Source: a bacterium (GTDB taxonomy: Bacteria; Patescibacteriota; Microgenomatia; UBA1406; GWC2-37-13). From it: DNA of 64,000 nucleotides. The translations under genes were made by a program, and so were the position numbers. Shown one piece after another: positions 1 to 64,000 of this stretch. The notes beneath the pieces were generated by a model. The model ran no database searches and was not told where the DNA came from. It worked only from the letters and a program-made list of their open reading frames with translations. The stretch spans positions 124,001 to 188,000 of the forward strand of contig JAKBEU010000001.1 of NCBI GenBank assembly GCA_021833625.1, written 5' to 3'. Numbering within the stretch: position 1 is the stretch's first letter; each line of letters begins with the position of its first letter.

Positions 1-1
1 G

Positions 2-304
2 GAAGAAAAGAAATTAAAAGAGGCGCGGAAAGGAATAAAAAAGGGAGTAGTAAAAGATATAAAACTTTCGCTTTTTATCGGTCCTGCCGATTTGGAACGG
101 CTTCTTAATCGCGGAATAGAGTTCCTCAAAGAAGGAAATCAGTTGAGACTCAATCTCGGACTCAGGGGCCGCGAGATGGGAAAAACAAAAATGGCATTCG
201 ATTTGATCAATGGATGCATCGCAAAATTGGGAGAAGTGAACGTCGCAAAACCTCCAAAACTTGAAGGTCGAGTTGTGCGGGCAGTCGTTGCCAGAAAAAA
301 ATAA
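2..304 (+). CDS. infC: Translation initiation factor IF-3, C-terminal part (partial)
   Basis: The frame is open from the left edge to a TAA at 302-304, giving the last 100 residues of IF-3. The C-terminal domain shows the family pattern: a hydrophobic strand after a basic segment, then the conserved RGREM segment, and a final PKLEGR-V-A stretch. This domain binds the 30S platform and keeps the 50S subunit from joining early. The neighbours rpmI and rplT complete the classical infC-rpmI-rplT order. The N-terminal domain lies outside the window. A TTG at 92 is an internal codon, not a start. Confidence 0.93.
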   Translation, partial: EEKKLKEARKGIKKGVVKDIKLSLFIGPADLERLLNRGIEFLKEGNQLRLNLGLRGREMGKTKMAFDLINGCIAKLGEVNVAKPPKLEGRVVRAVVARKK

Positions 305-307
305 ATA

Positions 308-339
308 TTGTTTCAAAAAAAGATTCTCTGTGATATAAT
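308..339 (+). promoter_or_regulatory. Promoter upstream of rpmI
   Basis: An extended -10 (TGA-TATAAT, hexamer 334-339) is preceded by TTGTTT at 308-313 with a 20-nt spacer, longer than ideal. It begins within 4 nt of the infC stop, so L35/L20 can be made independently of IF-3. The predicted leader to the ATG at 371 is about 25 nt and carries no SD. Confidence 0.6.
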
Positions 340-370
340 GTTCTTTTGGAGTTATCTTAACACCACATCT

Positions 371-571
371 ATGAAAGTTAAAACAAAAACACGTAAATCA
401 GCAGCAAAGCGATTTAATGTCACAAAAAACGGTAAAGTATTACACCGCTCAAAAAATATTCGACATTTACGAACCGCAAAAGGAAAGAGAAAATTGAGAA
501 GCCTAAGAACAATTAAGACATTACAGGGAAAATTCGCGAGTAAAGTTAAAAAGATGATGGGTCTAAAATAA
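371..571 (+). CDS. rpmI: Ribosomal protein bL35
   Basis: A 66-residue, very basic protein beginning MKVKTKTRKSAAKRF, the hallmark N-terminus of bL35, and continuing with the conserved H-R-S-K-N-x-R-H-L segment. I chose the ATG at 371; an in-frame TTG at 308 would add 21 unrelated residues and lies in the promoter. It sits 1 nt before rplT, so the two are certainly co-transcribed. The protein is a structural component of the 50S subunit. Confidence 0.96.
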   Translation: MKVKTKTRKSAAKRFNVTKNGKVLHRSKNIRHLRTAKGKRKLRSLRTIKTLQGKFASKVKKMMGLK

Positions 572-572
572 T

Positions 573-917
573 ATGGTACGAGTAAAAGGAGGCGTTCATA
601 CACGCAGAAAACACAAAAAAACACTGCAACTTGCTAAGGGGTTCTGGATGACCAGACACAAGCAGTTCAAGAAAGCGGAAGAAGCAGTTCTTCATGCTGG
701 AGAATATGCATTCGTCGGTCGAAAAAGAAAAAAGAGAAATTTCAGAACATTGTGGATTGTACGTCTTAACGCTTCAATGAGAAAACTCGGAGCAACGTAT
801 AAAACACTTGCAACAGCGCTAAAAGCAAAAAATATCGGTGTAGATCGCAAGATTCTTTCCCAAATTGCGATAGACTATCCAAAGACTTTCGAACAGATCG
901 TAAAAAAAATCTCCTAA
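573..917 (+). CDS. rplT: Ribosomal protein bL20
   Basis: A 114-residue basic protein starting MVRVKGGVHTRRKHKK, with the bL20 signature around R-K-R-K-R-N-F-R-x-L-W and the I-x-R-L-N-A segment. It is an early 50S assembly protein that nucleates folding of 23S domain I. It lies directly after rpmI with no SD in the 1-nt gap, which suggests coupled re-initiation. In other bacteria L20 represses its own operon; I see no obvious pseudoknot operator here. Confidence 0.97.
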   Translation: MVRVKGGVHTRRKHKKTLQLAKGFWMTRHKQFKKAEEAVLHAGEYAFVGRKRKKRNFRTLWIVRLNASMRKLGATYKTLATALKAKNIGVDRKILSQIAIDYPKTFEQIVKKIS

Positions 918-925
918 TTTTTTTG

Positions 926-954
926 TTTACAAAAGCGGCGTGCGATACTATACA
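926..954 (+). promoter_or_regulatory. Promoter of pheS-pheT
   Basis: TTTACA (926-931), 17-nt spacer, TATACA (949-954) within TATACAAT. The -10 ends 11 nt before the pheS ATG, giving at most a few nucleotides of leader. Confidence 0.6.
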
Positions 955-965
955 ATAGTGCTTGT

Positions 966-2003
966 ATGGATATTTTACGTTTACAAAAAGAGGCGCAGAA
1001 GAAAATAGAAGAGTGTCGGTCTTTAAGCGATCTTGGACAACTGCATACCGTTTATTTAGGAAAAAACGGCGAGATTAATACGCTTCTTCAAAATATAAAA
1101 AACCTTTCGCTTGAAGAGAAAAAAACCGCAGGAAAACAAATAAACGAATTAAAACAATCTCTTACCCTGTTATTGTCCGATAAAAAAATCTCCCTTACTG
1201 AAAAACAATCAAACGACACGAAAATAGACGTAACCCTTCCCGGAAAACAGTTCCCCCGCGGAACCGTCCATCCGATAACCATTGCCATCTCGGAGATATC
1301 GGCCATATTCGAAAAAATCGGATTCATCCGCATGTCCTATCCCGAAGTGGACTATGAATACTTTGCATTTGAAGCATTAAACATGCCTGCAACCCATGCG
1401 GCACGCGACGACTTTGAGACGACATTCTTAAGTACTCCTGAGAATAAGAAATTCGGGAGAATGGTGTTAACGCCCCACACGTCAAACGGACAGGTGAGGG
1501 AAATGCTCCGCGTCAAAAATCCGCCTATTAGAATGATCAATATCGGGAAATGTTATCGCCCCAACTGGGATCCGACCCATACCCCAATGTTTCATCAATT
1601 TGAGGGACTGTGCGTTGATAAGGACATCACGATAGCTCACTTGAAAGGAACGCTTGATTATTTCGTCAAAGAATATTTCGGCGCAGATACAAAAATCCGT
1701 CTGCGTCCGCATCATTTCCAATTTACTGAACCGTCATTTGAGGTTGATATCACCTGTACCGCCTGCAAGGGAACGGCCGTTGTCAACGGAAACAAATGCA
1801 AGATATGTAAGTCGGGATGGTTGGAGCTGGGAGGAACAGGAATGACTCATCCGAACGTACTTCGTGCCGGGAAAATTGACCCGAACATATATTCTGGTTG
1901 GGCGTTCGGCTTTGGTATTGAACGCGTCATCATGATGAAGTACGGTATCGACGATATCCGCAATTATTATTCCGGTGATTTGCGTTTCTTACAACTATTT
2001 TAA
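966..2003 (+). CDS. pheS: Phenylalanyl-tRNA synthetase alpha subunit
   Basis: 345 residues of class II catalytic subunit. The N-terminal coiled coil (residues ~1-80) contacts tRNA-Phe. The core carries motif 2 and the substrate-site segment with H-Q-F-E-G, the F-T-E-P-S-F-E motif, and motif 3 near the C-terminus (GFGIERV). A CxxC...CxxC zinc-knuckle-like insert lies at ~260-280, just before the G-G-T-G-M-x-H-P-N loop; similar inserts occur in PheS of several low-GC bacteria. The product charges tRNA-Phe in an alpha2-beta2 complex with the downstream pheT, whose ATG follows after 1 nt. Confidence 0.97.
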   Translation: MDILRLQKEAQKKIEECRSLSDLGQLHTVYLGKNGEINTLLQNIKNLSLEEKKTAGKQINELKQSLTLLLSDKKISLTEKQSNDTKIDVTLPGKQFPRGTVHPITIAISEISAIFEKIGFIRMSYPEVDYEYFAFEALNMPATHAARDDFETTFLSTPENKKFGRMVLTPHTSNGQVREMLRVKNPPIRMINIGKCYRPNWDPTHTPMFHQFEGLCVDKDITIAHLKGTLDYFVKEYFGADTKIRLRPHHFQFTEPSFEVDITCTACKGTAVVNGNKCKICKSGWLELGGTGMTHPNVLRAGKIDPNIYSGWAFGFGIERVIMMKYGIDDIRNYYSGDLRFLQLF

Positions 2004-2004
2004 T

Positions 2005-3990
2005 ATGAACATAAAAATTACCCATAGCTGGCTTCTTGAGTATATTGACACCGACGCAACCCCAAACGAAATCCAGAAATATCTTTCGCTTTGTGGACCG
2101 TCCGTTGAACGGATTGAAAAAGTGGATGATGAAGTGGTGTATGATATCGAAATCACTTCAAACAGAATTTACAGCGCTTCCGTATTCGGCATAGCCCTTG
2201 AAGTAGCAGCGATCCTCCCGATGTTTGGAAAAAAGGCGATACTGAAAAAAAATCCAACTCTTGAGGACAAATTCACATCTCTTAATGCTCCATCCGAAAA
2301 AAAACTGACCGTCACTATTGAAAAGCCGGAGCTTTGTCCCCGTTTCAGTGCGATAGTACTTGATAATGTAACCGCCAACCCCTCTCCCGAGTTTATCCAG
2401 AAACGCCTGAAGGCGGTAGGAGTGAAGGTTATCAACTCTGTTGTTGATATCTCCAACTACCTCATGATAGAACTGGGTCAACCATCACATATTTTCAACT
2501 ACGAGGCGATCGGGAAACAGACAATACACATGCGGGAGAGCAAAAAAGGGGAGAAGGTAATGACGCTTGATGAAAAAGAAATCGCTCTTCCCGGCGGAGA
2601 CATCGTCATTGAAGACGGTGAAGGACGCCTTATTGATCTGTGCGGTATTATGGGAGGCTATTCATCCCGCTTTGTTGAAACGACAAAACGTATTGTCTTT
2701 TTCGTCCAAAATTATGACAAAGTCCATATTAGACGGACAACAATGAAAACAGGACAAAGAACTCTTGCCGGTACTTATTTCGAAAAAGGACTCGACAGTG
2801 AACGGGTAGAGGCAACTCTCACCATCGGTACAAAGCTTCTTACCCAGTATGCGGGCGCAAAAATGATTTCTCGTGTCCAGGATATTTATCCCGTTCCCTA
2901 TATCCCAAAAACCCTTTCATTCACTCCAAATGAAATCTCAAAAAAAATAGGAGTACCAATTGAAAAAGAAAAAATCATCAAGATTCTTGCTTCTTTACAA
3001 TTTGCGCCATCTGAAAAAGACGGCACAATAACCATTTCCATTCCTTCTTTTAGACAGTATGATGTCGTAATTTTGGAAGACGTCGTTGAAGAAGTTGCAC
3101 GTGTATACGGTTATTTTGCAATTCCCTCCGTTCTCCCGGAAATGAAATATATCGAACAACCAAAAGACGCGGAGTCTTTTTTTACTTATCAGGAAATAAT
3201 AAAGTCATTCCTTAAACATCTCGGGCTACATGAAGTGATGAACTATTCCGGGTGTTCACTTGATCTTTTGAAATCGTTTTCTCTTGACGAGTCAAAATAT
3301 ATTTATATTACTAACTCCATCTCGGAGGACATAAAATATCTGCGTCAGTCACTCATTCCGTCGCTTACCGCAAACTGCAAGCAGAATGAGGGCTTTGCAG
3401 ACTCAGTTCGCATGTTTGAGGTCGCAAAGACCTATTTTCCAAACGGGGAAGAGCTTCCTACAGAACAGTTCAAAATTGGACTTGCTGTAAACACTTCGTT
3501 TGAAGATTTAAAAGGAATACTCGACGGCCTTATCAACGAACTCAATATCCCCTCGTTCTATTTTGAGAAGGGAGACAACGCCCTTTTTTCACCAAGTGCT
3601 CAAGGAAAACTAAGTACTGACAACGGAAAGACAATAGGCGTGTATGGACTCATCAAACTACAATACACTCAAAAAGTGGGGACAAAAAAGTCCGTGTTTG
3701 CCGCTGAACTGGATTTTACCGCTCTCATTGAGAATGCACGAAGAATGCCAATGTATAAACCCTTTAGCCAATTCGCAACGATAACGCTTGATGTGACTGT
3801 CCCTCATACGAAAAGCTTTGATGAGATAAAACAGTACGCTTTCAAGACGTGTCGTCATCTTGTTTCTCTTTCCGTAAAGGATTTGTATAAAGACACCATA
3901 ACGCTTCGCCTCGTTTTTACTGATGTAACAAAAAATTATACGGAAAAAGAAGCACTGGAAGAGTTAAATAAATTCAAATCACTCTCCTAA
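2005..3990 (+). CDS. pheT: Phenylalanyl-tRNA synthetase beta subunit, short form
   Basis: 661 residues against the usual ~790-820. The protein starts with the typical I-T-H-S-W-L-L-E-Y-I sequence but passes directly (residues ~38-55) to the I-E-I-T-S-N-R segment that normally follows the inserted EMAP/OB tRNA-binding domain, so that domain is absent. The B3/B4 editing region, B5 domain, catalytic-like core and a C-terminal FDX-ACB anticodon-binding domain (last ~85 residues) can be followed. I chose the ATG at 2005, one nucleotide after the pheS stop; an in-frame ATA at 1975 lies inside pheS. Confidence 0.95.
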   Translation: MNIKITHSWLLEYIDTDATPNEIQKYLSLCGPSVERIEKVDDEVVYDIEITSNRIYSASVFGIALEVAAILPMFGKKAILKKNPTLEDKFTSLNAPSEKKLTVTIEKPELCPRFSAIVLDNVTANPSPEFIQKRLKAVGVKVINSVVDISNYLMIELGQPSHIFNYEAIGKQTIHMRESKKGEKVMTLDEKEIALPGGDIVIEDGEGRLIDLCGIMGGYSSRFVETTKRIVFFVQNYDKVHIRRTTMKTGQRTLAGTYFEKGLDSERVEATLTIGTKLLTQYAGAKMISRVQDIYPVPYIPKTLSFTPNEISKKIGVPIEKEKIIKILASLQFAPSEKDGTITISIPSFRQYDVVILEDVVEEVARVYGYFAIPSVLPEMKYIEQPKDAESFFTYQEIIKSFLKHLGLHEVMNYSGCSLDLLKSFSLDESKYIYITNSISEDIKYLRQSLIPSLTANCKQNEGFADSVRMFEVAKTYFPNGEELPTEQFKIGLAVNTSFEDLKGILDGLINELNIPSFYFEKGDNALFSPSAQGKLSTDNGKTIGVYGLIKLQYTQKVGTKKSVFAAELDFTALIENARRMPMYKPFSQFATITLDVTVPHTKSFDEIKQYAFKTCRHLVSLSVKDLYKDTITLRLVFTDVTKNYTEKEALEELNKFKSLS

Positions 3991-4001
3991 CACCCGTTTG
4001 T

Positions 4002-6608
4002 TTAATCTGCTGTCGGTGCTGGCGTGGGCGTCGTTATGACTGCGGTAGGAGCAGCAGTAGGTACGGAAAAATCCCACGGTTTATTGAGACCAAATTTTAT
4101 TGCTGATTCTCCCGACTTATCCTTTTGATTAGTGGCACGCACTTTAATTTCATATACTCCATCATCTTTAATATCAAGATCTGACAGAGAAATTTCAAAA
4201 TCCTGTTTGTCCTCATTATAGTTTTTCTTTTCGTTTCCATTGACAAAGATCTTTACATTTTTAAGAGGAGACAAGGTTACCGTTTTTATACGTACCGACA
4301 TATTTTTATCCGTCACTGTTGAATGATCGGAGATGTTTTTTATCGAGACGACTACGTCCTCGGAACGGTTGTCCGACATGTCCGTCGGGCATTTCCACTT
4401 GTCATCACTTTGTTGGGCGCGCCATGCATCAATCCCTTCCTGCCATCTGTTTTTCCCATCAGTTGAAACGGGGTCGCTTTCCGTTACCACGTAACAGTCT
4501 CTTTCGTCATAATTACCCGTTTTTATCTCGACATCATTTGCAAGTTTTCCGTTGGATTTTGAGATCTTTACCTTTTTATAAAACGGGGAAATATCTTTCG
4601 GTTCCGTGCCGTCAATAAAATATTCACTCCGCGTCGGGATTCCGTCTTTTGGAAGACCGCCGAATAACGAATCGACCGTAACAGCTTTCACTTTATCCGG
4701 CTTATCCATTATGCCGTCCTTGTACGTCTTAAGAAGTTCCGACATCAGCTTATACCAAATAGGGGATGCCCCTGTCTCACCTGACGCGACGCGCTGATCC
4801 ATGACGGAATTATCGTTGTTTCCAACCCATGCCCCAACCGTTATTCCCTTCGTAAACCCGACAGCCCAGTTATCCCGCTTATCGTTTGTTGTTCCCGTTT
4901 TGACCGCAACGGTTTTTCCGGGAATATTCAAATAAGAGCGAAGGCCGAATTCTTCAGCCCGGGCATTGTTGTCGGATAAAATATGTGAAATAAGGAACGA
5001 AATCTCAGGTGAGAACACCTTCATCTCGTTTCCCTGGTGTGCACTATAAATTATCTTGTTGTTTTGATCCTTTATCTCAAGGATGGAAGAGGTGTCTTTC
5101 CGGACTCCCCCTCGTGCGAATACGGAGAATGCATTTGAAAGATCGAGAAGTGAAACTTCTCCTCCTCCAAGAGTCACCGAAAGTCCAAACCGGTTCAGAT
5201 TATCCTGTGTGGGAGCAAGAGTATGAAGACCCATAAGATCTGCCCGCGTGAGAAAGTCCTGAACACCGACTATCGCAAGCAGCTTAACCGCAGGGATATT
5301 AAGTGAATTTGCTAAGGCAAAGCGCAGTTGTCGCGGACCGTTAAATTTTCCATTGTAGTTGACGGGGACATAGTCAGGTTGTCCCTTGACGGGAAAAACG
5401 GTCTGCACGTCCATTATCGTTGAGGAAGGCGTGTAACCCTTTTCAAGCGCAAGCGCATACGTTATTGGCTTGACCGCGCTTCCCGGCTGGCGGTAAGAGA
5501 TTGCAGCATTAAAATTGCCATATTTAGTGTCATTATAATCATAGGAGCCCACCATTCCCAATATTTCATCTGTCTGTGAATCAAGCACAACAACAGCGCC
5601 GTTGCCTACGTCATAGTTTTTAATAGCCTCAATTTCGTTTTTCACAATTTTTTCCGCTTTTTGCTGTACGTCAAGAGAGAGTGTCGTTTTTATTTTCAGG
5701 CCCTGATCCATAATCTTTGCACCATACTCTTTTTCAATTTGTTGTTTTACATAAAAGACGAAGTGAGGTGCATTTATTGACATACGGACATTTGAAAATG
5801 TCAATTTGTCGATATTTTTTACATTATCCTCCTCCTGCTTGGATGTAATATTTCCGTCTTCCCGCATACGACGCAATACGTCCTTTGTCCGCTGCTTCCA
5901 CGCGTCTTTAACTCCAATAAACGGAGAATAGATGCTCGGATTTTGCGGTAAACCCGCAATGAATGCCGACTCAAGAAGGGTCAAGTCCTTTGGGGATTTA
6001 TTGAAGTACCCTTTCGCTGCAGAACCGATACCATAAAAGCTTCCGCCGTAGGGAACCTCATTAAGATACATTTCCAATATCTGGTCTTTTGAATATTTTC
6101 CCTCGACTGCAACTGCAAGGATAATCTCCTTCAGTTTTCTGACTGCTGTCTGTTGGGAAGTGAGAAGAACATTCTTTATCAGTTGTTGGGTAATCGTGGA
6201 TCCGCCTCCGGAAATTTTTCTGTTCACAATAAAATAAAAAATGGAGCGCAGAATACCCGTATTGGAAATCCCTCCATGCTTATAAAAATTTTTATCTTCT
6301 ATCGAGATCGTCGCTTTTTTTACCGTGTCGGGGATATCGCTAAACTGTACCGGAAGCCTGTTTTTATCCTTATAAAGTTCAAATAAAATTTTTCCATCCC
6401 TGTCATAAAAAACAGTGGAACTTTGACTAGTTTGAGATAATTTTCCCGGTGCCGGAAGATCACGCGAGAACCAAGCAAATACACCGATTGTGAGAAAAAA
6501 AAGGAATATACACAATCCCGCAATAAGTGCTATCCAGTTGCGGACAACAAAAATTTTTATATCTTGAAAACTTACTTTTTTTAGGGAGCGCCTTCTGGAA
6601 TGGTACAT
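4002..6608 (-). CDS. Class A penicillin-binding protein (bifunctional transglycosylase/transpeptidase)
   Basis: 868 residues. A short basic cytoplasmic tail is followed by one membrane anchor (~24-47). The GT51 glycosyltransferase domain has the catalytic Glu104 in an EDKNFYKHGG box and the GGSTITQQ motif at ~135-142. The transpeptidase domain carries S-x-x-K (Ser377/Lys380), S-L-N (435-437) and K-T-G-T (570-573). The C-terminus has a beta-rich domain and an Ala/Thr/Pro tail. It polymerises lipid II and cross-links peptidoglycan outside the membrane. It converges on pheT with only 11 bp between stops, and its -10 box ends 6 nt before the ATG. Confidence 0.96.
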   Translation of the reverse strand: MYHSRRRSLKKVSFQDIKIFVVRNWIALIAGLCIFLFFLTIGVFAWFSRDLPAPGKLSQTSQSSTVFYDRDGKILFELYKDKNRLPVQFSDIPDTVKKATISIEDKNFYKHGGISNTGILRSIFYFIVNRKISGGGSTITQQLIKNVLLTSQQTAVRKLKEIILAVAVEGKYSKDQILEMYLNEVPYGGSFYGIGSAAKGYFNKSPKDLTLLESAFIAGLPQNPSIYSPFIGVKDAWKQRTKDVLRRMREDGNITSKQEEDNVKNIDKLTFSNVRMSINAPHFVFYVKQQIEKEYGAKIMDQGLKIKTTLSLDVQQKAEKIVKNEIEAIKNYDVGNGAVVVLDSQTDEILGMVGSYDYNDTKYGNFNAAISYRQPGSAVKPITYALALEKGYTPSSTIMDVQTVFPVKGQPDYVPVNYNGKFNGPRQLRFALANSLNIPAVKLLAIVGVQDFLTRADLMGLHTLAPTQDNLNRFGLSVTLGGGEVSLLDLSNAFSVFARGGVRKDTSSILEIKDQNNKIIYSAHQGNEMKVFSPEISFLISHILSDNNARAEEFGLRSYLNIPGKTVAVKTGTTNDKRDNWAVGFTKGITVGAWVGNNDNSVMDQRVASGETGASPIWYKLMSELLKTYKDGIMDKPDKVKAVTVDSLFGGLPKDGIPTRSEYFIDGTEPKDISPFYKKVKISKSNGKLANDVEIKTGNYDERDCYVVTESDPVSTDGKNRWQEGIDAWRAQQSDDKWKCPTDMSDNRSEDVVVSIKNISDHSTVTDKNMSVRIKTVTLSPLKNVKIFVNGNEKKNYNEDKQDFEISLSDLDIKDDGVYEIKVRATNQKDKSGESAIKFGLNKPWDFSVPTAAPTAVITTPTPAPTAD

Positions 6609-6614
6609 TAGATA

Positions 6615-6622
6615 ATTATACA
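6615..6622 (-). promoter_or_regulatory. Leaderless-type promoter of the penicillin-binding protein
   Basis: TGTATAAT on the minus strand (hexamer 6615-6620), 6 nt from the ATG at 6608. It faces away from the plus-strand promoter at 6629-6637. Confidence 0.65.
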
Positions 6623-6628
6623 GAAATA

Positions 6629-6637
6629 TGATATAGT
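6629..6637 (+). promoter_or_regulatory. Extended -10 promoter of a 37-aa membrane peptide gene
   Basis: TGA-TATAGT (hexamer 6632-6637) with a weak TTAGAT at 6608-6613 (18-nt spacer). The hexamer ends 6 nt before the ATG at 6644. Confidence 0.5.
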
Positions 6638-6643
6638 TTTCAC

Positions 6644-6757
6644 ATGGGAAAGATGAAAAAATTCAAAATAAAAAGGGAGGCCGTTTGGAAAGTGATAGTC
6701 GTCATCTCTTCCATACTTCTTATTCTTACCTCACTTGCTCCATTTCTTCTTCGATAA
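6644..6757 (+). CDS. Small single-span membrane protein, unknown function
   Basis: A 37-residue reading frame: a basic N-terminus (~14 residues rich in Lys/Arg) followed by one hydrophobic helix of about 20 residues and a terminal Arg. It fills the gap between the divergent penicillin-binding protein gene and recG and has its own -10 box at leaderless spacing, which makes it more credible than a random ORF of this size. I recognise no family. The positive-inside rule predicts an N-in orientation. Confidence 0.55.
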   Translation: MGKMKKFKIKREAVWKVIVVISSILLILTSLAPFLLR

Positions 6758-6775
6758 TTTCTTCCTTTTTTAATT

Positions 6776-6781
6776 TATAAT
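6776..6781 (+). promoter_or_regulatory. -10 box of recG
   Basis: TATAAT ends 1 nt before the ATG at 6783 but 7 nt before the ATG at 6789. The usual -10 to +1 distance therefore favours 6789 as the true start. Confidence 0.55.
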
Positions 6782-6788
6782 AATGAAC

Positions 6789-8822
6789 ATGTTGCATACT
6801 TCCGTTGATTTGCTTCCCCGTACAAGCGGACTCACAAAAAAAAGATTACATGCACTTTCCATAAATACCTATGAAGACCTTCTCCGGACTCCTCCTATCC
6901 GGTATGAGGATTATTCGCACAAAATAACGGCCTCCCAACTGCCGCAATTTGACCAACAAAAATGCACCGTCGAAGGCGAGATCGTATCGGTCATGCCGAT
7001 TCAGACCAGATCACGTATCACTCTCCAAAAAGTGCGCATACGGGACCGGGACGGATTTGTTGAAATTTCTTTTTTCAATCAGCCCTATATCCTGACGCAG
7101 TTAAAAAGAGGAATGAATGTCGCGTTTTCCGGAACGGTTAAGCAATTCGGAAGCAAATACACCCTCCAACCCGAAACGTTTGAAGCGGTAGGGCCCGGAA
7201 TTCCAAGAATACAGACAGGGCGCATTCTTCCCATCTATTCGCAGGCAAAGGGGCTCACCAGCAGACTTTTAAGGGAGAAAATCACCAACATTCTTATCGC
7301 GGCAAAACAGATAGACGAATCACTCCCCACGGAAATGCTTGCGAGCCATGAGTTGCTGCCGCTTTCCGAAACATTCTTTACGCTTCATCGGCCGGAAAAC
7401 GGGGAACGGCTCCAACAGGCAAAACGGAGACTTTCATTTGAAGAGCTTTTTACGCTGCAACTGTCAACAAAGCTGATAAAAAAACAGTGGAAAGATATTA
7501 CCCTAACGGAACAGCTCCATTTCCCCGCCACGTTTGAAAAAAAAATCGAGGAGAGTATTAAGTCGCTGCCGTTTGACCTTACCGCTGACCAAAGAAACGC
7601 CGTAAGAGACATCTTAAAGGACTTGAAGAAGGAAATTCCTATGAACCGATTTTTACAGGGAGATGTCGGCTCGGGAAAAACGGTCGTTGCGGCAATTGCC
7701 GCATATGCGGTTTTTCTTGCAGGTAAAAAAACACTCTATATGGCTCCCACCGAAATCCTCGCACAGCAACACGCAAAAACTTTTGAAAAAATCCTTTCCC
7801 CGCTTGGGGTAAGTGTCGGACTTGAGACAGGTTCCCATAAGGACAGTAAAAAGAAAAAACAATACGACATAGTGATAGGCACACATGCGCTTCTTAGTTC
7901 TTCTTTTAGTGCTGAAGGAGTCGCATTTGTCATAGTTGATGAGCAACATAGGTTCGGAGTGAAACAGAGGGCACGCCTCCGCCAGAAAGGACTGACACCT
8001 CATCTTCTTACCATGACGGCAACCCCCATTCCCCGGACTGTCGCATTAACCGCCTTTGGAGAACTTGACATGAGCGTCCTATCAACTACTCTTCCCGGAC
8101 GCAAGCCCATCAAGACATTCGTCATTCCCCAGGCGAAACGGAAAGACGCATACGAATGGATAAAAAAGGAAATAAGAGAAAAAAAAATACAGGTGTTTAT
8201 CATCTGTCCACTTGTTGACGAGTCCGAATCAGAAACAATGCAGTCGGTAAAGGCGGTTAAGAAGGAGTATGAGTCTTTACAGGCAATTTTTCCCGCATTT
8301 TCTCTCGGACTGTTGCACGGAAAAATGAAGTCAAAGGAAAAGGAACAGGTAATGGCCGATTTTGCGGCAAATAAAATCAGTATTCTCATTTCCACCTCCG
8401 TCGTTGAAGTCGGGATTGATATTCCCAATGCGACGGTCATGATTATTGAAGGAGCGGAACGGTTCGGGCTTGCACAGCTTCACCAGTTGCGGGGACGTAT
8501 TGGACGGGGAACAGAGCAGTCATATTGTTATCTTTTTTCATCAACCCCCCAGTCATCTGCCCGTCTCTCGTTCTTCGCAAAGACACACCGTGGGATACAA
8601 CTGGCAGAATATGATCTTCAGGAAAGAGGGCCGGGAAACATGTACGGGTTTGATCAGCACGGATTTATGAATATGCGCTTTGCCTCATTTTCGGACCCAA
8701 AGCTTATCGAAGAAACACAGCACGCGGCAAACCATTTTATCGATACCTATTCCCTTGATGATTATCCGTACCTCAAACAAAACATAAACGTAATACAGAG
8801 AGAAGACGTCTCAAAGGACTAG
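6789..8822 (+). CDS. recG: ATP-dependent DNA helicase RecG
   Basis: About 677 residues, the normal RecG length. The N-terminal wedge/OB domain (~50-135) binds branched DNA. Helicase domain 1 has Walker A GDVGSGKT at ~291-298 and the DEQH box at ~384-387, followed by the T-A-T-P-I-P-R-T motif III. Helicase domain 2 contains the G-x-x-Q-x-x-Q-L-R-G-R-x-G-R motif VI. The enzyme remodels stalled forks and Holliday junctions. An ATG two codons upstream (6783) is possible, but the -10 box suits 6789. The downstream rpmF has its own promoter. Confidence 0.96.
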   Translation: MLHTSVDLLPRTSGLTKKRLHALSINTYEDLLRTPPIRYEDYSHKITASQLPQFDQQKCTVEGEIVSVMPIQTRSRITLQKVRIRDRDGFVEISFFNQPYILTQLKRGMNVAFSGTVKQFGSKYTLQPETFEAVGPGIPRIQTGRILPIYSQAKGLTSRLLREKITNILIAAKQIDESLPTEMLASHELLPLSETFFTLHRPENGERLQQAKRRLSFEELFTLQLSTKLIKKQWKDITLTEQLHFPATFEKKIEESIKSLPFDLTADQRNAVRDILKDLKKEIPMNRFLQGDVGSGKTVVAAIAAYAVFLAGKKTLYMAPTEILAQQHAKTFEKILSPLGVSVGLETGSHKDSKKKKQYDIVIGTHALLSSSFSAEGVAFVIVDEQHRFGVKQRARLRQKGLTPHLLTMTATPIPRTVALTAFGELDMSVLSTTLPGRKPIKTFVIPQAKRKDAYEWIKKEIREKKIQVFIICPLVDESESETMQSVKAVKKEYESLQAIFPAFSLGLLHGKMKSKEKEQVMADFAANKISILISTSVVEVGIDIPNATVMIIEGAERFGLAQLHQLRGRIGRGTEQSYCYLFSSTPQSSARLSFFAKTHRGIQLAEYDLQERGPGNMYGFDQHGFMNMRFASFSDPKLIEETQHAANHFIDTYSLDDYPYLKQNINVIQREDVSKD

Positions 8823-8839
8823 CGGAAGTGGATTTTGTT

Positions 8840-8848
8840 TGTTATAAT
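8840..8848 (+). promoter_or_regulatory. Extended -10 promoter of rpmF-nusB-rnc
   Basis: TGT-TATAAT (hexamer 8843-8848) with no good -35; the hexamer ends 7 nt before the rpmF ATG. Confidence 0.65.
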
Positions 8849-8855
8849 AACAGCT

Positions 8856-9005
8856 ATGACACCACTACCAAAACGAAAACATTCAACACGACGCGTGGGA
8901 AAACGAATGGCCGCAAAAAACGTTATGCTCCCCAGTTTAGTTGTCTGTAAAAACTGTGGCAAAACAAAACTACCACACCGCATCTGCAAATATTGTAATA
9001 AATAA
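8856..9005 (+). CDS. rpmF: Ribosomal protein bL32
   Basis: A 49-residue basic protein, M-T-P-L-P-K-R-K-x-S then a long Lys/Arg-rich stretch. It ends with a zinc ribbon: CKNC at ~31-34 and C44/C47, with the L-P-H-R-I-C segment typical of bL32. It belongs to the 50S subunit near the peptidyl transferase centre. The TAA is followed after 1 nt by the nusB ATG, so the two genes are translated from one message. Confidence 0.93.
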   Translation: MTPLPKRKHSTRRVGKRMAAKNVMLPSLVVCKNCGKTKLPHRICKYCNK

Positions 9006-9006
9006 T

Positions 9007-9360
9007 ATGGACGCCCGTCATGAACGGAGAATTCGTATTGTGCAGGATCTTTTTGCTTATTCTTTTAAAAACGAACAGTTTGTTGAGCCCCATAAAGACG
9101 AACTCTTCTCTTCTCTTATTAAGGAAATGGAAGCAATAGATGCAGCGGTTGTCAAATATGCCCCGAAGTTCCCCCTTGAAAAGATTTCAAAAATAGATTT
9201 GGCGATACTTCGTCTTGCCATATTTGAACTTGCCATTCATCCCACTGAGCCGAAGAAAGTGGTCATCAACGAAGCGGTTGAGCTTGCCAAAGAACTGGGA
9301 GGAGAAAAATCATACCTATTTATAAACGGAGTTTTGGGAAAACTGATAACAAATGAATAA
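9007..9360 (+). CDS. nusB: Transcription antitermination protein NusB
   Basis: A 117-residue all-helical protein starting M-D-A-R-H-E-R-R, with the characteristic R-x-x-x-V-Q-x-L-F-x-Y near the N-terminus and the I-D-L-A-I-L-R-L-A-x-F-E-L and V-V-I-N-E-A-V-E-L-A-K segments. NusB with NusE (S10) binds boxA in rRNA leaders, and a boxA is present ahead of the 16S gene in this window. I chose the ATG at 9007; frames opening at 8941 overlap rpmF. It overlaps rnc by 8 nt, indicating translational coupling. Confidence 0.95.
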   Translation: MDARHERRIRIVQDLFAYSFKNEQFVEPHKDELFSSLIKEMEAIDAAVVKYAPKFPLEKISKIDLAILRLAIFELAIHPTEPKKVVINEAVELAKELGGEKSYLFINGVLGKLITNE

Positions 9361-10063
9361 TCATTTTAAATTATTGGAGACGAAGCTTTCGCTCAAATTC
9401 AAAGACAGACTTCTTCTTGAGAATGCGTTTGTACATCGCTCATACCTTAACGAACACAAATCGCACTACCTTCCGTCCAACGAGAAACTTGAATTTTTGG
9501 GAGACAGCGTTTTGTCGCTTACCACTTCCATTTACCTTTTTAAGCATTTCCCGTCACTTGATGAGGGGGCATATACGGACATCAAAGCCTCCATTGTACG
9601 TACGGAAAGCCTTGCGGAGGCCGCAAAAATGCTTGACCTTGGAAAATATATGTTCCTTTCCAAAGGAGAAGAGCAGAACGGGGGAAGAAACAACACAAAT
9701 ATTCTCGCCGATTGCTTTGAATCGTTTATAGCAGCTCTCTTTCTTGATAAAGGGTTTGAAGTTGCATATCAGTTTATCCTGGAATGGCTTTTTAAGGAAA
9801 AATTGGATTATATCGTGAAAAATATGCTCTACCTCTCACCGAAAAGTAGAATGCAGGAACTTATCCAGGCGAAATACCGATCTCTTCCCGTCTATGCCGT
9901 TTTATCGGAGAAAGGTCCTGAGCACAAAAAAGAATTCATCGTTTCCGTTTCCTATGACGGCAAGAAAATGGGAACAGGAACGGGAAGCTCCAAAAAAGAG
10001 GCAGAGGAAAATGCGGCAAAAGATGCATTGGAATTTTTAGACAAAAGGGGTTATAATATATAA
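9353..10063 (+). CDS. rnc: Ribonuclease III
   Basis: 236 residues. The nuclease domain (1-~155) holds the signature N-E-K-L-E-F-L-G-D-S-V-L (~43-54), and the second acidic cluster with D-C-F-E-S-F-I-A-A-L provides the remaining metal ligands. A double-stranded RNA-binding domain occupies ~160-232 and ends with the K-K-E-A-E-E-N-A-A-K-D-A-L helix. The enzyme cleaves dsRNA, including rRNA precursors. Because the 16S gene here is not joined to 23S, its processing stems would have to differ from the classical rrn operon. Confidence 0.96.
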   Translation: MNNHFKLLETKLSLKFKDRLLLENAFVHRSYLNEHKSHYLPSNEKLEFLGDSVLSLTTSIYLFKHFPSLDEGAYTDIKASIVRTESLAEAAKMLDLGKYMFLSKGEEQNGGRNNTNILADCFESFIAALFLDKGFEVAYQFILEWLFKEKLDYIVKNMLYLSPKSRMQELIQAKYRSLPVYAVLSEKGPEHKKEFIVSVSYDGKKMGTGTGSSKKEAEENAAKDALEFLDKRGYNI

Positions 10064-10104
10064 TCGCAAAACCGAAATTTATTATATTTACTATTTAATT
10101 ATTT

Positions 10105-10344
10105 ATGGCTGCCACAATCAGATTAATGAAGTTTGGAAAAAGGGGATACCCAACATACAGAATTGTCGTACTTGATAAACGAAAGAAAAGAGACGGTTCC
10201 TATCTTGAAAAATTGGGTGTCTATAATCCTCACACGGTACCCGCAACATTCACGTTTGATGAGGCTAAGCTTGATGCGTGGGTCAAAAAAGGTGCAATTA
10301 TCTCAGAAGGAATGAGAAAGCTTCTTAAAAATAAAAAGAAATAA
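10105..10344 (+). CDS. rpsP: Ribosomal protein bS16
   Basis: A 79-residue basic protein with the bS16 core: I-R-L-M-K-F-G-K-R-G-x-P-x-Y-R-I-V near the start and L-G-x-Y-N-P midway. A Lys-rich tail ends the protein. It is an early 30S assembly protein. There is no SD in front of the ATG at 10105, and the 41 nt after rnc are AT-rich without a clear promoter, so it may be the last gene of the rpmF-nusB-rnc transcript. Confidence 0.95.
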   Translation: MAATIRLMKFGKRGYPTYRIVVLDKRKKRDGSYLEKLGVYNPHTVPATFTFDEAKLDAWVKKGAIISEGMRKLLKNKKK

Positions 10345-10361
10345 ATTTATATTTCTTTTTT
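10333..10361 (+). terminator. AT-only hairpin at the rpsP 3' end
   Basis: An 11-bp perfect inverted repeat (10333-10343 with 10350-10360) with a 6-nt loop, whose 3' arm is itself T-rich. It overlaps the rpsP stop and lies between convergent rpsP and pilO. Low GC makes it a weak terminator candidate. Confidence 0.4.
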
Positions 10362-10387
10362 TCTTCGTTTCTTGTCAATCGATGTTG

Positions 10388-11083
10388 TTATGGAGTAAAA
10401 GGGTCCTTTTTCGTCGTATAATCCGTACCCACAAATTGGGAGTCAGCAGAAGCATATTGAAGTGAAATCTTTTTTCTGATAGTGTTTAACCTATCCAACT
10501 CTTCTTTTGAAAGCAATCCTACTTGAAGTGTTTCATTAAATGCGAACCGTTTGCTGTAAAAATTGAGAGTTATCTTCGTATTCGCGGAATTATTCCCTCC
10601 ATATTCTATCTTGTCACTTGTAATAAGACGTCCTCCTCCGAATTGATACTCTTCAAGAAAATTCTTAAACGCTTCCGTATCTCCCTTTCCGACTATCGTG
10701 AGAGTAAGTTTATCCTTAGTCGAAGCATTCATATTAACAACATAGTCGGTAATCATAAACTTGGAGTCGGAACTAATTCTATCCAGTGCGACGATTATTG
10801 AGAAAAAGTCCTCCGCTTCGGGGATCAATTCTACCAGTAGTTTGTTATATTCTTTTATCTGATCCGCCGTCAGAGTTTTATTATATTTCAACGTGTCATA
10901 TCTGTTTTTCAACATGGTGACTTCACTTGCAAGCAGTGCCGTTGATTTTGCTTCTTCATTAAAGCGTGCGTAATAAGAAATAACAACCAAAAAAAGCAAC
11001 AGAAGAACAAAAAAAGAAAGGAAGATGGTCCACTGATAGCGAAGAATGTTTTTTATTCTATAAAAACTTAATGATAGTTTCAT
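10388..11083 (-). CDS. pilO: Type IV pilus assembly protein PilO-like
   Basis: 231 residues with one membrane span at ~19-38 after a short cytoplasmic tail. A coiled-coil-prone segment (~45-90) and an extracytoplasmic ferredoxin-like domain follow. Sequence identity to PilO is weak, but position after pilM and pilN and topology match the PilM-PilN-PilO inner-membrane alignment complex. Start and upstream stop overlap as ATGA (11080-11083), so translation is coupled to pilN. Confidence 0.75.
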   Translation of the reverse strand: MKLSLSFYRIKNILRYQWTIFLSFFVLLLLFLVVISYYARFNEEAKSTALLASEVTMLKNRYDTLKYNKTLTADQIKEYNKLLVELIPEAEDFFSIIVALDRISSDSKFMITDYVVNMNASTKDKLTLTIVGKGDTEAFKNFLEEYQFGGGRLITSDKIEYGGNNSANTKITLNFYSKRFAFNETLQVGLLSKEELDRLNTIRKKISLQYASADSQFVGTDYTTKKDPFTP

Positions 11084-11655
11084 GTTGTTTCTTTTAATTC
11101 TTTAAACACGCCCTTCAGTTCCAGCTGATAATTTTTGACCGATGAAATATTTTGACTCAAATTAAAACTGTCCAGAGACAGGGAGGTGAAATTCTTCAAA
11201 AAGTCAGCCGATTCGATATATTTCAAAAAGGCAATCATGTCGTTGTAATTTGTAAATTTTACAACAAATCTTGTTTCTCTATTTTTATCGATGGTAATGG
11301 TATCAAGTATTGCCGTGTTACCGGACTGGTCAAGTGACTGTTTCAAAATGGTGTAGTAGGGAAGAAAGTTCGCATCGTCCTTCAAAAAATTATTTAACTG
11401 CGTCTGTTTACTTTTAAAGTAGCGCATGTTTGCTTCCGTATCTTTATCTTCAAGTAAATATTTCAGATATGTTTCCTTTTTTGTGCTCAAATCCTGTAGC
11501 TTCAAATCAAGTTGAACCGTTTTTATGATAAGAAATACAAAGATGGCAAAAGTAATAACCCCAATTACTGTGAAAATTCTCTTCAGTTTTGCCGCATTGA
11601 CGCTTATGAAGTCAAGCTGTGGTTTTTGCCTAAAGAGATTTATTCTGTTTTTCAT
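11080..11655 (-). CDS. pilN: Type IV pilus assembly protein PilN-like
   Basis: 191 residues. The short cytoplasmic N-terminus contains I-N-L-F-R, matching the conserved INLLP-type motif through which PilN docks to PilM. One membrane span lies at ~27-46, then a coiled coil and a small alpha/beta domain outside. The gene begins 3 nt after the pilM stop and overlaps pilO. It is assigned as PilN from order and topology rather than from strong family residues. Confidence 0.78.
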   Translation of the reverse strand: MKNRINLFRQKPQLDFISVNAAKLKRIFTVIGVITFAIFVFLIIKTVQLDLKLQDLSTKKETYLKYLLEDKDTEANMRYFKSKQTQLNNFLKDDANFLPYYTILKQSLDQSGNTAILDTITIDKNRETRFVVKFTNYNDMIAFLKYIESADFLKNFTSLSLDSFNLSQNISSVKNYQLELKGVFKELKETT

Positions 11656-11658
11656 TTA

Positions 11659-12687
11659 TTAACGATTGCTCGCATTTATCGCTGCGATAAAAGACGACAT
11701 TCTGTTTGCGTATGATTGTGAAATTGGGTTATTGACAAGCACGTCTCTCATTAGTAACGACTCAACGGGAAGTTGTAACAGTTCGGCAAATTTTTTATCC
11801 ATACCATGAACGGCATTGTCATGATTACACAGGTAGATTTTTTTCACGGGCAGATTGTGTTTTTCTTTCGCGATGATGACAAATTTCCCGATTTCATTCA
11901 TTAAATCACGAAGAAGCGGGCCCACATATGCAGCTAGATCATAGGTTCCGTTCTTTTCAAACCCAATAGAAGAAAGCAGCTCCAGTGCCTTCGTGTCAGC
12001 CAGCTCTAGGTTGAGTTTAAGTTCTTTTATGAACAAATCAAATCCCGTCTTAACGGAACGAAGCTCCGTAATCACTCCACCCGGCATACCAATAAGATAG
12101 AGACTTGTGGTGGAATACCCAAAATTGACGACTAAGGAGGAAGAGGGTTGTGCCTCGGTATAGGGAGCAACAGATGAAAAAAAGCGGACAATGGAGCTTA
12201 GTTCGCTTTCGAGGGAGTTCGGGATAAGGCCTGCAATTTCTATTGTTTTTTCAACCCGTTCGACAATCTTTTTCGGGGACGCAATAATAAGGATTGTGTT
12301 TTTCTTTGTTGTGGAGTTTTCTTTCACCACCTCAAGATCAAAGATGACCTGATCGATGGGAAGGGGAATAAACTGATCCGCCTGATATTTTACCGCGGAG
12401 AGAAGTTCTTTTTGATTGAGAGTTGCAAACTCCATTACCTGAGAAAAACAGAATGCATCCGGAATCACTGCATTGACTCCTCGCTTGCTTATTTTAAGAT
12501 CCTTACACAATTTTCCCACAATATCTGCCTGCATTTCTATCGTCTTCTCCGTATCGTCACTGAAGAAGTTGCTTAAAGCCTGCTCTTCTCCTATAGTGCT
12601 CAGTTCGAACTTACCGTTATTGCACTGAGCATCCGCGACGCGAATATAATGTTCTCCAAAATCAATACCAAATGATGAACTTGCCAT
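11659..12687 (-). CDS. pilM: Type IV pilus assembly ATPase PilM (actin/FtsA fold)
   Basis: 342 residues with actin-fold phosphate loops: S-F-G-I-D-F-G at the N-terminus and V-V-N-F-G-Y-S-T-T-S at ~188-197. The Q-F-I-P-L-P-x-D-Q segment (~105-113) is typical of PilM. It is cytoplasmic and binds the PilN N-terminus, linking the pilus motor platform to the envelope. It has its own TTGACA promoter, so pilMNO can be expressed apart from the prepilin genes upstream. Confidence 0.93.
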   Translation of the reverse strand: MASSSFGIDFGEHYIRVADAQCNNGKFELSTIGEEQALSNFFSDDTEKTIEMQADIVGKLCKDLKISKRGVNAVIPDAFCFSQVMEFATLNQKELLSAVKYQADQFIPLPIDQVIFDLEVVKENSTTKKNTILIIASPKKIVERVEKTIEIAGLIPNSLESELSSIVRFFSSVAPYTEAQPSSSLVVNFGYSTTSLYLIGMPGGVITELRSVKTGFDLFIKELKLNLELADTKALELLSSIGFEKNGTYDLAAYVGPLLRDLMNEIGKFVIIAKEKHNLPVKKIYLCNHDNAVHGMDKKFAELLQLPVESLLMRDVLVNNPISQSYANRMSSFIAAINASNR

Positions 12688-12695
12688 ATATATAC

Positions 12696-12724
12696 AGTAT
12701 TGGCGAAAAACGAATAAATGTCAA
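12696..12724 (-). promoter_or_regulatory. Promoter of pilMNO
   Basis: Minus strand TTGACA (12719-12724), 17-nt spacer, AATACT (12696-12701), ending 8 nt before the pilM ATG. The -35 sits in the 40-nt gap after the last prepilin gene. Confidence 0.65.
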
Positions 12725-12727
12725 CTG

Positions 12728-13267
12728 TTAGTACGTATTCAGTCTCACTTTTAAGCGATAGTCCAGCGACTGACCGTTCTTACTCACGGTATATTTCGTC
12801 GTAACGACCGATGCTCCACCGAGAGTACTTTTATAGCACGAAAATGCAAAGTTTGAAATGGAGACATCTTGGTTGGTCAAATAAGTAAGGGATGCACCAA
12901 GGGAGGCAATCCTATTGGGCGTTGGCTCGGGATTAGTCTCAAGTCCAAGTGAATAATTGTTTCCCACACTGTCTTCTACATACAATTTAGGAAAAAAAGT
13001 AGGGGTGGGGGTGGTAATCACCGGACATATATCCACATCATTATTAAGGTCTGCGCCGATAATTTTTCGCGCATTGGTAGAAAGGGAGGTCTTTACCGCC
13101 TGTGCAATATTATCTCCTTGTCGTTTTACTTCCATCATTGAGTTCAGGATTATCTGCTGACGGAAAATAACATACGAAACACCAAAAATTGCTGGCACGA
13201 TAAAAGCAACTATCCCTATAGTTACCACAAGTTCAATAAAGGTGAAGCTTTTTCTTACTGTTCCCAT
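12728..13267 (-). CDS. Prepilin-like protein (class III signal), last of six
   Basis: About 179 residues. The N-terminus is V-R-K-S followed by F-T-F-I-E-L-V-V and a long hydrophobic helix, so it has the prepilin shape with Glu at +5, but the residue before the predicted cleavage is Ser rather than Gly. The C-terminal half is beta-rich with one Cys pair. I chose the ATG at 13267, which overlaps the previous gene by 13 nt; starts further upstream read through that gene. It is probably a minor pilin of the initiating complex. Confidence 0.82.
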   Translation of the reverse strand: MGTVRKSFTFIELVVTIGIVAFIVPAIFGVSYVIFRQQIILNSMMEVKRQGDNIAQAVKTSLSTNARKIIGADLNNDVDICPVITTPTPTFFPKLYVEDSVGNNYSLGLETNPEPTPNRIASLGASLTYLTNQDVSISNFAFSCYKSTLGGASVVTTKYTVSKNGQSLDYRLKVRLNTY

Positions 13268-13698
13268 AGGTTGAAAACGCTTTGTAACGGAGCCTGGTAG
13301 GTGTTGCCGCCCTCCTGCCATTTTACATTGATAAGGACGGTCATCTGGCTTACCGGTGAGCCGACAGGTTTTAAGGTAACGGTTCGCTCAAACCCGTTGA
13401 GCGCAAACTGCGGGTCGCAGGTGGTAATGAGCCAATTAATCTCATCCCCATTGACGCAAAACGTTTTGCTTCCGCTTGGCGCATGGGAGACAAACGTATC
13501 CCATCCAAACTCTCTTTCGCTTTGCAGCATACTGAGGAGTTCATCTGCGTAGTGGGTGGCAATAATTTTATTTTTATTAATTTCTGCCTGTTTTATTGTC
13601 ATCGTGGTAATGGACACTGCGCTTACGAAAAACAAGGTAAGTATGACCGTAAAAACAAGTACTTCGACTAAAGTAAACGCTTTATTTTTTTTATTCAT
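13255..13698 (-). CDS. Prepilin-like protein (minor pilin)
   Basis: 147 residues beginning M-N-K-K-N-K-A then F-T-L-V-E-V-L-V and a ~20-residue hydrophobic helix. Ala occupies the -1 position. The globular part has two cysteines and a C-terminal L-Q-S-V-F-N-L-W segment. The ATG at 13698 overlaps the stop of the previous gene by 4 nt. Its W-rich C-terminus resembles PilV/GspI-type minor pilins in a general way only. Confidence 0.82.
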   Translation of the reverse strand: MNKKNKAFTLVEVLVFTVILTLFFVSAVSITTMTIKQAEINKNKIIATHYADELLSMLQSEREFGWDTFVSHAPSGSKTFCVNGDEINWLITTCDPQFALNGFERTVTLKPVGSPVSQMTVLINVKWQEGGNTYQAPLQSVFNLWEQ

Positions 13699-14219
13699 AG
13701 ACAAGGACAGGTAATGGGAGAACAGGATGAGCACACCCCACTCGTTACTAACCCGCTTTCGTTAATATTTACGTATTTACATTTATTTGAAACGGTGTTT
13801 TGAACGGGGATGCAGATACTTTTGTTGGTGTTCAGTTTTCCAAACGCCCCGAATGAGACTTCCATTGTCGGCGTTAAAAAAACAATATGTCCCCGAATGG
13901 GATAGGCATAACCCGTGGGAACGCCATCACAAACCGGATTTGCCCTGATAGTTGAAGGGTCAACAACAACGTTATACTGTTTCAGTTGAGGAGTAATGCC
14001 GTCCAGGTTGCCACACACCGAAACATCACCCGCATAGGCCTTATTTTTTGCCATTTCAATTACTTGAACAAAATCCTGTATCTGTTTGTCCAGTCCCTTG
14101 TCCTCCGAAAAATTGGAATACCATGCAAGAGAAGCGCCGGTGAGGGTTATGATTATTGTCGCAACGACAAGAAGTTCAACAAGTGTGAATCCCTTTTTTT
14201 TTACGTTACTTTTCCCCAT
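13695..14219 (-). CDS. Prepilin-like protein (minor pilin)
   Basis: 174 residues starting M-G-K-S-N-V-K-K-K-G followed by F-T-L-V-E-L-L-V-V, a canonical Gly(-1)/Phe(+1)/Glu(+5) processing site. The globular domain resembles GspH/FimT-type pseudopilins in length and position. The tail is unusually Cys-rich (six Cys in the last ~35 residues), suggesting disulfides or metal binding. It overlaps its upstream neighbour by 14 nt. Confidence 0.85.
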   Translation of the reverse strand: MGKSNVKKKGFTLVELLVVATIIITLTGASLAWYSNFSEDKGLDKQIQDFVQVIEMAKNKAYAGDVSVCGNLDGITPQLKQYNVVVDPSTIRANPVCDGVPTGYAYPIRGHIVFLTPTMEVSFGAFGKLNTNKSICIPVQNTVSNKCKYVNINESGLVTSGVCSSCSPITCPCL

Positions 14220-14628
14220 ATGGTCCTAAACAATAATTACAATTACTTGCTCCGCAGGACACACCCGCATCCGTTCCTCCGAGTTCCAAGAACGCGCACA
14301 CCTCATAATCCTGATTTGTCGGTCCCGGGGAATTATAGTAATACGATGTGTTTGGATCTTTTGGGTCCTTCGGAACTTTACTCAAATATATTGTCGTTCC
14401 GGGACTAGGATCGGTAAGAGCAGCGCCAAACGTTATGGTGCCCGGATAAACATTGTTATAGCTTTTATACATTTCAACGGCTGCTCTGATCTGTTCAAGA
14501 TCGGTCTTTCGCCGTGCATCACGGGACTGCTTCAGAGAACTTGAATAAGAGACTGCCGCAATGGATGCAAGAATGGAGATGATGGTGACAACGACAAGGA
14601 CTTCGATAAGGGTAAAGGCTTTTTTCAT
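14206..14628 (-). CDS. Prepilin-like protein (type II secretion G-type)
   Basis: 140 residues, M-K-K-A then F-T-L-I-E-V-L-V-V, Ala at -1. The helix continues into the S-R-D-A-R-R-K-x-D-L-x-Q-I motif shared with GspG/PilE-like pseudopilins, and the globular part ends in a four-Cys tail. The start was fixed by the ATGA overlap (14625-14628) with the preceding gene. The R-D-A-R-R-K segment recurs in three paralogues of this window. Confidence 0.87.
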   Translation of the reverse strand: MKKAFTLIEVLVVVTIISILASIAAVSYSSSLKQSRDARRKTDLEQIRAAVEMYKSYNNVYPGTITFGAALTDPSPGTTIYLSKVPKDPKDPNTSYYYNSPGPTNQDYEVCAFLELGGTDAGVSCGASNCNYCLGPYGEK

Positions 14629-15011
14629 TGTTGACTGTTTAAACAATAACCGGTCGGACTTTCCATTTCAATACTGTTTGCACATATGGAAAAATCTGTT
14701 CCCGAGGAGGTAAAGGTGTATTCCGCATTTGATTTCGGGTCAACGGGAATTGTCGGAATAAAACCGTTCGGGGCATTTACACAACCTATAGGAGCCGTCA
14801 AAGAACCACTTGAATTTGGCGTCGGATACGTATACCCGCATACTGAGTAATATTGTTCAAGGGCATTTTCAATCGCTTTCACGTCCCCCTTACGTTTTGC
14901 ATCCCTGCTTTTTTTCTGGGCTGTCGAATAAGAAACGGTCAAAATGGAGAGCATCACCGCAATAATCCCCAACACGATGAGCATTTCAAGAAGCGTAAAG
15001 GCCTTTTTCAT
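14625..15011 (-). CDS. Prepilin-like protein (GspG-type)
   Basis: 128 residues: M-K-K-A, F-T-L-L-E-M-L-I-V, long hydrophobic helix, then S-R-D-A-K-R-K-G-D-V. It is close in sequence to its two flanking paralogues, which suggests tandem duplication. Three Cys lie in the globular part. It starts 4 nt after the stop of the preceding gene. Confidence 0.86.
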   Translation of the reverse strand: MKKAFTLLEMLIVLGIIAVMLSILTVSYSTAQKKSRDAKRKGDVKAIENALEQYYSVCGYTYPTPNSSGSLTAPIGCVNAPNGFIPTIPVDPKSNAEYTFTSSGTDFSICANSIEMESPTGYCLNSQQ

Positions 15012-15015
15012 ATAT

Positions 15016-15477
15016 TTATGGTTCCGTCAATTTATAACAGAATGCCTGTCCCGTTGCGCAAACAAACCCGGAGACAGGGCAACTTGTTTTTCCAGAATCT
15101 GCCTTGTCTTCAAGGCATGCATATAGTGTATATTTCATTGAATCAGATGGATCACGGACATAATAATAACTTGTCTGACCCGGACACGAAGTCAGCGGAT
15201 CTCCTGGTACCGTACTCATATATATAATTGTCGCATCCGTTGCGTTTTTCCAGGAAGTACATGTGGCAGGGAGTGCGGTGGGATAGATTTGAGGTGTCTG
15301 GTCCTGTCGGTATAATTCGAGCGCTTTTTGTATCTGTCTCAAATCGGATTTTCGTTTTGAATCACGAGACTTTATTCTTGCCGCCATAAAATTAGGGACC
15401 AGCATCGTAACAAAACCGGCAAGTATGGAGATAACGACAAGTATTTCAATTAAGGTAAATCCGTTTCTATGTTTCAT
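15016..15477 (-). CDS. Prepilin-like protein (GspG-type), first of six
   Basis: 153 residues with a canonical site: M-K-H-R-N-G followed by F-T-L-I-E-I-L-V-V and the helix, then S-R-D-S-K-R-K-S-D-L-R-Q-I. The body has five or six Cys. The start overlaps the end of the delta'-like gene by 11 nt, so the pilin string is transcribed from the promoter ahead of that gene. Confidence 0.87.
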   Translation of the reverse strand: MKHRNGFTLIEILVVISILAGFVTMLVPNFMAARIKSRDSKRKSDLRQIQKALELYRQDQTPQIYPTALPATCTSWKNATDATIIYMSTVPGDPLTSCPGQTSYYYVRDPSDSMKYTLYACLEDKADSGKTSCPVSGFVCATGQAFCYKLTEP

Positions 15478-16120
15478 GGGTTACTTTCATACTACCCTGT
15501 TGGGAGAGAAAAATCAATATGCTGTCAAGTCCCAGCGTATGATTCACATTATTGTCCAAAATAAGTTTTCGTATTTTAAGAATATATTCCATATTTTTTT
15601 CAGTCGCATACTGTGGATACAGGGGGAGTGCTCCCAGTATTTCTTCAATACAGCGCAGCGTATCTTCTTTCGAAAATCCGGAAATGACATTCATATTTTT
15701 TCGTACATTATTCCTGTCAACAATTCGTAGAAAGGGAAGAAGGGGAGGCTTTTGAATCAAGTCATGCGTTTTTTTTGAAATGAATTTACAACGCGACAGA
15801 ATGGTCGGAAGAAGTCGTTGCGGTTCAACGACGGGCAGTAGAAAAAGGATTTTATCACTTGTTTCCTCGAGCATTTTCAATAGCGCATTTTGCACTTCAC
15901 TGCTTGAGCCGTCAACCCCTTCAAGCGTTATGAGCCGCTGTTTATCCTGATACGTGGCAAGAGTTGATTGAACGTCCTTTATCTGTACGAGAAGGAGTTC
16001 ATCTTTTTCGGGAAACGTACGTTGGATATGAAAGTCATCTATTGAAAAGAGGTTGGCATATTCGGCAATAACTGACTCAACCTGCGTATATGAATTTATT
16101 TCAATAATATGGGGTATCAC
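15467..16120 (-). CDS. holB: DNA polymerase III delta'-like clamp-loader protein, reduced
   Basis: 217 residues starting at a GTG. The segment S-E-V-Q-N-A-L-L-K-M-L-E-E followed by the sensor strand and L-S-R-C-K-F (SRC arginine-finger motif) is typical of delta' and DnaX. The N-terminal part is short and has no Walker A, so it cannot bind ATP by itself; delta' subunits are often ATPase-dead. DnaX is encoded at 46286. The odd feature is its position as first gene of the prepilin operon. A degenerate AAA+ protein with another role is possible. Confidence 0.68.
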   Translation of the reverse strand: MIPHIIEINSYTQVESVIAEYANLFSIDDFHIQRTFPEKDELLLVQIKDVQSTLATYQDKQRLITLEGVDGSSSEVQNALLKMLEETSDKILFLLPVVEPQRLLPTILSRCKFISKKTHDLIQKPPLLPFLRIVDRNNVRKNMNVISGFSKEDTLRCIEEILGALPLYPQYATEKNMEYILKIRKLILDNNVNHTLGLDSILIFLSQQGSMKVTHET

Positions 16121-16125
16121 GGTTA

Positions 16126-16154
16126 TTGCATTCTATCAGAAATCTCATTATAGT
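16126..16154 (+). promoter_or_regulatory. Promoter of pilB-pilT-pilC
   Basis: TTGCAT (16126-16131), 17-nt spacer, TATAGT (16149-16154). The predicted start near 16161 leaves a ~15-nt leader containing AGGAG (16161-16165), spaced 11 nt from the ATG. Confidence 0.65.
16130..16138 (-). promoter_or_regulatory. Extended -10 promoter of the prepilin operon
   Basis: Minus strand TGA-TAGAAT, 9 nt before the GTG at 16120. It overlaps the -35 of the divergent pilB promoter, so RNA polymerase cannot occupy both at once. Confidence 0.5.
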
Positions 16155-16176
16155 AATAGAAGGAGTCGTTTTTTTT

Positions 16177-17892
16177 ATGTACATTACACAGAAAGCTTTT
16201 TTAACAAAATTAGTCGAGCGGGGTGTCCTTACTTTGGTGGATGCTGAACGCATAGAAATCGACAGTCTTCACCAATCCCTTCCCATCTACGAATATCTCC
16301 TTAAACAAGGAGTTGTAAAAAAGGATGAGGTGCTTCGTATTCAGGCGGAATTTTTCCAGGTGCCGTTTGTTGACATCTCCATTACTCCGACTGATCCGCA
16401 GGCGTTAAACTTTGTCCCCGAAGCAGTGGCCCGACGCTATTCCATTATCCCTTATGCATATGATCCGAAGATTGAGACAATTTCCATCGCTACCGCAGAT
16501 CCGCTCAACCTATCGCTTCTCGACTTTCTCGAAAAGAAAACGAACAAACGAGTGGTCTTTTCGCTTGCATATTCTGCCGACGTCATAAAAACCATTAATA
16601 CGGTTTATTCCCATGGAGGATTGAGCCCTGAGGTAAAAGAGGCACTTGAAGAGGCAGGAGCGGCTGAACAAAAAATTGAGGACAAAGCAGATAAAACTAC
16701 ACTTATTAAAGAGGCTCCTATTGCCAAGATTGTAGACACCATTCTTGAGTTTGCCGTCAAGGGGCGTGCATCCGATATTCATATTGAACCTGAAGAAACC
16801 AAAACCCGTGTCCGCTACCGAATTGACGGTATTCTGCAAGAAAAACTTACGCTTCCCCGGTCAATTCACGACTCCCTTGTGTCCCGTATCAAAATCTTGT
16901 CTGAAATGAAAATCGACGAACGTAGAATCCCGCAAGACGGACGTTTCGGTTTTAAGGTGGGGGAGGAGGAAATTGATTTGCGTATTTCAACCCTTCCCAC
17001 CGTGCACGGCGAAAAGGTGGTTATGCGATTACTCAAAAAAACGGGAGGTCTCCCGAGCCTTACCGAACTTGGACTGACGGGAACACAATATAAAGATTTG
17101 GAAGAAGCTATTTCGCGTCCATACGGAATCATACTGGTGACAGGACCTACCGGTTCCGGTAAAACAACAACTCTTTATTCTATTCTTACCAAACTGAACA
17201 AGCCGACGGTCAATATCGTAACCCTTGAGGACCCGGTCGAATACCAAATTCCCGGAATTAATCAGGTACAGATAAATCAGCAGGCAGGACTGACGTTTTC
17301 AACGGGTTTGCGTTCATTCTTGCGGCAAGATCCAAACATTATTCTCGTTGGAGAAATTAGAGACACCGAAACAACGCAACTTGCCATTCAGGCAGCCCTC
17401 ACCGGCCACCTTGTTTTTTCCACCCTTCACACAAATGACGCCGCAACGGCAATTCCACGACTTATTGACCTTGGTGCGGAACCATTCCTCATCTCCTCAG
17501 TCCTTAACGTTTCGATAGCGCAACGTATTACCCGCCGTATTTGCAACTCCTGTAAGGAGTGGTATGAACCTACCTCCGAGGTACAGGAAAATATTAAACA
17601 GGTGTTGGGTCCTCTTCTCCCCACAAAATATGCAAAAGAACCCATCCGATTTGCGAGGGGCAAGGGATGTGCAGAATGTAACTTTTCCGGATTTTTAGGA
17701 CGAATTGCCATTTTTGAAGTTCTTAAAATTACACCGGCTATTAACAAGATGATCCTGCAACAGGCATCGGCAAAAGAAATTGAGGGACAGTCAAGAAAAG
17801 AAACAATGATAATCATGAAACAGGACGGATACCTCAAGGCACTCGAGGGAATTACCACAATCGAAGAAGTCCTTCGTGTTGCGGAGGTATAA
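16177..17892 (+). CDS. pilB: Type IV pilus extension ATPase PilB/GspE
   Basis: 571 residues. An N-terminal MshEN-type domain (~1-145) precedes the secretion ATPase core with Walker A GPTGSGKT at 323-330, the Asp box (T-L-E-D-P-V-E), Walker B I-L-V-G-E-I-R-D (~388-396) and the His box H-L-V-F-S-T-L-H. A tetracysteine zinc site is visible: CNSC at 456-459 and a later G-C-A-E-C. It powers pilin polymerisation at the cytoplasmic face. I chose the ATG at 16177; an upstream in-frame codon at 16126 lies in the promoter. Confidence 0.97.
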   Translation: MYITQKAFLTKLVERGVLTLVDAERIEIDSLHQSLPIYEYLLKQGVVKKDEVLRIQAEFFQVPFVDISITPTDPQALNFVPEAVARRYSIIPYAYDPKIETISIATADPLNLSLLDFLEKKTNKRVVFSLAYSADVIKTINTVYSHGGLSPEVKEALEEAGAAEQKIEDKADKTTLIKEAPIAKIVDTILEFAVKGRASDIHIEPEETKTRVRYRIDGILQEKLTLPRSIHDSLVSRIKILSEMKIDERRIPQDGRFGFKVGEEEIDLRISTLPTVHGEKVVMRLLKKTGGLPSLTELGLTGTQYKDLEEAISRPYGIILVTGPTGSGKTTTLYSILTKLNKPTVNIVTLEDPVEYQIPGINQVQINQQAGLTFSTGLRSFLRQDPNIILVGEIRDTETTQLAIQAALTGHLVFSTLHTNDAATAIPRLIDLGAEPFLISSVLNVSIAQRITRRICNSCKEWYEPTSEVQENIKQVLGPLLPTKYAKEPIRFARGKGCAECNFSGFLGRIAIFEVLKITPAINKMILQQASAKEIEGQSRKETMIIMKQDGYLKALEGITTIEEVLRVAEV

Positions 17893-17906
17893 ATAGCAAA
17901 ATAAAT

Positions 17907-18959
17907 ATGAACTTAGAATCATTACTCGAAGAAACACTTGCAAAACATGCATCAGACCTGCATATTATTGCGGGATATTATCCGACTATCCGTCAAAATA
18001 ACATTCTCTTAGGTCTTCGAGAGCACAACACCGTCGTGACGCCAGAAGAGGCAAACAAACTACCGGGTCTGCTTCTCAATCCGGCACAAAAAATTCTTTT
18101 TGAAACGAACAAAGAAATTGATTTCGGGTATACCTTTAATGCCAACAGGTTTAGGGTCAATCTTTATATGTCCCGCAATGATTGTGCCGCCTCTTTCCGC
18201 GTCATCCCTTCAGCAATCAAAACAATTGGAGAACTCAACCTCCCCGATGTTCTTAATACATTCACCGATTACAGACAAGGGCTTATTTTGTTTACCGGCC
18301 CCACGGGTGAGGGGAAATCTACCTCCCTTGCCGCCATCATTAACGAACTGAATATCCGCCATTCCCGACACCTCGTGACAATTGAGGACCCGATAGAATT
18401 CATTTATCCGGCAGGACGCTCCATTGTTTCCCAAAGAGAACTTTCTCAGGACACCATCTCGTGGAATCTGGCTCTTCGCTCAGCTCTTCGTGAAGATCCT
18501 GATATCGTTCTTATCGGAGAGATGAGGGATTACGACACTATCCAGTCAGCCCTTACTCTTGCCGAAACGGGGCATTTGGTTTTTTCCACCCTTCACACCG
18601 GTTCAACCGTTGAGGCAATAGCGCGTATTATTGACGTATTTCCTTCCCATCAGCAAAACCAAATCCGCAACTCTCTTTCCAATTCGCTTGTTGCCGTCGT
18701 TGCCCAACGACTTCTCCCTACAACAGACGGACTTACCCGTATTCCCGCTGTCGAAATACTTATGAATGACCCTGCAGTTGCCTCCCTTATCCGCGAGGGA
18801 AAGAATCATCAGATAGACAACGTCATTGAAACCAGCGAGGTTTCCGGGATGATACTATTTGAAAAATACCTGGCGAAATTGTATACATTAGGCCACATCA
18901 CGAGAGAAACCGCCCTTTCTTATGCCATCAGGAGGAATATAATTTCCCGTTTGATTTAA
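17907..18959 (+). CDS. pilT: Type IV pilus retraction ATPase PilT
   Basis: 350 residues, the PilT length. It begins with the L-A-K-H-A-S-D-L-H-I segment typical of PilT, followed by Walker A G-P-T-G-E-G-K-S-T (131-139), the Asp box (T-I-E-D-P-I-E-F), Walker B (I-V-L-I-G-E-M-R-D) and the His box. The Glu in the P-loop replaces the usual Ser, while Lys137 and Ser138 are kept. PilT depolymerises the pilus, so the machine is predicted to retract. It lies 14 nt after pilB. Confidence 0.95.
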   Translation: MNLESLLEETLAKHASDLHIIAGYYPTIRQNNILLGLREHNTVVTPEEANKLPGLLLNPAQKILFETNKEIDFGYTFNANRFRVNLYMSRNDCAASFRVIPSAIKTIGELNLPDVLNTFTDYRQGLILFTGPTGEGKSTSLAAIINELNIRHSRHLVTIEDPIEFIYPAGRSIVSQRELSQDTISWNLALRSALREDPDIVLIGEMRDYDTIQSALTLAETGHLVFSTLHTGSTVEAIARIIDVFPSHQQNQIRNSLSNSLVAVVAQRLLPTTDGLTRIPAVEILMNDPAVASLIREGKNHQIDNVIETSEVSGMILFEKYLAKLYTLGHITRETALSYAIRRNIISRLI

Positions 18960-18970
18960 TACAACAGACA

Positions 18971-20170
18971 ATGAAGTATTCATATAAGGCAATAATCAAC
19001 GATAAGGTCGAAACAAAGACCATTGAAGCAAACTCGCAAAACGATGTCCTTGCCTATTTGCGAAAAAATAAATATACTCCCATAAAAATAGAGCAGATTA
19101 CCCCGATGTTCAGTTCTTTTAATACCATTTTCAACAAAGTGTCATTTAATGACATTGTCAATTTAACGAGACAAATAGCTATCATGTTGAATGCCGGACT
19201 TACGCTTGTTGACAGTCTCAATATCATTGAAAAACAAACGACAAAGGAACAGCTCCTGAGTGTCGTGAAAAATCTTGAAAAAGACATTCTTGGAGGAAAA
19301 AAGTTTTCTGAAGCCCTCAGGAAATATCCGCAATTGTTTTCAAACCTCTACATATCCCTTATCAGGTCGGGAGAAGCTTCCGGAAAATTGAGCGATATTT
19401 TATTGAGACTCGCTGACAATCTTGAAAAAGAACGTGAGTTCCAGACAAAAATAAAGGGATCCCTTACTTATCCCATTATCGTCATTACCGGCATGGGAGG
19501 CGTCATGTTTGTCATGATGACATTTGTCGTTCCGAAACTTCTTGGACTTTACAAGGATTTTAACATCGAACTTCCACTGTCAACGAAAATCCTCATCGCT
19601 GTATCAACCTTTATGGCTAATTTTTGGCCCATTATCCTTATTGCGCTGTTTATTGCTTTCACCCTCACCCAGCGTTTCATTAAAACTCCGAAAGGGAAGA
19701 GTGTGTTTGATAAGTTCTTGCTGAAAATACCTGTTTTTGGAAAAATCATCTCCATTTCCGCCCTTGTTGATTCAACACGAACACTCTCCATCCTTATCGG
19801 ATCAGGGGTTTCCATTCTCGATACCCTTTCCATCATTATCGATACGACGAATAACATCGTGTACCATGATGCATTTAAGCACATCTTACAGCAGGTCGAA
19901 AAAGGACAAAAACTGGGTGACTCGTTCGCGAATGAGGGGATTTTCCCTCCTATTCTTATTCAGATGGCCTCCGTTGGAGAGCAGACAGGGCATCTTGATG
20001 ATACTATGATGCGCATTTCCCACTATTTTGAGCTGGAATCCGAAACCGCAGTGAAAACCATGTCGACCCTTATCGAGCCGCTTATCCTTGTAGTTCTTGG
20101 GGTAGGGGTGGGATTTCTCGTCATATCGGTCATCACTCCAATTTACAGCCTCACCTCCTCCTTTAAGTAG
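18971..20170 (+). CDS. pilC: Type IV pilus inner-membrane platform protein PilC/GspF
   Basis: 399 residues with two repeated T2SSF domains (~70-190 and ~270-390), each followed by hydrophobic spans (~170-225 and ~365-395). The short N-terminal domain begins K-Y-S-Y-K-A-I, a usual start for this family. It forms the membrane platform that the PilB and PilT motors rotate. It is 11 nt downstream of pilT and ends the motor operon. Confidence 0.95.
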   Translation: MKYSYKAIINDKVETKTIEANSQNDVLAYLRKNKYTPIKIEQITPMFSSFNTIFNKVSFNDIVNLTRQIAIMLNAGLTLVDSLNIIEKQTTKEQLLSVVKNLEKDILGGKKFSEALRKYPQLFSNLYISLIRSGEASGKLSDILLRLADNLEKEREFQTKIKGSLTYPIIVITGMGGVMFVMMTFVVPKLLGLYKDFNIELPLSTKILIAVSTFMANFWPIILIALFIAFTLTQRFIKTPKGKSVFDKFLLKIPVFGKIISISALVDSTRTLSILIGSGVSILDTLSIIIDTTNNIVYHDAFKHILQQVEKGQKLGDSFANEGIFPPILIQMASVGEQTGHLDDTMMRISHYFELESETAVKTMSTLIEPLILVVLGVGVGFLVISVITPIYSLTSSFK

Positions 20171-20199
20171 TGTGTCCCAGTTTGATATATTAAAACATA

Positions 20200-20229
20200 T
20201 TGACAACAGGAAGAGAATAGTCGTATAGT
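20200..20229 (+). promoter_or_regulatory. Strong promoter of the major-pilin-like gene
   Basis: Consensus TTGACA (20200-20205), 18-nt spacer, TATAGT (20224-20229), ending 8 nt before the ATG at 20238. It is one of the three perfect TTGACA -35 boxes I found. Confidence 0.75.
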
Positions 20230-20237
20230 GATTGTAT

Positions 20238-20804
20238 ATGAAAAAAATTAAACGTGGTTTTACATTGATCGAGTTACTTATCGTTATAGCTTTGTTGGGA
20301 GCACTTGCGGTTGCCCTCTTAGCTGCCCTTGATCCTCTTGAACAAATAAAGAAGGGAACGGACACGGGCATTAGAAACACGGTGGGAGAAATTCAGAGCT
20401 CCATGGTCAGATATACCGCGCTTCAGGGCGGACAGCTTCCATTCACTGGAACCGTTTCTTTTGAGGCCATCGGTACAGCAGGAACAACACCTGCGTATTC
20501 TGCTTTACAGACTGTCATAAGCGCAGGAGAATTGAAAAGCGACTTTTTGCAGCTTTCCGGCGGACAATTGGCAAACGTTTTTGTCACGGGAGTAAATGAT
20601 GCAGGAAATCAAATAGTAAACGTGTGTTATCAGCCTTCCGCAAAATCGTTTAGAACAGACGTAAATACGAAATTCATATTGGGAACAGGAGGAGCTGCGG
20701 GTGGGTCAGTAATCGAAGACACAACAGGAGTTGCAAATGGAGGATGTCCTCAAGCAACAGGGACAAATGCAAGTGGAGCAACATGTTACTGGTGTGTGAG
20801 ATAA
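20238..20804 (+). CDS. Major-pilin-like type IV prepilin
   Basis: 188 residues: M-K-K-I-K-R-G, then F-T-L-I-E-L-L-I-V with Glu at +5 and a long hydrophobic helix. The globular part is rich in Gly, Thr and Ala, and a short C-terminal Cys cluster (C-Y-W-C) may close a D-region disulfide. It has its own strong promoter and strong terminator as a monocistronic unit downstream of the motor genes, as expected for the most abundant pilus subunit. That role is inferred from expression signals, not from sequence identity. Confidence 0.87.
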   Translation: MKKIKRGFTLIELLIVIALLGALAVALLAALDPLEQIKKGTDTGIRNTVGEIQSSMVRYTALQGGQLPFTGTVSFEAIGTAGTTPAYSALQTVISAGELKSDFLQLSGGQLANVFVTGVNDAGNQIVNVCYQPSAKSFRTDVNTKFILGTGGAAGGSVIEDTTGVANGGCPQATGTNASGATCYWCVR

Positions 20805-20825
20805 CCTAAAAAAAGAAAACACAAG

Positions 20826-20856
20826 CCGTGCTCTCTAAAGGAGCACGGTTTTTTTT
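20826..20856 (+). terminator. Intrinsic terminator after the major-pilin-like gene
   Basis: A perfect 8-bp GC-rich stem (CCGTGCTC with GAGCACGG), 7-nt loop, followed at once by eight T. This is the clearest factor-independent terminator in the window. Confidence 0.9.
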
Positions 20857-20864
20857 GTTATAAT
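20856..20864 (+). promoter_or_regulatory. Extended -10 promoter of the DUF2723 gene
   Basis: TGT-TATAAT (hexamer 20859-20864) begins in the terminator T-tract and ends 11 nt before the ATG at 20876. Confidence 0.5.
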
Positions 20865-20875
20865 CATCAGAACAT

Positions 20876-22867
20876 ATGGTTGAACTCATCTTTACAGCGA
20901 TTTCCTTTTTTTTCATCTCCCTGCAATCAACCTATATATTTGGAGGAGACAGTGCAGAGTTCTCAACCGTTGCAAAGACGTGGGGCATCAGCCACCCTCC
21001 TGGGTATCCTTTGTATTCACTGCTGGTAAACATTCTTAATAAAATAATTCCGTTTGGGACAACGCCTTGGAAAATAGCACTTCTCTCTTCTATTCCAACA
21101 GTTCTCACGGCCTATTTTATATACAGAATACTGAAACTGCTCAAAATAAATTCTTTATTTTCCTTTTTCTCGGCTTTGCTCTATTTGTTTCTCTTTCCCA
21201 TTTGGCAATATGCACTTATCCCGGAAGTTTTTGCGCTTCACACATTCCTTATTTCGTTTATTACCTATCTGCTTTTACTGTATGAAAAAAACAAAAGGGG
21301 AACATTCTTAGTGTACGCATCTTTTTTGTGTGGGCTGAGTATAAGCCATCACCATATTTTTATCCTTCTTATTCCGGGGTGGTTATTGCTTTTGAAGGAT
21401 AACTTAAAAAAAATTATTTCTGACAGACGTCTCGTTGTAAAAATATGTATCGGATTGCTTATCGGCGCTTCATTCTATCTCTATGCCGTTTTGGCAAGCC
21501 TTAACCATACCGTTCTTGACTGGGAAAATGCAAAGACACTTGACGGATTTTTCCGCCTCATTACCCGCTCTTCATACGGGTCATTTAAGGCATATTCCGG
21601 GTCTTCAGGAAGCATCATTAATCAGCTCTTGGACGTATTCTCAAGCTTCGTATTTATTCTTATTGACTTCCGGCCGCTAGGCATCCTCATCGTTATTTGT
21701 GGACTTATCGTTTCCCGCCAGTATTCAAAAAAATTCTCACTTTTTCTTTTTATCTCCATTCTTACTCATCTTGTCTTTCTGTTTTACACGAACTTCACAC
21801 TCACCTCCCCCTTTTCTTCGGGGATGTTTGAACGGTTTCTTATTCCCCTCTACGTTCTTTTAGCGATAACATTTGGCATGGGAATCGATTTTATCTATAA
21901 ACAATATTCAGTTGTCATAAGTAAAAATGTAAAAAATAATGTCCTTAAAAAGATATCTTCAACCGGATACTCTATCTTTATCATTTCATTCATCGGTATA
22001 GTTGCATATGCGAACTTTACAACCATTTCCCGCATTTCAAAACTCGCAACATTTGATACATTAGGAAAAGATATCCTGAGCACGCTTCCCCGCAGCGCAA
22101 TCTTTTCGCTCCAAACCGACACTCCGACATTTGCATCCATGTACTACGTCTACGGGCTGCAAAAAAGGCGGGACGTGACGTTCCTTCAGACGGGTCTTAT
22201 GAATAAACAAGGTTATGTCGATATGCTGAAAAAGAGAAATCCCGGGTTAAACATTACTACTCCCATTCAAAATACGGACACCTTTATTTCTTTTCTTTCA
22301 AAGAATTCGGACAGGGAATACTTTTCGGAACAGCCCGGTTCTTTCGGATATTGGGTGCCATATGGACTTTTATGGAAATATTTTCCTACCCAAGAGGCAG
22401 CAACCCAGCATCAGACAGAAATGCTTTCCATAAACAAGAAGCTCTGGAATAGTGTATATATCATCCCTTCGCTTACTCCTCAGGAAAAAAACATTCTTCA
22501 TCTTCTCTCCGTCCAAAGTAACTATATAAACGGATATGTCGCATACTCAAAACTGTTGATAGTAAACGAACAATATGACGCGGCAAAACAGGTTCTTCAA
22601 AAAGTAGTCCATAATTATGGAGTTACAGACGCGACAACAAGGCTTGCTCTTTTGAACCTTCTCGTCATAACAAACGACTGCATAAATGCAAAAAGAGAAG
22701 CGCGCGACATGCATCTTACACAATTTATTACTGACAATCCGGCTTCAGCACAGTCGATAGTGAATTATTATGAAAAATGCGACGCACAAAATCCTGAGCT
22801 TACCGATGCACAAAAAAAACTGACGGAGTACGAAAAAAGGGGGAGCACTAATCTTCATGCTTTTTGA
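20876..22867 (+). CDS. DUF2723-family polytopic membrane protein (probable O-glycosyltransferase)
   Basis: 663 residues. The N-terminal signature G-G-D-S-A-E-F-x-x-x-A-x-x-W-G-I-x-H-P-P-G-Y-P is diagnostic for DUF2723 (TMEM260-like, GT-C fold); the Asp and His residues in it are the likely catalytic or metal-contact positions. About 10-11 membrane spans follow up to residue ~390, then a soluble C-terminal half with TPR-like helices. Members are thought to transfer sugars from lipid-linked donors to proteins outside the membrane. The stop overlaps the convergent YfhO-like gene by 20 nt. Confidence 0.85.
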   Translation: MVELIFTAISFFFISLQSTYIFGGDSAEFSTVAKTWGISHPPGYPLYSLLVNILNKIIPFGTTPWKIALLSSIPTVLTAYFIYRILKLLKINSLFSFFSALLYLFLFPIWQYALIPEVFALHTFLISFITYLLLLYEKNKRGTFLVYASFLCGLSISHHHIFILLIPGWLLLLKDNLKKIISDRRLVVKICIGLLIGASFYLYAVLASLNHTVLDWENAKTLDGFFRLITRSSYGSFKAYSGSSGSIINQLLDVFSSFVFILIDFRPLGILIVICGLIVSRQYSKKFSLFLFISILTHLVFLFYTNFTLTSPFSSGMFERFLIPLYVLLAITFGMGIDFIYKQYSVVISKNVKNNVLKKISSTGYSIFIISFIGIVAYANFTTISRISKLATFDTLGKDILSTLPRSAIFSLQTDTPTFASMYYVYGLQKRRDVTFLQTGLMNKQGYVDMLKKRNPGLNITTPIQNTDTFISFLSKNSDREYFSEQPGSFGYWVPYGLLWKYFPTQEAATQHQTEMLSINKKLWNSVYIIPSLTPQEKNILHLLSVQSNYINGYVAYSKLLIVNEQYDAAKQVLQKVVHNYGVTDATTRLALLNLLVITNDCINAKREARDMHLTQFITDNPASAQSIVNYYEKCDAQNPELTDAQKKLTEYEKRGSTNLHAF

Positions 22868-24995
22868 TTGCGCGGTTTCCAAAAAAAATAAATAGGCAAA
22901 GAAGAAGCGCCGTTCCGCTTACTACCGACCCCACGTAGAATGCCGTAGGAATATACATGAGTGTTATATTGTGTCTCCCTTTCGGCACGTCAATTCCCAT
23001 GTGTGCTATGTTTGTTTTATACACGGGGACTTGCTTGCCGTCAACAAACGCACGCCACTCCGGATACCAATTTTTCCTGAAGACAATAAATCCGTTTTTG
23101 TTCGCAGTCGCAACCATCTCAATGATCTGATCCGTTTCTTTTAGTTCATGCGAAACAATGTTGTTTTTATCCTGCTGCAACGAGAGGTGATTTTCTACCA
23201 TACCGCTTTGTTTTGAAATGCCGTTCTTTTTCAGAAAGAGATTTATATCGGATACGTATTCTACCCGTTCTAATGTTTCGGGAATATAAAAGGAAGAGGA
23301 TTTGGCGTCAAACTTGTACACGGCGGCACGCATTTCTTCGTTTGAGTGAGAAGGAACGGGAACGTGTCCCTCAAATTGTAATGGACTAAAGGTGATAACC
23401 GTATTCACTCCGAAAAGCGACAGGACATTTTCTTTTGTTTCTTTGCTTGCGACTGTATCTTCAAGCAGTGCCCCTATGTATCCTGAGATGACATCCGACC
23501 TTCTGAGCGTCAGTCCGACATTCCCTGTGTTCAGGAGGGGAGTGCCCGTGATAAGGTTGGCGTTTGAATACGGAAACGTACACAGATAGGTGAAAGCAGC
23601 CACTCCTTTTCTTCCATTCCACCCATCCTTTCCAAACTGAAACGCCCATGCGTCGTCAAAACCGACAACATACGCTGCGGATTTTTTTTCGATTTTGTCG
23701 GAAAATGAAACTAAAGAGTTCGTAAGCGTGCGTTCATCAGTAAGAAGATTGTAGTCAAACGCAGTTTTGACAAGGGTTACGAGATTAAGAAACAAACAGA
23801 GCGAAAGGAAAAGAGTGAAAATCCGTGTCCGTACCGTTGCCTTCAAAAGAGATCCAAGCGAAAGGAAGAGAAAAAACAAGGCAACGAAAAGAAACCGACC
23901 CGTCACGCGAAACAGGGTAAAGGGAAACAAGCCAAAAAGGAAATAAAGAGGGGAGCTGTCGCCAAGAGCAAGAAGCGTAAAGGACACACCAAGCAAAAGA
24001 TAGGTAAGATATTTTTTATCTTTTGCCTTCACCCTTATCGCATAAATAAAGGAAAAGATAAATACTGCGACAAAAAGGGAGCCAACAAAGGGAGTGTTCT
24101 CCCAAAATATTCCCTCCTTTGTCCACTCGAGCGGATAGGAGGCGTTCTTCGGATTTCCCATAAAGTAAGGGAATATAAGTCCCGCCAGGTTCTTTACTCT
24201 GAAGGGAACGGACGTGGCAAAGGAATATCCGCTTAAGTCAGACCGAAAGGACAGCGAGTGGAGCTGGAATGAAGGAAGAAGTTGAGGAAGGGCCAGGATC
24301 ACTCCCAGTCCCAGCCATGCTGTAAGACGTAGTATAGCCTGCTTTCTTTTTTCATTCAATAATGCGTATGCTACCAATCCTAAAACGGAAATAAACACTA
24401 TCTGAATATTGCCTGCGAACAGCATTTGAGAAAGTAGTAATGAAAGACAGAATCCATATTTCTTCTTCTTTGTCTTCGTCCACAAACGATAGAAAAAAAA
24501 CAGAAACGGGACGAGTGAAAAGACTTGGATAATGGTAAGATGAGTCCACCCAAAAATAATGGGGCCTATCCATGCAAAGTTAAAGCTCAAAAGAAGTGAG
24601 GAAAGAGGAGGAACATCTTCCTGGCGGAGAATCAAAAACATGCCCCATACCAAAAGGAAAAGACTGGTGGTTAAGAGAAAAAAATAAATGCCGGTGCCTC
24701 CGCCGATTAAGAATGCGGCAATTACATTGGGGATGAAGAGCGCCCCTATTTGTCCCTCCGCAAACAATGGGTATCCGCCCTGGACAAGATCCGTCCAAAA
24801 GGGAAATTGTCCTGTTTTGAGGGAAGCTATAAGATAGTGTTTGAGCGCATAGTTGACGTGAAATGCGTCACTTCCTACATAGTCGGGCGTTATCAATACT
24901 TTTGTCCTGAGTAAAAAAAAGAGGAGGAGATGAATGAGAACTATTACCGATAGTACTAATATTATTTTCTTTTTCCCTTCATTTTGATTTCCCAT
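22848..24995 (-). CDS. YfhO-family polytopic membrane protein
   Basis: 715 residues with 12 or more membrane spans. The N-terminal motif G-S-D-A-F-H, followed by L-K-T-G-Q-F-P-F-W-T and G-G-Y-P-L-F-A, is the recognisable core of the YfhO/GT-C type family. The C-terminal soluble domain (~500-680) is beta-rich and precedes a final membrane span. In Firmicutes YfhO is linked to glycosylation of teichoic acids or lipids; here it probably adds sugars to a surface polymer. Confidence 0.8.
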   Translation of the reverse strand: MGNQNEGKKKIILVLSVIVLIHLLLFFLLRTKVLITPDYVGSDAFHVNYALKHYLIASLKTGQFPFWTDLVQGGYPLFAEGQIGALFIPNVIAAFLIGGGTGIYFFLLTTSLFLLVWGMFLILRQEDVPPLSSLLLSFNFAWIGPIIFGWTHLTIIQVFSLVPFLFFFYRLWTKTKKKKYGFCLSLLLSQMLFAGNIQIVFISVLGLVAYALLNEKRKQAILRLTAWLGLGVILALPQLLPSFQLHSLSFRSDLSGYSFATSVPFRVKNLAGLIFPYFMGNPKNASYPLEWTKEGIFWENTPFVGSLFVAVFIFSFIYAIRVKAKDKKYLTYLLLGVSFTLLALGDSSPLYFLFGLFPFTLFRVTGRFLFVALFFLFLSLGSLLKATVRTRIFTLFLSLCLFLNLVTLVKTAFDYNLLTDERTLTNSLVSFSDKIEKKSAAYVVGFDDAWAFQFGKDGWNGRKGVAAFTYLCTFPYSNANLITGTPLLNTGNVGLTLRRSDVISGYIGALLEDTVASKETKENVLSLFGVNTVITFSPLQFEGHVPVPSHSNEEMRAAVYKFDAKSSSFYIPETLERVEYVSDINLFLKKNGISKQSGMVENHLSLQQDKNNIVSHELKETDQIIEMVATANKNGFIVFRKNWYPEWRAFVDGKQVPVYKTNIAHMGIDVPKGRHNITLMYIPTAFYVGSVVSGTALLLCLFIFFGNRAIKKHED

Positions 24996-25005
24996 ACTTG
25001 TGTGG

Positions 25006-25011
25006 ATTATA
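25006..25011 (-). promoter_or_regulatory. -10 box of the YfhO-like gene
   Basis: Minus strand TATAAT, ending 10 nt before the ATG at 24995. It is back to back with the plus-strand -10 at 25025-25030. Confidence 0.5.
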
Positions 25012-25024
25012 CTAGAAAATACCT

Positions 25025-25030
25025 TATACT
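25025..25030 (+). promoter_or_regulatory. -10 box of the prepilin gene at 25037
   Basis: TATACT ends 6 nt before the ATG. Confidence 0.55.
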
Positions 25031-25036
25031 AAAAAT

Positions 25037-25543
25037 ATGATATCCAAATCAAAAGGGTTTACCCTCCTTGAGCTCATGATCGTCATTATCCTTTTGTCGA
25101 TACTTGCGTTGCTCTTAATCGGAAACTACATGTCATCCCTTACCAAGGGTCGGGATTCGCAGCGCAAAAACGATCTTAATCAGATTCAGCGGGCGCTTGA
25201 AATGTATTATGAAGACACAAATCATTATCCGGTCCTCATAGACAGTCAACTTTTCGGTAAAAAATTCTGCGATACTTCTCCTGACGTAAACAGCTGTTCA
25301 AAAATATATATGGTAAGGACCCCCAAAGATCCTAACTCGGGATATACCTACCACTATGTGACGGATGGAACGGCCAGCCCGCAAACGTACTATGTCTACT
25401 CGGCAATAGAAAACCTGCAGGACCAAAGCCAAGGAGTGAGTATAAAAGGATATACGGGTATTGACTCCAGTTGTGGGACCAATATTTTATGCAGATACTA
25501 CGTATCAAGTCCGAATGCAAATCCGCCCGCACAAAACCCCTAA
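25037..25543 (+). CDS. Orphan prepilin-like protein (GspG-type)
   Basis: 168 residues: M-I-S-K-S-K-G, then F-T-L-L-E-L-M-I-V, Glu at +5, followed by the helix and the G-R-D-S-Q-R-K-N-D-L-N-Q-I motif shared with the paralogues at 14206-15477. The globular part contains P-K-D-P-N-S-G-Y-T-Y and four Cys; the tail is Pro/Asn-rich. It lies outside the main pilus cluster between glycan genes, so it may be a specialised tip or adhesin pilin. Confidence 0.86.
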   Translation: MISKSKGFTLLELMIVIILLSILALLLIGNYMSSLTKGRDSQRKNDLNQIQRALEMYYEDTNHYPVLIDSQLFGKKFCDTSPDVNSCSKIYMVRTPKDPNSGYTYHYVTDGTASPQTYYVYSAIENLQDQSQGVSIKGYTGIDSSCGTNILCRYYVSSPNANPPAQNP

Positions 25544-25557
25544 AAGCATACTTGTTT

Positions 25558-27702
25558 TTACATCTCTCCCAACTCTTTTAATAGCTCAGGATTTTGAGGA
25601 GAGAAGCGGGGAATGTACCATTTCAACAGTTGTTTTGCCTCTTCTTTTTTTCCGAACTTTTTCAGCAACTGGATCTTGAGATAATATGCGTCCCCATAGT
25701 CCTTCTTCAAGCTAATTGCATGTTCGATTGCCTCAAATGCTTTCCCTTCATATATTTTTTTCTGCTGTGCGTTTTTTTCCTCATCAAACAGAAGTGCATA
25801 ATAGGTCGCTGCAAAATAGGGAATCTTCGGATCGGTAGGACCGAGTTTTGCCGCTTCATCAAGCGCAGACAGTCCCGTAAATAAATATTTTTTATCAAGC
25901 GTCATCTGATAAAAGAGATATTGATTTTTGACTCTTGTTTTCCAGTAGAGGATATTCTGCGTCGACTCCTGAATCGAGGCGAGATTAAGGCGCTCTGACT
26001 CGCTCATATATTTTTTTGCCTGTTCTGCCTGTTTCTGATATGAACTGTAGAATGCAAGTTGGGAAAGCGTATAGGACAGCTTGTCTTCATAGACATGTTC
26101 ATGCCGAAGCGCAAGTGCCTGATACAAAAGGGATGCGGCAGCTTCGATATTGTTGCTTTTTAAGGCAGCATCAGAGGTTGCATATTTATAGTCGGCAAGC
26201 CAATAAGAAAAAAGCGAGTTCATCAGATACACCCACACGACAAAAGGAAGAATGTAGCCCAAAACGGGCATCTTATTTTCCTTTGTTTTTGTTGTGCTAA
26301 GAGGTGCATTTGTCAGGAGAAAGGCAGGAATAATATACCAGTACAGATTTATGACCGTAATGGAAAAGCCAAAAAAATTCGTAATGATTATCGAAAGCCA
26401 AATGGATGCCAGCGAGATATACAGATACAACAGATCATCTTCTTTTTTATGAAGGACTATCTGCTTTATCATATATACATATCCCCACACGATAAAAATT
26501 ACCACGGAGAGCAATCCGAGCCAGCCGGTTGTTGCAAAAAAATTCAAATATTCATTATGGGCCTTGTTATACAGATAGTCCCATTCGGACGTAAGATTGT
26601 GTGCAACGGGACGCACCGAATAGTAAGAGTAACCGAAAGTCTCTACTCCCGTTCCAAACAGAGGATACTGTTCTCCCAATTGAAGCGCGCCTTTCCACAC
26701 AATTTTACGGATATCAAACGACTCAGTTATCCCCGTCCCCATAGAGGGAGTTGTGCTGGTTGAAGGAACGGGCGCGACAACTGTCTTCTTATTATTTGTT
26801 TGTAAAAACCGAAACTCCAACAAGTAATCCACCTGAGTGATTCCCGTCTTAAAAACAAACGTAGCAACAATCATGCCGGCAAGCAAAATGCCGAGGGTTT
26901 TAAAATAGGGCTTCTTTTGTTCCTTGTCTTTTTTCACTTCCTTCATAAAATACAAAACAATCAGTGCGACAAATCCGGGGACCAGTGAACCGAGAGCCGA
27001 TCGGGATCTCGTAAAAAGAATTCCCACATAGTTAAGGACGATAAAAGACCCGTAAAACCATTTTTTATTTAGGGAGGAAGTAATGAATAAATAGAGCCCC
27101 ATAAAAAAAGTCACCGCAAGATAGGCCCCTAACCAGTTCGGTTGACCGAGTGTTGAGAACATTCTTTCCGACGGTCTGAATTGTACTGTCCAACAGGTAT
27201 TGTCAAACTTACTGGTAAAAAGAAGGCAGGACAGATCGTGGCCGAATTTACCGGGAAGACCCCATAAAATAACTAAAAGAGAAGAGAGGACTGAAATCTT
27301 AAAAAGAGATCGGGTAATGTGTACCAGTTCGTCGCTTAAGTTCGAAACAAGACCATAGTAGAGGAATATATAAGTAAACAGCGAAATAAGTCCTCCGTTA
27401 AACCGTCCATAGTATCCGAAAAGCGAAGTACTGATATCAATGGAAAAAACGGTACTCAGCACCTGGCTTATGGCAAAAATTAGGATGGGAATATCAAATG
27501 CGGTCCGACGGAAGACAAATTTTTTTTCCTGCACGCTGCGCATAAGCCAAAACCATCCGATACATACGGACAGGGCGTAAATAAAAAGCATTTTATTAAA
27601 CTCAAATAATTCGCTTGTTGCAGGATAGACGACAAACGGTACAATGAAAAAGAGGGTATAATAGAGGTACTTGATTATTTTTGAGTAAAGCTTTGGTTTC
27701 AT
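25558..27702 (-). CDS. O-antigen ligase/polymerase-like membrane protein with C-terminal TPR repeats
   Basis: 714 residues with about 11-12 membrane spans up to residue ~480. A large extracytoplasmic loop holds the H-N-E-Y-L-N-F segment (near 375) that is typical of the Wzy/WaaL O-antigen ligase family, after G-T-G-V-E-T-F. Residues ~540-714 form TPR-like helical repeats. It likely polymerises or ligates a surface polysaccharide or glycosylates pilins; PilO-type pilin glycosyltransferases share this fold. Its ATG abuts the mreB ATG head to head. Confidence 0.82.
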   Translation of the reverse strand: MKPKLYSKIIKYLYYTLFFIVPFVVYPATSELFEFNKMLFIYALSVCIGWFWLMRSVQEKKFVFRRTAFDIPILIFAISQVLSTVFSIDISTSLFGYYGRFNGGLISLFTYIFLYYGLVSNLSDELVHITRSLFKISVLSSLLVILWGLPGKFGHDLSCLLFTSKFDNTCWTVQFRPSERMFSTLGQPNWLGAYLAVTFFMGLYLFITSSLNKKWFYGSFIVLNYVGILFTRSRSALGSLVPGFVALIVLYFMKEVKKDKEQKKPYFKTLGILLAGMIVATFVFKTGITQVDYLLEFRFLQTNNKKTVVAPVPSTSTTPSMGTGITESFDIRKIVWKGALQLGEQYPLFGTGVETFGYSYYSVRPVAHNLTSEWDYLYNKAHNEYLNFFATTGWLGLLSVVIFIVWGYVYMIKQIVLHKKEDDLLYLYISLASIWLSIIITNFFGFSITVINLYWYIIPAFLLTNAPLSTTKTKENKMPVLGYILPFVVWVYLMNSLFSYWLADYKYATSDAALKSNNIEAAASLLYQALALRHEHVYEDKLSYTLSQLAFYSSYQKQAEQAKKYMSESERLNLASIQESTQNILYWKTRVKNQYLFYQMTLDKKYLFTGLSALDEAAKLGPTDPKIPYFAATYYALLFDEEKNAQQKKIYEGKAFEAIEHAISLKKDYGDAYYLKIQLLKKFGKKEEAKQLLKWYIPRFSPQNPELLKELGEM
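27657..27662 (+). promoter_or_regulatory. Possible -10 of mreB inside the divergent gene
   Basis: TATAAT lies 40 nt before the mreB ATG, inside the 5' coding part of the opposite-strand ligase gene. There is no convincing -35. Confidence 0.35.
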
Positions 27703-28761
27703 ATGTTACATTTTATAAAAAAAATTGCACAAAATGTTCCGTTCTTCACCTCCCTCCCTGTCATGTTCGACTTGGGAACCCATACGACTAAAATCGCCAT
27801 AAGGGATAAGGGAGTTGTCCTTCGGGAACCTACCTGCGTTGGAATGCGTATTCAGCCCAAAGAATATATTTTTTTTGGTTCCGAAGCAAAAAACATCATC
27901 GGAAAAACTCCCGATTTTCTGTCCATAATAAAGCCTGTTGTAAACGGAATTGTGTCGGACTTTGACAGTGAGGTTGCCCTTTTGCAGTATTACATCGAAA
28001 AATCCATAACCCCCTATACGAAATCGGCATTGATAAAGCCCCCCATAAATGCCATTGCATCCGTGCCGACAATTGCAACCGAAATTGAACAAAAGGCCGT
28101 CGAAGAAGCATTGATGAAAGCGGGATGTTCCTCCGTTAGTTTGATAAAAAAACCTCTTGCAACCGCAGCAGGTGCCGGACTTGACGTATTTTTCCATCAC
28201 CCTCATTTAATCGTCGACTTCGGCGGAGGACTTGTTGAAATGAGTATTATAAGCGGAGGAGGAATAGTTTCCCAAAAAACATTAAAGCTTGCGGGGGAAC
28301 ACATGGATAAGGTGATTGCCAATTACGTTCATTTGAAACACGGCATACTACTTGGCGAGTCAACCTGTGAACGCCTGAAGATATCCTGCCTTACATTTGA
28401 AGACAAGGAAATAACGGAGCTTGTCAGGGGAAAATCTTTGGAAAACGGATTACCTAAGTCGGTAAAGATCCGTTCAAGCGAACTGAGGGAGGCATTATCT
28501 CCCACTTTTTCCCTCATAACGGACGGAATAAAGGAGCTTCTTGAGGTTTCGCATCCTGAGGTAGTGGATGACATATTCGAAGAGGGAATAGTTCTTACGG
28601 GTAAAATAGCGTCGCTTCCCGGTCTCAAACAAATGGTTGCTGATGAATTGAAAATGAAAGTAGTACTTCCCGAGCATGCAGCAGAAGCTACTATTTACGG
28701 ACTTTTTGAAATAGAGAAGCACCCGAAGAGTCTCCAGACCATCAAGATAAAGATCGCTTGA
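27703..28761 (+). CDS. mreB: Rod shape-determining protein MreB
   Basis: 352 residues of actin fold. Phosphate loop 1 is M-F-D-L-G-T-H-T-T-K (~22-31), loop 2 I-V-D-F-G-G-G (~168-174), and the adenosine-side L-T-G-K-I-A-S-L-P-G segment (~302-311) is present. The R-x-P-x-x-x-x-x-R-P-x-x-x-G-x-x-x-D-F region matches MreB more closely than FtsA or PilM. An amphipathic N-terminus (H-F-I-K-K-I-A) probably touches the membrane. It directs lateral wall synthesis with the penicillin-binding protein. Its TGA is shared with the 16S promoter -35. Confidence 0.92.
   Translation: MLHFIKKIAQNVPFFTSLPVMFDLGTHTTKIAIRDKGVVLREPTCVGMRIQPKEYIFFGSEAKNIIGKTPDFLSIIKPVVNGIVSDFDSEVALLQYYIEKSITPYTKSALIKPPINAIASVPTIATEIEQKAVEEALMKAGCSSVSLIKKPLATAAGAGLDVFFHHPHLIVDFGGGLVEMSIISGGGIVSQKTLKLAGEHMDKVIANYVHLKHGILLGESTCERLKISCLTFEDKEITELVRGKSLENGLPKSVKIRSSELREALSPTFSLITDGIKELLEVSHPEVVDDIFEEGIVLTGKIASLPGLKQMVADELKMKVVLPEHAAEATIYGLFEIEKHPKSLQTIKIKIA
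27712..27717 (-). promoter_or_regulatory. Possible -10 of the O-antigen ligase-like gene inside mreB
   Basis: Minus strand TATAAA, 9 nt before the ATG at 27702, located within the first codons of mreB. Confidence 0.35.
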
Positions 28762-28786
28762 CAATTAATATTCCCAAAGGTACAAT
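28758..28786 (+). promoter_or_regulatory. 16S rRNA promoter
   Basis: Consensus TTGACA (28758-28763) overlapping the mreB stop codon, exactly 17-nt spacer, TACAAT (28781-28786). It is the best -35/-10 pair in the window, fitting for rRNA. Confidence 0.85.
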
Positions 28787-28808
28787 GGAACTTACTTCTT
28801 TTGATATT

Positions 28809-28820
28809 TGCTCTTTGAAA
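28809..28820 (+). promoter_or_regulatory. boxA antitermination element in the 16S leader
   Basis: TGCTCTTTGAAA matches the bacterial rRNA boxA (TGCTCTTTAACA) over its conserved first eight bases. The NusB that would bind it is encoded at 9007. I see no clear boxB/boxC. Confidence 0.75.
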
Positions 28821-28850
28821 AGTTGTTGTTTTAGTGCAGAAAACGGGTTA

Positions 28851-28886
28851 GGAACCCCGGTCGTAGACCGTGGGGTCCAATCAGTT

Positions 28887-28892
<6 letters not shown>
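28851..28892 (+). promoter_or_regulatory. Leader hairpin and T-tract before 16S
   Basis: A GC-rich stem (GGTC/GACC, CCCC/GGGG, then A-T and GG/CC, with two bulges) spans 28851-28878 and is followed 6 nt later by eight T (28885-28892). It may be an attenuator overcome by boxA, or a processing structure; the gap before the T-tract makes termination uncertain. Confidence 0.45.
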
Positions 28893-30412
<1,520 letters not shown>

Positions 30413-30634
30413 TTTTTTTTATTCTTAGGAATGAAAAAAGCATTTTTCGGTTTGGAAACCAAAAAGATGTTTCCGTTTAAGTAAACGGATAAAATAAATC
30501 CTAGCCCGTCTTTTGCAACTAAAACAACACTTTCACAATTCACTTACCTAAAAATCGTTCTTCGGGTTCTTTAACGGTGTTTTTATACCACAAGAAAGAC
30601 ACTACAAGCGTGTGAAGAAAAAAGAGGACCTGCT
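30413..30634 (+). other. 16S 3' trailer and intergenic spacer
   Basis: The spacer starts with eight T right after the 16S 3' end and holds a small hairpin with a 6-bp perfect stem (CCGTTT 30473-30478 with AAACGG 30483-30488). Either may end the 16S transcript. I see no tRNA, 23S start or reading frame here. Confidence 0.5.
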
Positions 30635-31519
30635 TTATTTCAGGTCAAGTCCTTTGAGGAACTCTTTGAATTCGCCGTTCAGGTCTTTATGTTGAAGGGC
30701 AAATTCGACAACGGTTTTTAGGTATTCGAATTTATTTCCCGTGTCATAATACCGGCCGTTTTCTATGACAACCGTATACACAGGGACACCTTCATCTTTC
30801 AGAAGATTGATTGCGTCAACCAACCAAATCTCTCCGCCTTTTCCGGGCTTAATTCGTTTCAATGCGCTAAAAATTTGGGGAGGAAGAATATACCCTCCGT
30901 GTGTCGCAATATTTGAGGGAGCCTCATCAGGTGTCGGTTTTTCTACTATTCTTTTTATTTTGTGCACGTTGCCCTCGACATGCTCAAGCTCTGCAATTCC
31001 GTATCTGCTTAAATCTTCTTTCTTTTCTATTTTTACTCCCGAGATAACAATACCCCCATATTTCTCGTATACGTCAATCATTTGCTTTAATCGGGGAGGA
31101 GTAGAATAAATAAATTCATCACCCCACAACACCGCAAACGGTTCATCTTCAATGACCGGTTCTGCAGCAAGGATGGGTGTTCCGTTTCCATAAGGACCCT
31201 TCTGACGGATATAAATGAAGTTTGCCATATTGGCAATCTTCCGTATCCGTTCAAGAATATGCTCTTTATTTCCCGCCATGAGATTTTTGATAAGGTCTTC
31301 ATTGGGAACGTCAAAGTGATCTTCGATTGCGCGTTTATTTGCGCCCGTTACGATAATGACGTTTTCAATTCCGGAGTTTGCCGCTTCTTCGACGACATAT
31401 TGAATGACCGGCTTGTCAACAACGGGAAGCATTTCCTTAGGCATTGCCTTTGTCTGGGGAAGGAACCGTGTTCCAAATCCGGCAGCAGGAATAACGACTT
31501 TTGAAATCTTTTTTTTCAT
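30635..31519 (-). CDS. galU: UTP-glucose-1-phosphate uridylyltransferase
   Basis: 294 residues, the usual GalU length. It starts with V-V-I-P-A-A-G-F-G-T-R-F-L-P (nucleotide-binding loop) and T-K-A-M-P-K-E-M-L-P. Further family marks are the D-K-P-x-I-Q-Y-V-V-E-E segment, E-K-P near 195, and G-K-G-G-E-I-W-L-V-D-A. It makes UDP-glucose for surface glycans, fitting the DUF2723, YfhO and ligase-like genes nearby. It starts 5 nt after the upstream Big-1-like gene, so the two form an operon. Confidence 0.95.
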   Translation of the reverse strand: MKKKISKVVIPAAGFGTRFLPQTKAMPKEMLPVVDKPVIQYVVEEAANSGIENVIIVTGANKRAIEDHFDVPNEDLIKNLMAGNKEHILERIRKIANMANFIYIRQKGPYGNGTPILAAEPVIEDEPFAVLWGDEFIYSTPPRLKQMIDVYEKYGGIVISGVKIEKKEDLSRYGIAELEHVEGNVHKIKRIVEKPTPDEAPSNIATHGGYILPPQIFSALKRIKPGKGGEIWLVDAINLLKDEGVPVYTVVIENGRYYDTGNKFEYLKTVVEFALQHKDLNGEFKEFLKGLDLK

Positions 31520-31524
31520 AGAGT

Positions 31525-31938
31525 TTATTCAAACTTAACGGATAATTTTTGCGTAAGTTTTGTTATGCCGCCAACAAGCACCTCAATTGAGGCAACTCCC
31601 GTTTGCGTGGAGGTCAATTGAGTTGATGCTTTTCCTTGTTCATCTGTTGTCAATTCGGTGTCGCTAAGGGTTCCGAACGTCGTTGTGACGGTCACCTTTT
31701 GATTCTTGACAGGAATGCCTTTTGTGCTGCGGATAAACACATTCACTGAGCTTTTGGATACGCCGTCTGCCTTTACAAGGAGGGGGTAGGCAAAAAGAAG
31801 CGAGGACTCGGCCGAGGCTGTATAATCTTCTTTCGCACGGGTAAACTGTGCAATCGGTTTATTAAAAAAGACAATTGTCACAAACACAGAAAAAAGAAGG
31901 AAAAAAACGAGCATCAGGCCTCCCAACTTTTTATCCAT
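31525..31938 (-). CDS. Membrane-anchored protein with one Big-1-like Ig domain
   Basis: 137 residues. An N-terminal membrane anchor or uncleaved signal (~8-25) is followed by one bacterial Ig-like domain (~48-137) with the Big-1 pattern: L-V-K-A-D-G-V-S-K-S, then V-T-V-T-T-T-F-G-T-L-S and T-D-E-Q-G-K-A-S-T-Q-L-T-S. A single domain of this kind outside the membrane is probably structural or adhesive. It precedes galU by 5 nt. The exact function is not visible. Confidence 0.72.
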   Translation of the reverse strand: MDKKLGGLMLVFFLLFSVFVTIVFFNKPIAQFTRAKEDYTASAESSLLFAYPLLVKADGVSKSSVNVFIRSTKGIPVKNQKVTVTTTFGTLSDTELTTDEQGKASTQLTSTQTGVASIEVLVGGITKLTQKLSVKFE

Positions 31939-31976
31939 ATATGAAAATTATACCATGAACATTTATGAAACAAGCG

Positions 31977-31984
31977 TGTATAAT
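31977..31984 (+). promoter_or_regulatory. Candidate promoter upstream of the MgtE_N/CBS gene
   Basis: TGTATAAT (hexamer 31979-31984), about 83 nt before the ATG at 32068. A second AT-rich stretch (TATATAT) lies 20 nt before the ATG, so the true start is unclear. If the first is used, the leader is ~75 nt and could hold a control element. Confidence 0.35.
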
Positions 31985-32067
31985 GTGCGCACAAGATAGG
32001 TATGTATGTCTGATGTATAATTGATATATAGTTGTATTTGAGGCGATAAAAAGTATATATTGTTTTT

Positions 32068-33300
32068 ATGCTTTACTTTTCTGAGCTAGAAAACAAAAAA
32101 GTAGTAACCACTGACGGTATCATCATTGGAAGGCTTGATGACCTTATATTTCTTCTCAGTGGAAAACCAAGACTTACAAAACTTGTTGTCCATACTCAGA
32201 CGGGGACCCTCATCATCTCAACCGAAAGCCTTCAAAAATTTAATAAAGTCGTCCGCATCTCAAAATATTTCGTCCAAACCGACCTGGAAGAAAACGAACT
32301 CTACGTAAAAAGGAACCTGATGGACAAACAGATTATCGATATATCCGGAAACAAGATAGTCCGCGCAAATGACGTTATTCTCCAGGAACAAATTAACCTT
32401 GACTCAAGTTCGTATGAATGTTTTGTGTCCGGAGTCGACATTGGACCTTTAGGCATATTGAGAAGATTGCGCATCGAGAATCTTGTCTTAAAAACCCTCC
32501 GCTTGGTCGGAATAAGCATCGTATCCCAATTTCTCTCATGGGGAGATATTCAGCCTCTTGACCTTATGCGGGGCAGCATCACCGTACGGAAAGAGGAAGC
32601 AAAGCTGCAGAACATGCGGCCGGAAGACTTGGCGGATCATTTGGAGAAAACAAACGAACAGAATATTAAACGGTTCCTTAACCTGCTTGATAATGAATTT
32701 GCCGTTAAAGTTATCAGCAGCCTCAATTTGAATTATCAACGGGACCTTTTCAGGACCTGGAAACCGGAAAAATCAGTGGCAATTCTTGAAAAAATGGAGT
32801 CGGATACGGCGGTTGACATTCTTCTTTCACTTTCCAAAAAAAGGCGAATGGAACTTGTTCATATCATGGATCCTGCCCACAAACAAGCCATTCTCAACCT
32901 TCTTTCACTTACCAAGACACCCATAGGAGGACGCTTATCGTCCGAATTTTTCACCGCAAGTCCCACGGAAACGGTCCGCTCCGTCACAAAACGGATGAGA
33001 CACGAAACAGGAGAGTTTGTATTCCTTGCCACCGTATATGTCGTCAACCAAAAAAAACAACTGATAGGAGTTTTCAATCCTCATGAACTTATTTTGCAGG
33101 ACGAAGATACACCGGTATATAAATTTATGACCCAAAACATCGTTTCGGCCCAGTTAAAAACACCTCTTGAAGTTGTCGTAAAAAAAATATTAAAGTATCG
33201 CCTTCCGGGCATTCCGGTTCTCGATAACAATAAGCAAATTGTTGGTATTATTACTTTTGACGGCATTGCCGACCTCATCGAATCACAATTCAACAAATAA
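32068..33300 (+). CDS. PRC-barrel / MgtE N-domain / CBS-pair protein without membrane part
   Basis: 410 residues, soluble. PRC-barrel-like repeats occupy ~1-75 and ~80-155 (V-T-T-D-G-x-x-I-G-R-L-D-D is typical). A MgtE intracellular N domain follows (~165-275; note M-R-P-E-D-L-A-D-H-L-E), then a CBS pair (~285-405) ending I-P-V-L-D-N-N-K-Q-I-V-G-I-I-T. In MgtE the N and CBS domains sense Mg2+ and gate the channel; here the channel domain is missing and an Nramp-like transporter begins 6 nt downstream. I infer a detached sensor or gate for that transporter. Confidence 0.85.
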   Translation: MLYFSELENKKVVTTDGIIIGRLDDLIFLLSGKPRLTKLVVHTQTGTLIISTESLQKFNKVVRISKYFVQTDLEENELYVKRNLMDKQIIDISGNKIVRANDVILQEQINLDSSSYECFVSGVDIGPLGILRRLRIENLVLKTLRLVGISIVSQFLSWGDIQPLDLMRGSITVRKEEAKLQNMRPEDLADHLEKTNEQNIKRFLNLLDNEFAVKVISSLNLNYQRDLFRTWKPEKSVAILEKMESDTAVDILLSLSKKRRMELVHIMDPAHKQAILNLLSLTKTPIGGRLSSEFFTASPTETVRSVTKRMRHETGEFVFLATVYVVNQKKQLIGVFNPHELILQDEDTPVYKFMTQNIVSAQLKTPLEVVVKKILKYRLPGIPVLDNNKQIVGIITFDGIADLIESQFNK

Positions 33301-33306
33301 ACGTTT

Positions 33307-34548
33307 ATGAAGATGCCCAAATTCATTAAGAGAGTCTTTCTTCTCCTTGCCATTATGGGTCCCGGCCTTGTTACGGCCTTTGCCGATAATGATGCGGGAG
33401 GCGTTGCGACCTATTCCGTTGCAGCTTCAAAATTCGGCTATCAAATACTCATTACTCTTATTCCGATCACGCTTGTTTTGTTTATTACGCAGGAAATCGG
33501 TGTACGCATCGCCCTTGCCTCGGGAAAAGGACTTGCGGATCTTATCAGGGAAAGATATGGCGTGTTTATTTCACTTATTATTTTTATTCTTGTATTTATT
33601 GTCAACTTCGGCGTTGTCCTGCAGGATATCAGCGGACTTAAATCAGCCCTTCAACTGTTCGGATTAAATTACAACATATATCTGCCTCTCCTTCTTGGTC
33701 TTCTTTTTATTTTTCTTGTAAAATCCACATACAAAAAAACAGAGCGGCTTTTTTTTCTCCTCATATTGTTTTACTTAAGTTATTTTTTCTCCGCCATTTT
33801 GGTGAAGCCTGACTGGGGATTTATTGCAAAATCAATTGTCATTCCTCAGGGAAAAATGTCCTTTAATTTCATCTATACTTCAGTGGCAGTACTTGGAACA
33901 ACGGTTACCGCGTGGGGTCAGTTTGTTATTGCAAGCAGTATAAAAGACAAGCGGTTAACGGCAAGCGATATGAAGGTCGAACAATTTGAAGTGTTTGCGG
34001 CTTCCATAATAAGCAATGTCTTTACCATGTTCATGATGGTTGCCGTTGCGGCAACTATTTTTCATAATGGTCTTCACATAGGAGACGCGGCTGAAGCAGC
34101 TGTTGCAATCAAGCCGCTTGCAGGGGACATGGCCGGAATATTGTTTGGAATCGGACTGCTTGTTGCAGGATTTTTGGGATGCGCTATTGTTCCCCTCTCT
34201 ACAGCATATGCATTTTCCGAACTGTTCGGATATGAAGGAAGTCTTAATCAGGGTCTTCAGAAAAGTAAATTTTTTTATGGGTTTTTTGTGTTTCAGATAG
34301 TGTTGGCCGCGATATTTGTCATGCAACCGAAATTCTCACTCTTTAGTTTTACCCTGTACGCTGACTTTTTAAACAGCGTTATTCTTCCCGTCATATTTAT
34401 TTTTCTCTATCGATTTGCCAACAATAAAGATATAATGGGTAAGTATAAAAATACGAGAATGCAAAATTTTATACTGATTACCTGCGGCGTTATTATTTCC
34501 TGTGCCGTTGTGTTAGGACTTTTAGGGGGAGCATTACATTTAAAATAA
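33307..34548 (+). CDS. Atypical Nramp-family divalent metal transporter
   Basis: 413 residues with 11 predicted membrane spans and the Nramp start M-G-P-G-L-V-T-A. The TM1 metal motif DPGN is DAGG (29-32): the Asp is kept and the Asn lost. The TM6 MPH motif reads T-A-W (201-203), so the Met that favours transition metals and the His are both missing. Such changes are known in Nramp-related Mg2+ transporters (NRMT). With the MgtE-type sensor next door, Mg2+ is a reasonable substrate guess; Mn2+ or another ion cannot be excluded. Confidence 0.85.
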   Translation: MKMPKFIKRVFLLLAIMGPGLVTAFADNDAGGVATYSVAASKFGYQILITLIPITLVLFITQEIGVRIALASGKGLADLIRERYGVFISLIIFILVFIVNFGVVLQDISGLKSALQLFGLNYNIYLPLLLGLLFIFLVKSTYKKTERLFFLLILFYLSYFFSAILVKPDWGFIAKSIVIPQGKMSFNFIYTSVAVLGTTVTAWGQFVIASSIKDKRLTASDMKVEQFEVFAASIISNVFTMFMMVAVAATIFHNGLHIGDAAEAAVAIKPLAGDMAGILFGIGLLVAGFLGCAIVPLSTAYAFSELFGYEGSLNQGLQKSKFFYGFFVFQIVLAAIFVMQPKFSLFSFTLYADFLNSVILPVIFIFLYRFANNKDIMGKYKNTRMQNFILITCGVIISCAVVLGLLGGALHLK

Positions 34549-34551
34549 ATT

Positions 34552-35373
34552 ATGAAAAAACTTATCGTGGTTGCGGATTGGGCCCTTGATTCATTAACAT
34601 GTCAGGAATTTAAAACAGCGCTCCAAGGCTTTTCAAAAAATGCAAAGGATGTTGATGTTTCATTTGTTTCCTCCTCTCCCTCAACACTCCATACCTCCTA
34701 TATCCTTGAACAGCTTATCCGCACTGAAGAACGGTATGGAATCCCCAATGAAACGGTCATTTTTCAAAACACCGACCCCCGTATCCAAACAAAAGAAGGT
34801 GTCAAACAGGCAAAGGGTGCTGAATTTATCGTAATTCGACTTAAGTCCGGTATATTTCTTTGCGGACCAAACGCAGGGTATGATTTCTCCCTCCTTAAAA
34901 ACAAAATTGAATATGTGTACGGTTATCCGGGTCTTGACCGCGGAAGCCAATTCCGCTCACGCGACCTTTATTCTAGGGTAAGCGCACACCTTATGGATGG
35001 TCTTGAGGATGAGATGGAACTGGAGGAAGAAACGTCAAACTGCATTCCTGAATTGCGGGGATATTTTATCGGACACATCGATAACTACGGGAACATTAAA
35101 ACGACAATAACGAAAGAGGATTTTAAGGGAAAATATGAACTGAATGATACGGTCACAATAACCCTCAATCACGTGACAAAAAAGGCGACATATGTAAGCA
35201 ATCTGTTTGGCGGCACTCCAGGACAACTGGTTATTTATCCGGGATCATCGGGAGACAATGATAATCCCTATCTTGAAATTTCTATTTGGAGACATTTCAC
35301 GGAAGAAAATCCCACAACCGGACTTGCAGAGTTCAATCACCCAAAGCCCGGAATGCAAATAGAGTTAAAGTGA
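34552..35373 (+). CDS. SAM hydrolase-like (SAM hydroxide adenosyltransferase/DUF62) protein
   Basis: 273 residues. The N-terminal domain has I-V-V-A-D-W-A-L-D-S, and an L-C-G-P-N-A-G-Y-D-F-S segment stands where the family has A-P-D-N-G-L-L-S. The C-terminal domain carries G-Y-F-I-G-H-I-D-N-Y-G-N-I-K-T-T-I, close to the family's I-D-x-F-G-N-x-x-T-N-I. The family hydrolyses SAM to adenosine and methionine. Divergence at the Asp motifs makes the reaction uncertain. The stop overlaps convergent nadE by 9 nt. A SAM riboswitch lies 1.4 kb away. Confidence 0.6.
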   Translation: MKKLIVVADWALDSLTCQEFKTALQGFSKNAKDVDVSFVSSSPSTLHTSYILEQLIRTEERYGIPNETVIFQNTDPRIQTKEGVKQAKGAEFIVIRLKSGIFLCGPNAGYDFSLLKNKIEYVYGYPGLDRGSQFRSRDLYSRVSAHLMDGLEDEMELEEETSNCIPELRGYFIGHIDNYGNIKTTITKEDFKGKYELNDTVTITLNHVTKKATYVSNLFGGTPGQLVIYPGSSGDNDNPYLEISIWRHFTEENPTTGLAEFNHPKPGMQIELK

Positions 35374-36117
35374 GTAGGGGACTTCGTGCTTGAATGCATT
35401 TCTTTTGACAAGCGCTATTATTTTTTCCGCGTTTTTAAATCCCGTCTGCTCAATTTCTTTTATTGACATTTTCTGTTCAAAATAACGAAACAGTATTTCA
35501 TCTGCCTCTGCATAAGTAAACCCGAACTCTCCTTCATCCGTTTGCCCCTCCCATAGTTCCGCGGAAGGACTTCTTCTGATAAACGTTTTCGGAACCCCAA
35601 GTTCATTCGCAAGCGCGTAAACCTGCGCTTTATATAAATGTCTAATAGGCTCGATGTCGGATGCCGCGTCCCCAAAACGGGTAAAGTACCCCAACAATTC
35701 TTCCGTTTTGTTTTCCGTACCGCAGACCAGTGCGTCCAGTTTTTTTGCACAGTCATATATCACAATCATGCGCATGCGGGCCATTACGTTTCCCAAGCGG
35801 ATAGGATCCTCAACATTAAGATTTGCTTTTGTCGTTTCTACCATGTGGCGGATGGAAACGGTATGAAATTGGGAAGGAGAAATAGTGAGCATTTCTGCTA
35901 TGTCGGCAAATTCTTCTTCATGTGAAGTTTCAAAGGGGAGGTGGAGAACGGTAATATTCTTAATGGGAAGTGCTTTTGCCAGGAGGAACAGGCTTGTTGT
36001 CGAATCAATACCGCCGGACCATGCAAGCACCGCGTTTTTTTTACCTGTTTTTTCAAATGTTTTTTTAAGAAATTCAGCGATCGAGGTTATTTCCTGTTTT
36101 AAATTAATAGTGTACAT
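35365..36117 (-). CDS. nadE: NH3-dependent NAD+ synthetase
   Basis: 250 residues without a glutaminase domain, so ammonia-dependent. The PP-loop W-S-G-G-I-D-S-T-T (~33-41) binds ATP; C-G-T-E-N-K-T-E (~132-139) and the later F-G-D-A-A-S-D-I-E-P-I segment are typical NadE substrate-site motifs. It makes NAD+ from nicotinate adenine dinucleotide. It follows nadD after 8 nt, giving the last two steps of NAD synthesis in one operon. Confidence 0.94.
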   Translation of the reverse strand: MYTINLKQEITSIAEFLKKTFEKTGKKNAVLAWSGGIDSTTSLFLLAKALPIKNITVLHLPFETSHEEEFADIAEMLTISPSQFHTVSIRHMVETTKANLNVEDPIRLGNVMARMRMIVIYDCAKKLDALVCGTENKTEELLGYFTRFGDAASDIEPIRHLYKAQVYALANELGVPKTFIRRSPSAELWEGQTDEGEFGFTYAEADEILFRYFEQKMSIKEIEQTGFKNAEKIIALVKRNAFKHEVPYSL

Positions 36118-36125
36118 AAATAAGA

Positions 36126-36743
36126 TTATTGCAAATAAAGTTTCTTTTTTTTGATGTAGTTTCCGATTTTTTCTCCCACTAACGGTTCAATGGGCAAGCC
36201 CATTTTGACGCGCTTACGGATGTGGGTCGAAGAAACGGTGCTGACGATAAGATCCCCACTCAGGACGGTGATATTTTTAGGAATACGTTTAAGTCCAAAC
36301 GATGTGAGCACTCTTTTTTTTAATGTCTGAAAGTCCGTATCACGGGGAAAAATAATAAGGTTGTGTTCTCTCACAAGAGTCTCCCATTCGTTCCACAACC
36401 TGAAAGTGGGAAGAGCGTCAGAGCCTAATATCCAATAAAATTCATTACCGGGATATGTTTTTTTTAGGAGCCTCAATGTATCAATTGTCCGGCTTTTTTT
36501 ATTATGCTTTTCTTCAAATGAGGAAACAATAAGGGAACCGTTTTCAAATTGGGACGCCATTTCAAAGCGTTCTTTGTATGAAGTGATTCGTTCCAGTTTG
36601 TCGGGAAATTCAGGAAAATACGAATAACACACCATAAGCCATACTTCATCCATCTTTAGCTGTTCTTTCACCTGTTGTGCAACCAAATAATGCCCTACAT
36701 GAATAGGGTCAAACGCTCCCCCAAGAATGGCGATTTTCTTCAT
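36126..36743 (-). CDS. nadD: Nicotinate-nucleotide adenylyltransferase
   Basis: 205 residues. It has the nucleotidyltransferase signature G-G-A-F-D-P-I-H-V-G-H near the start (the HxGH motif) and the C-terminal S-T-V-S-S-T-H-I-R-K-R motif. The W-I-L-G-S-D-A-L-P segment is typical of NadD. It adenylates nicotinate mononucleotide. I chose the ATG at 36743, 6 nt from a -10 box; a TTG one codon upstream is less likely. Confidence 0.94.
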   Translation of the reverse strand: MKKIAILGGAFDPIHVGHYLVAQQVKEQLKMDEVWLMVCYSYFPEFPDKLERITSYKERFEMASQFENGSLIVSSFEEKHNKKSRTIDTLRLLKKTYPGNEFYWILGSDALPTFRLWNEWETLVREHNLIIFPRDTDFQTLKKRVLTSFGLKRIPKNITVLSGDLIVSTVSSTHIRKRVKMGLPIEPLVGEKIGNYIKKKKLYLQ

Positions 36744-36749
36744 CAAGTT

Positions 36750-36758
36750 ATTGTATCA
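36750..36758 (-). promoter_or_regulatory. Extended -10 promoter of nadD-nadE
   Basis: Minus strand TGA-TACAAT, hexamer ending 6 nt before the nadD ATG. Confidence 0.6.
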
Positions 36759-36775
36759 CACCAAACCATATTGAC

Positions 36776-36804
36776 TTGCATTCTCAATTTCACCTGTATA
36801 GAAT
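36776..36804 (+). promoter_or_regulatory. Promoter of the SAM-riboswitch operon
   Basis: TTGCAT (36776-36781), 17-nt spacer, TAGAAT (36799-36804). The predicted start at ~36811 coincides with the first base of the riboswitch fold. Confidence 0.6.
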
Positions 36805-36810
36805 ATCTTA

Positions 36811-36926
36811 TCTATCAAGAGAGATAGGAAGAGACCTGGCTCGTAAGCAACCTATCCGACAACCGACAGATCCTCTTCGATCTGAACGGTGCCACAACCA
36901 GTCCGCACAGTGCGGAATGATGCGCC
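36811..36926 (+). promoter_or_regulatory. SAM riboswitch (SAM-I/SAM-IV clan)
   Basis: It has the clan layout: ATCAAGAGAG, then helix P2 (GATAGG 36823-36828 with CCTATC 36851-36856) capped by GAG/CTC around loop ACCTGG. CAACC segments follow (the last at 36860-36864), then P3 (CAGATC 36867-36872 with GATCTG 36879-36884), the conserved GGTGCCA (36889-36895), and P4 (TCCGCA 36902-36907 with TGCGGA 36911-36916). The P2 loop CTGG can pair with CCAG (36898-36901), reproducing the clan pseudoknot. P1 is short (TATC with GATG, one wobble). It ends 3 nt before the ATG, so translational control is likely; GGTGC could alternatively pair with GCGCC at 36922-36926. Confidence 0.8.
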
Positions 36927-36929
36927 ATT

Positions 36930-38153
36930 ATGGAAAAAATACCAAAAACACTATCAACTGCCTTCCGTCGCTTTCCGGCGGGAGAACGATTTTCCGAAAA
37001 TGAAATACCTCCGCTTCAGGCAATAACGGACCGGCAGATGGTGCAGGCCGTTTCTTGCCCCGGATTTATGCAGCGATTCGATACCGGAACTATTTCTGTC
37101 CAACCGGAATACGTACATCAGTTCAATACACATACACAGGCAAGTGAAGTCGTAAGAACAGGAACGATACTTGACAGGGAAGGAAAACCGTACCAGGTGC
37201 AGTTGGCGCGTGACTTGGCTTCAGTTGGAATTTGCGTAGTTGACCCGGAGTCCAGCCTTCCTATCGTCAAATTGGCCCTAAGAGACAGGAATTTGGACGG
37301 ACATCCCGAGTCTACTTCGCCGTATTATCTCAAAGCGATAGGGGGGGTTGATCGCGCGCATATTCCTAAGCGCTCGTTTCTACTTGGCGAAAGTAACTGG
37401 TACAACTCCGCTCCCGGAGACATTGTTCCTGAGGGCATGAAGGCTGTGGAGTTTTCCATCGTTTCATCCGATCCAAAAAAACTCATAATAGATAGATTGA
37501 ACGGCAAAATAGACAAGCTTCCCGTCAGTCCGAAAAGCCTTGCCGCCTTCATCGATGATCCCTTTGCTCTCATTCCATTCACGGAAATGACAAAGGGCAA
37601 CATCAATCTCTGGTGGAAACACTGGTATCAGATTGTTCAACGCGGCATACGGGAAGGAAAGGAGATTCCTTATCCGGGACAGACGTCCCAAAGAGGATTT
37701 TCAGGATTTTTTGATCATGTTCTTTCACATGTCGGATCCTATCTGAAAAACGAAGGATATACCCATCTCTCAGGTTCGCCTACGTGGTATTACGTTTGGC
37801 ATATGAATATGTCACATGGTTTTGTTCCTCAGGATAGGCAGCAGCACCAGGAAGCGCTCGGTTTTTTTGACAGATTAAACGGCGTTCAATTCAAAACACA
37901 AGGGGGAGAAATAAGAGCGCTTGGTGAAACGGATAAACGCAAACCCCTTCTTTCGTGGTTTGCCGTGGCACCGTTCATGATAGCGCTCCATCCGTCCTAT
38001 GAGCCGGAACTTGATATAAGACCCGAATATCGAGAACAATTTTCCCATATGTACCAAAGCATGAGGGAACAGCTGAAAGGCAAAGACAATTCAACTATAA
38101 TTACGTATCCGTTGTATCCGGGAAGAAACTTATGGCACAACAAACCACTATGA
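36930..38153 (+). CDS. Unrecognised 407-aa protein under SAM-riboswitch control
   Basis: No signal peptide or membrane span is visible, and I recognise no family. The protein looks like a compact mixed alpha/beta enzyme with many aromatic residues; notable segments are G-S-P-T-W-Y-Y-V-W-H-M-N-M-S-H-G-F (~283-299), rich in His/Trp/Tyr, and H-P-S-Y-E-P-E-L-D near 355. The first gene behind a SAM riboswitch usually concerns methionine, SAM or cysteine supply or use. Its stop overlaps the ATG of the next gene (ATGA), so the two act together. A GNAT-like acyltransferase fold is only a guess. Confidence 0.85.
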   Translation: MEKIPKTLSTAFRRFPAGERFSENEIPPLQAITDRQMVQAVSCPGFMQRFDTGTISVQPEYVHQFNTHTQASEVVRTGTILDREGKPYQVQLARDLASVGICVVDPESSLPIVKLALRDRNLDGHPESTSPYYLKAIGGVDRAHIPKRSFLLGESNWYNSAPGDIVPEGMKAVEFSIVSSDPKKLIIDRLNGKIDKLPVSPKSLAAFIDDPFALIPFTEMTKGNINLWWKHWYQIVQRGIREGKEIPYPGQTSQRGFSGFFDHVLSHVGSYLKNEGYTHLSGSPTWYYVWHMNMSHGFVPQDRQQHQEALGFFDRLNGVQFKTQGGEIRALGETDKRKPLLSWFAVAPFMIALHPSYEPELDIRPEYREQFSHMYQSMREQLKGKDNSTIITYPLYPGRNLWHNKPL

Positions 38154-39244
38154 CGCCTCTCCTTCAGCACAAGAAGATGCTTGACTCGTATGCCGAAATC
38201 GGCTGGCATGAAGTAAAAACTTCATCATACATTGACTTAGTCATTAAAGATGCCCCTTTCCAAAAAGGATTTGGACCTTCACAAACGGGAAGGTTGTTCA
38301 AATTAGGAAACGGCACCCGATATATTTTGTTAAGAGCCGATATTGATGCACTCAATACGGCAAGCGGCGTACGGCATATATGCGGACACTCAACACATAC
38401 CGCAGCCCTTATTCAGGCATATTTCCATGCAAAGTCGCATATTAAACAAATAGACAAGGCAAACATATCGCTGTTTTTTTTGTTTCAACCCGCTGAGGAA
38501 ACTTTCCCAAGCGGTGCGAGCGCATTTTTAAAAGCGTGTCCGGACATAGTTGCCCGTTTGTCTGCGGCTTATGCCATACATGTGAGGCCACTCATGAAGC
38601 TTGGTACCATCGGGTTGCAGGAAGGTCCACTGTGGGCGCGGGGTGATTATATGGAAATTGAAGTGAAAGGCACAATGGTTCATATAAAAAATAATTTACA
38701 GGGAAAAGACGCCATTTACGCGTCTTCGCTTCTAGTTGTTGGAATAAAAAAGCTGCAGGCGAGTAGTCCATTAATCCGCATCGGTGTCGGCGTTATTTCC
38801 GGAGGAAGACAAGCAAATACTGTTGCGGACAGTGTATTACTGAAGGGGGATATTAGGTTGCCAAATGACACGTATCAGCACAAGATAAAGGAAAGATTGA
38901 ACGCTCTTATCCGGTCCGTCGAAAAGAAAACCGGCACACATATCCGGCTTGACTACTTTGACGGAACTCCTCCCGTTATAAATGACAAGAAGATTACCCG
39001 TTCCATAACGCAGTATCTGATGAAGCGGCATAGCACGCCGTTTTCAATCCAGAAAGAAAAACAATTTTCCTATGGATGTGAGGACTTTGCTTTTATCTCC
39101 CAAAAAGTTCCTTCAACCGTTGCCTTAATCGGTACCGGGGATACGCACGATCTTCATGAAGAGCATTGTACGATTTCCGATAAAGGGACGGAGAACGCGT
39201 TCCTCTATTTTAAGTGCGTAATTGACTCCCTGCTCTCCGGCTAA
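38150..39244 (+). CDS. M20-family amidohydrolase (M20D type)
   Basis: About 364 residues, close to M20D amidohydrolases (N-acyl amino acid, hippurate or acetyl-DAP deacetylases). The metal site shows C-G-H-S-T-H (78-83), with Ser where C-G-H-D-x-H is usual. The catalytic Q-P-A-E-E (113-117), H-V-R-P and the late H-D-L-H-E-E-H are present. A dimerisation domain lies at ~165-280. I chose the ATG at 38150 because it overlaps the previous stop; an ATG at 38132 is possible. In a SAM-controlled operon it may release methionine from N-acyl-methionine or a peptide. Confidence 0.88.
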   Translation: MTPLLQHKKMLDSYAEIGWHEVKTSSYIDLVIKDAPFQKGFGPSQTGRLFKLGNGTRYILLRADIDALNTASGVRHICGHSTHTAALIQAYFHAKSHIKQIDKANISLFFLFQPAEETFPSGASAFLKACPDIVARLSAAYAIHVRPLMKLGTIGLQEGPLWARGDYMEIEVKGTMVHIKNNLQGKDAIYASSLLVVGIKKLQASSPLIRIGVGVISGGRQANTVADSVLLKGDIRLPNDTYQHKIKERLNALIRSVEKKTGTHIRLDYFDGTPPVINDKKITRSITQYLMKRHSTPFSIQKEKQFSYGCEDFAFISQKVPSTVALIGTGDTHDLHEEHCTISDKGTENAFLYFKCVIDSLLSG

Positions 39245-39251
39245 TAACGTC

Positions 39252-39280
39252 TTGCAAAAGAATAGTCGCGCTGTTACAAT
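39252..39280 (+). promoter_or_regulatory. Promoter of rpsB-tsf-frr
   Basis: TTGCAA (39252-39257), 17-nt spacer, TACAAT (39275-39280) with an upstream TG (extended -10). It ends 8 nt before the rpsB ATG, leaving no room for the conserved S2 leader that regulates rpsB in other bacteria. Confidence 0.75.
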
Positions 39281-39288
39281 ATATAGCT

Positions 39289-40095
39289 ATGGAAGAAAAA
39301 ACAAACACAAAAGAAATCGAAAAATTATTTGCTGCTGGAGCGCATCTTGGTCATAAAAAAAACAGACTTCATCCAAAAGCAAAAAAATATATTTATCGCA
39401 TGGTGAACGGTGTTGCCATTATCGACCTTACAAAAACAGTCACACAACTTCATGCTGTTGACGAATTTTTGAAAAAATCAAAAAAAGAAGGAAAAATATT
39501 GCTCGCAATCGGTACAAAACGGGTTGTCAGCCAATATTTGCAGGAACTGTGCAAAGAAAATAACATTCCCCACATCACCACAAAGTGGATGCCGGGACTT
39601 CTCACAAACTTTGAAACACTCTCAAAAAACATCAAAAAGATGAATGAACTTGATGCACAAAAAGAGAACGGTACATGGGATCAATTCGTAAAACACGAAA
39701 GAACCAAGCTGAGCAAAGAACTCGGAAAACTCAAAAGATTGTATAGCGGCATCACAAATTTGAAGAAAAAACCAGACATCCTTTTTATTGTTGATATAAA
39801 AAGAGAGAAGAATGCCTTAAAAGAAGCAAAACAATATAACATCCCGGTGGTTGCCATTACGGACACAAACACAAATCCCGACACTGTCAGCTACCCAGTC
39901 GTTGCAAATGACGACTCACCATCCTCAGCACAATATGTCATCAAAGAGATACTCTCTTCTTATTTTGTAGAGAAGTCAGCATCTCCAAAAATTGCTGAAA
40001 CGAAAAAAGAGGCTGTCGTTGCAAAAGAAGAAGTGAAAACGGAAGAAAAAGTAAAGGCTCCAAAGAAAACCGTAAAGAAGGAAAAGAAAGCATAA
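39289..40095 (+). CDS. rpsB: Ribosomal protein uS2
   Basis: 268 residues. The core shows G-A-H-L-G-H-K-K near residue 17, then R-M-V-N-G-V-A-I-I-D-L-T-K, W-M-P-G-L-L-T-N-F and P-V-V-A-I-T-D-T-N-T-N-P, all S2 hallmarks. The last ~40 residues form a Lys/Glu-rich low-complexity tail beyond the usual end. It assembles late on the 30S platform. The ATG at 39289 is close to the predicted transcript start. Confidence 0.97.
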   Translation: MEEKTNTKEIEKLFAAGAHLGHKKNRLHPKAKKYIYRMVNGVAIIDLTKTVTQLHAVDEFLKKSKKEGKILLAIGTKRVVSQYLQELCKENNIPHITTKWMPGLLTNFETLSKNIKKMNELDAQKENGTWDQFVKHERTKLSKELGKLKRLYSGITNLKKKPDILFIVDIKREKNALKEAKQYNIPVVAITDTNTNPDTVSYPVVANDDSPSSAQYVIKEILSSYFVEKSASPKIAETKKEAVVAKEEVKTEEKVKAPKKTVKKEKKA

Positions 40096-40130
40096 CTGCA
40101 AAACCCTTTATAACTTATTTTTAAATTCGT

Positions 40131-40589
40131 ATGGCTATCGACCTCGCAAAATTAAAGGCTCTTCGTGAAAAGACAGACGTTTCATTTGCCCTGTGCAAAA
40201 AAGCACTCGAAGAAACAGACAATGATTTGGAAAAAGCAGTCAAAAAACTTCAGGAATTAGGAGGAGTAAAAATCAAAGAGAAGTCCACCCGCGCAACATC
40301 TGACGGAGGACTTTTTACCTATGTACATCATAACAAAAAAATAGCAGCCATGGTTGAACTTCTTTCCGAAACGGATTTCGTATCGGGAAACAAGGACTTC
40401 CAGGCACTGGGACAAGAACTTGCGCTTCACGTCGCATCATCTCCGGCCAAGGATGTCGCAGAATTACTTGAACAGGAATATGTTCGCGACCCGAGCAAAA
40501 AAATCAAGGACCTCATTAAGGAAGCGGTCCTGAAGTTTGGAGAAAACGTAAAAATAAACCGTTTTGTTCGATGGGAATTAGGATTATAA
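40131..40589 (+). CDS. tsf: Elongation factor Ts, minimal form
   Basis: 152 residues against ~200 in Thermus and ~280 in E. coli. The UBA-like N-terminal domain holds L-R-E-K-T-D-V-S-F-A-L-C-K-K-A-L, and one core subdomain contains the T-D-F-V-S segment that contacts EF-Tu. The second core subdomain is missing, yet the stop is clean. It exchanges GDP on EF-Tu. It lies 35 nt after rpsB without SD. Confidence 0.93.
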   Translation: MAIDLAKLKALREKTDVSFALCKKALEETDNDLEKAVKKLQELGGVKIKEKSTRATSDGGLFTYVHHNKKIAAMVELLSETDFVSGNKDFQALGQELALHVASSPAKDVAELLEQEYVRDPSKKIKDLIKEAVLKFGENVKINRFVRWELGL

Positions 40590-40598
40590 TCAACCTAT

Positions 40599-41159
40599 AT
40601 GGATATCGATATCAACTCATTTAAGTCAAGTCTTCAACAAACAATAAATGTCCTTAAGGAAGAACTGAAAACCATTCGCACCGGGCGGGCAAACCCCGCA
40701 ATTATTGAAAACCTGGAAGTTGAAGCTTATGGCGGCTCGACAAAACTAAGATTGAAAGAGCTTTCCACCATCACAACCGATGGAGCCTCAGCTCTTGTCA
40801 TTGTTCCCTTTGATCCCTCAACAACAGTCGATATTGAAAAAGCAATCCTGAAATCTCCTCTTGGTCTGTCCCCCCAAACGCAGGGAACGCGCATTACTAT
40901 TCGGGTCGCTGCAATGTCACAGGAACAACGGGACAAATATTCCAAGCTAATCGGGCAAATGGTGGAAGAGAAACGCAACATTGTCAGGGGACACAGGGAT
41001 GAAATCAGAAAAAAGATAAAAGAGGGTTTTGACAGGAAAGAACTGACCGAAGACGACAAATACAGAATGGAAAAAGACATAGATACGTTGACACAAAAAG
41101 CAAACGAAGACCTGGCAGCAGTAAAAGCTTCGAAAGAAAAAGAAATACAGGAAATATAA
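40599..41159 (+). CDS. frr: Ribosome recycling factor
   Basis: 186 residues, the usual RRF length. It has the L-K-x-x-L-x-T-I-R-T-G-R-A-N-P near the N-terminus, the small beta domain (~30-105), and the long C-terminal three-helix bundle with R-D-E-I-R-K-K-I-K. It splits post-termination ribosomes with EF-G. It lies 9 nt after tsf, completing the rpsB-tsf-frr order (pyrH is missing from its usual place). Confidence 0.96.
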   Translation: MDIDINSFKSSLQQTINVLKEELKTIRTGRANPAIIENLEVEAYGGSTKLRLKELSTITTDGASALVIVPFDPSTTVDIEKAILKSPLGLSPQTQGTRITIRVAAMSQEQRDKYSKLIGQMVEEKRNIVRGHRDEIRKKIKEGFDRKELTEDDKYRMEKDIDTLTQKANEDLAAVKASKEKEIQEI

Positions 41160-41169
41160 TCTCCATTAC

Positions 41170-41177
41170 TGTACAAT
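41170..41177 (+). promoter_or_regulatory. -10 promoter element of rseP
   Basis: TGTACAAT (hexamer 41172-41177), 8 nt before the ATG. Confidence 0.55.
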
Positions 41178-41185
41178 AAGAAGCT

Positions 41186-42343
41186 ATGTCACTCATCATC
41201 TTTATCCTTATCTTGAGTCTTTTGGTGCTTATCCATGAGTTCGGACACTTCATTGCCGCAAAAAAAAGCGGTATAAAAGTGGAGGAATTTGCTATCGGAT
41301 TCCCTCCGCGACTGTTCGCAATAAAAAAAGGGGAAACTACGTATACCATAAATCTTCTTCCGCTCGGCGGATTTGTAAAAATGTTCGGTGAAGAATATCA
41401 GGAGGTGGACGGAAAACCCATAGATAAGACTGTTTCCTCAAGAGCATTTGCCTATAAAAAACCGTATCAAAAGGCGCTTGTCGTTGCAGCTGGCGTCATT
41501 ATGAACCTTATCCTCGGCGTTGCGATATATTATGGAATCATTGCATTTAATGGATTTAAATCAGATCCATTACCTCTCTTGTTCCCTCACACATTTACTT
41601 TCGGAACCCAAGAAGGAAGGGTCATTGCAACAAACCTCATCAAAAACTCTCCCGCCGAAAAAGCCGGACTTAAACCGGAAGACATTATCACGGAATATTC
41701 CATCAACAACTCAAGCACCATCACACGCCTCACATCCGCCTCTCAACTCATCAATGTAATAAAAAAATCGGACAATAAAATGGTCATTCTCGGTACACAG
41801 AATATCAAAAATGGAGTAACGAAAAATATACGCGTCATTCCCCGCTATGACAAGACTCTCAAACGTGCAGTCATCGGTGTGAACCTCATAGACGGGGTTG
41901 TCATTTCCTACAAAACTCCTGTCCAAAAGATTTTTGCGGGTGTCATGCATTCATATAATGTCCTTGAATATAACTACTCTACGATTGCGGAGCTTATTAA
42001 GGTCGCAACAAAGGAAAAAGATGCGGGACTTGTATCCGGCGTCGTATCCGGCCCTATCGGTATTTATTCCGTCATAAACGATACGGTGAAAACGTCAGGT
42101 GAACAAATAGTGAAAAATCTTCTCAACATCGTTGCGTTGCTGTCGCTGTCTCTTGCGGTTATGAATATTCTGCCGTTTCCGGCCCTTGACGGAGGAAGAA
42201 TGGTCTTTGTCGTATATGAATGGGTAACGGGGAAGCGGGTCAATAAAAAAATAGAGGGGTATACTAATCTTGCCGGATTTATTGTTTTGATGGCTCTTGC
42301 GCTCCTTGTGTCGGCAAACGATATAATTCGGTTGATAAAATAA
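41186..42343 (+). CDS. rseP: RIP zinc metalloprotease RseP (site-2 protease)
   Basis: 385 residues. The zinc motif H-E-F-G-H lies in the first membrane helix (~17-21), the second metal-site motif L-P-F-P-A-L-D-G-G-R in a later helix, and one PDZ domain (~135-215) sits between helices. The family cleaves membrane-embedded regulators such as anti-sigma factors and also signal-peptide remnants. No substrate gene lies next to it. Confidence 0.94.
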   Translation: MSLIIFILILSLLVLIHEFGHFIAAKKSGIKVEEFAIGFPPRLFAIKKGETTYTINLLPLGGFVKMFGEEYQEVDGKPIDKTVSSRAFAYKKPYQKALVVAAGVIMNLILGVAIYYGIIAFNGFKSDPLPLLFPHTFTFGTQEGRVIATNLIKNSPAEKAGLKPEDIITEYSINNSSTITRLTSASQLINVIKKSDNKMVILGTQNIKNGVTKNIRVIPRYDKTLKRAVIGVNLIDGVVISYKTPVQKIFAGVMHSYNVLEYNYSTIAELIKVATKEKDAGLVSGVVSGPIGIYSVINDTVKTSGEQIVKNLLNIVALLSLSLAVMNILPFPALDGGRMVFVVYEWVTGKRVNKKIEGYTNLAGFIVLMALALLVSANDIIRLIK

Positions 42344-42366
42344 TGTACAAATAGTGTCAGATATTT

Positions 42367-42374
42367 TGTATAAT
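42367..42374 (+). promoter_or_regulatory. -10 promoter element of the CMP kinase-like pair
   Basis: TGTATAAT (hexamer 42369-42374), 5 nt before the ATG, so the A of ATG would be within 1-2 nt of the transcript start. Confidence 0.6.
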
Positions 42375-42379
42375 TATTC

Positions 42380-42940
42380 ATGGAATCTAAATACAAAAAC
42401 ATAACCGTCTCAGGTAAAGTAGCAGTTGGAACAACAACCCTTTCACACAATCTTCAGACAATTCTTGGATGGAAACACATAAACGCCGGCTTTATTCAGC
42501 GCGAGTACGACCGCAAACATGATATTCATGAAAATATGCAGGGGGCGATGTCCAGAAGTGATGAACATGAAAAAAGCATTGAAGCGATGACAAAAAAAAT
42601 GCTTGATGAGGAAGAACATCTTATTTACGAAGCGTGGCTTTCCGGATTTGTGGCAAAAGAAATCCCGGGAGTTTTAAAAGTCCTTCTGTATTGCTCCCAT
42701 GATGAGATACGGGTTGACCGTGTCATGAACAGGGAAAATGTCAGCGTTGAAAACGCCATAAAATGGATAAGACAAAGAGAGGGAGAGAATATTGAGAAGT
42801 GGAAGAAATTGTACGGAGACTACGATTTTTGGGATCCGAAGTATTACGACCTTGCAATAGACACCTATACCTGCGGACCGATGGAGACAATGGGCAAGGT
42901 ACTTGATAAACTGAAGTTCAAGGCGGGTTTCAAAAAATAA
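42380..42940 (+). CDS. Cytidylate kinase-like protein, copy 1
   Basis: 186 residues of P-loop kinase. The nucleotide loop reads S-G-K-V-A-V-G-T-T-T, with Thr where most P-loops have Lys; a G-T-T-T variant occurs in archaeal-type CMP kinases. A LID-like R-E-N-V-S-V-E-N-A segment with basic residues follows at ~115-130. It probably phosphorylates CMP/dCMP. It is a tandem paralogue of the next gene, 8 nt downstream. The lost P-loop Lys could also mean a non-catalytic partner. Confidence 0.75.
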   Translation: MESKYKNITVSGKVAVGTTTLSHNLQTILGWKHINAGFIQREYDRKHDIHENMQGAMSRSDEHEKSIEAMTKKMLDEEEHLIYEAWLSGFVAKEIPGVLKVLLYCSHDEIRVDRVMNRENVSVENAIKWIRQREGENIEKWKKLYGDYDFWDPKYYDLAIDTYTCGPMETMGKVLDKLKFKAGFKK

Positions 42941-42948
42941 CATCATTC

Positions 42949-43470
42949 ATGTATTCAAAAATAACCATTTCGGGCAAGATCTGCACGGGAAAATCATCAG
43001 TCTTCCGTGAATTACAAAAAAAACTGGGATGGCCTACTTTTTCATCGGGCGCATACTTTCGGGAGTATGCAAAAACGCACCATCTTGTGCTTAATAATGC
43101 GCAGGAGCAGACAAATAAACTGACGCAAAAAGTTGATAGCATGGTACGGGAGATGCTGCAAAAACCCGGCAATCTTCTTCTGGATGCGTGGCTTGGAGGA
43201 ATATTGGCGGAAGATGCGAAAAAGGTTTTGAAAATACTTCTTGTTGCGGATGACTCCGTGCGCTACAACCGCTTTGCACAACGTGAACACGTATCGCTTG
43301 CCGAAGCGGAGGAAGAAGTACGGTTACGTGATTCGAGCTGGTTTGATAAAGTAAAAAAAATACATAAACGTTCTGATTTTTTCGATACGGACAAGTATAC
43401 ACTTGTCATTGACACGTCCCACAAAAGCATTGACGACATTGTTTCTACTATTTTAAAGAAGGTATCCTGA
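42949..43470 (+). CDS. Cytidylate kinase-like protein, copy 2
   Basis: 173 residues with a complete P-loop (I-S-G-K-I-C-T-G-K-S-S). The layout matches copy 1: G-W-P-T-F-S-S-G-A-Y-F-R-E-Y substrate segment, D-A-W-L-G-G near 75, and R-E-H-V-S-L-A-E-A in the LID region. It is likely the active NMP kinase. Two diverged copies side by side suggest either split CMP and dCMP/UMP specificity or a heteromer. Confidence 0.78.
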   Translation: MYSKITISGKICTGKSSVFRELQKKLGWPTFSSGAYFREYAKTHHLVLNNAQEQTNKLTQKVDSMVREMLQKPGNLLLDAWLGGILAEDAKKVLKILLVADDSVRYNRFAQREHVSLAEAEEEVRLRDSSWFDKVKKIHKRSDFFDTDKYTLVIDTSHKSIDDIVSTILKKVS

Positions 43471-43480
43471 CCAATCTCAC

Positions 43481-43488
43481 TGTATAAT
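43481..43488 (+). promoter_or_regulatory. -10 promoter element of proS
   Basis: TGTATAAT (hexamer 43483-43488), 6 nt before the ATG. Confidence 0.6.
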
Positions 43489-43494
43489 ACAACT

Positions 43495-44718
43495 ATGCGA
43501 CTTTCAAAACTGTTCGGAAAAACAACAAGGACTGCCAAAGTGTATGATTCCGTGAATGCAACACTCCTTCAAAAGGCAGGTTTTATCGATATGGTGATGG
43601 CGGGAGTATACAACTATCTTCCCCTAGGATTGATGGTGTTAACGAAAATCGAGAATATTATTCGTGAAGAAATGAATACAGTTGCGTCTGAAGTCCTTAT
43701 GACATCCCTTTCTCCTCGTTCCTTTTGGGAACAAACGCAGCGGATAGATACCGTTGATGTACTCATGAAAACATCTCCTGCAAACGATCTTGCTAAACAA
43801 AAAAATGATAGCGAATATATCCTTAATCCAACCCATGAGGAGATGGTTACTCCACTTGTACAGAAATTCGTATTTAGTTATAAGGACCTGCCTCAAGCTG
43901 TCTATCAAATACAGACGAAGTTCCGTAATGAACCCCGCGTGAAGTCGGGACTGATGAGAGGACGCGAATTTCGAATGAAGGACATGTATAGTTTTCACGC
44001 TTCAATGGATGACTTTAAGGCCTTTTATGAAAAATCGAAAGAAGTATATAAACGGATATTCGACAGACTGGGAATAGGAAAAGAAACAGTCATTGCCCTC
44101 GCTTCAGGAGGAGCATACACCAAAGAATATTCCCACGAATTCCAAACCATATGTGAAACAGGAGAGGACACTATTTGTTTTGATGAAGAAACGAATACCT
44201 ATTACAACAAAGAGGTAGCTCCTCAGGAAAAAAAATTTAAGACAATGCGTGCGGCCGAAGTAGGGAATATCTTCCCACTCGGAGATAAATTCACGAAAGA
44301 CTGGAAATTTTCATATACAAACGCAGAAGGAAAAGAAGCTCCCATATATATGGGCTCCTATGGTATAGGCCCTTCACGGGTAATGGGTGTTATTGTCGAG
44401 AAAATGCATGACGAGGCGGGAATGATATGGCCTACCTCCATTGCTCCGGCTGAAGTGTATTTAATTGTCATAGGAAAAGAAGCAGACACCGTAAAACAGG
44501 CAGATGCTCTTTATGAAGAATTAAAAAAGCAGGGAAAGTCAGTGCTGTATGATGACCGCGACGTTTCGCCCGGACAAAAATTTTCGGATGCGGATTTAAT
44601 CGGTGTTCCCTACCGGCTCGTCGTTTCCAAAAAAACGGATGGAAAAATTGAATTTAAAAAAAGAACAGGTAAAGAAACACAACTTGTTTCGTTTGAAGAA
44701 TTATTGAAATTAATCTGA
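43495..44718 (+). CDS. proS: Prolyl-tRNA synthetase without editing insertion
   Basis: 407 residues against ~570 in E. coli. Class II motifs are present: motif 2 with F-R-N-E-P-R-V-K-S-G-L-M-R-G-R-E-F-x-M-K-D and motif 3 G-S-Y-G-I-G-P-S-R-V-M-G. The C-terminal anticodon-binding domain starts at ~320. Between motifs 2 and 3 only ~100 residues remain, so the INS domain that deacylates Ala-tRNA-Pro is absent. The tRNA-Pro(CGG) gene of this window is one substrate. Confidence 0.95.
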   Translation: MRLSKLFGKTTRTAKVYDSVNATLLQKAGFIDMVMAGVYNYLPLGLMVLTKIENIIREEMNTVASEVLMTSLSPRSFWEQTQRIDTVDVLMKTSPANDLAKQKNDSEYILNPTHEEMVTPLVQKFVFSYKDLPQAVYQIQTKFRNEPRVKSGLMRGREFRMKDMYSFHASMDDFKAFYEKSKEVYKRIFDRLGIGKETVIALASGGAYTKEYSHEFQTICETGEDTICFDEETNTYYNKEVAPQEKKFKTMRAAEVGNIFPLGDKFTKDWKFSYTNAEGKEAPIYMGSYGIGPSRVMGVIVEKMHDEAGMIWPTSIAPAEVYLIVIGKEADTVKQADALYEELKKQGKSVLYDDRDVSPGQKFSDADLIGVPYRLVVSKKTDGKIEFKKRTGKETQLVSFEELLKLI

Positions 44719-44728
44719 TTCCTTTGTT

Positions 44729-45562
44729 ATGAAAATGATTGTTACCCATCTTTCTCCAGACCTTGATGCCATAACAAGTGCGTGGCTTGTCAAACGTTTT
44801 ATGCCGGGGTTTGCGGATGCCGCTCTTGCTTTCGTTCCTGCAGGATCAACATATGAAAACAAGGAACCGGATAGTAATAACGAAATTATTCACGTTGACA
44901 CGGGCATGGGGAAATTTGATCATCATCAGACGAACGAGTATACGTGCGCCACCAAACGGGTACTGGAATATTTGCTCAAGGAAAAATATATCGATGTGAG
45001 AATAAGAGAACCATTAAAACGAATGGCGGGAGTAGTAAACGATATCGACCATTTTGCCGAAGTATTTTATCCCGATCCGAATGCGGATTATTATGAGTTC
45101 GGTTTATATCAGATAATCGAAGGACTGCACGGAGTAGTTAAAACGGATGCAGAGCGTGCAGAACTTGTATTCTCGCTACTTGACGGAACCCTCCAGGTGT
45201 TTAAAAACAAATTAAGGGGGGAAGAAGAGGTAAAAAAAGGTCTTGTCGTTTATACAAGTTGGGGAAAGTCCCTCATCATGCATACCGACAATGCCGAAGC
45301 CTTGAAAATTGCACTGAAAGAAGGATATGTGCTTGTTGCAAGAAAAGACAAACAGCAGGGACGCATCCGCATCAAAACACTTCCCAAGCCTGAATATGAC
45401 CTGACGAATCTTTATAACAAAATTATTTCAGTCGACAAAGTAGGGGGCTGGTTTTTGCATGTTTCAAAAAATATGCTACTTAACGGATCCTCAAAAAACC
45501 CGTCATTGAAGCCGTCTCCGCTTTCCCTTCCAAAACTCGTTGAAATAATCAAAGAAATATAA
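44729..45562 (+). CDS. DHH-type phosphohydrolase-like protein (MYG1-like)
   Basis: 277 residues. T-H-L-S-P-D-L-D-A-I-T-S-A-W at the N-terminus and H-V-D-T-G-M-G-K-F-D-H-H-Q-T near 62-75 give the Asp/His metal centre seen in DHH and MYG1 proteins. The A-G-V-V-N-D-I-D-H segment (~97-105) adds another D/H pair. MYG1 is a 3'-5' exoribonuclease; DHH relatives cleave nano-RNA or cyclic dinucleotides. Substrate is unknown. It starts 10 nt after proS. Confidence 0.72.
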   Translation: MKMIVTHLSPDLDAITSAWLVKRFMPGFADAALAFVPAGSTYENKEPDSNNEIIHVDTGMGKFDHHQTNEYTCATKRVLEYLLKEKYIDVRIREPLKRMAGVVNDIDHFAEVFYPDPNADYYEFGLYQIIEGLHGVVKTDAERAELVFSLLDGTLQVFKNKLRGEEEVKKGLVVYTSWGKSLIMHTDNAEALKIALKEGYVLVARKDKQQGRIRIKTLPKPEYDLTNLYNKIISVDKVGGWFLHVSKNMLLNGSSKNPSLKPSPLSLPKLVEIIKEI

Positions 45563-45657
45563 TAGAATGTAAGGGTTGAAAAATACGGATTTTTTTGCGG
45601 TACGTCATAGTTTATTTTTTTTGAGTTTAGCGTTTATAGTTTAGGACATTATATTTT

Positions 45658-45666
45658 AAGGAGGTG
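45658..45666 (+). promoter_or_regulatory. Exceptional SD sequence of rpsU
   Basis: AAGGAGGTG, nine consecutive bases complementary to the 16S 3' end, the longest match I found. The spacing to the in-frame ATG at 45676 is 9 nt from the last G and 11 nt from AGGAGG; an out-of-frame ATG at 45671 opens only M-L-W-stop. Confidence 0.8.
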
Positions 45667-45675
45667 TTTCATGTT

Positions 45676-45915
45676 ATGGTAGTGATAAGTAAAAGAAAAG
45701 GGGAGACAAAAGATGCCATTTTTCGCAAATTTTCTCGTGCTTTTATGGACGAGAATATTATGAATGAGGTAAGAAAAAAACAATACTACAAAAAACCATC
45801 TTTGCAGAAAAAAGATGACGAAAAAGAACGTATTCGCGACAGAGCCCGAAGAAGAAGACACGCCCTCGCCTCGGCCAAGTACAACACTTTTAAAAAGCAA
45901 GGAAACAGCAGATAA
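45676..45915 (+). CDS. rpsU: Ribosomal protein bS21
   Basis: 79 residues, very basic. It matches bS21: V-V-I-S-K-R-K-G-E-T-K-D-A-I-F-R-K-F, then M-N-E-V-R-K-K-Q-Y-Y-K-K-P-S and an Arg-rich tail. bS21 sits beside the 16S 3' end on the platform, next to the anti-SD. I chose the ATG at 45676; in-frame GTG at 45664 lies within the SD. The strong SD in a largely SD-less gene set suggests feedback control. It precedes ybeY by 4 nt. Confidence 0.92.
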   Translation: MVVISKRKGETKDAIFRKFSRAFMDENIMNEVRKKQYYKKPSLQKKDDEKERIRDRARRRRHALASAKYNTFKKQGNSR

Positions 45916-45919
45916 ATAA

Positions 45920-46270
45920 ATGATACGCCTTATTACGTCATCCCGGTATATTGTTGATAAAAAAAGGATTCGTCTTTTTATTGAGTCTTTTTTTGGTAAA
46001 AATAATATAGATTCGAGCCTTTCCCTTAACGTTGTTTTTGTGGGAAAAACAAAGATGCGTTCAATTGCTTCAACATATAAACATGAGGATGTTGCCCTTC
46101 CCGTACTTGCTTTTCCGTACCGGAATGACGTCGATATGGGCGAAAGTTTGCTCGGGGAGATATTCCTTTGCTATCCGCAAATTGTTCTTCTTGCGGCTGA
46201 ACGGGGCAAACGCCTTAACGTACTTATTGACGAACTTGTCGAACATGGCATAAAGAATCTCCTCAAATAA
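45920..46270 (+). CDS. ybeY: YbeY-like protein lacking most of the zinc triad
   Basis: 116 residues. The V-V-F-V-G-K-T-K-M-R-S-I-A-S-T-Y segment, the P-V-L-A-F-P strand and L-L-G-E-I-F-L-C follow the YbeY fold. YbeY's active site is H-G-x-x-H-x-x-G-y-D-H. Here only the first His (109) remains in E-H-G-I-K-N-L-L-K, the second position is Asn, and the protein stops before the third His. YbeY normally processes 16S 3' ends. This copy may be inactive or structural. Confidence 0.78.
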   Translation: MIRLITSSRYIVDKKRIRLFIESFFGKNNIDSSLSLNVVFVGKTKMRSIASTYKHEDVALPVLAFPYRNDVDMGESLLGEIFLCYPQIVLLAAERGKRLNVLIDELVEHGIKNLLK

Positions 46271-46271
46271 T

Positions 46272-46279
46272 TGTATAAT
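46272..46279 (+). promoter_or_regulatory. -10 promoter element of dnaX
   Basis: TGTATAAT (hexamer 46274-46279), 6 nt before the ATG at 46286; it begins just after the ybeY stop. Confidence 0.6.
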
Positions 46280-46285
46280 GAGTGC

Positions 46286-47326
46286 ATGTTTTATTTAAAA
46301 TACCGTCCCCATACAATTGCAGAAATCGATAATGAAACTCCACGGGACGTCATCCTTTCACTTCTCAAGGCAAAACAACTTCCCCATGCATTTCTCTTTA
46401 TCGGAAATAAAGGAACCGGAAAAACATCAACGGCACGCATTTTTGCTAAATCAATAAACTGTCTCAACAACGCATATACGGGCAAAGGGACTTCCATTGA
46501 ACCCTGCAACTCCTGTGCACACTGCAAGGCGATTGATAGGTCCACATTTCCTGACGTAAATGAAATGGATGCTGCCTCCAACCGCGGAATCAACGAAATA
46601 AAGGAACTTATCCGTGAGTCGTCTCTTCTTCCGCTCTCCGGCAAATACCGCGTATACATTATTGATGAGGCACACATGATTACAACAGATGGATTCAACG
46701 CACTTCTTAAAACACTTGAAGAGCCTCCCGAAACGGTCATCTTTATTTTGGCAACCACCAATCTTGAAAAGGTCCCAAAAACCATTGTCAGCAGATGTGT
46801 TCTTGTCCAGTTCGGTTCGGCAAAAAAAACGGAAATAGTTCACATGCTAAAAAGAATTGCAGAGGCAGAAAAAATAACGGTTGACGAAAAAGTGTTTGAA
46901 CTTGTCGCAGATCACAGTGATCTTTCTTTCCGTGACGGCGCAAAACTTTTTGAGGAATTAGTACTGTCAAAAAAAACGGACTTTACTTCCGCCTCACTTA
47001 TTATCGGTGTTCATTCAAAAGATCTCCTCTACAGCGCAATAGAAACAAGAGATATAACGTCTTCGCTTGAATGGATTAATGCATACGGAAAAACAAGCGG
47101 AAGCTTCAAAATGCTTATTGAAGAGCTTTTGCTGGACCTCCAGAATCATCTGTTATTTCTCAATAAAGTCCCCGGCACAAGTACGCTTCTTTCGTTTTCC
47201 CTGAAAGAAACCGTTCTTCTCATGAAGTTGATTAATGAAGCGTACGGACAGCTAAGAAACAGTCCTATCCAAGCAATCCCACTTGAGGTAGCTCTTATCG
47301 AGTACTATGATACAATGAGGTCATAA
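46286..47326 (+). CDS. dnaX: DNA polymerase III gamma/tau subunit, short form
   Basis: 346 residues, so gamma-like with no tau extension. It starts F-Y-L-K-Y-R-P. Walker A G-N-K-G-T-G-K-T-S-T is at 40-49, the zinc site has C-N-S-C-A-H-C, Walker B is I-I-D-E-A-H, sensor 1 follows A-L-L-K-T-L-E-E-P-P, and S-R-C supplies the arginine finger. It loads the sliding clamp with the delta'-like protein encoded at 15467. Without tau domains IV-V it cannot bind DnaB and polymerase in the usual way. An ATT upstream at 46271 is within the promoter. Confidence 0.95.
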   Translation: MFYLKYRPHTIAEIDNETPRDVILSLLKAKQLPHAFLFIGNKGTGKTSTARIFAKSINCLNNAYTGKGTSIEPCNSCAHCKAIDRSTFPDVNEMDAASNRGINEIKELIRESSLLPLSGKYRVYIIDEAHMITTDGFNALLKTLEEPPETVIFILATTNLEKVPKTIVSRCVLVQFGSAKKTEIVHMLKRIAEAEKITVDEKVFELVADHSDLSFRDGAKLFEELVLSKKTDFTSASLIIGVHSKDLLYSAIETRDITSSLEWINAYGKTSGSFKMLIEELLLDLQNHLLFLNKVPGTSTLLSFSLKETVLLMKLINEAYGQLRNSPIQAIPLEVALIEYYDTMRS

Positions 47327-47344
47327 CAAATTAAAAAAATATAA

Positions 47345-47407
47345 ACTCTAAATCCTAATCAAATAGTACAAAATTTTTAATTTAGGGTTTAGTGTTTAGA
47401 GTTTAGA
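47345..47407. repeat. Intergenic AT-rich repeat, copy A
   Basis: It contains CTAAATCCTAATCAAATA, a TACAAAATTTTT core and tandem TTTAGGGTTTAG / TTTAGAGTTTAGA units. The left arm is roughly complementary to the right arm (CTAAATCCTA against TAGGGTTTAG), so it can fold into a long imperfect hairpin. It lies between dnaX and ybaB and resembles copy B at 61072-61167 over about 55 nt. Confidence 0.75.
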
Positions 47408-47435
47408 ATTTTATTATTAATTATTTTTTACTTTT

Positions 47436-47687
47436 ATGTTAGGCGGACTCGGAGACATACAAAAATTACAACAACAGGCCCAGAAAATGCAAGCAGCATT
47501 ACAAAAGGAAACGGTCGTTATCGAAAAAAACGGGGTAAAGGTGACAATGAGGGGAGACCAACAGGTCCAGGAAGTAGAAGTGGATGGCGTCATCGAAAAC
47601 CGCATTGCAGAAGCATTCAACGAGTCAGTAAAAAAGACTCAGGAACTCGCGGCAAAAAAACTTATCGAGATATCGCAGATGGGGTAA
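47436..47687 (+). CDS. YbaB/EbfC-family nucleoid-associated protein
   Basis: 83 residues, shorter than the usual ~105. It has the initial G-x-x-x-L-x-Q-Q-A-Q-K-M-Q helix and the V-E-V-D-G-V-I-E-N segment where the family has v-x-i-d-p. It forms DNA-binding dimers with a tweezer shape. The place between dnaX and recR in many bacteria is partly preserved, as dnaX is directly upstream; recR is 2 kb away on the other strand. Confidence 0.88.
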   Translation: MLGGLGDIQKLQQQAQKMQAALQKETVVIEKNGVKVTMRGDQQVQEVEVDGVIENRIAEAFNESVKKTQELAAKKLIEISQMG

Positions 47688-47700
47688 GACCTTACATTTG

Positions 47701-47708
47701 TGTATACT
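47701..47708 (+). promoter_or_regulatory. -10 promoter element of prs
   Basis: TGTATACT (hexamer 47703-47708), 7 nt before the ATG at 47716. Confidence 0.55.
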
Positions 47709-47715
47709 AAATTGT

Positions 47716-48633
47716 ATGAAACTATTTTCCGGTAGCGCAAACCCCGTCCTTTCTCAAAAAATCGCAGACAGTCTGGGAGTCACTCTTTCGAAAGCCGAAA
47801 TTGTCCGATTTGAAAATTCGGAAATCCGCATCCACCTGGAAGAAAACGTAAAGAATGAGGACTGCTATGTCATTCAGCCGACGGCAAACCCGTCAGATAC
47901 CCATTTGATGGAGCTTTTCTTTTTCTGTGATGCGCTGCGCCGTCAGGAGGCAAAAAAAGTATTCGCAATTATCCCGTATTTCGGCTATGCAAGACAGGAC
48001 GTACAACACCGACCCGGAGAATGCGTATCGGCAAATGTCGTCATCAGATTCTTGGAATCAATCGGATTCTATAAGGTATATGTCATCAATCTTCATGATG
48101 AAGCGACGGAGGGTGTTTTTTCCATTCCGTTCAAAAACATAAATGCGTTCCCCATACTTGCCGAGGAAATAAAAAAATATATCGGAAACGTTTCAACGGA
48201 TACAGTCGCGGTCGTATCACCGGATCACGGGGGAGTAGAAAGAGCGAGAAAATTCGGGGACGAGTTATTCGGACATACGGAACATACGATATCGGTTGTT
48301 GAAAAACGCAGGGATTTACAGCATATCCACATAAGTAAGGCGCTTGATTTGTACGGAGACGTGAAAGGGAAAACGGCAATATTGGTTGATGACATGATTA
48401 CCTCAGGTGGAACCCTTATACATGCGGCAGAGCTGTGTTTGGAAAGGGGTGCCACAAAAGTATTGACCGCAGTCATTCACCACGATTTCGGACCGGAGGC
48501 TCCATCAAAATTGCAGTCATCCGCAATAGAAAAAGTGTTTACTACCAACACAATAACTCTTAAAGACGAACAAAAGTTCGATAAGCTCGTTGAAATTTCT
48601 GTTGCAGAACTTGTTGCACGTGAAATAGCCTAA
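47716..48633 (+). CDS. prs: Ribose-phosphate pyrophosphokinase
   Basis: 305 residues. It begins K-L-F-S-G-S-A-N and continues with R-F-E-N-S-E-I-R-I, the ATP/metal segment Y-F-G-Y-A-R-Q-D, and the PRPP-binding loop V-D-D-M-I-T-S-G-G-T (~226-235). It makes PRPP from ribose 5-phosphate and ATP, for nucleotides and for the NAD pathway at 35365-36743. I chose the ATG at 47716; an upstream frame start at 47698 lies before the -10. Confidence 0.95.
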   Translation: MKLFSGSANPVLSQKIADSLGVTLSKAEIVRFENSEIRIHLEENVKNEDCYVIQPTANPSDTHLMELFFFCDALRRQEAKKVFAIIPYFGYARQDVQHRPGECVSANVVIRFLESIGFYKVYVINLHDEATEGVFSIPFKNINAFPILAEEIKKYIGNVSTDTVAVVSPDHGGVERARKFGDELFGHTEHTISVVEKRRDLQHIHISKALDLYGDVKGKTAILVDDMITSGGTLIHAAELCLERGATKVLTAVIHHDFGPEAPSKLQSSAIEKVFTTNTITLKDEQKFDKLVEISVAELVAREIA

Positions 48634-48643
48634 AAGAAAAGGC

Positions 48644-48661
48644 AAGCGGGGCTTATTTTTT
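48644..48661 (+). terminator. Weak terminator-like hairpin after prs
   Basis: A 4-bp stem (AAGC/GCTT around GGG) followed by A and six T, just after the prs stop and overlapping the 3' end of the convergent zinc-ribbon gene. Confidence 0.35.
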
Positions 48662-48907
48662 GACTGTATGGACGCGGTGGGAGGCTCTTCTATTTATTTC
48701 CCTCTGTTCACTCTTTTTTTTCAACGAAGTGTATCTGTCAAGGGTCTTTTTGTTGCTTTTTACCACCTGTTTTTGACATTCGGGGTTAGGACACACCATT
48801 TCGATATTTATTATGGTTGAGTTGTCCAACTTTTCTTCCCACGTACGGGCAACAATCCGTTCAGTCCCGCATCGGATACATGGATTACTGTGTGTGTTAT
48901 TTTTCAT
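48653..48907 (-). CDS. Small zinc-ribbon protein, unknown function
   Basis: 84 residues. It has C-I-R-C-G near residue 11 and C-P-N-P-E-C near 40, a four-Cys zinc ribbon, followed by a strongly basic helical tail that ends H-R-V-H-T-V-K-K. The basic tail suggests nucleic-acid or ribosome binding. I chose the ATG at 48907; the frame stays open to 48955. It is downstream of the RRM gene and could be its partner, but no family is recognised. Confidence 0.65.
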   Translation of the reverse strand: MKNNTHSNPCIRCGTERIVARTWEEKLDNSTIINIEMVCPNPECQKQVVKSNKKTLDRYTSLKKKSEQREINRRASHRVHTVKK

Positions 48908-48983
48908 ATGTTTTTGTTCTACCTTACCCGTGCCCGAGACTGCTGTCCAAAGCACGGTTAAGTGTTGGGGAGAACAGAAGCAA

Positions 48984-49259
48984 TTAGCCTCTGTATCCTC
49001 CGGTTCTTTCTTCTCTTGGTTTGGCTACATTTACGACTATTGTTCTTCCTTCTACTTCTTTACCATTCATTTCAAGAGCTTTTTGTGCATCTTCTTCTTT
49101 TGCAAACGTTACAAAACCAAATCCCTTTGATCTTCCCGTTTCACGATCATTAATAATGATTGCTTCAACAACTTCTCCGTATTGGGAGAACAGTTCTTTA
49201 AGTGAATCATTTGTTATTGACCAAGGCAAACTTCCGATAAATAATTTGTTTTTTTCCAT
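48984..49259 (-). CDS. RRM-type RNA-binding protein
   Basis: 91 residues forming one RRM: RNP2 is L-F-I-G-S-L (6-11) and RNP1 is K-G-F-G-F-V-T-F (45-52), with the aromatic residues that stack on RNA. The short tail is Arg/Gly-rich (G-G-Y-R-G). Bacterial one-RRM proteins of this type are often cold-induced and act as RNA chaperones. Its message has a long leader and an SD of A-A-G-G-G-G-G-T-G, unlike most genes here. Confidence 0.93.
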   Translation of the reverse strand: MEKNKLFIGSLPWSITNDSLKELFSQYGEVVEAIIINDRETGRSKGFGFVTFAKEEDAQKALEMNGKEVEGRTIVVNVAKPREERTGGYRG

Positions 49260-49374
49260 ATGTTAACACCCCCTTCCCATAAAAATAATTGATATTTCAA
49301 AACACCTTAAACCGCGAAGAAAATAAATTCTTGTGTGTGAGTCGGATGGCAGATTGTTTTGCAAGATACCGTTC

Positions 49375-49383
49375 ATTATACCA
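49375..49383 (-). promoter_or_regulatory. Extended -10 promoter of the RRM gene
   Basis: Minus strand TGG-TATAAT (hexamer 49375-49380) about 115 nt from the ATG at 49259, giving a leader near 109 nt. No good -35. Confidence 0.6.
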
Positions 49384-49424
49384 GAATAGAGGGGACATTG
49401 CGCATCACACGCAAAGTTATTTTT

Positions 49425-50054
49425 TCAAAAAGCCCTTCTGTTTTCGATGGCTTTACTGAGCGTCCCGTAATCGGCATACTCAACACTCGCTCCCATCGGG
49501 AGCCCATATGCCAGGCGGGTAATGACAAACGAAGCGCCCGTTTCTTTTTTCACCTCGTCCAATCTTTTACGGATAAACATGGCTGTTGCTTCCCCTTCCA
49601 TATCTGGGTTCGTCGCAAGAATAATTTCTTTCAGCTGTTGACTGTCTTTTTTACATTCTTCATCAATACGCTTCAGAAGGGAGGCGATAAAAATATCATC
49701 CGGTCCGATATTGTTTAAGGGATCAATACGCCCGTGCAACACGTGATACATACCGTTATATATGTTCCCTTTTTCAAAAGACAGAAGATCAAGAGGGGAC
49801 TCGACTATCGTAATAATTGACCTGTCGCGTCGCACGTCATCACAAATTGCGCAAATATCCTTCTCACTTAAATTCATACAGACAGAACACCTTTTTGTTT
49901 TTTCCTTCAACTGGGCTATTTGTTTCCCAAACTCTTTCAGGTCACTCTCCGGCATACGCAGGAGGTAAAGGGCCAGTCTGTTGGCAGTTTTCCCCCCAAT
50001 ACCGGGAAGGCGTTCAAGAAATAAGGCAATTTGTTTAAGACTGTCGGGAAGCAT
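49425..50054 (-). CDS. recR: Recombination protein RecR
   Basis: 209 residues, normal length. The helix-hairpin-helix with L-P-G-I-G-G-K-T-A-x-R lies at ~15-25, a four-Cys zinc finger at ~56-71 (C-S-V-C ... C-A-I-C), then a Toprim domain with V-E-S-P-L-D and the A-T-N-P-D-M-E-G-E-A-T segment. It loads RecA at gaps with RecO/RecF. It begins 3 nt after the RNase J stop. Confidence 0.95.
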   Translation of the reverse strand: MLPDSLKQIALFLERLPGIGGKTANRLALYLLRMPESDLKEFGKQIAQLKEKTKRCSVCMNLSEKDICAICDDVRRDRSIITIVESPLDLLSFEKGNIYNGMYHVLHGRIDPLNNIGPDDIFIASLLKRIDEECKKDSQQLKEIILATNPDMEGEATAMFIRKRLDEVKKETGASFVITRLAYGLPMGASVEYADYGTLSKAIENRRAF

Positions 50055-50057
50055 AGG

Positions 50058-51722
50058 TTAAATTTCAAGCGTTTCCACAATAACAAGCGGTTTTCTGCCT
50101 CTTTGTTTGTAAAAAAATGTTTCAAGCCTATCAATGATGTCTCTTTTTATTTTCGTGAAATCGCTAACCTTTCCTCCGTGAGGTTTTAATTCCGCAGCAA
50201 CCAATACTGCTGCTTTGTTAAATAACTCCGTTTCGTTTTTTTCGAAAACAAATCCTTTGGAAATAAACTTCGGTCGCGCTGCAAGCAGCCCTTCATTGTT
50301 AAGGGCAAGGACGGCAACCACTATTCCGTCGGACGACAACGTCTTGCGGTCCCGAAGGACAACACTTCCGATATCTCCCACTCCATACGCATCAACATAA
50401 ATACTTTTCGTTTCCAGGTTTTCACCCATTGTTGCACTGTCTTTCTGAAACAAAACCGTTTCACCTTCGGAGAGGAGCATAACTTTTTTTTCATCAAATC
50501 CAAGCTCTCCCGCAAGATGACGGTACTGTTGCTGGTGACGGATGGTGCCTCCAATGGGAATGAAATATTTCGGATTGGTAAATCGCATAAGGAACTTGAG
50601 GTCTTCGCGGTTTCCATGACCGGATGCATGCAGTTGGTCGGCGATGTCGGAATAGACAACATCCGCTCCCTGCATTGACAACTCTTCAATAAGTGCATAG
50701 ACTTCGTTTTCATTTCCCGGAATAGGATCGGATGACAAAACCACTTTATCTCCCGGCTTGATTTTGATATGGTCATTCATTTTGTTTGCAAGTTTTGAAA
50801 GGGCAGATCCGTACTGGCCCTGGCTTCCTGCGACGATAAGACAGACCTTATTCGGCGGGATCTGCATAACCTCTTCTTCTTTTCCCATAAACTGGTTCGG
50901 GATAGGAAGATAATTTATCTCCTTTGCAAGGCGGGTATTCTCCCTCATTGAACGCCCGAGAAAAATAATTTTCCGGTTAAATTTCACTGCCGCTTCAACA
51001 CACTGTCTGATACGTGAAATGTTGGATGAGAATGTCGTCATGATGAATTTTCCTTTTGTCCGGCGCATTTCATTCTCAAACGTTTCTCCCACTATTGCTT
51101 CGGAAAGAGTAAGCCCGTCTCGCTCCGCTCCTAAACAATCCGAAAAAAGACACAGTACTCCGTCGTGTCCCGCTTTTGTTATCCGATAAAAATCGGGAGC
51201 GTTTCCGTATACGGGAGTCAGGTCCAGTTTAAAATCCGATCCGTGATACATTGTTCCGACGGGGCTTGTGATAAGAATGTGTGTTGTGTCGGGAATGGAG
51301 TGGGTAACGGGAATAAATTCTATTTTGAAGTCGCCGAAGGCGTATGATTTTTTGTAATCAACAACATGCATGTCAACGGGAAGCTTAAATTCCTTACATT
51401 TGTTTTCGACAAATGCCGCGGTTAATTTACTTGCATAAATAGGGGGGCGCCCCAACTCTTCATAATGATAAGGAATTGCCGCGATATGGTCTTCATGTCC
51501 GTGGGTCAAGAGGAGTGCTCGTATCTTGTCTTTCTTGTCAGCCAGATAGGAAATATCGGGAATGACGAAGTCAACACCGAATTCTTTTTCCTGGGGAAAT
51601 CCGATACCGCAATCGACAATGACTATGTCCTGCAAAACATTGTCCCTGTACAGTTCATAAAGATACATGTTTTTTGTAACGCCGATGACGCCTCCCAATG
51701 AAACAAAACGAAGTGTAAACAT
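50058..51722 (-). CDS. rnj: Ribonuclease J
   Basis: 554 residues, typical RNase J1/J2 size. The metallo-beta-lactamase core has T-H-G-H-E-D-H (~74-80), a D-x-x-x-D-L metal segment, the beta-CASP region with V-V-L-S-S-D-P-I-P-G-N-E, and the late G-H-G-N-R-E-D-L-K-F segment. The protein degrades and matures RNA from the 5' end, in place of an RNase E system. The transcript start from TATACT at 51752-51757 gives a ~27-nt leader. Confidence 0.95.
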   Translation of the reverse strand: MFTLRFVSLGGVIGVTKNMYLYELYRDNVLQDIVIVDCGIGFPQEKEFGVDFVIPDISYLADKKDKIRALLLTHGHEDHIAAIPYHYEELGRPPIYASKLTAAFVENKCKEFKLPVDMHVVDYKKSYAFGDFKIEFIPVTHSIPDTTHILITSPVGTMYHGSDFKLDLTPVYGNAPDFYRITKAGHDGVLCLFSDCLGAERDGLTLSEAIVGETFENEMRRTKGKFIMTTFSSNISRIRQCVEAAVKFNRKIIFLGRSMRENTRLAKEINYLPIPNQFMGKEEEVMQIPPNKVCLIVAGSQGQYGSALSKLANKMNDHIKIKPGDKVVLSSDPIPGNENEVYALIEELSMQGADVVYSDIADQLHASGHGNREDLKFLMRFTNPKYFIPIGGTIRHQQQYRHLAGELGFDEKKVMLLSEGETVLFQKDSATMGENLETKSIYVDAYGVGDIGSVVLRDRKTLSSDGIVVAVLALNNEGLLAARPKFISKGFVFEKNETELFNKAAVLVAAELKPHGGKVSDFTKIKRDIIDRLETFFYKQRGRKPLVIVETLEI

Positions 51723-51751
51723 ACTTATTTTTTTAATTTTTAGATATTGTT

Positions 51752-51757
51752 AGTATA
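51752..51757 (-). promoter_or_regulatory. -10 box of rnj-recR
   Basis: Minus strand TATACT, 29 nt before the ATG at 51722. The same 20-bp region also feeds the divergent gene at 51782. Confidence 0.45.
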
Positions 51758-51765
51758 CAGTATTT

Positions 51766-51774
51766 TGGTATACT
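51766..51774 (+). promoter_or_regulatory. Extended -10 promoter of the MIP18-family gene
   Basis: TGG-TATACT (hexamer 51769-51774), 7 nt before the ATG. Confidence 0.55.
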
Positions 51775-51781
51775 TCCATCT

Positions 51782-52099
51782 ATGACCGCAAAAGTCTTAG
51801 TTACGAAAAAAAAGATAGAGGAAAAGCTTTCAAAAGTCATGGACCCTGAGATGAGTCTTTCGATTATTGATTTGGGATTGGTATACAAAGTTACGGTTTC
51901 CAAAAAGGGAACCGTCCACATCCTTATGACTCTTACCTCAATGGGATGCCCGCTGTTTGGAATAATTGAAGAGGATATCTATATACGGCTGGCCGAATTG
52001 GGTATTGCCAGAAAACAGGCAACTGTTGAAATAACCTTTGATCCTCCATGGAACCTTGACCGCCTCACCAAACGCGCAAAAGCAACGCTTGGTATCTAA
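51782..52099 (+). CDS. MIP18/DUF59-family protein (SufT/PaaD-like)
   Basis: 105 residues. It has the family pattern V-x-D-P-E-x-x-x-S-I-I-D-L-G-L-V-Y and the T-S-M-G-C-P segment with the conserved Cys (59), plus a D-P-P-W near the end. Relatives act in iron-sulfur cluster maturation or delivery. No suf or isc gene lies within the window, so its partner is unknown. Confidence 0.88.
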   Translation: MTAKVLVTKKKIEEKLSKVMDPEMSLSIIDLGLVYKVTVSKKGTVHILMTLTSMGCPLFGIIEEDIYIRLAELGIARKQATVEITFDPPWNLDRLTKRAKATLGI

Positions 52100-52101
52100 T
52101 G

Positions 52102-52107
52102 TATACT
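52102..52107 (+). promoter_or_regulatory. -10 box of the charged coiled-coil gene
   Basis: TATACT, 8 nt before the ATG at 52116. Confidence 0.5.
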
Positions 52108-52115
52108 TAAAATAT

Positions 52116-52649
52116 ATGGCAGTTAAGCAGATAGTACAGGACGCATTTGAACAGCTTGTCGAATCGGGGCAGCAAACAGCAAAGTCCTCCGTAAAACAAG
52201 TCGCACAAACTTTCAATCCGTGGGACATGATAAAAAACAGCTTTGCAAGTGGAGAGACTTCACCGTCAAACGAACTGAATAAAGCAAAAGAACAGAGGGG
52301 AAAAAATGCAACGAGCACGCCGCTTGATTTTAATAAACTCCAGGAAAATTATGCCAAGCAGGATAAACAAAAAATTGATGCAATGAAAAACAGACTGTTC
52401 CAGATGGTGAAAGGGGAGGAAGAAAAACAATTCCAGACGGGGAAACAAAAAAAACTCCAGGAGGCGCGCCAAACGAACTGGGAAGAAGAAGAGAAAAAAA
52501 GAAGGGCAATCGAACAACAGAGAAGGCAAAGAGCGAACGCCGAACCCCAGGGGAAAGAGCGCCGGTCCATTCTCGGAGGAAAAAAGAAGAAGAAATCAGC
52601 TATGGAGCCTCAACCTGCAGAATTGAAGCCCGCAACTGGGCATCAATAA
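52116..52649 (+). CDS. Hypothetical charged coiled-coil protein
   Basis: 177 residues, rich in Lys, Glu and Gln. Residues ~85-150 are predicted to form a long charged helix or coiled coil (repeated E-E-E-K-K-R-R and Q-R-R-Q-R-A-N), and the tail G-G-K-K-K-K-K-S is basic. No signal peptide, no membrane span, no Cys. It could bind nucleic acid or act as a scaffold. I chose the ATG at 52116 by its -10 spacing and the start M-A-V-K-Q; a frame opening at 52038 overlaps the previous gene. Confidence 0.72.
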   Translation: MAVKQIVQDAFEQLVESGQQTAKSSVKQVAQTFNPWDMIKNSFASGETSPSNELNKAKEQRGKNATSTPLDFNKLQENYAKQDKQKIDAMKNRLFQMVKGEEEKQFQTGKQKKLQEARQTNWEEEEKKRRAIEQQRRQRANAEPQGKERRSILGGKKKKKSAMEPQPAELKPATGHQ

Positions 52650-52694
52650 TTCCGCTTCTTTCTCTCGTATCTTGTATTTAGATATAGCTTATAG

Positions 52695-52700
52695 TATAAT
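52695..52700 (+). promoter_or_regulatory. -10 box of the hypothetical at 52709
   Basis: TATAAT, 8 nt before the ATG. Confidence 0.55.
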
Positions 52701-52708
52701 TCTTCTTT

Positions 52709-53068
52709 ATGGAACGTTCTCCGAAAAAAATATCTTCCCGTCTTTCAAAAACAGCTGCAATAGCGGCGTTGGGCCTGAGCACAATGGCCTGTAAGTTCAG
52801 TGATGTTTTCGGTTCTCCCGATCCTGTTTCTACCTTTGCCAGGGGAGCAGTAGGAACCGCTGCTCTTGGAGCAGAACTGTTTGGATTCAAACCTCTCACC
52901 AATGCATTACACAACGATACTAATTTTGGATGGGCTTTGTTTAAAATGGGCGCAATGGTCGGTATACCGCTTGCCGCAGGAGCAGTGTGTGAGGCATATC
53001 CCATAGCAAGCTATGTTCTTTTTTATGCGCCGATTGCGGTTGGATTTCTTCATCTTACCTCCCGCTAA
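52709..53068 (+). CDS. Hypothetical small membrane protein
   Basis: 119 residues. A basic N-terminus is followed by a weak hydrophobic stretch that ends in S-T-M-A-C (Cys28), reminiscent of a lipoprotein signal but not a good lipobox. Two further hydrophobic segments (~77-95 and ~98-115) suggest a membrane protein. No family recognised. Confidence 0.68.
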   Translation: MERSPKKISSRLSKTAAIAALGLSTMACKFSDVFGSPDPVSTFARGAVGTAALGAELFGFKPLTNALHNDTNFGWALFKMGAMVGIPLAAGAVCEAYPIASYVLFYAPIAVGFLHLTSR

Positions 53069-53098
53069 ACATGCCCGTGTCTTGGGGCTTGTTTGTTA

Positions 53099-53104
53099 TA
53101 TAAT
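53099..53104 (+). promoter_or_regulatory. -10 box of tRNA-Pro
   Basis: TATAAT, 21 nt before the tRNA; no convincing -35 at 17 nt. Confidence 0.45.
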
Positions 53105-53125
53105 TCACATAAGTGGAGAGAATTT

Positions 53126-53199
53126 CGGGGCATAGTTCAGATGGCTAGAACACACGGTTCGGAACCGTGAGGTCGTGGGTTCAAGTCCCGCTGCCCCGA
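53126..53199 (+). tRNA. tRNA-Pro (anticodon CGG)
   Basis: A full cloverleaf is visible: acceptor CGGGGCA/TGCCCCG, D stem GTTC/GAAC, anticodon stem CACGG/CCGTG with loop TTCGGAA (anticodon CGG, codon CCG), T stem GTGGG/CCCGC with one G-T pair, and discriminator A. The C1-G72 pair and A73 are the bacterial proline identity elements. CCA is not encoded and must be added by a nucleotidyltransferase. It is the only tRNA I find in 64 kb. Confidence 0.93.
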
Positions 53200-53214
53200 C
53201 TTACAAATTTACAT

Positions 53215-53220
53215 TATAAT
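53215..53220 (+). promoter_or_regulatory. -10 box of the EEP-family gene
   Basis: TATAAT, 7 nt before the ATG at 53228. Confidence 0.55.
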
Positions 53221-53227
53221 AAGACTC

Positions 53228-54097
53228 ATGCAGTTTTCCATACTTACGTATAATATTTTGCTTAACGACGCCAGAAGCTCCATTCAAGACTTAGGCGAGA
53301 AATGTAATCCGGACGTTATCTGCATTCAGGAACTCAACACCAATAATCCCCACCTTGATAGAGTTGCAGGCCCCAACTATCGACTCGCGGAATATGCGAA
53401 TTGTTTCGTCAAATTCGGAACGATATTCGGAGGCGCGACATACTACAATCCCAAAACCCTTCAATATCATTCCTCAAAGGTCATTAATCTTCCCAAAAGT
53501 TATTATGAAATGTTTAATTTAGTCGTTCACTTATTCAGATTTAAAACACGAAACCGGACGGTTGTCCGGACCAAGTTTACCCATCGCCAGTCGGGTAAAG
53601 AAATTACCGTGTATAACATTCATCTTTCTTCCCACGCCTCAAACGGCGCCCGATTAAGACAACTGAAAAAAACGCTCAAAGAAATAGATCTTGAAGACAC
53701 ATCAGCTACCATTCTTGCGGGAGATTTTAATTATCCCTTTGGAAGAAAAAAATTGGAAAAAACGATGCGGTTTTGCGGACTGTCTGAGGCAACATCCAAC
53801 CTCCTGTTTACGACGGACAAAAGATTGACCTATTACACGTTCTGGGAAAGAATGGGGAAGAGGGTGCTTGACTTTTTCGTTAAACGGCCGTTTAAACTTG
53901 ATTATATTTTTTACCGTAACTGTACTCCTCTTGAAACAAAAAGAATAGATGCTCCGCTTTCCGACCACTTTCCGATTTTTTCTTCATTCACGATAAAAAA
54001 AGAAGCAGAAGAAAAGCAACCCATGTTGCCAAGTAAAGAGGAACGAGCCTCATTCTTTGCCGAAGAGGACGAAGATGAGACGGACGACGAAGATTGA
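53228..54097 (+). CDS. Endonuclease/exonuclease/phosphatase-family protein
   Basis: 289 residues. EEP motifs in order: L-T-Y-N-I (~6-10), I-Q-E-L-N (metal Glu ~36), N-I-H-L-S-S-H (~137-143), G-D-F-N-Y-P (~165-170), L-D-Y-I-F-Y-R (~226-232) and S-D-H-F-P-I (~247-252). The catalytic set is complete. The C-terminus carries an acidic tail of about 20 Glu/Asp. Substrate may be DNA, RNA, a lipid or a phosphoinositide-like compound. The 3' end overlaps a minus-strand gene by 110 nt. Confidence 0.9.
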   Translation: MQFSILTYNILLNDARSSIQDLGEKCNPDVICIQELNTNNPHLDRVAGPNYRLAEYANCFVKFGTIFGGATYYNPKTLQYHSSKVINLPKSYYEMFNLVVHLFRFKTRNRTVVRTKFTHRQSGKEITVYNIHLSSHASNGARLRQLKKTLKEIDLEDTSATILAGDFNYPFGRKKLEKTMRFCGLSEATSNLLFTTDKRLTYYTFWERMGKRVLDFFVKRPFKLDYIFYRNCTPLETKRIDAPLSDHFPIFSSFTIKKEAEEKQPMLPSKEERASFFAEEDEDETDDED

Positions 54098-54763
54098 ACT
54101 TGCCCGGTACATACGCCTTGCTTAAAAATGTTTTATATCCTTCGGATATCATCCGTTCAAGCCCCCCGGTTGCAAAAAGAAGGAAAAACGGGTCGTGAGT
54201 AAAAAATCCGACAACAAGACCTGAAGTCAATCCCACAAGCGGACTGCGGAAAAACTTCAATCCATCAAATCCTTCAAAAAAACCATCCTTATAACTTCCC
54301 CCCAGTGCCGTTGCTACTCCAATAAGAAGTCCTATAAGTCCTCCCGCAAAAGGGGTGGGGACGACCGCCGTTATGAAACGCGACAGATATACCATTCCAA
54401 CAATTGCAAGTATCATCCCTCCTCCAAGCAATAGACGGATAAGCGGCGAATGCGTGACTTTCCCGAACAGATGGACCATCGAAGGGATTTTATACTGCTT
54501 TTGCGATTCGCGCCTGATGAACTGTTTATAACTTTCCGTCATTATTTTTGCAAGAAGGGAAAAAGTAAGAAACAAAACACCCCAATTGACGAATGAAAAA
54601 TCATAAAAAAAAGAAACGACGGAAAATGCAAGGCGGCAAAGGCAAGTTCGCGCACAAAGCTATCCCACCGGAACCCCTCGTAGGGAGAATCTTTATATGC
54701 CCCATATGTCGCGGTATGAAGCGCCCCGAGCAATGCGACTGCAAGATAGGATATGTTTGGCAT
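53988..54763 (-). pseudogene. Polytopic membrane protein gene interrupted by a frameshift at A8
   Basis: Two minus-strand frames, 54542-54763 (N-terminal, 73 aa) and 53988-54575 (C-terminal, 195 aa), form one protein of about 255 residues. They join if one base is added to the run of eight A on the plus strand at 54605-54612; the restored frame then reads on smoothly with F-F-Y-D-F-S-F-V-N-W-G-V. The protein has four to five hydrophobic spans with G-F-F-E-G-F and Y-E-G-F segments. It may be a sequencing error, a true mutation, or polymerase slippage. Family unknown. Confidence 0.65.
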
Positions 54764-54770
54764 GAGATTT

Positions 54771-54780
54771 ATTATATACT
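54771..54780. promoter_or_regulatory. Shared divergent -10 region of cysS and the frameshifted gene
   Basis: ATTATATACT contains plus-strand TATACT (54775-54780), 9 nt before the cysS ATG, and minus-strand TATAAT (54771-54776), 7 nt before the ATG at 54763. The two hexamers overlap by 2 bp. Confidence 0.6.
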
Positions 54781-54789
54781 ATCTGGGAA

Positions 54790-56199
54790 ATGTATCTTTA
54801 TAACACTCTATCAGGAAAAAAGGAAGAGGTTGTCCCCATAAACGGAAAAACGATTTCCTTCTATGCCTGCGGACCTACCGTTTACGATTTCACCCATATC
54901 GGTCATATCCGTTCCTATATCTATAACGACATCATAAGGAGATCATTTCCCTATCTTGGAATGCCGATAAAACATGTGATGAATGTAACTGATGTAGGAC
55001 ACCTCTCAGACGATGCGGATAGTGGAGAAGACAAGATGGAAAAGGGTGCACGGAAATACGGGAAAACCGTTTGGGATCTGGCACGGTTTTATACCGATTT
55101 TTTCTTTTCTACAATGGACCAGGTGAACAATTTGCGTCCCGACGTTGTTGCAAAAGCAACCGAACATATTCCCGAAATGATAGACCTCATTACAATATTG
55201 GTTGAAAAAAAGTTTGCCTATGAAACCGAGGAGGCTTTGTATTTTGACGTACAGAAGTTTGCCGGCTACGGAAAACTTTCCCATCAACCCTTAGGGGAAA
55301 AATTAAAAGGAGTGCGAGAGGAAGTGTATGTTGACCCGCAAAAAAAACATCCTGCCGATTTTGCGTTATGGTTTAAACGCGTGGGCAGGTTTAAAGACCA
55401 CACCATGTATTGGCAAAGCCCGTGGGGTGACGGATTTCCGGGATGGCATATTGAGTGTTCCGCGATGAGTATGAAATATCTCGGCAAAACAATCGACCTC
55501 CACTCGGGGGGAATTGACCATATTCCCGTACACCATGAAAACGAAATTGCCCAGTCGGAAGCAGCAAACGGAGTACCCTTCGTAAAACATTGGACGCACT
55601 TTTACTTCCTCCAAGTTGACGGAAAAAAAATGAGTAAAAGTCTGGGTAATTTCTATACGATCGATGACGTGAAAAAACACAATATTCATCCGTTAGCCCT
55701 CCGCTTTCTTTTTCTGCAGGCTCATTATCGACAACTTCTCAACTTTACATGGCAGGCAGCAGAAGGCGCAAATGAAGCCTATCTCAAATTAAAAAAGCTC
55801 GTTTTAGGTCTTGATACAATCGTTCCCAAAAATAAAGATCTTTCCGTACAGGCACAGGCGTATAAAAAGACCTTTAAAGACGCTATTGCCGATGATCTCC
55901 AGCTGCCAATTGCAATTGCAACGTTGTGGACAATGCTCAAAGACAATCAGATTAATAATTTCGAAAAAAGAACTCTTGTTGCGGATTTTGATCAGGTATT
56001 GGGACTTGACCTTCTGAAAGAAAACAATACGGTAAATACTATTCCAAAAGAGGTCCAGGAATTGGCAGAGCAAAGAAAACAGGCAAAACAGGAAAAACAG
56101 TATGCAAAAGCCGATGACTTAAGAAAACGAATTGAAGAAAAGGGGTATAAAGTTGAGGATACAAAAGAAGGATATGTCATACAACCCGCCACTCTATAA
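54790..56199 (+). CDS. cysS: Cysteinyl-tRNA synthetase
   Basis: 469 residues. The N-terminal Y-A-C-G-P-T-V-Y-D-F-T-H-I-G-H holds the zinc Cys and the HIGH-type motif (T-H-I-G-H). The zinc/substrate site has W-H-I-E-C-S-A-M and H-S-G-G-I-D, and the KMSKS loop is K-K-M-S-K-S-L-G-N. The C-terminal DALR and tail domains are complete. It charges tRNA-Cys. The stop overlaps the Mur-ligase gene by 26 nt. Confidence 0.97.
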   Translation: MYLYNTLSGKKEEVVPINGKTISFYACGPTVYDFTHIGHIRSYIYNDIIRRSFPYLGMPIKHVMNVTDVGHLSDDADSGEDKMEKGARKYGKTVWDLARFYTDFFFSTMDQVNNLRPDVVAKATEHIPEMIDLITILVEKKFAYETEEALYFDVQKFAGYGKLSHQPLGEKLKGVREEVYVDPQKKHPADFALWFKRVGRFKDHTMYWQSPWGDGFPGWHIECSAMSMKYLGKTIDLHSGGIDHIPVHHENEIAQSEAANGVPFVKHWTHFYFLQVDGKKMSKSLGNFYTIDDVKKHNIHPLALRFLFLQAHYRQLLNFTWQAAEGANEAYLKLKKLVLGLDTIVPKNKDLSVQAQAYKKTFKDAIADDLQLPIAIATLWTMLKDNQINNFEKRTLVADFDQVLGLDLLKENNTVNTIPKEVQELAEQRKQAKQEKQYAKADDLRKRIEEKGYKVEDTKEGYVIQPATL

Positions 56200-57427
56200 A
56201 AAAATCTTTCATGCTTCCCGACGGTTACTTGCAACAAGATGGCTTGCCCGAATGGGTGCAGTTCAAATTGCAATAACCGGCAGTCAGGGAAAAACGACAG
56301 TGCGCACCGTCCTTTCCCATCTGCTCTCAAAACTGGGAAATACCGTTGTCACCGATCTTAATCTGGACAGCAACTTCAGTATCCCGATGACGGCGCTTTC
56401 GGTCAAACCTGCGACCCGTTTTGCAGTGTTTGAATGCGGCATTGACCACAGAGGGGAAATGGACCGGCACCTTGAAATCATTACGCCCCACATTGCTGTC
56501 ATTACCGGCGTATCACCAGTTCATACGGACGCGGAACACCTGGGGTCATTTGAAAATCTTATTGCTGAAAAACAAAAGCTTATCGAAAAACTGTCAAAAG
56601 ATGATTTTGCCATTCTCAACTTTGACGATATCAATGTAAGAAAAATGGCACAGCATACGAGGGCAAAGGTTATTTTCTATGGAACCGACAAAACAAACTG
56701 TGATGTTTCGGCACACAATGCCATTTTGACAACCGACGGACTCACCTTTGACCTGACATACGGGGGAAAAACCTTGCACCTACACTCCCATCTTATCGGC
56801 ATTCACCATATCTATACGTTTATGGCGGCATTTTGTGTGTACCGACTTGTAACGAAAGAAAAGGATCTAGATACGTTTCCTGCGCTCGTTGCGGATATCG
56901 TTCCACTTCACGGCCGGATGAGTATGGAGAAAGGTCCACGGGGAACAATCATCCTTAACGATTCCCTGCGGGCAAACCCGTCCTCAACCGAGTCGGGTTT
57001 GAAAAGTTTTTCGGCGATAAAAATGCCGCTTGGCAAGAAAATTGCAATACTGGGTGAAATGGGGGAACTTGCACACCCTGAGGAAGAACACAGAAAAATA
57101 GGAAGACTTATTCCGACTCTTTTACTTGACTATGTTTTCGGTATAGGCCCGCTACAAAAAATCGTCATTGACGAAGCAGTCGCAAACGGATTTCCAAAAG
57201 ACCGTGCATTTGCCGTTTCAAATATACACCAGGCAGTCGCCGTACTCTCTCCACTTCTTGAGAGGGGAGATTTTCTCTATATTAAAGGTTCACTGATGCG
57301 ACATATGGAGCGCATCATTATGCTTCTTGATAGACAAGAGGTCGGATGCACCGTTGTTGTCTGTCCTTTCTACCACCCGTGTCACGGATGCGAGTATAAA
57401 GTAAAGGGATACCAAAACGCGAGATAG
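56174..57427 (+). CDS. MurF-like Mur ligase with a C-terminal Cys cluster
   Basis: 417 residues. P-loop T-G-S-Q-G-K-T-T is at 35-42, then the central Mur ligase domain (E-C-G-I-D-H-R-G-E-M-D is typical of MurF) and a C-terminal domain starting at about 255-260 with L-H-G-R-M-S. The N-terminal UDP-sugar domain is very short, so the substrate may not be the usual UDP-MurNAc tripeptide. The last 21 residues have C-P-F-Y-H-P-C-H-G-C, a possible metal site not known in MurF. I chose the ATG at 56174, inside the end of cysS. Confidence 0.82.
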   Translation: MSYNPPLYKKIFHASRRLLATRWLARMGAVQIAITGSQGKTTVRTVLSHLLSKLGNTVVTDLNLDSNFSIPMTALSVKPATRFAVFECGIDHRGEMDRHLEIITPHIAVITGVSPVHTDAEHLGSFENLIAEKQKLIEKLSKDDFAILNFDDINVRKMAQHTRAKVIFYGTDKTNCDVSAHNAILTTDGLTFDLTYGGKTLHLHSHLIGIHHIYTFMAAFCVYRLVTKEKDLDTFPALVADIVPLHGRMSMEKGPRGTIILNDSLRANPSSTESGLKSFSAIKMPLGKKIAILGEMGELAHPEEEHRKIGRLIPTLLLDYVFGIGPLQKIVIDEAVANGFPKDRAFAVSNIHQAVAVLSPLLERGDFLYIKGSLMRHMERIIMLLDRQEVGCTVVVCPFYHPCHGCEYKVKGYQNAR

Positions 57428-57433
57428 AAAAAT

Positions 57434-57613
57434 TCAAACCTTTTTTTTGCTTGCGAACATTTTCCTATTGATTTTATAAACCCCGAAGAGAATAAGAAGA
57501 AATAATGTGATATATGGTCTGCCCAAGAAAATCATTTCAAGAAGAATCACTACTGAAAGTGTATTGAATGTAATCAAAATGTAACCGACCAACAACCAAA
57601 AATCTTCCTTCAT
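57434..57613 (-). CDS. Small two-span membrane protein, unknown function
   Basis: A 59-residue frame with two hydrophobic helices (~5-29 and ~33-47) joined by a short G-R-P-Y turn and ended by a basic tail rich in Lys. A minus-strand TATAAT (57618-57623) lies 4 nt from the ATG. The gene fills an otherwise empty 270-bp interval. It has the length and topology of a small holin- or regulator-like membrane protein, but I see no family. Confidence 0.55.
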   Translation of the reverse strand: MKEDFWLLVGYILITFNTLSVVILLEMIFLGRPYITLFLLILFGVYKINRKMFASKKKV

Positions 57614-57694
57614 GGGAATTATAATTTTTGGCGTTCTTCGGTCTGATCAGGCTCCGCACTTGGAACGTGACCTTACACTCTGACTGCCATAACG
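57614..57694. other. Short intergenic stretch
   Basis: Beyond the -10 box at its left edge (57618-57623, minus) I see no gene, tRNA or clear hairpin. Confidence 0.5.
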
Positions 57695-58042
57695 TTAACC
57701 TATCACTTTGTCAAGGACAAAGATAACGAAGCGTTCTCCTGTCCGCGTACTTGAATCAGCATGAACCGTTATCACCTGCGCTCCCGTATGTTTTTCAACG
57801 AGATCCGTTAAGTCATCAACTACCGATTCGAGTACTGCTGCACGTAAGTTCTTTACCATTTCGACCCCTCGGTGCTGTTTTAACAGGACATGTTCATACG
57901 GATGAGTGTTTCCTTTAAGTCTCACGATGACCATATCCCGCGTAATGTAGGCTTTTGCCTGGCGGGGACCCACCCCTAACGTATCAGCATAGAAATGAGT
58001 GAGGTCTTTTGCAATCACATCTTCCATCTGACCTTTTGTCAT
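57695..58042 (-). CDS. DUF2294 (MpsC-like) protein
   Basis: 115 residues from the ATG at 58042. The family pattern is clear: M-T-K-G-Q near the start, the G-V-G-P-x-x-A-x-x-Y-I-T-R-D-M-V-I-V-R-L-K-G segment, and the end H-A-D-S-S-T-R-T-G-E-R-F-V-I-F-V-L. Pfam names this family after MpsC, part of a Na+-dependent membrane potential system, but the biochemical role is unclear. A TTG at 58072 sits 8 nt from a TATACT box and could be an alternative, 10-residue-longer start. Confidence 0.85.
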   Translation of the reverse strand: MTKGQMEDVIAKDLTHFYADTLGVGPRQAKAYITRDMVIVRLKGNTHPYEHVLLKQHRGVEMVKNLRAAVLESVVDDLTDLVEKHTGAQVITVHADSSTRTGERFVIFVLDKVIG

Positions 58043-58080
58043 AGAGGGGGCGTGGTAATAATCCGTTATCAACTACTGGT

Positions 58081-58086
58081 AGTATA
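58081..58086 (-). promoter_or_regulatory. -10 box of the DUF2294 gene
   Basis: Minus strand TATACT (preceded by TG), 8 nt from the TTG at 58072 or 38 nt from the ATG at 58042. Confidence 0.45.
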
Positions 58087-58142
58087 CATAGGGAGTATGT
58101 CTTTTTCAAGTGGTGATAATGGAGCCAAACAACGGGATTTCT

Positions 58143-58150
58143 TGTATAAT
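58143..58150 (+). promoter_or_regulatory. -10 promoter element of the EamA-domain gene
   Basis: TGTATAAT (hexamer 58145-58150), 8 nt before the ATG at 58159. Confidence 0.6.
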
Positions 58151-58158
58151 GTTCAAAT

Positions 58159-58578
58159 ATGAACACGGAAACAATAGTACTTGCCGGATTAAGCATGCTG
58201 GGGTGGGGAGTGGGAGCGTTCTTTTCCAAACTCGCCACAAACCATATCGGTGAGCGGTCGGTATTTTGGGATATGGTGGGCTATGTGCCGTTTGTCATAC
58301 TCTACTGCGTGCTCACCCTCAAACCGAAATCATTTGTCGAGCATGACAAGATGGGGGTATTGTTTGCATTGCTTGCCGGCGCTATCGGATCGGTCGGGAT
58401 TATCGCATTTTATCTTCTCGTCGCAAAAAAAGACGCGGGAATCGCAACGGCCGTTACCGCCCTCTATCCTGCCGTCACCGCTATCCTTTCGTTTATTTTT
58501 CTCGGGGAAAAACTGACATTTTTAAAGGGATTTGGTATTATTTTGGCCTCAGTCGCACTATTTTTGCTTGCATTATAA
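58159..58578 (+). CDS. Single EamA-domain (half-size DMT) transporter
   Basis: 139 residues with five hydrophobic spans, one EamA unit instead of the usual two. The W-G-x-x-x-F-x-x-K-L segment opens the domain, and the T-A-V-T-A-L-Y-P-A-V-T-A-I-L-S-F-I-F-L-G-E-K-L end is the classic EamA signature. Half-size members work as dimers. Substrate unknown; the family exports amino acids, sugars or drugs. Confidence 0.87.
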   Translation: MNTETIVLAGLSMLGWGVGAFFSKLATNHIGERSVFWDMVGYVPFVILYCVLTLKPKSFVEHDKMGVLFALLAGAIGSVGIIAFYLLVAKKDAGIATAVTALYPAVTAILSFIFLGEKLTFLKGFGIILASVALFLLAL

Positions 58579-58579
58579 T
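58574..58579 (+). promoter_or_regulatory. -10 box of the MFS gene at 58586
   Basis: TATAAT overlaps the stop of the EamA gene and ends 6 nt before the ATG. Confidence 0.5.
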
Positions 58580-58585
58580 AAAGAA

Positions 58586-59767
58586 ATGAATACAAAAAAA
58601 GAGAAGGTCCCCTTTACCGTATGGGTACTTGGAATGGTGAGCCTGTTTAATGATACGGCGTCCGAAATGATCTATCCCATTGTCCCTATCTTTCTTTCTT
58701 CCGTTCTTCATGCGCCTATTGAAATAATCGGAACGATAGAGGGTGTTGCCGAAGCAACGGCAAGCCTCATGAAATTCGTATCCGGCTACATTTCAGACAA
58801 GCTCCATAAGCGCAAAAGATTTGTGGTGGGCGGGTATGGACTCAGTGCGGTTTCAAAAGCCTTAATCGCCATTGCTACCGTGTGGCCTTTTGTTCTGTTT
58901 GCACGCATCATTGACCGACTTGGAAAAGGTGTCCGTACCTCAGCACGGGATGCTATTCTCCTTCAAAACTCCACTCCCAAAAATAAAGGGTTTATCTTCG
59001 GATTTCACCGTTCGCTTGACAGCGCCGGAGCCGTCATAGGCCCGCTTCTTGCGCTCATCCTTCTTAATGTGTTTAAAGAAAACATGCGTCTTACCTTTCT
59101 TGTTGCCTGTATCCCGGCCGTTATCGGAGTTATCCTTCTTATCCTGTTTGTGAAGGAAAAAAAGTCAGATGTGCCCGTTTCCGAGCAGAGGGCCATTCAG
59201 AAAAGTACCTTCGTTCTTTCAAGATGGAAGAATATTTCTCCCCGCTTAAAACTTTTCTTTGTTGCAAGCATGCTCTTTAGCTTCGGAAACAGTTCTGACG
59301 TTTTTATTATTTTGCGCGGAAAGCAACTGGGACTCACCACCACGCTTATTGTCCTTGCCTATGTCCTTTATAACGTCGTCCAAACACTCGCATCAACTCC
59401 TGCCGGAAGCCTGGCCGACAAAATAGGCGCAAAACGGGTCTTTTCCATAGGACTTCTTATCTTTGCGCTCGTTTACGGAGGATTTGCCCTCATGACCTCT
59501 TCAATATGGCTGTGGATTCTTTTCCCCATATACGGTGCATATATCGCATTTACGGACGGCGTTTCAAAGGCATATATTTCGGAATTTATTACCGAAGGGG
59601 AGTCGGGAACGTTTTTCGGGCTTTATCAGACGGGACTCGCCGTATGCGGATTTTTTGCCTCATTCATAGGAGGTATCCTGTGGAGTTCGTTCGGACCGGC
59701 ATATACGTTTCTTTTTGGAAGCGTTATGGCACTGTTAGCATTCGTCGTTCTCAAGTTTAATAAATAA
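58586..59767 (+). CDS. MFS transporter
   Basis: 393 residues with 12 predicted spans. The N-half carries the loop 2-3 signature around S-D-K-L-H-K-R-K (G-Y-I-S-D-K) and the R-I-I-D-R-L-G-K-G-V-R-T-S-A-R-D segment that is typical of one bacterial MFS group (MFS_1, drug or sugar export). No substrate can be named. I chose the ATG at 58586; the frame is open to 58532 but overlaps the previous gene. Confidence 0.92.
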   Translation: MNTKKEKVPFTVWVLGMVSLFNDTASEMIYPIVPIFLSSVLHAPIEIIGTIEGVAEATASLMKFVSGYISDKLHKRKRFVVGGYGLSAVSKALIAIATVWPFVLFARIIDRLGKGVRTSARDAILLQNSTPKNKGFIFGFHRSLDSAGAVIGPLLALILLNVFKENMRLTFLVACIPAVIGVILLILFVKEKKSDVPVSEQRAIQKSTFVLSRWKNISPRLKLFFVASMLFSFGNSSDVFIILRGKQLGLTTTLIVLAYVLYNVVQTLASTPAGSLADKIGAKRVFSIGLLIFALVYGGFALMTSSIWLWILFPIYGAYIAFTDGVSKAYISEFITEGESGTFFGLYQTGLAVCGFFASFIGGILWSSFGPAYTFLFGSVMALLAFVVLKFNK

Positions 59768-59773
59768 TATTGC

Positions 59774-59779
59774 TATAAT
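59774..59779 (+). promoter_or_regulatory. -10 box of hisS
   Basis: TATAAT, 7 nt before the ATG at 59787. An upstream ATG at 59778 lies inside this hexamer. Confidence 0.6.
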
Positions 59780-59786
59780 GGAGCTT

Positions 59787-61067
59787 ATGTCAACCATCAC
59801 ACCACGTACACTGAAAGGCTTTCGCGACTTTCTCCCGTCCGATATGCACATTCGCTCGAAAGTCATTTCCGTCTTCAAACAGATATTTGAAAAATACGGG
59901 TATCAGCCTCTTGAAACTCCGACCCTTGAATACGCGGATATCCTTATGGGAAAATACGGAGAAGAAGCGGAAAAACTTCTCTACCACTTTACCGACCGCG
60001 GCGGACGTGAGGTTGCGATGAAATACGACCTTACCGTTCCCGCATGCCGCGTGCTCGCACAATATCAGAATGATATCCCGCTCCCTTTCAAAAGATATCA
60101 AATCCAACCGGTGTGGCGGGCCGACAATACCCAAAAAGGAAGATTCCGTGAATTCTATCAGTGTGACGGAGACACGTTCGGATCTGCCTCTATGCTTGCG
60201 GACGGCGAATACGTACAAATGGGAATAGAGATATTACAAACGCTTGGTTTTGCGGATGTTGTCGCGCGCATCAATAACCGGAAGTTTATCGACGGTCTTG
60301 CGACATATGCGGGAGCAAACGCCGATCAATTTTATTCCATCTGTATTGCAATAGACAAGCTTGACAAAATAGGGATTGAGGGCGTCCAAGCGGAGATGAG
60401 AAAAAAACAAATCGGGGACGAAATAATCAAAAAAATAACCGAAATCATCTCAATAACCGGTTCAACCGAAGAGAAAATTGCAGCGCTTAAAACCACCATG
60501 AAGGGAGTCACTCAGGCGCAGACAGGGCTTGCCGAACTTGAAGAGTTGTTTTCCTACCTCAAATCAGCTAAGGTCGATCCGAGGACATACCTATTTGACC
60601 TCACGATAATCCGCGGCCTCTCTTACTACACGGGGCCCGTTTGGGAATTCATCATAAAAGACGGGGGGGTCGGATCGGTAGGAGGAGGAGGCAGATATGA
60701 CAAGTTGGTCGGCCTCTATTTGGGTCACGATATTCCCGCAACGGGAGGATCATTCGGCATTGAACGTCTCATTGAAGTTGTGAAGGATAGGGGAATGTTT
60801 ACAGGAGAGGGAGAGGTTCCGGTTCTCGTAACCGTTTTTGAGGCTGCTCTTGCTCCTCTTTCGCTTGGTCTTGCCAACACTCTGCGCAGCAAGGGTAAAT
60901 CGGTCGTTTTATATCCGGATGCCACTGCAAAGCTTGAAAAACAGCTTAAATACGCCAACAAACGGGGGATTGAAGAGGTGTATATTATCGGTCCTGAAGA
61001 AGCGGCAAACAAAACGGTAAAGCTTAAAAACATGAAGTCAGGCGAGCAGAAGATAATAACGTTATAA
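59787..61067 (+). CDS. hisS: Histidyl-tRNA synthetase
   Basis: 426 residues. It starts with T-P-R-T-L-K-G-F-R-D-F-L-P, the usual HisRS opening. Class II motif 2 (Y-Q-I-Q-P-V-W-R-A-D) is at ~105-114, the HisA motif R-G-L-S-Y-Y-T-G is at ~275-282, and motif 3 lies around G-G-S-F-G-I-E-R. The C-terminal anticodon-binding domain is complete. The start is fixed at 59787 because the other in-frame ATG overlaps the -10. Confidence 0.96.
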   Translation: MSTITPRTLKGFRDFLPSDMHIRSKVISVFKQIFEKYGYQPLETPTLEYADILMGKYGEEAEKLLYHFTDRGGREVAMKYDLTVPACRVLAQYQNDIPLPFKRYQIQPVWRADNTQKGRFREFYQCDGDTFGSASMLADGEYVQMGIEILQTLGFADVVARINNRKFIDGLATYAGANADQFYSICIAIDKLDKIGIEGVQAEMRKKQIGDEIIKKITEIISITGSTEEKIAALKTTMKGVTQAQTGLAELEELFSYLKSAKVDPRTYLFDLTIIRGLSYYTGPVWEFIIKDGGVGSVGGGGRYDKLVGLYLGHDIPATGGSFGIERLIEVVKDRGMFTGEGEVPVLVTVFEAALAPLSLGLANTLRSKGKSVVLYPDATAKLEKQLKYANKRGIEEVYIIGPEEAANKTVKLKNMKSGEQKIITL

Positions 61068-61071
61068 AATC

Positions 61072-61167
61072 CTAAATACTAAACACTAAATCCTATTCAA
61101 ATAAATACAAAATTTTTGAATTTAGGGTTTAGGGTTTGTTTAGATTTTAATGTTTAGAGTTTAGAGT
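61072..61167. repeat. Intergenic AT-rich repeat, copy B
   Basis: CTAAATACTAAACACTAAATCCTA on the left and TTTAGGGTTTAGGGTTTG ... GTTTAGAGTTTAGAG on the right, around a TACAAAATTTTT core. The arms are imperfectly complementary. It lies between hisS and a release factor that lacks its N-terminal domain. Confidence 0.75.
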
Positions 61168-61181
61168 TTTTTTATCGAAAT

Positions 61182-61892
61182 ATGCAAGTAAACCCAAATG
61201 TTGCCATTATTGAATCGCTCCCCGGAGTAGGAGGGGATGAAAGTAAGCTTTGGATGCAGGAGTTATTGATGTCGTACTTCAAATACGCACAAAAATACAA
61301 GTTCAAGGTAAGCTACCTCGAAGATAATATTGCCAAAATACAGGGAGAGAATGCCTATGCACTCTTCAGGCACGAAACAGGCGTCCACAGGGTCCAGCGC
61401 ACGCCCAGAACCGAGCGTAAAGGGAGAATACACACCTCAACCTGCGTCATCGTCGTTCTTCCTCAGATAATACAATCAGCCATTAAAATAAACCCCGGAG
61501 ATATAGAGTGGCAGTTCTTCCGTAGCGGGGGACACGGAGGCCAAAATGTCAACAAAGTCTCAACAGCCGTCCGCCTTATCCACAAGCCAACTGGCATAGT
61601 AACCACAGCCAGCCGTGAACGGGCGCAGCTTGCAAACCGCCAGATAGCGCTTGACCTGCTCTCGGCCAAACTCTATCAGCTTGAAGAGGAACGCAAACAA
61701 GGAGCCCAACAGTCTTTCGTCCGTAATATTGGGTCGGGAGAGCGTTCTGACAAGATAAGGACCTATAATTTCCCCCAGGACAGACTGACGGACCACCGTA
61801 TCAACAAAAGCTTTCATAATCTTGAAGTCATTATTCAGGACGGAAAGTGGGAAAAAGTCTTTGAAGCGATGCAGCAAGCCAAACTTCCATAA
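61182..61892 (+). CDS. prfA: Peptide chain release factor 1-like, without domain 1
   Basis: 236 residues against ~360 for RF1. It begins in the [11 protein letters not shown] segment that follows domain 1 in RF1. The stop-codon motif is P-R-T (75-77), of the RF1 P-x-T type rather than RF2 S-P-F, so UAA/UAG reading is expected. The catalytic G-G-Q is at 119-121 in [11 protein letters not shown]. No domain 1 is encoded upstream: a stop is in frame 25 nt before the ATG. TGA stops in this window imply that an RF2 exists elsewhere. Confidence 0.88.
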
Positions 61893-62068
61893 TCGATTTA
61901 GATTGTCCTGACGGCCTACACAGAAATAACCCTAAGATTAGCACTCTACTCATCAGTCTGCTAACTCTAAGCGTCAGCCTGCTGCAAGAGTCCACATATC
62001 AATTTTCGTATAACGAATTACCGTATATTTCCTGATAGTGGCCTATAATATGGCCCTACGTTTGACCG

Positions 62069-62090
62069 CGTATTATTTCCCTAATACGCA
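62069..62090. repeat. Perfect inverted repeat, possible operator
   Basis: GCGTATTA and TAATACGC separated by TTTCCC, 41 nt before the MFS ATG. No T-tract follows, so an operator or mRNA hairpin is more likely than a terminator. Confidence 0.55.
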
Positions 62091-62112
62091 TGGGTTAGCT
62101 TCGAATTTATAT

Positions 62113-62120
62113 TGTATACT
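62113..62120 (+). promoter_or_regulatory. -10 promoter element of the MFS exporter at 62131
   Basis: TGTATACT (hexamer 62115-62120), 10 nt before the ATG; it is 22 nt downstream of the inverted repeat. Confidence 0.5.
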
Positions 62121-62130
62121 GTATATTCTT

Positions 62131-63333
62131 ATGTTTCCCTCGCTCCGCCACAAAAAATACCGCACCTATTGGATAGGGTCTATTTTCCTGCAGATCACGA
62201 GCGAGATGTTAAACGTGGCTATTTCCTGGCAACTGTACCAATTGACGCATTCTCCGTTTTCCCTTGGCCTTGTCGGTCTTGCTCGTTTCCTTCCTGTCCT
62301 TGTTTTTTCCCTTATTTCGGGGCATATTTCAGATAAGTACTCCCGTCGGCGGGTTGTGGTTATCTCCCAGATGTTCCAGTTGTTCGTCAGTCTTTTTGCG
62401 GTCTTTGCCGTCTGGTCCGGTCTTGCGACGCCTTTGTTTCTTTATGCCCTGATATTTACTAACGCGACCTTAATGGTGTTTGGAAACCCGTCCCGTCAGG
62501 CACTTCTTCCGGCCCTTGTCCCGAGAGAGGATTATCTGAACGCAATAAGCGTCGGTCAGCTTTCCTACCAAATAGCGGTTGTTCTCGGACCATCAATTGC
62601 CGGATTTGTCATTGCGGCATACGGCATCGCACCCGTTTTTGTCGTTCATGCTGCAAGTATCTTTATCGGCCTTATTTGCCTTTACTTTGTAGGAGCCGTG
62701 CCGCAGGAGATACAGACACAGTCACATAGCGGGTTGCAGTCCATCCGTGATGGTCTTCGCTTCGTCAAGCGCTCTCGCCTCATATGGAGCACCATGTTTA
62801 TTGATTTTTTTGCCACCTTTTTTGCCTCCGCCATGACCCTCATGCCGGTTTTCGCAAGCGATATTCTTCACGTGGGACCGCAGGGCCTCGGATTTTTATA
62901 TGCAGCTCCCTCGGTAGGAGCAGTCATCGCCGGCCTTCTGTTTAACACAAAAAGAAAAATAGCACTTAAAGGAAGAACGATAGTTATCGCAATCATTGTG
63001 TACGGGCTGATGACCTGCGTATTCGGGCTCTCCCGGAACTTTGCCCTGTCTCTCGTTGCCATGTCTCTTGTCGGGGCTGCCGATATGATAAGTTCCATTA
63101 TCCGCAGCACCCTGCGGCAGATTATTACGCCGGACCATATTCGGGGAAGAATGATTTCCATTAACATGATCTTTTATATGGGTGGGCCGCAGCTTGGGGA
63201 GGTGGAGTCGGGTCTCTCGGCCATTCTTATCGGGACGCCGGCAACGGTTGTCGTGGGTGGTGTTGCCACCATTATCGCAACGATATTTTTTGCCCTCCGT
63301 GTCCCCGAACTTATTACCTTTGAAGGAAGATAG
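62131..63333 (+). CDS. MFS exporter (MFS_3/EntS-like)
   Basis: 400 residues, 12 spans. It opens R-H-K-K-Y-R-T-Y-W-I-G and has the loop 2-3 signature G-H-I-S-D-K-Y-S-R-R-R-V-V (~65-77) and the G-N-P-S-R-Q-A-L-L-P-A-L-V segment, both typical of the EntS-like MFS_3 group. Members export siderophores or drugs; the substrate is not evident. I chose the ATG at 62131; a frame opening at 62038 adds 31 residues with no sense. An operator-like repeat lies in front. Confidence 0.9.
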   Translation: MFPSLRHKKYRTYWIGSIFLQITSEMLNVAISWQLYQLTHSPFSLGLVGLARFLPVLVFSLISGHISDKYSRRRVVVISQMFQLFVSLFAVFAVWSGLATPLFLYALIFTNATLMVFGNPSRQALLPALVPREDYLNAISVGQLSYQIAVVLGPSIAGFVIAAYGIAPVFVVHAASIFIGLICLYFVGAVPQEIQTQSHSGLQSIRDGLRFVKRSRLIWSTMFIDFFATFFASAMTLMPVFASDILHVGPQGLGFLYAAPSVGAVIAGLLFNTKRKIALKGRTIVIAIIVYGLMTCVFGLSRNFALSLVAMSLVGAADMISSIIRSTLRQIITPDHIRGRMISINMIFYMGGPQLGEVESGLSAILIGTPATVVVGGVATIIATIFFALRVPELITFEGR

Positions 63334-63364
63334 GGAATTGTATTTGAATTTTCTGTATACTGCT

Positions 63365-63372
63365 TGTATAAT
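63365..63372 (+). promoter_or_regulatory. -10 promoter element of rpmE
   Basis: TTGTATAAT (hexamer 63367-63372), 30 nt before the ATG at 63403. Confidence 0.5.
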
Positions 63373-63402
63373 GTTGTTTTGTCGTTAATTGTACTCACTC
63401 TT

Positions 63403-63702
63403 ATGAAAGCTAATATTCATCCGAAATATTTTACCGAAGCAAAAGTCGTCTGCATTTGTGGCAACACATTTACGACAGGCTCTACAAAAGAAATGATCCG
63501 TGTCGACGTCTGCAGCAAATGTCATCCTTTCTATACGGGAGAACATAGATTTGTTGATACAAAGGGAAAAGTAGAAAAGTTCCAGAAGAAACAGCAAGTT
63601 GCGGCCGAAATGAAGAAAAAACTCAGCGCATCAAAGAAAAAAACAGAAGAAAAGGGAGAACGAAAAGTAAAATCGCTCCGCGAATTGCTGAGTGAGTCAT
63701 AA
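63403..63702 (+). CDS. rpmE: Ribosomal protein bL31 with long C-terminal extension
   Basis: 99 residues. The bL31 core is clear: M-K-A-N-I-H-P-K-Y, zinc-type cysteines (C-I-C-G and C-S-K-C), H-P-F-Y-T-G. It is the zinc-containing form. About 30 extra Lys/Glu-rich residues follow the usual end, similar in character to the rpsB tail. It belongs to the 50S central protuberance bridging to 30S. I chose the ATG at 63403 by family start. Confidence 0.94.
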
Positions 63703-63721
63703 CTTCAATTTTTAATTTGAA

Positions 63722-63773
63722 AATTTGAAATTTTTAAAATTGAATAAAAATTAAGAATTAAGAATTTCAAATT
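63722..63773. repeat. Perfect 11-bp inverted repeat after rpmE
   Basis: AATTTGAAATT (63722-63732) and AATTTCAAATT (63763-63773) with a 30-nt AT-rich spacer. It is in an AT-only interval between rpmE and the next promoter and could end transcription or be a separate repeat type. Confidence 0.5.
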
Positions 63774-63799
63774 GAGTTTACGTGATTTTCTGCTATACT
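63772..63799 (+). promoter_or_regulatory. Promoter of the rplJ-like gene
   Basis: TTGAGT (63772-63777), 16-nt spacer, TGC-TATACT (hexamer 63794-63799). The predicted leader is about 90 nt. Confidence 0.65.
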
Positions 63800-63817
63800 A
63801 TAGAAATCATTACGACT

Positions 63818-63882
63818 CTAGGTTGACTTTTTAAGTCTATAAATTACATTATTAATTCCTAGAATATTTTGCCTTCAGGCAA
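63818..63882 (+). promoter_or_regulatory. Structured leader, probable L10 autoregulatory leader
   Basis: An outer stem CTAGG (63818-63822)/CCTAG (63858-63862) encloses hairpin GACTT-TTT-AAGTC (63825-63837), followed by TTGCC-TTCA-GGCAA (63869-63882). Position before rplJ matches the L10(L12)-binding leader of other bacteria. I did not confirm the kink-turn. Confidence 0.5.
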
Positions 63883-63896
63883 GAAAGTGATACACA

Positions 63897-64000
63897 ATGA
63901 AAAACCAAAAGAAACTTTCTCAACAGACAGCCGTTTCTGATTTTTTGAAAAAATCAGAAAACTTCGCACTTATCAAATTTGACAAGACAACCCATATTGC
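63897..64000 (+). CDS. rplJ: Ribosomal protein uL10, N-terminal part (partial)
   Basis: The frame opens at ATG 63897 and runs off the right edge after 34 codons. It starts M-K-N-Q-K-K-L-S-Q and continues with D-F-L-K-K-S-E-N-F-A-L-I-K-F-D-K-T-T-H-I-A, resembling the uL10 start (a helix, then the x-x-x-L-x-x-F-x-x-x-T strand). The structured leader supports this. Too short for certainty. Confidence 0.65.
   Translation, partial: MKNQKKLSQQTAVSDFLKKSENFALIKFDKTTHI

Follow-up and report, generated by a model that had tools for sequence, protein, structure and literature searches.

Introduction

Why should the cytosolic gate of a Mg2+ channel be encoded, without its channel, directly before a transporter of a different fold? 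This question is raised by two neighboring genes in a stretch of 64,000 nucleotides from the genome of a tiny, uncultured member of the Patescibacteria (the window; all positions are those of this whole stretch). The initial annotation, made from the letters alone, had read them as a two-protein Mg2+ uptake system in which an MgtE sensor is combined with another transport fold. That reading proves right in outline and the sensor is indeed tied to an Nramp-fold protein, but the idea is not new, because Shin and colleagues, who defined NrmT in 2014, reported that most nrmT genes have a gene for an MgtE-N-domain protein next to them, and suggested regulation by feedback (PMC4072509). The role of the MgtE-like gene was left open there (PMC4072509). 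Here, we ask whether this gene belongs functionally with the transporter, which metal is carried, and whether the two genes share one history.

A detached MgtE module and an NRMT-type transporter

The two open reading frames lie where the initial annotation had placed them, both on the + strand, with 6 nt between the stop of the first and the start of the second. The features of the locus are as follows:

32068..33300, + strand: detached MgtE-type sensor gene, 410 aa (open reading frame and Pfam), with PRC barrel, MgtE_N and CBS pair and without the transmembrane part
32071..32163, + strand: PRC-barrel match in the sensor, residues 2-32 (PF05239, E 2e-5)
32614..32907, + strand: MgtE_N domain in the sensor, residues 183-280 (E 1.6e-17)
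33118..33279, + strand: second CBS domain in the sensor, residues 351-404 (Pfam), with no plug helix after it
33307..34548, + strand: NRMT-type transporter gene, Nramp/SLC11 fold, 413 aa (PF01566, E 2.3e-74)
33391..33402, + strand: TM1 substrate-site motif DAGG in place of DPGN, residues 29-32
33898..33915, + strand: TM6 substrate-site motif T198-T-V-T201-A-W203 (TxxT; MPH replaced by TAW, residues 201-203)
34363..34365, + strand: TM10 Asp353 at the position of EleNRMT Gln379 (alignment, tree)
34552..35373, + strand: third gene of a probable operon, SAM hydroxide adenosyltransferase-like, 273 aa (PF20257, E 5e-7), 3 nt after the transporter

The domain makeup that had been read for the first protein holds: Pfam and the alignment place its C-terminus directly after the CBS pair, so that both the MgtE channel and the plug helix are missing, and the transmembrane domain PF01769 was not found anywhere in the window's own genome. 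Against the cytosolic domain of TtMgtE (2YVY), a profile of 60 sensor homologues matches with E 2e-58 over profile positions 173-403; the N domain and the CBS pair thus align over 230 residues with the MgtE cytosolic part (TtMgtE 2YVY, E. faecalis 2OUX), from which the sensor differs, besides the lost channel and plug helix, by some 180 additional N-terminal residues, among them the PRC barrel. All 60 homologues have MgtE_N and CBS, and 59 of the 60 have PRC. A literature search on PRC barrels and on Patescibacteria, mostly outside subscription journals, found no paper.

In TtMgtE, Mg2+ is bound at Mg4 (D91/D247), Mg5 (D226/D250), Mg6 (D95) and Mg7 (E59) (PMC5882242). Of these six acidic ligands, the window's sensor keeps the equivalents of D91 and D95 (its own D246 and D250) and that of TtMgtE D250, and lacks those of E59, D226 and D247, with K214 at the E59 position and G399 at the D247 position, where at least 90% of the homologues have Asp. 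Among 34 sensors, 32 have an acidic residue at the D91 position and 27 at that of E59, Asp is found at the D95 position in all 34 and at that of D247 in 28, while the D226 position is mostly Lys or Arg; across the 60 homologues, the D95 position is invariant and those of D91 and D247 are at least 90% conserved. The residues that gate MgtE, D91, D95 and D247 (roles from PMC5882242), therefore rank among the best conserved of the family, which by its sequence looks fit for Mg2+ sensing. Judged on the same positions, the window's own copy is atypical within its family: K214 and G399 in place of E59 and D247, together with the D226 position, which most family members fill with a basic residue, leave the sites Mg4, Mg5 and Mg7 incomplete in it. 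This copy is without two of the MgtE Mg2+ ligands that most relatives keep. A relative from the same genus has Asn at position 399, and between these two genomes the sensors are 62% and the transporters 85% identical.

The second protein has the Nramp fold; as had been noticed, DAGG stands at its DPGN position and TAW at its MPH position. Its closest solved relative is EleNRMT (7QIA; E 4e-74, 253.7 bits; 32% identity), the next Nramp scoring about one third of that (E 5e-22, 82.2 bits), and its closeness to NRMTs rests on these match scores, the outgroup of the transporter tree being three DPSG/DPAG-type Nramp relatives. The published signature of NRMTs is DxxG-TxxA/T (PMC8806188), and its T version is found here as D29-A-G-G32 (in DNDAGG, residues 27-32) and T198-T-V-T201 (in GTTVTAW, residues 197-203). 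On these sequence features, the protein is a member of NRMT/NrmT, the Nramp-related Mg2+ transporters. With the known members (C. acetobutylicum Ca_c0685 and Ca_c3329, EleNRMT), it shares the fold, the DxxG-TxxA/T site, Trp for the TM6 His and a neighboring MgtE-N-domain gene; with canonical Nramps (MntH; DraNramp, ScaDMT), it shares the fold and the TM1 Asp but has DPGN, MPH and the TM10 Gln all replaced. It differs from EleNRMT in having Thr at the Ala227 position and in TM10: Gln379, which is conserved in characterized NRMTs though outside the published signature, is Asp353 in the window and Asp, Asn or Ser across its clade. Roughly half of the transporters, the window's among them, combine this loss with Ala, Leu, Ile or Gly for the TM6 Pro after the Thr; the remaining ones have both Pro and Gln, with one Ser-Gln exception. 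The non-Gln transporters form one clade on the transporter tree (support 100/100). Because mutation of Gln379 strongly compromises transport by EleNRMT (PMC8806188), the replacement likely matters. Five related loci (L064, L065, L066, L067, L068) encode an Nramp-like protein of a further kind, whose metal site reads DPSG/DPAG and TISPY; it is neither a canonical Nramp nor an NRMT of the window's type.

Linkage and co-retention of the two genes

Named relatives are mostly from Candidatus Roizmanbacteria, other Patescibacteria and Chloroflexota (Anaerolineae). Of the 74 related loci whose sequence reaches far enough upstream, 62 have the sensor gene upstream on the same strand, and in 18 of these 62 adjacent pairs the stop and start overlap by 4 nt; this pairing is far above chance. 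No natural fusion of sensor and transporter occurs among 80 loci examined; long open frames considered as such were rejected, being stop-to-stop overlaps, none of which contained both proteins. Scans for promoters and terminators at the locus gave background levels. In 17/76 loci, the next gene after the transporter is the SAM hydroxide adenosyltransferase-like one.

The co-occurrence on which the initial annotation had staked its reading is borne out. Among 57 relatives, 33 of the 34 genomes that encode the transporter also have a detached sensor, whereas the 23 that lack the transporter have none, their MgtE_N matches being parts of MgtE genes. In an order-level sample of 64 genomes at least 85% complete, the sensor is present in 44 of the 46 genomes with the transporter but in only 2 of the 18 others (p 4e-11), and both of the latter are drafts of one genus, g21. 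In this genus, the sensor and transporter genes are unlinked in every one of the 12 genomes with both; since the sensor is kept with the transporter there all the same, linkage alone is insufficient to explain the co-retention. Genomes with only CorA have no detached sensor.

Evidence on the transported metal

The expectation that loss of the Met and Asn ligands means Mg2+ transport holds up in part. Ligand loss alone is no proof, as shown by Acidobacterium capsulatum NrmT: It too has an MgtE-like neighbor, yet it behaved as a Mn2+ transporter, rescuing a Mn2+ defect fully, whereas rescue of a Mg2+ defect required low-millimolar Mg2+, and co-expression of the neighbor brought no improvement (PMC4072509). 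Mg2+ is nevertheless probable on other grounds. Transmembrane domains of CorA or MgtE occur in 1 of the 46 transporter-bearing genomes of the order versus 12 of the 18 others (Fisher 6.6e-8; 2.6e-5 at the genus level, a count added because kinship of genomes inflates per-genome statistics). Within the order, the transporter and CorA/MgtE hardly ever occur together, an exclusion that is new support for Mg2+. In addition, the Mg2+-responsive M-box riboswitch, which accompanies a subset of NRMT members, lies upstream at eight of the examined Chloroflexota loci (L133, L135, L137, L139, L149, L151, L152, L154), preceding the sensor-transporter pair at seven and directly preceding the transporter at L149, where no sensor was found. 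The window differs from these relatives in having no M-box at either gathering or relaxed thresholds. Taken together, the gene distribution and the riboswitches speak indirectly for Mg2+ as the substrate and make it quite probable.

The pair was also considered as the sole Mg2+ importer of the organism, and this was rejected: Besides the pair, the window's own genome encodes an MgtA-type ATPase (1154 bits) and one CNNM, which leaves the pair as one Mg2+ system among others. CNNM (CorC-type) genes are almost confined, among the 57 relatives, to genomes with an NRMT-type transporter, unlike the pattern of CorA/MgtE, which hints at a functional link with the NRMT uptake system. At another locus of the same genome (L063, 4862-8802), a second, degenerate Nramp homologue with DNTD and an FPFW-like motif for DPGN/MPH lies directly before the MgtA-type ATPase gene; this neighbor was not found at six other MgtA loci.

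Probable exchange of the transporter beside the sensor

The trees of the two proteins conflict strongly. The window's sensor groups with those of L124 and L117 (support 99/94), whose loci are syntenic with the window (identities to L124: galU 89%, SAM hydrolase-like gene 69%, nadE-like gene 54%), yet the transporters of these two loci belong to another subclade than the window's and are 45% identical to it. L082 and L122 likewise have sister sensors, 64% identical (support 100/100), and downstream genes that are 72% identical, while their transporters belong to different subclades and are 49% identical. The well-supported branches of the sensor tree require at least 4 changes of partner type. 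A single clade of sensors with non-Gln transporters is rejected by the sensor data (p-AU 6e-5), and the sensor groupings are rejected by the transporter data (p-AU 2e-105 and 4e-56), where the non-Gln transporters are one clade; because the tested groups were picked after the trees had been seen, these p-AU values are indicative only, and the identities and the synteny carry the case.

The simplest reading of these sequences is that in Roizmanbacteria the transporter gene alone was replaced in place, several times, between the sensor and conserved flanking genes (compared with window positions 30635-36746); differential loss from tandem paralogues may be an alternative, though a less simple one. 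With the transporter alone replaced between conserved neighbors, the histories of sensor and transporter differ. The SAM hydroxide adenosyltransferase-like gene has the history of the locus, not that of the transporter. In-place exchange while the sensor stays was unexpected, unlike the pairing itself, which has been known since 2014.

We considered, at about even chances, that the MgtE module is an exchangeable subunit: One conserved Mg2+ sensor acting in trans would serve NRMTs of two subclades, the transporter alone being replaced between the sensor and the downstream gene, and the window's subclade would bring a remodeled site (TM10 Gln to Asp/Asn, TM6 Pro lost).

Discussion

Based on these findings, we propose a mechanism for the two proteins. 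The 33307 protein would import Mg2+, probably still largely hydrated, through an Nramp-type site that may be widened by the changes of Met to Thr and Asn to Gly. Uptake would run down the electrochemical gradient, and probably without proton coupling since the TM6 His is Trp. The 32068 protein would be the MgtE cytosolic gate module working in trans: At high cytosolic Mg2+ (and ATP), Mg2+ may bridge its N and CBS domains, and the resulting compact dimer would contact the inner face of the transporter and slow transport. We consider it likely that the sensor acts on this transporter, and a little less firmly we favor the whole scheme of Mg2+ import by an NRMT that is slowed in trans at high cytosolic Mg2+. 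What was computed is the domains, the NRMT membership, the linkage, the co-retention, the CorA/MgtE exclusion and the riboswitches in relatives; from these we infer the Mg2+ substrate in this species, the uncoupled transport, the direct contact and the inhibition. Several points speak against the scheme: the incomplete Mg4, Mg5 and Mg7 sites of this sensor copy, the MgtA pump as another importer, the lack of an M-box in the window and the A. capsulatum results. Two more bear on the contact. The plug helix, which carries closure in MgtE, is missing from the sensor, and repeated exchange of the transporter next to a sensor that stayed does not point to a finely co-adapted interface.

The last two points lend some weight to a rather improbable alternative, that the sensor acts freely as a Mg2+/ATP-responsive regulator on some other target, does no physical gating, and is inherited along with the transporter through shared Mg2+ homeostasis. 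The strong tree conflict with transporters exchanged at fixed loci, the unlinked genes of genus g21 and the missing plug helix would all agree with it, as would the C. acetobutylicum NrmT proteins, which transport without needing a sensor (PMC4072509). However, the detached sensor is almost absent where CorA or full MgtE is used instead, so that it goes with this kind of transporter rather than with Mg2+ as such, and the 4-nt gene overlaps also speak for a partnership. It is unlikely, in turn, that the sensor is losing its Mg2+-sensing role in the window's lineage and that the MgtA pump has taken over regulated uptake. K214 and G399, the Asn of the same-genus copy, the lower identity of the sensors than of the transporters within the genus and the strong MgtA match would fit such a decay, but the reading frame is intact, D246 and D250 are kept, and so is the operon order; faster change of the sensor could also mean that the genus acquired the transporter only recently.

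A further alternative concerns the metal, namely that the transporter chiefly imports Mn2+, or divalent metals in general, and that the MgtE-like protein responds to Mn2+ or is a metal chaperone. The A. capsulatum rescue experiments described above support it, EleNRMT also carries Mn2+ (PMC8806188), and only one other Nramp, without metal-site motifs, is present in the window's own genome. We regard it as decidedly unlikely, since the mutual exclusion with CorA/MgtE and the M-box on related operons point to Mg2+, and the Met ligand that favors transition metals is absent.

Returning to Mg2+ import by an NRMT under a sensor in trans, the role of the MgtE-like gene has now become testable through its co-retention when unlinked, its near absence where CorA/MgtE is present and the naturally swapped pairs. 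If the sensor gates in trans, a channel's gate module has found a second use on an unrelated transport fold, and the swapped pairs would reveal which surfaces matter. The model also predicts the route of Mg2+ acquisition in many Patescibacteria that have neither CorA nor MgtE.

Of additional note, a lone 16S rRNA gene lies at window positions 28887-30411, with no 23S rRNA gene within the 64-kb window, and the sensor-transporter pair is found within a few kb of a 16S gene in the relatives L075, L110, L112 and L121 too.

Follow-up and report, generated by a model that had tools for sequence, protein, structure and literature searches.

Organization of the locus

The window, by which we mean the whole 64-kb stretch of DNA analyzed, comes from the genome of an ultra-small bacterium (G000; 99.6% complete, three contigs). 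Within it, a promoter, a structured RNA and two overlapping genes follow one another on the forward strand. The promoter (36776–36804) consists of TTGCAT at 36776 and TAGAAT at 36799–36804, separated by 17 nt. A generic promoter scan made no call for this site, which is aligned and conserved 5' of the metK riboswitch in the two other genomes of the genus that we compared, G048 and G049. Next comes a SAM-I type aptamer (36809–36926), which leaves a gap of 3 nt to the ATG at 36930. This ATG opens the operon's first gene, gene X (36930–38153), which encodes a 407-aa protein. The codons for the invariant C-terminal Asn-Leu-Trp of X occupy 38127–38135, and the ATG of the second gene (38132–38134) spans Leu-Trp, 22 nt before the end of the X gene. 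The second gene (38132–39244) encodes a 370-aa M20D amidohydrolase and is followed by a promoter-like site of rpsB (39252–39280).

A divergent SAM-I riboswitch

The Rfam SAM model (RF00162) aligned to 36809–36926 of the forward strand over its full length (model positions 1–108), with 22.7 bits and an E value of 0.0072 in a permissive search of 301 nt against all Rfam families. The gathering score of RF00162 is 44.4 bits, and no Rfam family reached its gathering score at 36809–36926. RNAs linked to metK in this genus likewise scored below 44.4 bits with RF00162 (30.5 and 28.5 bits), which indicates that this threshold misses the lineage. We note that the Rfam check proposed with the original prediction gave no match at the gathering score, and that membership was settled by a lineage model. 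This covariance model, R2, was built from the SAM RNAs of 17 relatives with the window RNA left out; its source RNAs, most of which precede metK, were taken from low-scoring RF00162 matches among 83 genomes of the same order, many of them directly 5' of metK. R2 found a single match in the 64-kb window, at 36809–36926 (78.6 bits, E = 2.1e-16). Across the order, it located RNAs at 30 places in 25 of the 83 genomes, with one copy only in the window genome, and this divergent, lineage-wide set of SAM riboswitches is largely missed by the Rfam threshold.

The original prediction had placed a SAM-clan RNA at 36811–36926, ending 3 nt before the ATG and with a loop pseudoknot, and the RNA, the spacing and the pseudoknot are all present. 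The aptamer comprises P1 (36813–36816/36919–36922), P2a (36823–36828/36851–36856), P2b (36831–36833/36840–36842), P3 (36858–36864/36888–36893), an extension of P3 (36867–36872/36879–36884) and P4 (36903–36908/36910–36915), and every one of these helices pairs in the window. The loop pseudoknot pairs CTGG (36836–36839) with CCAG (36898–36901) in the window, and it covaries in relatives. In the 17-RNA alignment, the structure including the pseudoknot was 95.6% paired, and changes on both sides of a pair occurred in 14 out of 23 pairs, the pseudoknot among them. The covariation score of this alignment was reached by none of 500 shuffles, and all slid versions collapsed. The SAM-I core letters, those that touch SAM in known SAM-I structures, were invariant or nearly so in this alignment. 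Together, the RF00162 homology, the R2 match and the covariation make the SAM-I identity of this RNA secure, and we interpret 36809–36926, from these comparisons, as a genuine but divergent SAM-I riboswitch that presumably binds SAM.

Exchange of metK under a retained riboswitch

In both G048 and G049, the same RNA lies at the same locus, adjoining nadD on the opposite strand, and drives metK, the gene for SAM synthetase. The rpsB side of the metK locus is visible in G049 only, as the G048 contig ends there. The promoter (TTGCAW-17-TAGAAT) and the RNA can be aligned in all three genomes. Homology between the window and its relatives runs as far as CATTAT, where the X start codon lies, and vanishes over X and the M20D gene. 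Homology with G049 resumes at GGCTAATAAC, which includes the M20D stop codon and lies just 5' of the promoter-like site of rpsB, with the conserved rpsB promoter region next. Because the junctions fall on the X start codon and the M20D stop codon, we interpret this pattern as the exchange of a coding cassette with the control region kept. Judged by this comparison of aligned sequences, X-M20D occupies the former place of metK under a retained riboswitch.

We considered whether the RNA is a decayed relic and do not favor this reading. Although the letters of the P3 extension and P4 are largely different between the window and G048, P1, P2a, the P3 extension, P4 and the pseudoknot are all still paired, so the RNA has not decayed since the exchange. 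Separately, the metK gene of G049 contains an in-frame TAA at an A-rich site (L080, about 1300–1370), and the metK gene of G048 (L079) has an assembly gap at the same place, flanked by a short duplication. These two features may reflect error or decay.

Protein X

Protein X had been described as a 407-aa protein of no known family, and this description holds, as neither X alone nor X with its homologs had a relative in Pfam, NCBIfam or the PDB sequences. Homologs occur in seven genomes, all from one Patescibacteria family, and database-named members include a Candidatus Roizmanbacteria MAG and the Patescibacteria MAG FK_Sedi_A_Bin.200. Outside the family, no homolog was found in the other genomes sampled from the class (373 searched) and phylum (380 searched), or in plasmids or IMG/VR contigs. 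A candidate relation to a phage ORF (E = 0.04) was rejected as chance: the ORF is asparaginase-like and does not match the X profile. One family member, in G062, carries an in-frame TGA within LRDR*DDG (L043 / L084, G062:C54), and the aspartoacylase-like partner gene beside it also contains a stop; these stops may mark pseudogenes, errors or recoding.

Motifs in the X alignment include LRDRxxDG, ExS, PGQ...G...LL..G..(H/Y)L...PTW and a C-terminal YPLxPxxNLW. In a reading by eye, the elements of X follow an order like that of GNAT acyltransferases, and an acyltransferase or ligase nature of X is a guess that we base on motifs read in this way. AlphaFold models from a three-sequence alignment were of low confidence (pLDDT 42 for the full length and 47 for residues 62–407), and Foldseek searches with these models gave no meaningful match. 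One specific version of the guess makes X a LuxI- or FeeM-like acyltransferase. With SAM or an amino acid as its substrate, it would produce an N-acyl signal or a lipid amino acid, which the hydrolase would turn over. The ExS[R] motif, the helix-strand-helix order seen by eye and the presence of N-acyl-amino-acid type hydrolases as partners are consistent with such an enzyme. However, at E values up to 10, X matched none of the Pfam GNAT, autoinducer synthase and FeeM families, and hhalign against six LuxI-type acyl-homoserine-lactone synthases of soil bacteria gave a nonsignificant probability of 0.15%, so we regard this version as very improbable.

The original prediction also expected the riboswitch to stand before homologs of the pair. 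This expectation failed: no SAM riboswitch was found near the six other X operons, and the RNA was absent at every other homolog of the pair that could be checked. The riboswitch is thus not intrinsic to the pair and belongs to the locus.

Hydrolase partners and gene overlap

The predicted M20D partner is borne out by its match to TIGR01891 (172.6 bits, E = 1.3e-50), above the curated cut-off of 153.75 bits. Among PDB sequences, its closest relative was YxeP (1ysj, E = 5e-26), with CGH, QPAEE, IHV and the C-terminal LHEEH aligned. The metal-site residues, which we take to be Cys, His, Glu, His and His as in ILL2 and YxeP, are kept in this alignment.

The gene pair recurs with a varying second member. 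In all seven genomes, the X gene overlaps the next gene, which encodes an amide hydrolase, an arrangement in keeping with the translational coupling that had been proposed. The partner is of the M20D family in the window genome, G036, G038 and G068 (called by TIGR01891, with G036 below the curated cut-off and G038 assigned by PF01546 and likeness), PepT-like M20 in G050 and G056 (TIGR01883, below cut-off) and aspartoacylase-like in G062. In six out of seven genomes, the hydrolase ATG is formed by the invariant Leu-Trp codons of X (TTA or CTA followed by TGG). A conserved start site that feeds unlike hydrolases suggests that X and its partner work jointly, and that one hydrolase can take the place of another provided that it cleaves the same type of bond. 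The resulting rule, one enzyme without assigned function plus any amide-cleaving enzyme, narrows the choice of assays for function. In G056, a methionine gamma-lyase-like gene lies directly upstream of X.

The same RNA at other loci

A parallel arrangement was found in G053, a genome without metK. Here, the same RNA lies 5' of an ATP-grasp-like gene that overlaps an aspartoacylase-like gene (L076 5753–7844, G053:C79). The ATP-grasp-like call was made by eye from NxR and GG motifs, with no Pfam match, and no relation was found between this protein and X. Homologs of the ATP-grasp-like gene adjoin isoaspartyl-peptidase-like genes (by eye) in G051 and G065, both also without metK. As annotated from these comparisons, the combination of a metK-less genome, a SAM riboswitch, an enzyme without a family match and a coupled amide hydrolase is found twice in the family.

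Other targets of the RNA, apart from metK, were varied. They were a homocysteine S-methyltransferase in G054, HIT-like proteins (by eye; 257–258 aa, no Pfam match) in G070 and G071, a histidine phosphatase in G077 that also matches guanylate kinase weakly, and small proteins without an assigned family in G005, G034 and G060. The HIT-like gene of G071 (L077 3533–4309) lies at the same nadD-rpsB locus, and that of G070 (L078 3688–4461) lies just after metK. The best-scoring SAM riboswitches of the order (G034:C40 and G005:C4) precede a protein of about 136 aa that belongs to no known family, encoded on the minus strand of L013 at about 1091–1501 in G034:C40, with its G005:C4 counterpart on L012; the homologous frame of G005 has no ATG.

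Absence of metK and SAM supply

Neither the bacterial nor the archaeal MetK (PF02773 / PF01941) was found in the window genome, and neither domain occurs in the X-M20D pair. The genome does encode RsmH, which is SAM dependent. Across the order, metK is patchy, present in 34 out of 83 genomes and without a match in the other 49. A search of the available literature for Patescibacteria work on these riboswitches or on the loss of metK returned nothing of use. In Rickettsia, SAM is imported via EamA, and metK is pseudogenised in most species (PMC5615194). Given that the Rickettsia importer is an EamA protein, a 139-aa EamA half-transporter of the DMT superfamily encoded in the window at 58159–58578 is a possible lead for SAM uptake. 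The window also encodes, at 34552–35373, a protein like SAM hydroxide adenosyltransferase (SAM_HAT) that fits known families poorly. We rejected this gene as a part of the system, since it belongs to the core genes of the order (64 out of 83 genomes).

The association between X and metK absence was not significant. Six out of seven X-bearing genomes lack metK (p = 0.14), and G068 has both X-M20D and metK. Pooling genomes that carry X or the ATP-grasp-like gene gave p = 0.03 against metK absence, a post hoc value uncorrected for relatedness or completeness. Together with the six X operons that lack the RNA, G068 and the p value of 0.14 suggest that the link between X and SAM comes with the locus.

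The main rival to our interpretation is hitch-hiking: once metK had gone, the pair may have settled downstream of an existing promoter, leaving the riboswitch as a leftover whose SAM control has no physiological meaning. In favor of this rival, the other X operons lack the RNA, the control region was kept exactly in the exchange, and the RNA is known together with X from one genome only. On the other hand, the core, pseudoknot, P3 and P4 of the RNA are structurally preserved despite their changed letters, and G053 provides a second metK-less genome in which the RNA precedes an enzyme without a family match and an amide hydrolase. We consider a leftover switch possible but doubtful.

A stronger role for the pair would be as a functional substitute for metK in a MetK-independent route to SAM or methionine. 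It could, for instance, liberate methionine from conjugates that the cell has taken up, and this methionine would then support SAM import or exchange. The exact positional replacement of metK under a SAM switch would fit such a route, as would a genome that lacks metK yet encodes a SAM-dependent methyltransferase. However, metK coexists with the pair in G068, and most of the 49 genomes without a metK match also lack X, which makes SAM import the simpler general answer and the MetK-independent route improbable. It also seems unlikely that X with an exchangeable amidohydrolase represents a new system that gives MetK-less Patescibacteria methionine or SAM from an amide-linked source, under a riboswitch inherited from metK, with the G053 pair as a second, independent solution.

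Proposed mechanism and significance

Our preferred reading, to which we give a probability of about 0.5, is that a SAM-controlled pair of X and a hydrolase replaced metK and handles an amide-linked, likely sulfur, amino acid. The metK-type SAM-I riboswitch was retained when metK, the coding part of the locus, gave way to X-M20D. As is usual for this riboswitch class, binding of SAM would stabilize P1, whose 3' strand ends a few nucleotides 5' of the start codon, and would block translation of X, while the hydrolase, with its start codon inside X, would follow by translational coupling. A translational OFF switch is likely given that the aptamer ends 3 nt from the ATG and that the start codon also lies within or next to P1 in relatives (metK in G008, G076 and G025; also G034). 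Terminator-like hairpins were seen by eye between the RNA and the gene in G045, G054 and G077. The 16S 3' end of the window genome keeps the anti-Shine-Dalgarno CCTCC, and no Shine-Dalgarno sequence is evident before X.

Our directed guess at the biochemistry is that the pair forms and hydrolyzes an amino acid conjugate of N-acyl or peptide-like type, in which the amino acid is probably one that contains sulfur. X would probably make or reshape the conjugate, and the hydrolase would release the amino acid from the same amide-linked compound. Since the pair would be made at low SAM, in an organism without a recognizable MetK, its most likely role is to recover or handle methionine or some other sulfur amino acid. 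Much as first suggested for this operon, the pair may salvage a sulfur amino acid from an N-acyl or peptide-linked form, or cycle one through such a form.

The finding is more interesting than first stated because metK has apparently been replaced in a genome that lacks it. SAM riboswitches reliably mark methionine and SAM genes. The one described here marks a nameless protein family, in the very position of metK, within a genome without a recognizable SAM synthetase. The locus therefore gives a tangible starting point for asking how Patescibacteria without MetK acquire SAM or methionine, and it hints at a means of handling sulfur amino acids or SAM that has not been described before.

Comparison with known systems

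Pairs such as LysX/LysK and ArgA/ArgE work by protection and deprotection, combining an amide-forming enzyme (an ATP-grasp or an acetyltransferase) with an M20 hydrolase. The ATP-grasp-like and aspartoacylase pair of G053 invites the same comparison. X-M20D differs in that neither a carrier protein nor genes for amino acid biosynthesis lie next to it, and in its SAM riboswitch.

In the scm operon of Bacillus subtilis, which salvages S-(2-succino)cysteine, N-acetylation by YxeL is the pathway's first step and is followed by deacetylation by the M20D enzyme YxeP, which deacetylates N-acetylcysteine (PMC9706529). The window M20D is closest in the PDB to YxeP, and the two systems share the pairing of an enzyme with a deacylase and a sulfur amino acid context. 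However, X is not recognizably an acetyltransferase, no YxeK-like monooxygenase or transporter lies beside X-M20D, and a SAM riboswitch precedes the pair.

Compared with the SAM-I riboswitch (S-box leader) of RF00162, the window RNA has the same P1–P4 layout, the K-turn side of P2, the loop pseudoknot and the invariant core letters. It differs in reaching only half the gathering score, in its very short P1, in having no terminator and a start codon that adjoins P1, and in a target that is not a known methionine gene. Relative to the sister metK operons of G048 and G049, the window carries X and M20D instead of metK, with no MetK elsewhere in the genome, but it shares with them the same promoter, the same RNA and the same flanks, nadD and rpsB.

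Follow-up and report, generated by a model that had tools for sequence, protein, structure and literature searches.

Ribosomal protein bS21 is encoded by rpsU, and in the 64,000-nucleotide stretch of DNA analysed here (the window) this gene is preceded by a nine-nucleotide Shine-Dalgarno (SD) sequence in a genome where most genes have no SD. The question raised by this locus is whether the SD simply directs efficient initiation or also allows bS21 to control its own synthesis, as has been predicted for the Bacteroidota from the long rpsU SD in their SD-poor genomes (PMC9976891). The window belongs to a 1.10 Mb Patescibacteria (CPR) genome that is 99.6% complete; among named genomes it is closest to Candidatus Roizmanbacteria MAGs that bear LacPavin isolate names (L118, L119). 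A search of open papers gave none that deals with the rpsU leaders of CPR bacteria. The data are MAGs, and the SD energies were calculated by duplexfold with a 14-nt tail, so they are not identical to the free_scan values of McNutt et al. 2023.

The rpsU leader and its start codon

The 16S rRNA tail reads ...GGATCACCTCCTTTC and the anti-SD is intact in the window's genome, so AAGGAGGTG upstream of rpsU pairs with it at all nine positions, as the first-pass annotation of this DNA had stated (Table 1). The pairing energy is -16.2 kcal/mol, which is below the -13 criterion of McNutt et al. 2023. The only other exact AAGGAGGTG in the window, at 30402-30410 on the minus strand, is the complement of the anti-SD itself. 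The bS21 protein scores 31.8 bits against PF01165 and passes the curated cut-off of 27. We detected no structure in the rpsU leader (z about 0 to 1.5), so an RNA switch is not needed to explain it. Within the block shared with the same-genus relatives, the TATATT beside the SD is possibly a -10-like element that could act in a promoter, and a promoter scan gave no site fitting the rpsU leader above chance. Initiation at ATG 45676 is well supported, and it is almost certainly led by the SD.

Table 1. Coordinates of features in the window that bear on rpsU initiation (energies in kcal/mol)
Feature	Position	Strand	Evidence or remark
16S rRNA gene	28887..30411	+	Rfam RF00177 match, 1313 bits
Anti-SD CACCTCCTT, 16S 3' end	30402..30410	+	Tail unchanged among 29 relatives
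Block ttatattttaaggaggtgt, common to both same-genus relatives	45649..45667	+	Leaders L032/L033 = L118/L119
Extended Shine-Dalgarno AAGGAGGTG of rpsU	45658..45666	+	9/9 pairs with the 16S tail of its own genome; strong SD in 67/67 family leaders
Spacer from SD to start	45667..45675	+	11 nt from GGAGG; family range 6-16, median 11
Out-of-frame mini-ORF ATG-TTA-TGG-TAG (M-L-W-stop)	45671..45682	+	Not in the 66 other family leaders; judged incidental
rpsU, ribosomal protein bS21, 79 aa, start ATG 45676	45676..45915	+	PF01165 E=1.1e-7; start aligned with MVV... of relatives
RRM RNA-binding protein gene	48984..49259	-	PF00076 E=7e-28
SD AAGGGGGTG of the RRM gene	49267-49275	-	9 pairs, one G-U, -16.9

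Conservation within the family

We compared 67 rpsU genes of the family, including that of the window, from 72 genomes; these sequences are related and not independent. Every leader reaches -12.1 kcal/mol or lower and 61 of the 67 reach -13, while genome-wide SD use is low, a pattern for which the first-pass annotation had proposed a comparison of related genomes. Loss of the SD at rpsU in close relatives was looked for, and none was found among the 67 family leaders. At the named loci, the -13 level is reached by rpsU in 33/38 cases versus 0.56% of 538 neighbouring genes, and comparing rpsU with genes of the same genomes gives a Mann-Whitney P of about 5e-41, although this value comes from related sequences that are not independent. 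Among other ribosomal protein genes of the family, rplL is at or below -13 in all 15 parsed leaders (15 loci were not parsed) and rpsT in 20 of 27 parsed leaders (four of the remainder were mis-parsed). None of 30 parsed rpsR leaders reaches -10; in 23 of these cases the sequence clearly identifies bS18. We considered covariation of the anti-SD with variant SDs such as GGAGGCG and rejected it, as the 16S tail does not vary among 29 relatives.

Two additional observations concern gene copies. At locus L068 (G008:C6) there is a second, more divergent bS21-like gene with a GTG start and a AAGGAGGTG leader of its own, which may be a mobile copy or a contaminant. In genus g5, each of both genomes has two bS20 genes (L159, L160; G010:C7, G009:C7).

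Strong Shine-Dalgarno sequences in the rest of the genome

In a set of 303 genes, drawn from the window and from 17 first stretches of the genome, the SD region has a mean energy of -2.46 kcal/mol versus -2.36 for its own shuffles. A wider census of genome stretches relied on a simple gene caller, which overlooks short genes (rpsU included), and on SD-blind starts chosen by coding score. Of its 802 called genes, 8 lie at or below -12 and 6 at or below -14, and rpsU would rank about 7 of 803. The view that SDs are scarce on other genes therefore holds. Compared with a mock region upstream, the SD region pairs more weakly, yet because it equals its own shuffles we make no claim of active SD avoidance as in Flavobacteriales.

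The first-pass annotation had also taken rpsU to be the sole gene with a perfect 9-nt SD, and the idea that rpsU stands alone has to be corrected, since about ten other genes of this genome have SDs that are equal or stronger. AAGGAGGTG occurs 20 times genome-wide, and about ten of these sites are positioned as gene SDs. SDs stronger than that of rpsU precede bL12 (-18.3 kcal/mol; L111:493-876), HU (-17.5; G000:C3:174727-174999) and bS20 (-17.2; L104:11840-12094), among others, and the strong-SD class also includes two RRM proteins, DUF5679, a LemA-like protein (recognised by eye; the fragment searched had no Pfam match) and a few small or unknown proteins. One RRM gene lies in the window; the second RRM-type RNA-binding protein gene, near 138343 on the minus strand of G000:C3, likewise has a 9-bp SD. 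Strong SDs are thus a rare class in this genome, about 1% of genes, of which rpsU is one member. Strong SDs on many other genes had been named in advance as evidence against a special role of rpsU, and what we observe is a weak form of this, about 10 of roughly 1000 genes.

These genes bring in the main rival explanation, in which a limited set of short genes, most of them standing alone, has constitutively strong SDs for efficient initiation and the occupancy of the ribosome by bS21 is irrelevant. The SDs of bL12, bS20, HU and the two RRM genes fit this explanation, as do the strong family leaders of rplL and rpsT. Against it, no strong SD was found on EF-Tu, the S10/spc genes, bS18, bL20, bL21, bL27, uS2 or IF1, most of which were identified by eye from sequence.

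rpsU across the Patescibacteria

To the family set we added 59 Patescibacteria genomes, almost all of them spread over many other families; the choice followed the listed best matches to bS21 and was not random. In this sample rpsU is at or below -13 in 38 of the 59 genomes, or 40 if alternative in-frame starts are allowed, whereas 4% of 224 neighbouring genes reach this level. General SD use is not mirrored by the rpsU SD, whose strength has a rho of 0.04 with that of neighbouring genes, with few neighbours per genome.

We compared rpsT and rplL in 30 genomes outside the family, nearly all of them chosen for a strong rpsU SD. In this selected set, rpsT has a strong SD in none of 29 parsed genomes; the window's family, where it is frequent, is the only one with it among the families sampled. 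Where rpsU, rpsT and rplL could all be read, rplL is strong in 6 of 19 genomes, all of the same class, and the rpsU SD is stronger than both others in 14 of the 19, again in a set chosen for a strong rpsU SD. That rpsU retains its SD outside the family while rpsT and mostly rplL do not argues against a constitutive class of efficiently initiated genes. We nevertheless regard the constitutive explanation as a real possibility, if a somewhat doubtful one.

In several lineages (f51, f22, f42, f85, f91, f100, f121, f139) rpsU has no SD, and in f51 rpsT also has none. In these SD-less genes a TATAAT-like box often lies 6-10 nt upstream of the ATG (L074, L078, L369, L374, L385, L402), which suggests that their mRNAs may be leaderless. 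Most of one SD-less clade has a one-residue insertion near the N-terminus of bS21 (VTRKDxKE; L369, L374, L394, L400, L402, L405). We rejected this insertion as a separator of lineages with and without the SD, because the SD-bearing f53 shares it, and phylogeny may therefore explain its distribution. Of the 379 Patescibacteria genomes sampled, 85 gave no bS21 gene at the search threshold, among them all five listed for f21. Viral relatives of bS21 are present on four contigs and have a weak SD (-5.2).

A possible bS21 feedback and the Bacteroidota precedent

In Flavobacterium johnsoniae, the 16S tail is held by bS21 together with bS18 and bS6, and when ribosomes lack bS21, translation of rpsU improves and that of SD-less mRNAs declines (PMC9976891). 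By analogy, the rpsU leader studied here may be an SD-dependent initiation site within a mostly SD-independent genome. AAGGAGGTG would pair with the free 3' tail of the 16S rRNA and set initiation at ATG 45676. 30S subunits short of bS21 would initiate poorly on SD-less mRNAs and well on rpsU, because the long SD-anti-SD helix would substitute for bS21 or be more available in its absence, and a shortage of bS21 would therefore raise bS21 synthesis. In support of this homeostatic feedback, we observe the SD and its conservation, an intact anti-SD, a leader free of structure, the scarcity of SDs and the persistence of the SD specifically on rpsU across the phylum. Against it, the rpsU SD is not the strongest in the genome, Tyr54 is not conserved (below), several lineages have an SD-less rpsU, and SD regions are not depleted relative to shuffles. 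We favour a Bacteroidota-like feedback tentatively; control by bS21 occupancy, which we infer by analogy, could well be real. A variant that needs only the second half of the scheme, in which bS21-poor subunits rely on the long SD, is also possible.

The likeness to F. johnsoniae and other Bacteroidota (PMC9976891) consists of an exceptionally strong rpsU SD, most genes without an SD and an intact CCUCC anti-SD, and, of the ribosomal protein genes compared in the Patescibacteria sample, rpsU is the one whose strong SD is most persistent. Most other genes lack an SD, as the census and the shuffles indicate, but rpsU is not the ribosomal protein gene with the strongest SD, since bL12 and bS20 exceed it in this genome and the family's rplL and rpsT leaders are as strong or stronger. 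Here we are also in another phylum and work from sequence alone. In E. coli-type genomes, where SDs are common, the starts of SD-led ribosomal protein genes are likewise set by SD-anti-SD pairing, whereas here a strong SD is found on about 1% of genes.

In the Bacteroidia pocket, Tyr54 of bS21 stacks on A1534 (PMC9976891), and the first-pass annotation had looked to the bS21 C-terminus for such contacts. Numbered by the ungapped match to residues 1-48 of 7jil chain z, 58 of the 67 family proteins have K, Q or R at position 54, and three have an aromatic residue there (Y/H). It is therefore unlikely that the same sequestration pocket, or a Bacteroidia-type lid over the anti-SD, exists here. The Chlorobia offer a further comparison: their rpsU has a strong SD, their bS21 lacks Tyr54 and their genomes are mostly SD-less, while 11 other pocket contacts are reported as conserved (PMC9976891).

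Because rpsU is not the gene with the strongest SD, bS21-poor ribosomes would be expected to favour other genes too. One wider reading is an occupancy switch that works without the Bacteroidia pocket, in which 30S subunits poor in bS21 would select mRNAs with an extended SD, giving rpsU feedback in a large part of the phylum together with a small Roizmanbacteria SD regulon (bL12, bS20, HU, RRM proteins); we consider this combination unlikely. It is still less probable that the system is primarily a regulon, in which bS21-free ribosomes would favour all strong-SD genes and the level of bS21 would shift a small gene set. About ten strong-SD genes do contrast with a genome that is otherwise SD-neutral, but the set varies by lineage, and the rpsT SD is confined to this family among those sampled.

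Self-regulation of bS21 is so far known only from the unrelated Bacteroidota, and the conservation of the rpsU SD in this family and many related ones hints that it may extend to the CPR. If the feedback proposed for rpsU is true, ribosomes lacking one protein would steer the choice of mRNAs well outside the Bacteroidota, in a bacterial group that ranks among the largest and least studied, and would do so although the residue believed to hold the anti-SD is missing. Such a finding would point to a mechanism of old origin or to convergent use of the same control point.

The out-of-frame start codon and chance occurrence

In the first-pass annotation, the feedback had two elements. The conserved long rpsU SD in an SD-poor genome, as in the Bacteroidota signature, stands, and the route to rpsU through a mini-ORF is not supported. 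In that route, ribosomes would initiate at ATG 45671, described as the ATG best placed for the SD, and reach rpsU by frameshift or re-initiation. The M-L-W-stop frame exists and is out of frame with rpsU, but its TAG (45680-45682) covers codons 2-3 of rpsU and not its start. ATG 45676 already lies at the family median distance from GGAGG, leaving no advantage to ATG 45671. A short out-of-frame ATG is present in 1 of 67 family leaders, that of the window, and both same-genus relatives lack it (tatatataATG). If anything, ATG is rarer in family spacers than in shuffles (1 versus 4.2, P about 0.06 with the SD tail trimmed). We dropped the claim that AUG is avoided in the spacer, since the P of 0.0005 obtained with raw shuffles rose to this value after trimming. 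We therefore consider initiation at ATG 45671 highly improbable. Finally, AAGGAGGTG occurs 20 times in 1.1 Mb versus 14 for the reversed pattern, as a chance 9-mer might, but its position and its family-wide conservation (the Mann-Whitney comparison above, in which related sequences are not independent) make chance a negligible explanation for the copy at rpsU.
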